From positions 1 to 10,446 of the forward strand of contig WRKS01000010.1 of assembly GCA_009778015.1 (NCBI GenBank): a stretch of 10,446 bases of DNA, given 5' to 3'. The notes beneath the pieces were generated by a model. The model was not told the origin of the DNA. It made no database searches and worked only from the letters and a program-made list of their open reading frames with translations. The position numbers and the translations under genes were made by a program. Position 1 is the stretch's first letter. Each line of letters begins with the position of its first letter. Source of the stretch: Candidatus Saccharimonadota bacterium (GTDB taxonomy: Bacteria > Patescibacteriota > Saccharimonadia > Saccharimonadales > Saccharimonadaceae). This document shows positions 1-10,446 of the stretch, piece by piece.

Positions 1-369
1 AATTATTTTTTGTGTCTTTGTAATAATCTTAACTTTTCTAATAGAATGCCTGTTCCTAGGAGAATGCAACTGGCGGCACGCTTCCTTGACGACGAAATTA
101 TCTGTTAGCTTAACGCGCGCACAATCTAGAATCATATAACTTGACTGTTTTTTAGCACGGCGAAACTGTTGGGCAATCGTTTCTTTATGCGAGCCGCCAT
201 TCGGCGACTTAATCTCCCATAGTTGATTACCTATGACCACATCGGGAGCGCCAATGGTCCCTGGCGGCAGTATCGGCCTTGCATCAAAACCAAGTTTACG
301 TAATCGCAAGATACTATCCCGCTCATGCTCTTGCATTTTTACACCTTCTAGCTCTATTAGTTTCTTCAT
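1..369 (-). CDS. Partial CdiA-CT-like PD-(D/E)XK nuclease-domain protein
   Basis: Minus-strand reading frame open from an ATG at 367-369 to the window edge (123 codons, no stop), so the C-terminus is missing. An N-terminal helical stretch (about residues 12-30) contains EHERD. It is followed by APDVVIGNQLWEIKSP (residues 41-56), which gives a PD...ExK arrangement (D43, E52, K54) typical of PD-(D/E)XK nucleases. A later QFRRAKKQSSYMILDCAR stretch (68-85) resembles the helix-strand that follows this motif in CdiA C-terminal toxin domains and phage-borne relatives. The family assignment is by remembered motif, not by search. There is no signal peptide or secretion domain, so this is an orphan domain. 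A second in-frame ATG (334-336) has a better SD (GAAGGTG, 5 nt upstream) and may be the true start. The gene uses many CTA, ATA and AGG codons and looks more AT-rich than its neighbours, consistent with horizontal acquisition. Confidence 0.72.
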   Translation of the reverse strand, partial: MKKLIELEGVKMQEHERDSILRLRKLGFDARPILPPGTIGAPDVVIGNQLWEIKSPNGGSHKETIAQQFRRAKKQSSYMILDCARVKLTDNFVVKEACRQLHSPRNRHSIRKVKIITKTQKII

Positions 370-401
370 GGACCCATCTTATCACATCTATTAGTTAAAC
401 T

Positions 402-457
402 AAGCATAAGAGACAACGCTTATGTTTATATATAACCTCTATAGTCTATTGAGGTTA
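402..457. repeat. Two adjacent inverted repeats between the nuclease-like gene and clp
   Basis: The 146-bp gap holds two short dyads. CATAAG (405-410) pairs with CTTATG (419-424) across 8 nt, and the stem extends to 402-427 with one G·U on the plus strand. TAACCTC (433-439) pairs perfectly with GAGGTTA (451-457) across 11 nt. The second lies about 60 nt past the clp stop and could be a weak terminator, but no clean T-run follows it. Equally, either dyad could be an operator for the left-edge gene. Function is not resolved. Confidence 0.4.
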
Positions 458-515
458 AAAAGATTTAGAGAAAATCAGCTTAACTCAGCACAAGTTAGTA
501 AAATGTGGTGTAATA

Positions 516-2954
516 TCAAACGTTGAGGTATTCTTGCGCAATCTCCGGCGTGATTACCACCGTCTGTCCGCTACTGGTGTCGCCCGACAGCACCGCCTTC
601 GCCACCGCGTTCTCCACCACTCGCTGGATTACTCGCCGCATCGGCCGCGCGCCCATCGCCGGATCGTAACCCGCCGCCACCAAGAGCGGCTTGGCGTCCT
701 CGGCCACCTCTACCACAATCTTTTGTGCCGCCAGTGTTTTATTTACGCCTTTCATCATCAAGCCCAGAATCTCATATAATTGCTCTTGCGTTAGCGGCAG
801 AAAATCTATGATCTCGTCCCAACGGTTGACAAACTCCGGCCGAAACTCGCTTAGATCCTTGGCGTTAGAGGTCGCAATCAAAATCGTATCTCTAAAATTG
901 ACCTCGCGACCACGCGTGTCGCGCAAGATACCCTCGTCCAACACCTGCAATAAAGCCGTCAAAACCAGCGGGTGCGCCTTTTCTATTTCGTCTAAAAGCA
1001 CTACCGAGAACGGTTTTTTCATCACACCCGCTGTCAAAGAATCCGGATTGTCGGCACCGTCCGCTGTCAAATCGGCGACCGACCCCGCCGACACAAATTG
1101 GTTCATATCTACTCGCACTAAATTGGTTTCGTCGCCGTAATAGGTCGCGGCCAACGACTTGGCCAGCTCGGTTTTACCGACACCGGTCGGCCCCATAAAC
1201 ATGAAGGTTCCTACCGGCCGTTTGGTAGATCGCACCCCAGCCCGCGCGCGGCGCAAGGCATCCGAGACCGCCCGAACCGCTTGGCTCTGCCCAACCATCC
1301 GCTCCGCCAAGTGCTGCTCCAAATTCAATAACTTCTCACGGTCCTCGCCGTCCTCCGCCACCGCCACATTGACGCCCAGCATTTTTTCTACCGCCCGCTC
1401 TACATCGGTCTCTTGCACCACACCGTCAGTCGCGAAGTTACTGCTCGCCTCCATTAAGCTAACCGCCTTACCCGGCATCGCGCGGTCATAAATGTAACGC
1501 TCGGCTAGACTGACCGCCTTTTTCAGCGCCAAATAGGTATAATAAACGCCATAGACTCGCTCGTTCTGGCTTGCTGCATCTTCCACCGCCGCCATCGTTT
1601 CCGCCACGTTGGCCGGTGCGATGTTCAAGCGGTTTAGCGCCTGGACAATTGTTGGGTTTTGTTGTGTAATCGCAAGCAACTTTTGCTCATTGATAGTCAA
1701 AATCAGCCTAAGGCCGCCGCCTTCCAGCACCGGCAACAACAAGTTGGCGATGTTGACGCTGCCTGTCCCCTCCTCAAAAAAGAGCTGCGCGTCATCCAGA
1801 CACAAAATAATGTTCTTTGCGGCGGCCGCCTCGTTCAAGACTCGCGTCATCAAACCCTCAATCTCGCCCCGGTTGGGCGCGCCGGCAATCAGTGCCGCGC
1901 TATCCAGCAAAAACACCTGTCTAAACTTGAGGTGCTTGGAGATCTCGCTGTCGGCATCCAGCAATCGCTCGGCAAAATCGTGCACCACGCTTGTTTTGCC
2001 CGCACCATCTGGCCCGACAATCGCCACATTTTGCCGCCCGCCGCTACTAAACGTCCGGATTATCTGGTCTGTAATCTCTTGGCGACTCGGCAACATTAGC
2101 GACATCGTCCGGCCGCCCTTTATCGCAATCTCCGCCGAGATATTGCGCGAAAAACGATTTAGCGTCGGCGTCCAGCCAAACGACCAATCGCGAGCAATTC
2201 CGCCGGTCCTAATCTTCTTTTTTGCCTCCAGGCGCTTCTTAATCTGCGCGTCGCTCCACTTCAGTCCGTTTTCCAGGTCGTCAAAGTCCAACTTACGCTC
2301 CGCCAGCAACCTCTCATAATTCGGCGTATTCTTGATAATCGCAAGCAGCAGCTCGCCGCCGCTAACCGTCGGCTTGCCATCTTGGTTAGCCAACTCCGCC
2401 GCCCGCGCCGTCGCCAAGCTCGCTTCAACCGGCGCAGTTTGCAAAGTCTGCAAAAACACCGAATCCAGCATAAACCGGCGCAGCAAGAACTTGCCACTCT
2501 CCGAGTCGCCAATCGCTACCAGCATCTGTTGAATGGATGGCGCGCTGGGCAAGTCCAGAAAAATGTTAAAAAATGCGTCTTCACGCCGCACTCGCCGGTA
2601 ATAAAGCCACATCACCAGCCAGCCGACCACAATAAATAGCGGCATCAGCAGGTAGCCAACAACGGCCAGCCCTGCCGCCAGCACGCCCAACGCCAAGGCT
2701 ATCACCCCAATAATAATCAAAAAACTGCGCAAGATTACCCCGGCCAAGCGCGCCGTAATGCTGCTCGCCAGATCTTCTAAAACCTTTTCAAAGCCGGTCT
2801 TGTTGCTGCCATAATCGCTCTGCTTAAACGGTTTAAAAAAGGTTTTTAAGAGCGACCCCAAGCTAAAAAAGTCCGATATCCCCCGCAAAAAGTTAGCCAC
2901 CGCCACCAAGAACCGCCCAAAGCCCCGCCCAAACCAGAAACTAATTATGCTCAT
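516..2954 (-). CDS. Membrane-anchored ClpC/ClpB-like double AAA+ ATPase
   Basis: 812 aa. The N-terminus is hydrophobic, with two membrane segments at about 71-99 and 101-118. Next comes a degenerate Clp-N-like helical region (about 155-235). NBD1 has Walker A GPDGAGKT (314-321) and Walker B ILCLDD (383-388, with Asp where Glu is usual). A short linker leads to NBD2 with Walker A GPTGVGKT (588-595), Walker B VVLLDE (651-656), sensor-1 ATSN (694-697), arginine finger in RPEFVNR (705-711) and sensor-2 GAR (768-770). The family unfolds or remodels proteins. Here the NBD1 pore motif YRGEFE reads NRGEIE (361-366), and the NBD2 GYVG pore tyrosine is missing. The interval between sensor-1 and RPEF is too short for a ClpP-docking (IGF/LGF) loop. 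I infer a ClpP-independent, membrane-tethered remodeler. ATG 2952-2954 is chosen because a TATAAT box lies 6 nt upstream and no SD fits another start. Confidence 0.9.
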   Translation of the reverse strand: MSIISFWFGRGFGRFLVAVANFLRGISDFFSLGSLLKTFFKPFKQSDYGSNKTGFEKVLEDLASSITARLAGVILRSFLIIIGVIALALGVLAAGLAVVGYLLMPLFIVVGWLVMWLYYRRVRREDAFFNIFLDLPSAPSIQQMLVAIGDSESGKFLLRRFMLDSVFLQTLQTAPVEASLATARAAELANQDGKPTVSGGELLLAIIKNTPNYERLLAERKLDFDDLENGLKWSDAQIKKRLEAKKKIRTGGIARDWSFGWTPTLNRFSRNISAEIAIKGGRTMSLMLPSRQEITDQIIRTFSSGGRQNVAIVGPDGAGKTSVVHDFAERLLDADSEISKHLKFRQVFLLDSAALIAGAPNRGEIEGLMTRVLNEAAAAKNIILCLDDAQLFFEEGTGSVNIANLLLPVLEGGGLRLILTINEQKLLAITQQNPTIVQALNRLNIAPANVAETMAAVEDAASQNERVYGVYYTYLALKKAVSLAERYIYDRAMPGKAVSLMEASSNFATDGVVQETDVERAVEKMLGVNVAVAEDGEDREKLLNLEQHLAERMVGQSQAVRAVSDALRRARAGVRSTKRPVGTFMFMGPTGVGKTELAKSLAATYYGDETNLVRVDMNQFVSAGSVADLTADGADNPDSLTAGVMKKPFSVVLLDEIEKAHPLVLTALLQVLDEGILRDTRGREVNFRDTILIATSNAKDLSEFRPEFVNRWDEIIDFLPLTQEQLYEILGLMMKGVNKTLAAQKIVVEVAEDAKPLLVAAGYDPAMGARPMRRVIQRVVENAVAKAVLSGDTSSGQTVVITPEIAQEYLNV

Positions 2955-2960
2955 GCTTTG

Positions 2961-2988
2961 ATTATATCACAAACCCGCTATGTGCCAC
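2961..2988 (-). promoter_or_regulatory. Promoter of clp-like gene, probably leaderless
   Basis: On the minus strand a consensus -10 TATAAT (2961-2966) ends only 6 nt before the ATG. A weaker -35 GTGGCA (2983-2988) lies 16 nt upstream. Transcription would be expected to start at or next to the A of the start codon, and no SD can fit. The mRNA is therefore predicted to be leaderless. A 7-bp dyad, CATGCTT (2952-2958) / AAGCATG (2991-2997), brackets the promoter and could be an operator or chance. Confidence 0.65.
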
Positions 2989-3006
2989 CGAAGCATGTGG
3001 GGCGAA

Positions 3007-3035
3007 TTGCTTTACCCACAGATGTATGTTATCAT
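3007..3035 (+). promoter_or_regulatory. Candidate promoter for the tRNA-Cys transcript
   Basis: TTGCTT (3007-3012), a 17-nt spacer, and TATCAT (3030-3035) preceded by TGT, which resembles an extended -10. This predicts a start near 3042, immediately before the first leader hairpin and about 90 nt upstream of the mature tRNA. It is the best sigma70-like match I found ahead of the tRNA; the -10 is 5/6 and the -35 is 4/6. Confidence 0.45.
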
Positions 3036-3043
3036 AATAATGT

Positions 3044-3078
3044 AAAAATCAAATCAGATTCACTCTGGATTGATTTTT
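3044..3078 (+). terminator. Terminator-like hairpin in tRNA-Cys leader
   Basis: Arms 3044-3058 and 3064-3078 form 15 positions with one G·U and one A·A mismatch around the 5-nt loop TTCAC. The hairpin starts with five A and ends with five T. It therefore looks like an intrinsic terminator that could act on either strand. On the plus strand it would lie between the candidate promoter and the tRNA, which suggests attenuation. On the minus strand it could stop antisense read-through towards the clp gene. Which applies is unknown. Confidence 0.5.
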
Positions 3079-3082
3079 ATAA

Positions 3083-3123
3083 CTAAGTTTTCTTAGGCGG
3101 TTTTCTTTTTCAAAAGAAAACCG
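3083..3123 (+). repeat. Two further leader hairpins upstream of tRNA-Cys
   Basis: CTAAG-TTTT-CTTAG (3083-3096) is a perfect 5-bp hairpin. It is followed by a perfect 12-bp inverted repeat, arms 3098-3109 and 3112-3123, with only TC at the centre. The second ends 7 nt before the first base of the tRNA. With the 3044-3078 hairpin they make three consecutive structures in the predicted leader. The pyrimidine-rich arm (TTTTCTTTTT) resembles that of the hairpin at 3278-3300 on the other side of the tRNA. Confidence 0.6.
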
Positions 3124-3130
3124 AAGGCAT

Positions 3131-3204
3131 GGTGCGTGGCTGGGGTAGTTACAGAGCGGTCTGCAAAACCGTGTAGATGGGTGCAATTCCCATACGCACC
3201 TCCA
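3131..3204 (+). tRNA. trnC: tRNA-Cys (anticodon GCA), atypical core
   Basis: It folds as a full cloverleaf. Acceptor GGTGCGT/ACGCACC (7 bp) is perfect, D-stem CTG/CAG is 3 bp with a 9-nt loop, anticodon stem GCGGT/ACCGT carries loop CTGCAAA, the variable loop is GTAG, and T-stem ATGGG/CCCAT is followed by U73 and an encoded CCA. Known cysteine recognition features (GCA anticodon, U73, G15:G48) are present, so cysteine charging is likely. The tertiary core is odd: position 8 is G (normally U), 14 is G (normally A), 18 is A (normally G), and the T-loop is TGCAATT with G55 instead of U55. Both partners of U8-A14 and of G18-Psi55 are therefore changed, while all stems stay intact. GUGC in place of GUPsiC is also reported for staphylococcal cell-wall (non-translational) tRNA-Gly. 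Confidence 0.9.
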
Positions 3205-3225
3205 ACATTAATAAATCAACATGCG

Positions 3226-3258
3226 AAAAACAGCCAAGATTCATTCTTGGCTGTTTTT
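3226..3258. terminator. Bidirectional intrinsic terminator
   Basis: A perfect 14-bp inverted repeat (arms 3226-3239 and 3245-3258) with a 5-nt loop. The GC core ACAGCC/GGCTGT is flanked by A5 and T5, so each strand ends in a T-run. It lies 22 nt after the tRNA on the plus strand and about 50 nt past the stop of the convergent DUF916-like gene, and so serves both. Confidence 0.9.
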
Positions 3259-3277
3259 CTTATCTGGTTTCTTTGCC

Positions 3278-3300
3278 GACTTTCTTTTTTAAAGAAAGTC
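3278..3300 (-). repeat. Hairpin after the DUF916-like gene
   Basis: GACTTTCTTT (3278-3287) pairs perfectly with AAAGAAAGTC (3291-3300) around a 3-nt loop, 7 nt past the stop codon on the minus strand. It probably forms at the 3' end of the mRNA, upstream of the main terminator, and may stabilise it. It is AT-rich, with no following T-run on the minus strand. Confidence 0.6.
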
Positions 3301-3307
3301 AAGTTGC

Positions 3308-4222
3308 TTAATATCTGCGTGCGCTCTTGAGTTGCGCGCTCTTCTTAACTCGCATTACCAAGAATACCACCAACGCCGCGATTACCACTAGTATAATCAC
3401 AAACATAAATAGCGGCATCGCCAAGACGGTTCGTTCTATTGTCTTGGTTTCTAGGGTCCGACCATCCACGCTCTCTAGGACCACATCGTATTTGACCTTA
3501 AAGAGGCCCAAGTGCGGCGACCCGTCCCAACTGGCTTGGATTCCGCGAGTAGTGCCCGGCATCACAACATGGTTATGCTCGCCCTTATGTACCTCTTTGC
3601 CGCCCAGCGTTGAAACCGTTATGTTAGACCGGATGAAGAAGTCAATGTTACCGTCGTTCTTCGCCTGCGCGCGAGCCGAAAGCGGCCGCTTGAACTGAAT
3701 TCTGTCCACTTTTACCGACGCCAATTTATAATCCAACCTCGCGCCAATCGGGTTAAAAGCGAACATCTTATGCGCCAATGTATAACGCGCCTGCAAGCTG
3801 TCTTCCGCCCCGGCAAACGAAACTGTCACGGCAGCGTGCTGCGAACCGCCCGGCAAACCGCTGGTCGGCACGGTTATTGTGTAATTAACGGTTGTTTCCT
3901 CGCCCGGCTGCAAGGTGGTTTTTTCTGCCGTCGCGGTAATCCAGCGCTGCATCGTGGTGCTGCTGGCCGCGTCGCAACCCTCAAACATAAAATGATAGTT
4001 GTCGTTAACACACATCGCCGTAGGCTGGACTACAATGTCTATTGTCTCCGTGCCAGAGTTTGCGACCTTAAAATCGCCCGTCTGCACCATCCCGGCTTCC
4101 AAAACTATCATCGGCGCATCCGGCGGGCTGACTGTCATCTGACGCCTAGCTAGTGCAGAGCCGCCCAACGCTAGCACGCCAACCGCGCTTAACGCCGCAA
4201 CCAAAAATCCTAACTTTCTCAT
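3308..4222 (-). CDS. Membrane-anchored DUF916/WxL-interacting-protein-like surface protein
   Basis: 304 aa. It has a signal peptide (about 1-26, ending SALA), then two beta-rich regions. The first (about 45-140) contains FKVANSGTETIDIVV and LQPGEETTVNYTITVP...PGG, the pattern of DUF916-type and related COG1470-like immunoglobulin folds. The second (about 160-260) is also beta-rich. One C-terminal membrane helix (about 268-290) follows, with a short basic tail (RVKKSAQLKSARRY). This matches the layout of Gram-positive WxL-interacting proteins, which bridge peptidoglycan and WxL surface proteins; homology is inferred from pattern only. The two cysteines (71, 83) lie close enough to form a disulfide. 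The ATG at 4220-4222 is chosen over an upstream in-frame ATG (4291) because GGAGG precedes it by 10 nt and the longer form would run through the promoter and a terminator. The next gene upstream is a secreted beta protein, a possible client. Confidence 0.82.
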   Translation of the reverse strand: MRKLGFLVAALSAVGVLALGGSALARRQMTVSPPDAPMIVLEAGMVQTGDFKVANSGTETIDIVVQPTAMCVNDNYHFMFEGCDAASSTTMQRWITATAEKTTLQPGEETTVNYTITVPTSGLPGGSQHAAVTVSFAGAEDSLQARYTLAHKMFAFNPIGARLDYKLASVKVDRIQFKRPLSARAQAKNDGNIDFFIRSNITVSTLGGKEVHKGEHNHVVMPGTTRGIQASWDGSPHLGLFKVKYDVVLESVDGRTLETKTIERTVLAMPLFMFVIILVVIAALVVFLVMRVKKSAQLKSARRY

Positions 4223-4247
4223 TATTATTCTTCCTCCATTTACCACT

Positions 4248-4276
4248 ATTTTACACCAAGCATTTGCGTTTTGCAA
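4248..4276 (-). promoter_or_regulatory. Promoter of the DUF916-like gene
   Basis: On the minus strand, TTGCAA (4271-4276), a 17-nt spacer and TAAAAT (4248-4253), predicting a start near 4241. This gives a leader of about 20 nt carrying GGAGG. It sits directly behind the preceding gene's terminator, so the two genes are probably separate transcription units. Confidence 0.6.
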
Positions 4277-4278
4277 TA

Positions 4279-4308
4279 GAAAATCCCCCACTTTTCAGGG
4301 GGATTCTC
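4279..4308 (-). terminator. Intrinsic terminator of the secreted surface protein gene
   Basis: Minus-strand arms GAGAATCCCCC and GGGGGATTTTC pair over 11 bp with one G·U, around an 8-nt loop, about 36 nt past the stop codon at 4345. The GC-rich stem is followed by a T-rich end (ATTTTCTATT), a moderate but convincing rho-independent terminator. Confidence 0.75.
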
Positions 4309-4344
4309 ATTTACCTTACACTTGTAGTTCTAAGTTATTAGAAG

Positions 4345-5013
4345 TTAGGGTGCTTGCTCGTTGGTTGCTGCTACGTAGGTGATGTAAGCACCGTAGGTGC
4401 CGGCTGGAGTGGTTGTACCACCCTGTGCACCGAAGGTAACAACAGTTGGGGTTAACTCAGCAGAGTTGTCAGTTGCCGCAATGATAGTAGCGGTGGTTGG
4501 CACGCTTACATAGTTGACACCCGAGTCCAACTTGAAGCCCCAGAGGCCGGTTGCTGTTGGAGTTGAAGCGAATGGCACACCCGCTAGAACTGCTAGGTTA
4601 AGAGCTTCTTCTGGGTCAGCTTCGCTCGTAATGCTACCACCGATACCTGCGAAACCGCCGGTTGTGTCGCCAGTGCCATCAAACACGCCAAGGGTTGTGC
4701 CCTCGCGGCGAAGGTTAGCGTTGTCAGCTTGCATGCTCAAGGTGTAACCACCAGGAACAGATGTTGCAATGCTGATCTCGTGAGTGCCGGTTGCTACATT
4801 ACCGGCCGAGATGTCGCCACCACTTAGCTCTAGAGCTAGTGCGTCGTTGTCAATCTCGATAATGGTGATGCTGCCATCAACAATTACACGAACTACGTTG
4901 TTGGTTACTGTGTCTGTGTCTAATGGAGCTGCATAACTTGCTAGTGGCAAGATAGCCGCGCCTAGACCCGCAACAAGGCCAACGCCCATGATTGCTTTTG
5001 TTTTCGTTGTCAT
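4345..5013 (-). CDS. Secreted all-beta surface protein, probably highly expressed
   Basis: 222 aa. It has a clear signal peptide (lysines at 4 and 6, hydrophobic 8-26, likely cleavage after SYA at about 28). The mature part is acidic, cysteine-free, and rich in T, A, G and V with alternating beta patterns: THEISIATSVPGGYTLSMQA (77-96) and a C-terminal PAGTYGAYITYVAATN (203-218). This end resembles secreted beta-sandwich surface proteins (WxL, TasA or pilus-like groups), but no WxL motif, LPxTG or C-terminal membrane helix is seen, and I do not recognise the exact family. The start at 5011-5013 is preceded by AAGGAG at good spacing; an upstream in-frame GTG (5046) would lie inside the leader. 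Codon use (many GTT, GCT, AAC, ACC) differs from the GC-leaning neighbours. With the strong promoter this suggests high expression. The next gene may be its adaptor. Confidence 0.85.
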   Translation of the reverse strand: MTTKTKAIMGVGLVAGLGAAILPLASYAAPLDTDTVTNNVVRVIVDGSITIIEIDNDALALELSGGDISAGNVATGTHEISIATSVPGGYTLSMQADNANLRREGTTLGVFDGTGDTTGGFAGIGGSITSEADPEEALNLAVLAGVPFASTPTATGLWGFKLDSGVNYVSVPTTATIIAATDNSAELTPTVVTFGAQGGTTTPAGTYGAYITYVAATNEQAP

Positions 5014-5050
5014 AATGTTTCTCCTTTTTTGTTTTTTATATGACACTCCC

Positions 5051-5080
5051 AGTTTACCATAATCGTTTACATTATGTCAA
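5051..5080 (-). promoter_or_regulatory. Strong promoter of the secreted surface protein gene
   Basis: On the minus strand, consensus -35 TTGACA (5075-5080), an 18-nt spacer ending TGG, and -10 TAAACT (5051-5056), an extended -10. The predicted start near 5044 gives a leader of about 30 nt with AAGGAG before the ATG. GTTTAC (forward strand) occurs twice, at 5052-5057 and 5065-5070, inside the promoter and could be a regulator site. Confidence 0.75.
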
Positions 5081-5158
5081 TACCCACATCACAAAATTTT
5101 TGACAATTTCTCGTAAACCACTACTTTTCCACACCCTCAATACCAAAACAGAGGCCGT

Positions 5159-6019
5159 TTACTTGCCTAGGACTACCCGGTTCGCCTTAAACCAGCCTTC
5201 TAGCGAGCCGCCGTCCAGCCATTCGCTCTTAGCCTTGATTACGCGCACCTTGTTGCCCTTTTTTACAAAGTCCAAAATCGGGTCGGTAATCATGTATTCT
5301 TGCTCTAGTGGCGAGAAGTTGTTGCGCTCCACATAGCTGACAATCTCCTCTAATAATTCGGGCGATAGCACAAAACGGTTGACATTGATCAGCGTGCTGG
5401 TTACTTTATCCACACTTGGTTTTTCCACCAAGCCGCTCATTAACCCGCCGCCGTTTTCAATCATGCCAAAGTTCGGGATTTGCTCTTTCGGGTATTCTAC
5501 ACCGATAATCGCCGCTTCGCCGTCTTTTATTTGGCTAACGAACTCCGCCATTTCAGAGGTCTTGCCTCCATCCCAGAAAAAGTCGTCGCCATTGGCGAAC
5601 GCCACGCTCTCGCCTTCGCTCAGTCCTATCTTACCGGCCGCCACCTCCGCCATGAAAAGCGCCACCGGCACCGCCGTGCCATAAGCCGCGTTCGGATCTT
5701 GCACAATATAATGAAACCGCACATCTTCAGGCGCGGTTTTTAGTTTTGCCAGCTTCTCGCTGGCGTTCCTAGCCTCCAAAAACTCTGTTAATAGCGCGTT
5801 CTCGCCATAATATGTTTCAATCTGCGCCTGCGCACCCAAGGTCTTGTTGATCACAAAATAAATGTCCTTGATACCTGCTTTGATACACTCGCTCACCGCG
5901 TAATCCACTAAGGGCCGGTCGCCAATCGGCAGCATTGACTTTTCAATCGCTTTAGTCATCGGCAAACGTCGGGTCCCATACCCGGCAACAGGAATAATCG
6001 CCTTACTAATACGAGCCAT
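5159..6019 (-). CDS. galU: UTP-glucose-1-phosphate uridylyltransferase (GalU-type)
   Basis: 286 aa, usual length for bacterial GalU. It makes UDP-glucose from UTP and glucose-1-phosphate in the cytosol. The N-terminal signature GYGTRRLPMTKAIEKSML (13-30) matches the GalU nucleotide-binding loop GxGTRxLPxTKxxxKxML. It is followed by RPLVDYAVSECIKAGIKDI, QDPNAAYGTAVPV (the GTA loop), and FANGDDFF, which carries the metal-binding Asp. VEKP and NVNRFVLSPELLE follow, and the C-terminal SEWLDGGSLEGWFKAN matches the family's late WxDxGxPxGYxxA-like block. The GTA loop is less typical of GalU, so a related sugar nucleotidyltransferase cannot be excluded. ATG 6017-6019 is set by AGGGAG upstream. Its own promoter overlaps the end of the glycosyltransferase gene, which may use the product. 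Confidence 0.88.
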   Translation of the reverse strand: MARISKAIIPVAGYGTRRLPMTKAIEKSMLPIGDRPLVDYAVSECIKAGIKDIYFVINKTLGAQAQIETYYGENALLTEFLEARNASEKLAKLKTAPEDVRFHYIVQDPNAAYGTAVPVALFMAEVAAGKIGLSEGESVAFANGDDFFWDGGKTSEMAEFVSQIKDGEAAIIGVEYPKEQIPNFGMIENGGGLMSGLVEKPSVDKVTSTLINVNRFVLSPELLEEIVSYVERNNFSPLEQEYMITDPILDFVKKGNKVRVIKAKSEWLDGGSLEGWFKANRVVLGK

Positions 6020-6048
6020 AATTATTATCTCCCTATTTCGTTGCAGTC

Positions 6049-6076
6049 ATTATAGCAAAAAATACGCATCTGTCAA
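6049..6076 (-). promoter_or_regulatory. Strong galU promoter overlapping the previous stop codon
   Basis: On the minus strand, consensus TTGACA (6071-6076), a 16-nt spacer ending TTGC, and consensus TATAAT (6049-6054) with extended TGC. The -35 contains the TGA stop of the glycosyltransferase (6073-6075). The predicted start is near 6042, giving a leader of about 22 nt with SD AGGGAG. This is the best promoter match in the window, so galU can be expressed independently of the upstream operon. Confidence 0.85.
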
Positions 6077-7374
6077 GATATAGCGTGCCACAGCTTGGCA
6101 TGCTCTGTTAGCATCTTCTCTAGGCTAAACTCTGTTTGCACTCTTTTGATGCAGTCCTCGGCTTTGATTTCGCCCACCCGCGCCATCGCCGCGACAATCT
6201 CCTCCACCGTATCGGCAAAAAATCCGCTGGTCCCATCTCCGATAATCTCTGGCAGCGCCCCATTACGACTGGCAATCACCGGCGTGCCCACGCTAAGCGC
6301 CTCAATCGCCGTCATACCAAACGGCTCCTCAAAAACCGAGGGCATGACCAGCGCCTCCGCCTCCGCCATCAGCCGCTTCAACTCCTCGCCCCGCTTGAAC
6401 CCAATATATTCCACTAGCCCGCCGGCCGCCTCGCCCAAATGCGGCGCAACCTCTCGCTCAAAGTAATCGTCCTCATACCGCTTGCCAGCAATCTTAAGTT
6501 GCACGCCCGCTTTCTGCGCCGCCGCAATCGCCAAATGCACCCCCTTCGGCTCAATTATCCGCCCCACATACAAGAAATATGGTGCTTCCCGCAAACTGGT
6601 CTGGAGGTGAGCTTCGGAGGGCGGCGAGGGGTGGCTCCGTGGGGACCCCGCCGCCGGGTCCGCCGCAGGCGGAGAGGTGGATGGGGAGGGACGGAGACAG
6701 GACCCCGAGCGAACCCCATGATATATATTAGCCACAAAATTCATCCCTTCGGGCGCCGTTTCTCGCTGCGCCATTGACATACTCACAAAATTATGGTGTT
6801 TGTAGCGCGGAAAAACACTCTTATACTTAATCAAAAAATTATACGGATCATGATGCGTAAAGACCACCGGCTTGTTACATAAATCGGCAAAAATCAAGGC
6901 CTGGTCCTCTTCGTTGGTATAGACATGCACCAAATCAAACTCGCCCAAGTTAGCGCGGCGGAAGGCCTCGGCAATCACCTCGCCCTGCAACTGCCGACTC
7001 ATTGCCACAAACAGCGACGGATGCTTTTTGAGCAATTCCAAATAACCATACCCTCGTCCCTTAAGTTCCGCCTCAAAACCCGCGCTATCCGCCAATACGG
7101 TTTTTGCCTTGCACTGGACCGGCAACGGCGTGAATAAGGTCAACTCAACCGGCGCGTCCGGCGCCACCGCCTCCCAGTCCGCATCAGCGAATTCCCGCGC
7201 CAACTCGCCGGGCGAAAATATCACTTTCTCACGCAACACATCCCCCATAAAGATATGGGGAACCACAAAGGCCACTCTCAAAGGCGAATCCACCGCCCTA
7301 GTAGGCGGTTTTACCACCCTTACGGGCGCCTTAATCATTCGTTTCGCGGTCTCGGGGTTCGTCTTTTTCGTCAT
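6073..7374 (-). CDS. GT4-family glycosyltransferase with a GC-rich insert
   Basis: 433 aa, GT-B fold. The N-terminal Rossmann domain starts around LRVAFVVPHIF (32-42), with DLVHVYTNEEDQ (147-158) and VVFTHHDPYNF (170-180). The C-terminal domain starts at YFLYVGRIIEPKG (266-278) and carries the EX7E motif E350...E358 in FEEPFGMTAIEAL, then GTPVIASRNGALPEII, the donor-site region of retaining GT4 enzymes. It probably transfers a sugar from a nucleotide donor to an envelope acceptor; donor and acceptor cannot be read from the sequence, though galU next door suggests UDP-glucose. Between the domains, residues about 222-263 form a Pro/Ser-rich stretch longer than the usual linker, encoded by GC-rich palindromic DNA. 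The ATG at 7372-7374 lies inside the upstream microprotein gene and has no SD; ATG 7336-7338 is an alternative, since the fold starts only near residue 32. Confidence 0.9.
   Translation of the reverse strand: MTKKTNPETAKRMIKAPVRVVKPPTRAVDSPLRVAFVVPHIFMGDVLREKVIFSPGELAREFADADWEAVAPDAPVELTLFTPLPVQCKAKTVLADSAGFEAELKGRGYGYLELLKKHPSLFVAMSRQLQGEVIAEAFRRANLGEFDLVHVYTNEEDQALIFADLCNKPVVFTHHDPYNFLIKYKSVFPRYKHHNFVSMSMAQRETAPEGMNFVANIYHGVRSGSCLRPSPSTSPPAADPAAGSPRSHPSPPSEAHLQTSLREAPYFLYVGRIIEPKGVHLAIAAAQKAGVQLKIAGKRYEDDYFEREVAPHLGEAAGGLVEYIGFKRGEELKRLMAEAEALVMPSVFEEPFGMTAIEALSVGTPVIASRNGALPEIIGDGTSGFFADTVEEIVAAMARVGEIKAEDCIKRVQTEFSLEKMLTEHAKLWHAIS
6599..6711. repeat. GC-rich palindromic insert inside the glycosyltransferase gene
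   Basis: About 110 bp, purine-rich on the plus strand, unlike the surrounding coding DNA. Concentric dyads are visible: CTCCGT (6635-6640)/ACGGAG (6691-6696) encloses TCCGCC (6659-6664)/GGCGGA (6668-6673). GGACCC (6643-6648)/GGGTCC (6656-6661) is an alternative overlapping hairpin. The frame stays open and encodes a Pro/Ser/Ala linker. Boundaries are approximate. It recalls palindromic elements that insert in frame, such as Rickettsia RPEs, but no relation to them is shown. Confidence 0.55.
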
Positions 7375-7510
7375 CTAGAAAACTGAGGTCCAGATCGCCG
7401 TTCATATCTAAGTCCTCGCCATAATAACCATCCGCGCCGCCCATCATCGCTGGCGCCGCCTCACCCGCATCCACTACACCGTCCGCATTCTTATCCTTTA
7501 CCTCGTCCAT
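7331..7510 (-). CDS. 59-aa acidic EF-hand-like microprotein
   Basis: An ATG at 7508-7510 with AGGAG 7 nt upstream opens a 59-codon frame ending in TAA (7331-7333). Residues 6-17, DKNADGVVDAGE, fit the 12-residue EF-hand/dockerin calcium loop: D1, N3, D5, G6, hydrophobic 8, D9, E12. Residues 35-46, DMNGDLDLSFLD, are a second, looser loop (D1, N3, D5, D7, S9, D12, no Gly at 6). Charge is strongly negative, and there is no signal peptide or membrane segment. The helices that normally flank EF loops are short or absent, so calcium binding is an inference. It begins 17 nt after the FtsB-like stop and its last 44 nt overlap the glycosyltransferase start in another frame, suggesting translational coupling. 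An out-of-frame shadow is unlikely given the SD and motif. Confidence 0.75.
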   Translation of the reverse strand: MDEVKDKNADGVVDAGEAAPAMMGGADGYYGEDLDMNGDLDLSFLDDEKDEPRDRETND

Positions 7511-7527
7511 ATCTTATCTCCTCTTTT

Positions 7528-7953
7528 TTATAGTGTATCACGCCGAAAGAAGAAATCAAGCCAAGCCTGCCAGTTGGCCGCCAAACTCGTATTTTCGCTT
7601 TCGCGCACTTCGTCGGCTGGCGCCGCTACCACCGTCTCTACTCGCTCCGGGATAATCAGCATCGTCTCGTCGGGCAGTTTGCGCCCCTGACGCTTTAAGA
7701 CCAGCTCGCGATATTCGTCGGTCGCGAAAAACAACCCGTCCGCCTCTAGCTGCGCCCGTGAAATCTCCAACTCCAACTGCTCCAAACGCAATTCCTCCAT
7801 CCGTTTCTCTAGCTCCTGAGCCTTGGCAAAATTAGATAGCGCGCTCGCCACAAGCCCCAAAAAGACCGCCGCAAACGCCGCCATGCCGATGTAAAACACC
7901 CCGCGACTCCGCCCGACTTGCTTCCAAAAGTAAGCCCATTTCTTTTGCCACAT
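7528..7953 (-). CDS. DivIC/FtsB-like septum formation protein
   Basis: 141 aa. A short basic cytosolic N-terminus leads to one membrane helix (about 20-41), then a charged heptad-like coiled coil (about 43-75, rich in E, L, R and Q). Next is EYRELVLKRQGRKLPDETMLIIPE (split here at residues 80-89 and 90-103), which fits the DivIC/FtsB ending pattern of 'E..AR..L....PGE..Y.VP'. Such proteins join FtsL and FtsQ/DivIB in the division complex, with the coiled coil outside the membrane. The tail (about 108-141) is acidic and unfamiliar. It begins 2 nt after the DUF5305-like stop with only a weak AAGAAG as SD, consistent with translational coupling. The family is short and low in complexity, so another single-pass coiled-coil protein remains possible. 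Confidence 0.75.
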   Translation of the reverse strand: MWQKKWAYFWKQVGRSRGVFYIGMAAFAAVFLGLVASALSNFAKAQELEKRMEELRLEQLELEISRAQLEADGLFFATDEYRELVLKRQGRKLPDETMLIIPERVETVVAAPADEVRESENTSLAANWQAWLDFFFRRDTL

Positions 7954-7955
7954 GG

Positions 7956-9170
7956 TTACTTCTTTACAGCCTTCTTACTATCTTTTTTCGCACCAATGCG
8001 TAGCTTGTGTTTTGCCTTCTTCTCAGGCAAAAGCAAGGCCTCTTCCATTTCATCCAGCGCCTTGCCGCCGCCTGCATCGCGATAGTTCGGGTTCTTAACC
8101 ACATAATAATATATCTTATCATCCCGCGCGATGTAAAATATCGCGGCCTTTGGCGTCTCAAAGTAAACCACCGGATCACTGATACTAACCGCCAAATTCA
8201 GCAGCTCCTTGAATGATTCCACCGCGATTCGTTCTGCATAATTATCCAAATCCGGCGGCGTCACCGTTTTGATAATCGCATCCTCGTAATCGCCTAAATA
8301 ACCGTCCACCTCCGCCCGGTAAGGCGACTTTTTGTTTAGCAGCTTCTTGATTATCCAAATCGCCACGCCCAAGCTGCCGACCAGCAGCCCGCCAAAAATA
8401 GCCAACACCAGCACCTGCCCAAACGACCTGACCGGCGAGTAGAAATCCCGACTCCTTACCTCCTCGCCCGAAAGCGTCAACTTAAAGTTGTCGTCCGTCA
8501 TCGGCACCGTCACGCTGCGTGTCATCAAACTCCTTAGCTGCCCCATATTATTCGCCGACATCTGGAAGCTGACCGTCGCCGTGGCGTTGATCGGATACGC
8601 CGTGTAAGACTCGGTTGTCTTGACCACAAAATCCAAGTAAGGCCGCAAATATAATTCGTAAGTTTGCCCACGGCTAAAAATATCGCCGTTAATGGTCGCC
8701 GGCGTTGACGACCCGGAACCGTCCGGGCAGACCTCTGGGTTAGTCATCTTGCTGTTGTCGCGGCAAAACGGAAACGTCCGGTTCAGAATCACCGGGTTAT
8801 TATCCGCCCCCGCCACACCGCGGTTTTGCGTCGCCACAATCGTAATCGTCGCAGAGTCTAAGAAATTAATTTGCGCCGGGCTGGACAAGGTCGCCATATA
8901 ATCTACCACGAGCTCAATTCTGTCCAAAAGGGCAAGCGGTATATTATCACTAGTTGAGTTAAGATAGGGCCGCCCGAACGGCGTCTCGTCGGTCAGATGA
9001 GCCTTAAACGAAATCCTCTGCGACTCCTCTAGGGTAATAAATTCTGGCGGCGCCGCGGCGCCCAGCGTGTTCATATACAGCACCACCGCGGACAACACCA
9101 CGGCCGCAACCGATAGCGCTAAACCTCCAATCAGCAGCGACTTCTTCTCTTTTTTCGTTAGCCGTATCAT
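7956..9170 (-). CDS. DUF5305-like two-TM membrane protein
   Basis: 404 aa. Membrane helix at about 11-33, an extracellular beta-rich domain (about 45-245) with two cysteines (136, 148) close enough to form a disulfide, a second helix at about 252-277, and a cytosolic tail. The tail (about 284-357) contains YEDAIIKTVTPPD, then VESFKELLNLAVSISDPVVY, IFYIARDDKIYYYVV. This matches my memory of the DUF5305 signature, in which a short strand-helix unit (ES..EL...A......PV) is followed by Y-V-...Y.Y. DUF5305 proteins have no known function and are often encoded beside SipW-type signal peptidases in archaea and Gram-positives, as here. A Lys-rich C-terminus follows. The ATG at 9168-9170 lacks an SD but has a TATAAT 10 nt upstream, so part of its expression may come from a near-leaderless internal start. 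Confidence 0.8.
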   Translation of the reverse strand: MIRLTKKEKKSLLIGGLALSVAAVVLSAVVLYMNTLGAAAPPEFITLEESQRISFKAHLTDETPFGRPYLNSTSDNIPLALLDRIELVVDYMATLSSPAQINFLDSATITIVATQNRGVAGADNNPVILNRTFPFCRDNSKMTNPEVCPDGSGSSTPATINGDIFSRGQTYELYLRPYLDFVVKTTESYTAYPINATATVSFQMSANNMGQLRSLMTRSVTVPMTDDNFKLTLSGEEVRSRDFYSPVRSFGQVLVLAIFGGLLVGSLGVAIWIIKKLLNKKSPYRAEVDGYLGDYEDAIIKTVTPPDLDNYAERIAVESFKELLNLAVSISDPVVYFETPKAAIFYIARDDKIYYYVVKNPNYRDAGGGKALDEMEEALLLPEKKAKHKLRIGAKKDSKKAVKK

Positions 9171-9180
9171 GTCTTATCTT

Positions 9181-9186
9181 ATTATA
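9181..9186 (-). promoter_or_regulatory. Candidate internal -10 box before the DUF5305-like gene
   Basis: TATAAT on the minus strand, 10 nt before the ATG, in the short gap after the signal peptidase stop. No good -35 is seen at 16-18 nt. A start here would leave 3-4 nt of leader, matching the absence of an SD. Chance occurrence is possible. Confidence 0.3.
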
Positions 9187-9188
9187 AC

Positions 9189-10340
9189 CTATTCGCGCAA
9201 ATCCTGAAAGAGCAACGACGGAAACCCCAGCCAAGGCGTGGTCGCCGCCACCTTACCCACAATCTGCTCATCATAAACCGGCCAATCATCCGGCAACGCG
9301 TTCTCGTCGCCCTGAAAAATAAAATAGCGCCCGCGCGCCGTATCCTCGTGAATCTCTATAATCCTATGCACAATGCTAATCCTGCCCTTGGTGTATTGCA
9401 CGATATCGCCGACTTGCAAATCGTCTGGGTCAGTCCTAACTACATAAATCAGAGCGCCGCGCTTGAATTCCCGCGCCATGGAGTTACTCGCCACCGCCAT
9501 CGGTATCAACGGAAACAACCCCAAACCAAACGCCAAACACAACGCCAAGAACACCCCCGGTATAACTGTCCACATCCAGCGCCGCCGCTCCTTAAACGCC
9601 ACATTAATCCCGTCTTGCCGCTTCGCCATCCACTCAATTGAGTCATAGACAATAAACATCACAAAGACCACGCAATAGGTGATAATCGCGTCCAAAATCC
9701 GCGTAATGTTCGGCAGCACCGGCACAAAATAAATCATCGCATTATAAGTTATCATAAAAATCAAGTTGCTGACCAACCCGCCATGCATCGCCGAGTAAGT
9801 CAGCCAAATATTAATCGCCGCCACCGGCAGCAAGGTCACAAAGAACCAATCCACTTGCTGGTGCAAATCAAACCCCAGCACGCTGCGCAAACTATCCAGC
9901 GAGGCAAAAGTAAACACTAGCGCCACGCCCGCCAAGACCCAATACTTGCGCTTGTCTTGCACACGTCTCATAATAAAACTACGCAGTATTTCTTGCAAAA
10001 TAATTACCGCAATATAAGCCCAAAAGTTCCGAAGAATCCCCATCGGCGTCAGATTCATCACATTCGCGCCAAAACCCGTAAACAGCCCAAACACAAAGTT
10101 CGCGGCCAGGTAGAGCATCAATCCCAGAGCCACCACCATCAGCAGCGAACGCTGCCCCGCGTAGATTTTGAGGTCTTTACCAAAAGACAAGAACGCCAGC
10201 ACGAGTAATATAATATAAGCAATTGGCCGAATCAAAACAAAATAGGTCTCATACAACGACGCCGGTAACACCAGCAGCAACGCTTGCACCAGCAGCATGC
10301 TGCCTAAAATAATCATCGTCGCTGTCTTGCGCCACATCAT
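9189..10340 (-). CDS. SipW-like (Ser/His) signal peptidase I with polytopic N-terminus
   Basis: 383 aa from ATG 10338-10340. The first about 285 residues hold roughly eight or nine membrane helices. The last is at about 258-284, directly before the catalytic box ASNSM (284-288; nucleophile S287). RGALIYV and VGDIVQYT follow, then SIVHRIIEI with H325 where E. coli-type enzymes have Lys, and QGDEN (343-347) with D345. Ser/His enzymes are the archaeal/ER and Gram-positive SipW type. They cut signal peptides on the outer membrane face, and SipW matures TasA-like fibre proteins. Typical SipW proteins are about 190 aa with two helices, so the large membrane domain is unusual. I chose this ATG because it overlaps the upstream stop (ATGA); an in-frame GTG at 10350-10352 is the alternative. 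The DUF5305-like gene follows after 18 nt. Confidence 0.85.
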   Translation of the reverse strand: MMWRKTATMIILGSMLLVQALLLVLPASLYETYFVLIRPIAYIILLVLAFLSFGKDLKIYAGQRSLLMVVALGLMLYLAANFVFGLFTGFGANVMNLTPMGILRNFWAYIAVIILQEILRSFIMRRVQDKRKYWVLAGVALVFTFASLDSLRSVLGFDLHQQVDWFFVTLLPVAAINIWLTYSAMHGGLVSNLIFMITYNAMIYFVPVLPNITRILDAIITYCVVFVMFIVYDSIEWMAKRQDGINVAFKERRRWMWTVIPGVFLALCLAFGLGLFPLIPMAVASNSMAREFKRGALIYVVRTDPDDLQVGDIVQYTKGRISIVHRIIEIHEDTARGRYFIFQGDENALPDDWPVYDEQIVGKVAATTPWLGFPSLLFQDLRE

Positions 10341-10446
10341 GACAACGAACACTCCGCTGAGTTGCGCGCCAGATATTTGATATAAATACTCGTGCTAAAC
10401 GGCCCGTTCGGCGTGTCGTAAGTGACAACCACAATCGCCGAACCTT
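10337..10446 (-). CDS. C-terminal end of an unknown protein (partial)
   Basis: The last 36 codons of a gene entering from the right edge, ending in TGA (10337-10339), which overlaps the next ATG by 4 nt (ATGA). The visible tail begins GSAIVVVTYDTPNGPFSTSI and ends YIKYLARNSAECSLS. Alternating hydrophobic residues suggest the last strands of a beta-rich, perhaps extracellular, domain. The overlap points to operon membership and translational coupling with the signal peptidase, so it might be a substrate, but the fragment is too short to name. Confidence 0.6.
   Translation of the reverse strand, partial: GSAIVVVTYDTPNGPFSTSIYIKYLARNSAECSLS

Follow-up and report, generated by a model that had tools for sequence, protein, structure and literature searches.

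The tRNA-Cys gene of a Candidatus Saccharimonadota bacterium, whose genome is very small, was found to carry A18 and G55 in place of G18 and U55, and the same matched exchange recurred in the tRNA-Cys of other Patescibacteria. The gene lies in the window, by which we mean the whole stretch of 10,446 nucleotides analyzed (contig WRKS01000010.1 of assembly GCA_009778015.1). We are confident that it encodes the sole translational tRNA-Cys of its cell, with an elbow of D-loop and T-loop that, judged from the sequence, would be held by different but matching tertiary contacts. On a broader scale, it is probable that A18.G55 represents a second tRNA elbow code, UGNRA-like and free of Psi55. In Patescibacteria, and likewise on viral contigs and in a few other bacteria, this code would repeatedly swap with G18.Psi55 in tRNA-Cys (sometimes in tRNA-Phe and tRNA-Leu), and it would stand beside swaps at 54:58, at 8:14 and at G19-C56 of tRNA-Gly(GCC). 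The matched swaps at 18:55, 54:58, 8:14 and 19:56 suggest that elbow pairs are evolvable as pairs, and the elbow-reading machinery of such cells probably accepts several forms. The accessible text of reviews on the subject presents U8-A14, G18-Psi55 and G19-C56 as near-universal (PMC7912444, PMC9023262, PMC7609411, PMC4810234).

ARAGORN placed a tRNA-Cys(GCA) gene with an encoded CCA end exactly at positions 3131-3204 of the forward strand of the window. The score against the Rfam model RF00005 was 41.1 bits at a cut-off of 29. The gene was absent from faster searches, and a fast Rfam scan of the window gave no tRNA. Thus, tRNAs with swapped elbows can escape detection. For the following, the letters were assigned to what we take to be their standard tRNA positions, with a D-loop that lacks position 17 and a variable loop that lacks position 47. 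The letters then read G8 (3138), G14 (3144), A18 (3147) and G19 (3148), the anticodon GCA (3163-3165), the T-loop U54-G55-C56-A57-A58-U59-U60 (3182-3188), the discriminator U73 (3201) and CCA (3202-3204), all on the forward strand. The preliminary description had called the stems perfect. The cloverleaf stems are indeed present, but the D stem consists of three Watson-Crick pairs and G13.A22, and 27:43 is G.U, so that this wording was slightly too strong. G13.A22 was found in all 69 tRNA-Cys of one set of relatives. The single-sequence minimum-energy fold obtained with ViennaRNA was not the cloverleaf.

A terminator-like hairpin with a U-rich 3' arm follows 20 bases past the gene (3225-3259, forward strand; −23.5 kcal/mol, z −8.25), and a consensus terminator scan gave nothing at 3225-3259. 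Directly upstream of the gene lies an AT-rich hairpin (3098-3123; −12.8 kcal/mol, z −3.78). At the edge of the window an open reading frame on the reverse strand (1-369) matches PF18451, the CdiA C-terminal domain family.

The letters agreed with the preliminary description in that U8, A14, G18 and U55 are all replaced and that GCA, U73, G15:G48 and the encoded CCA are kept. The window tRNA-Cys thus resembles canonical bacterial tRNA-Cys in its cloverleaf, anticodon, discriminator, CCA end, G15:G48 and G19:C56, but has G8:G14 and A18:G55 instead of U8-A14 and G18-U55. From their positions, G14 is the presumed partner of G8, and A18 that of G55. The letters for G19-C56 and U54-A58 are present as in the canonical core, and the corresponding contacts are predicted to form. 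G15:G48 also occurs in E. coli tRNA-Cys, and the accessible part of the same source gives 3:70 of bacterial tRNA-Cys as C3-G70, whereas the window gene has U-A at this place (PMC9976931).

The coupling of positions 18 and 55 was followed in the tRNA-Cys of 169 Patescibacteria genomes from 78 families, 101 of them in the class of the window and 68 outside. Nine of 100 relatives had no Cys-level match (G016, G018, G021, G027, G045, G057, G062, G068 and G084), and seven of these nine are less than 90% complete. A search of the phylum with a model built on the order of the window gave a match in 263 of 286 genomes. The 68 rows outside the class were taken from the top matches listed, so the 17 of them with A18:G55 do not give an unbiased rate. 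In the whole set, 18:55 was A:G in 69 and G:U in 100 tRNA-Cys, and the mixed states A18:U55 and G18:G55 were found in 0 of 169. A:G occurred in 40 and G:U in 48 of the 78 families, ten of which contained both states. Compensated core evolution, one of the readings offered in the preliminary description, is supported by this strict matching. The lineage-wide oddity that had also been proposed was found at two depths: the alignment of relatives showed the four bases together to be common to the genus of the window, to which G8:G14 is limited, and A18:G55 to occur across the phylum.

For a second reading, a DNA pattern was used that contains A18 and is blind to the T-loop. It matched at least 108 genome contigs, and ARAGORN read a tRNA-Cys in 107 of the 108 listed; the remaining one (L231) ends at the contig edge. 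Among these listed matches, G55 was present in 105 of the 107 tRNA-Cys picked by A18 alone, a count not fully independent of that from the 169 genomes since contigs and genomes overlap (e.g. L266 and G226:C3). The tRNA-Cys of a Bacillota contig (L302) has A18 with U55 and A56 and imperfect stems. Of the 105 listed contigs with A18 and G55, 74 bear labels that we take to denote Patescibacteria lineages, 26 are unlabelled and five belong to other phyla, namely Caldifarciminota (WOR-3; three), Elusimicrobiota (one) and Kiritimatiellota (one). The Kiritimatiellota contig is perhaps misbinned, since its tRNA is identical to that of an unlabelled contig (L221). Fifteen viral loci were examined as well. 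One of them (L361) yielded no tRNA-Cys, and all 14 readable A18 tRNA-Cys had G55; they comprise 8 distinct sequences, 7 of the 14 being identical. These identical genes (L360, L363-L368) have C1, A18:G55 and A54:U58 and lie in stretches with 3 to 20 tRNA genes each.

Could the coupling merely reflect inheritance from few ancestors, or a transferred tRNA gene, and not repeated compensation? We regard this as unlikely. A tree built from the remaining tRNA columns without 18 and 55 (159 rows of equal length) required at least 16 changes of the 18:55 pair. This tree is short and weakly supported, and only 6 of the 16 independent pairs lie on supported branches; in all 6, positions 18 and 55 change together. 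Two genera (g8 and g36) hold both states. With 12 and 19 of 71 positions different between their two forms, replacement by a divergent gene may have occurred there; the copies on viral contigs are also compatible with transfer. On the other hand, the ten families with both states argue for repeated exchange, as do the nearest rows across states: two sequences (G041 and G049) differ from a third (G034) only at 18, 55 and the compensated stem pair 6:67. Moreover, A18:G55 is also present in three tRNA-Phe and one tRNA-Leu, and even few ancestors would still leave 18 and 55 matched.

Position 15:48 was considered as a cause of A18:G55. G15:G48 coincided with A18:G55 in 38 and with G18:U55 in 14 tRNA-Cys, and G15:C48 with G18:U55 in 77 and with A18:G55 in 29. 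Because the sequences share ancestry and the association is not a tight one, this explanation was not adopted.

Matched exchanges were also observed at other tertiary pairs of the 169 tRNA-Cys. Position 8:14 was U:A in 165 and G:G in 4, which are precisely the genomes of the genus of the window (4 of 4). The pair is matched in all four, but with its confinement to one genus it may go back to a single event. The letters of the window gene recur in G002. In G001 and G003 the four bases are shared as well, although the background differs, and the stems co-vary among the genus members. Position 54:58 was U:A in 154, A:U in 14 and G:G in one tRNA-Cys; all 15 deviating genes carry A18:G55 and A60. 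For 19:56, G:C was found in 168 cases and A:U in one.

The other tRNAs read in two controls had A18:G55 less often than tRNA-Cys did. Both controls omit tRNAs whose acceptor and T stems failed to register and lean on tRNA-Leu. In the first control, 0 of 123 distinct tRNAs other than tRNA-Cys and tRNA-Gly, 70 of them tRNA-Leu, were off the canonical letters (GG in the D-loop, TTCNA in the T-loop, U8 and A14). The second control comprised 118 tRNAs beside the A18-pattern genes, with the D-loop checked only for GG and the T-loop only for TTCNA. It contained the three tRNA-Phe and the one tRNA-Leu with A18:G55 mentioned above. A tRNA-Phe on a Nealsonbacteria contig (L268) combines A18:G55 with C54/C58.

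The tRNA-Gly(GCC) of the order of the window had U:A (28) or A:U (2) at 19:56 instead of G19:C56 in the 30 genes read, which were the top-scoring ones when 60 genomes were searched (loci including L331-L359). In the first control, 15 of 21 distinct tRNA-Gly(GCC) were off the canonical letters. G19:C56 was kept in tRNA-Gly(GCC) of loci beyond the class, where seen. The tRNA-Gly(GCC) of the source genome is located at L005:1501-1577. In its tRNA-Gly(CCC) (L024:1501-1575) G18:C55 replaces G18:U55, and G18:C55 was also observed in one tRNA-Leu, one tRNA-Gly and one tRNA-Val (L272, L317, L322).

The T-loop or lonepair-triloop design is known from rRNA as well as from riboswitches. A T-loop admits a base between its fourth and fifth positions; G18 takes this place in tRNA and, in addition, forms a pair with Psi55 at position 2 (PMC4810234, accessible text). 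In other RNAs the loop may be UGNRA. An outside A is then commonly contacted by the G of the loop, and a composite GNRA turn results (PMC2258182, accessible text). The window tRNA-Cys corresponds to this arrangement letter for letter, with UGCAA at 54-58, the first five letters of its T-loop, and A18 as the outside A. For the A18 elbow we propose the general T-loop/lonepair-triloop design of riboswitches in its UGNRA form. A18 would be inserted as the outside A between loop positions 4 and 5 and be taken by G55 at position 2. G55-C56-R57-A18 would then form a composite GNRA-like turn in which G55.A18 resembles the pair that closes a GNRA loop; both the G55.A18 contact and the composite geometry are predicted from the letters. 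G19:C56 would still cap the elbow, and G8.G14 would keep a contact resembling that of U8 and A14. The exchange would be compensatory evolution within normal function. The proposed elbow differs from the UGNRA lonepair triloop of riboswitches in that it is part of a tRNA T-loop, which canonically is UUCRA and receives G18. U54 and A58 are kept in 54 of the 69 A18:G55 rows; the other 15 need a variant of the model because their 54:58 is A:U or G:G and the loop is not UGNRA. The purine at position 57 gains the model no favour, since it is found in all 169 rows including the 100 with G:U.

The source assembly comprises 542 kb in 87 contigs and is 72% complete. No second tRNA-Cys was found in this genome, a result which at 72% completeness cannot alone exclude one. 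The tRNA-Cys model was also read in relatives, where the best 150 candidates were scored per genome. A single Cys-level match was obtained for every genome of the genus (G000-G003), including G001 (98% complete) and G003 (97%). In all 20 near-complete A18 genomes, i.e. these two and 18 more, the A18 gene was the sole tRNA-Cys found, and thus the second, canonical tRNA-Cys called for in the preliminary description did not come to light there. The next-best matches inspected (about 50 bits) were other tRNAs, e.g. a tRNA-Trp in G000. Of 100 relatives, 89 had a cysteinyl-tRNA synthetase (CysRS) that scored above the cut-off of its family. Full-length matches just under the cut-off were obtained for G001 and G003 (331 and 334 versus 340 bits), a partial one for G000 and only a weak match for G002 (63% complete). 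The CysRS loci of the genus, all below the cut-off, are located on G001:C12, G003:C3 and G000:C53, and their low scores possibly reflect co-evolution with the altered tRNA core. Cysteine is present in proteins encoded in the window. The sole tRNA-Cys in near-complete genomes, the CysRS in the genus and the cysteine in window proteins together indicate that the window tRNA-Cys most likely serves translation, and charging by CysRS and carriage by EF-Tu are predicted.

The preliminary description had also considered a Cys-tRNA used outside translation and drawn a parallel to staphylococcal tRNA-Gly, which is reported to have GUGC in its T-loop. Such a tRNA would serve a non-ribosomal job, e.g. 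for the cell wall or a peptide ligase, and would evade EF-Tu. The window tRNA-Cys does share the GUGC letters and, in addition, A49-U65, one of the two weak EF-Tu pairs of the staphylococcal molecules (PMC4052509, accessible text). However, the non-proteinogenic staphylococcal tRNA-Gly have UU or CU in place of G18-G19 and stand among five isoacceptors (PMC4052509, accessible text), whereas the window gene has A18-G19 and no extra isoacceptor was found beside it. It further keeps G51-C63 and G19:C56, and A18 has its match in G55. The parallel noted earlier is confined to the GUGC letters. Close relatives show both 18:55 states, and the single match in each genome of the genus and the 20 near-complete A18 genomes likewise speak against a job outside translation, which we consider very improbable.

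G55 cannot be pseudouridylated, and consequently the window tRNA-Cys does without Psi55. A loss of the pseudouridine synthase TruB could have relaxed the constraint on position 55 and allowed it to drift. TruB was found in 90 of 100 relatives, including G000, G001 and G003. The ten relatives without a TruB match include seven A18 genomes (7 of 50 A18 versus 3 of 41 G18 relatives), as such a loss would predict, but the corresponding proportions with TruB, 43 of 50 and 38 of 41, differ within chance (Fisher p 0.50). All 17 near-complete A18 genomes common to this check and the tRNA-Cys count contain TruB, and U55 is kept in the other tRNAs of the first control. Furthermore, drift would not hold 18 and 55 matched. 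There is accordingly little to recommend this explanation, to which we assign a very low probability. As TruB is present in most A18 relatives, their other tRNAs probably carry Psi55. The A18:G55 tRNA-Cys are thus natural tRNAs without Psi55 in cells mostly retaining TruB.

A decaying gene or sequencing errors, for which only the 41 bits against the 53-71 bits of the 25 other tRNA genes found in the source genome could be cited, are hardly credible in view of the four bases shared by all four genus members with compensated stem changes, of A18:G55 in 69 of 169 genomes and of near-complete genomes without another tRNA-Cys. Assembly error in particular, which had been named as a possible source of the four bases, is excluded by their recurrence in G001, G002 and G003, in the first and last with co-varying stems. 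The window tRNA-Cys is a real, compensated and very probably functional gene that is odd to tRNA specialists without being a novel type of molecule.

A search of the open-access literature, with subscription journals outside its scope, yielded no description of A18:G55 in tRNA. Steinberg's selections of elbow variants may hold related pairs. The nearest published pattern found is that of eukaryotic tRNA-Ala, in which A54/A58 and R15/A48 occur and 15/48 and 54/58 change together, i.e. tertiary pairs co-change in one amino-acid family (PMC7566577, accessible text). Both cases are amino-acid- and lineage-specific changes of tertiary pairs in working tRNAs, but the accessible part of that source does not name 18:55 or 19:56 as changed. 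Natural matched swaps reveal which elbow contacts are truly paired. They also make it testable how much the letters of the elbow, as against its shape, matter to RNase P, EF-Tu, CysRS and the ribosome.

Some tRNA-Cys genes of the comparison showed further peculiarities. In one genome (L097, G094:C1:413000-415200) a partial second copy corresponding to the 3' half adjoins the intact tRNA-Cys. About 31 bases lie between its G34 and C35, and it lacks most of the 5' half; this fragment gave no Rfam match and was left out of the counts. The tRNA-Cys of L086 (G035) has A73 in place of the cysteine discriminator U73. Two members of one family (L117 and L118) possess a tRNA-Cys with a longer D-loop and a longer variable loop in combination with G18:U55.
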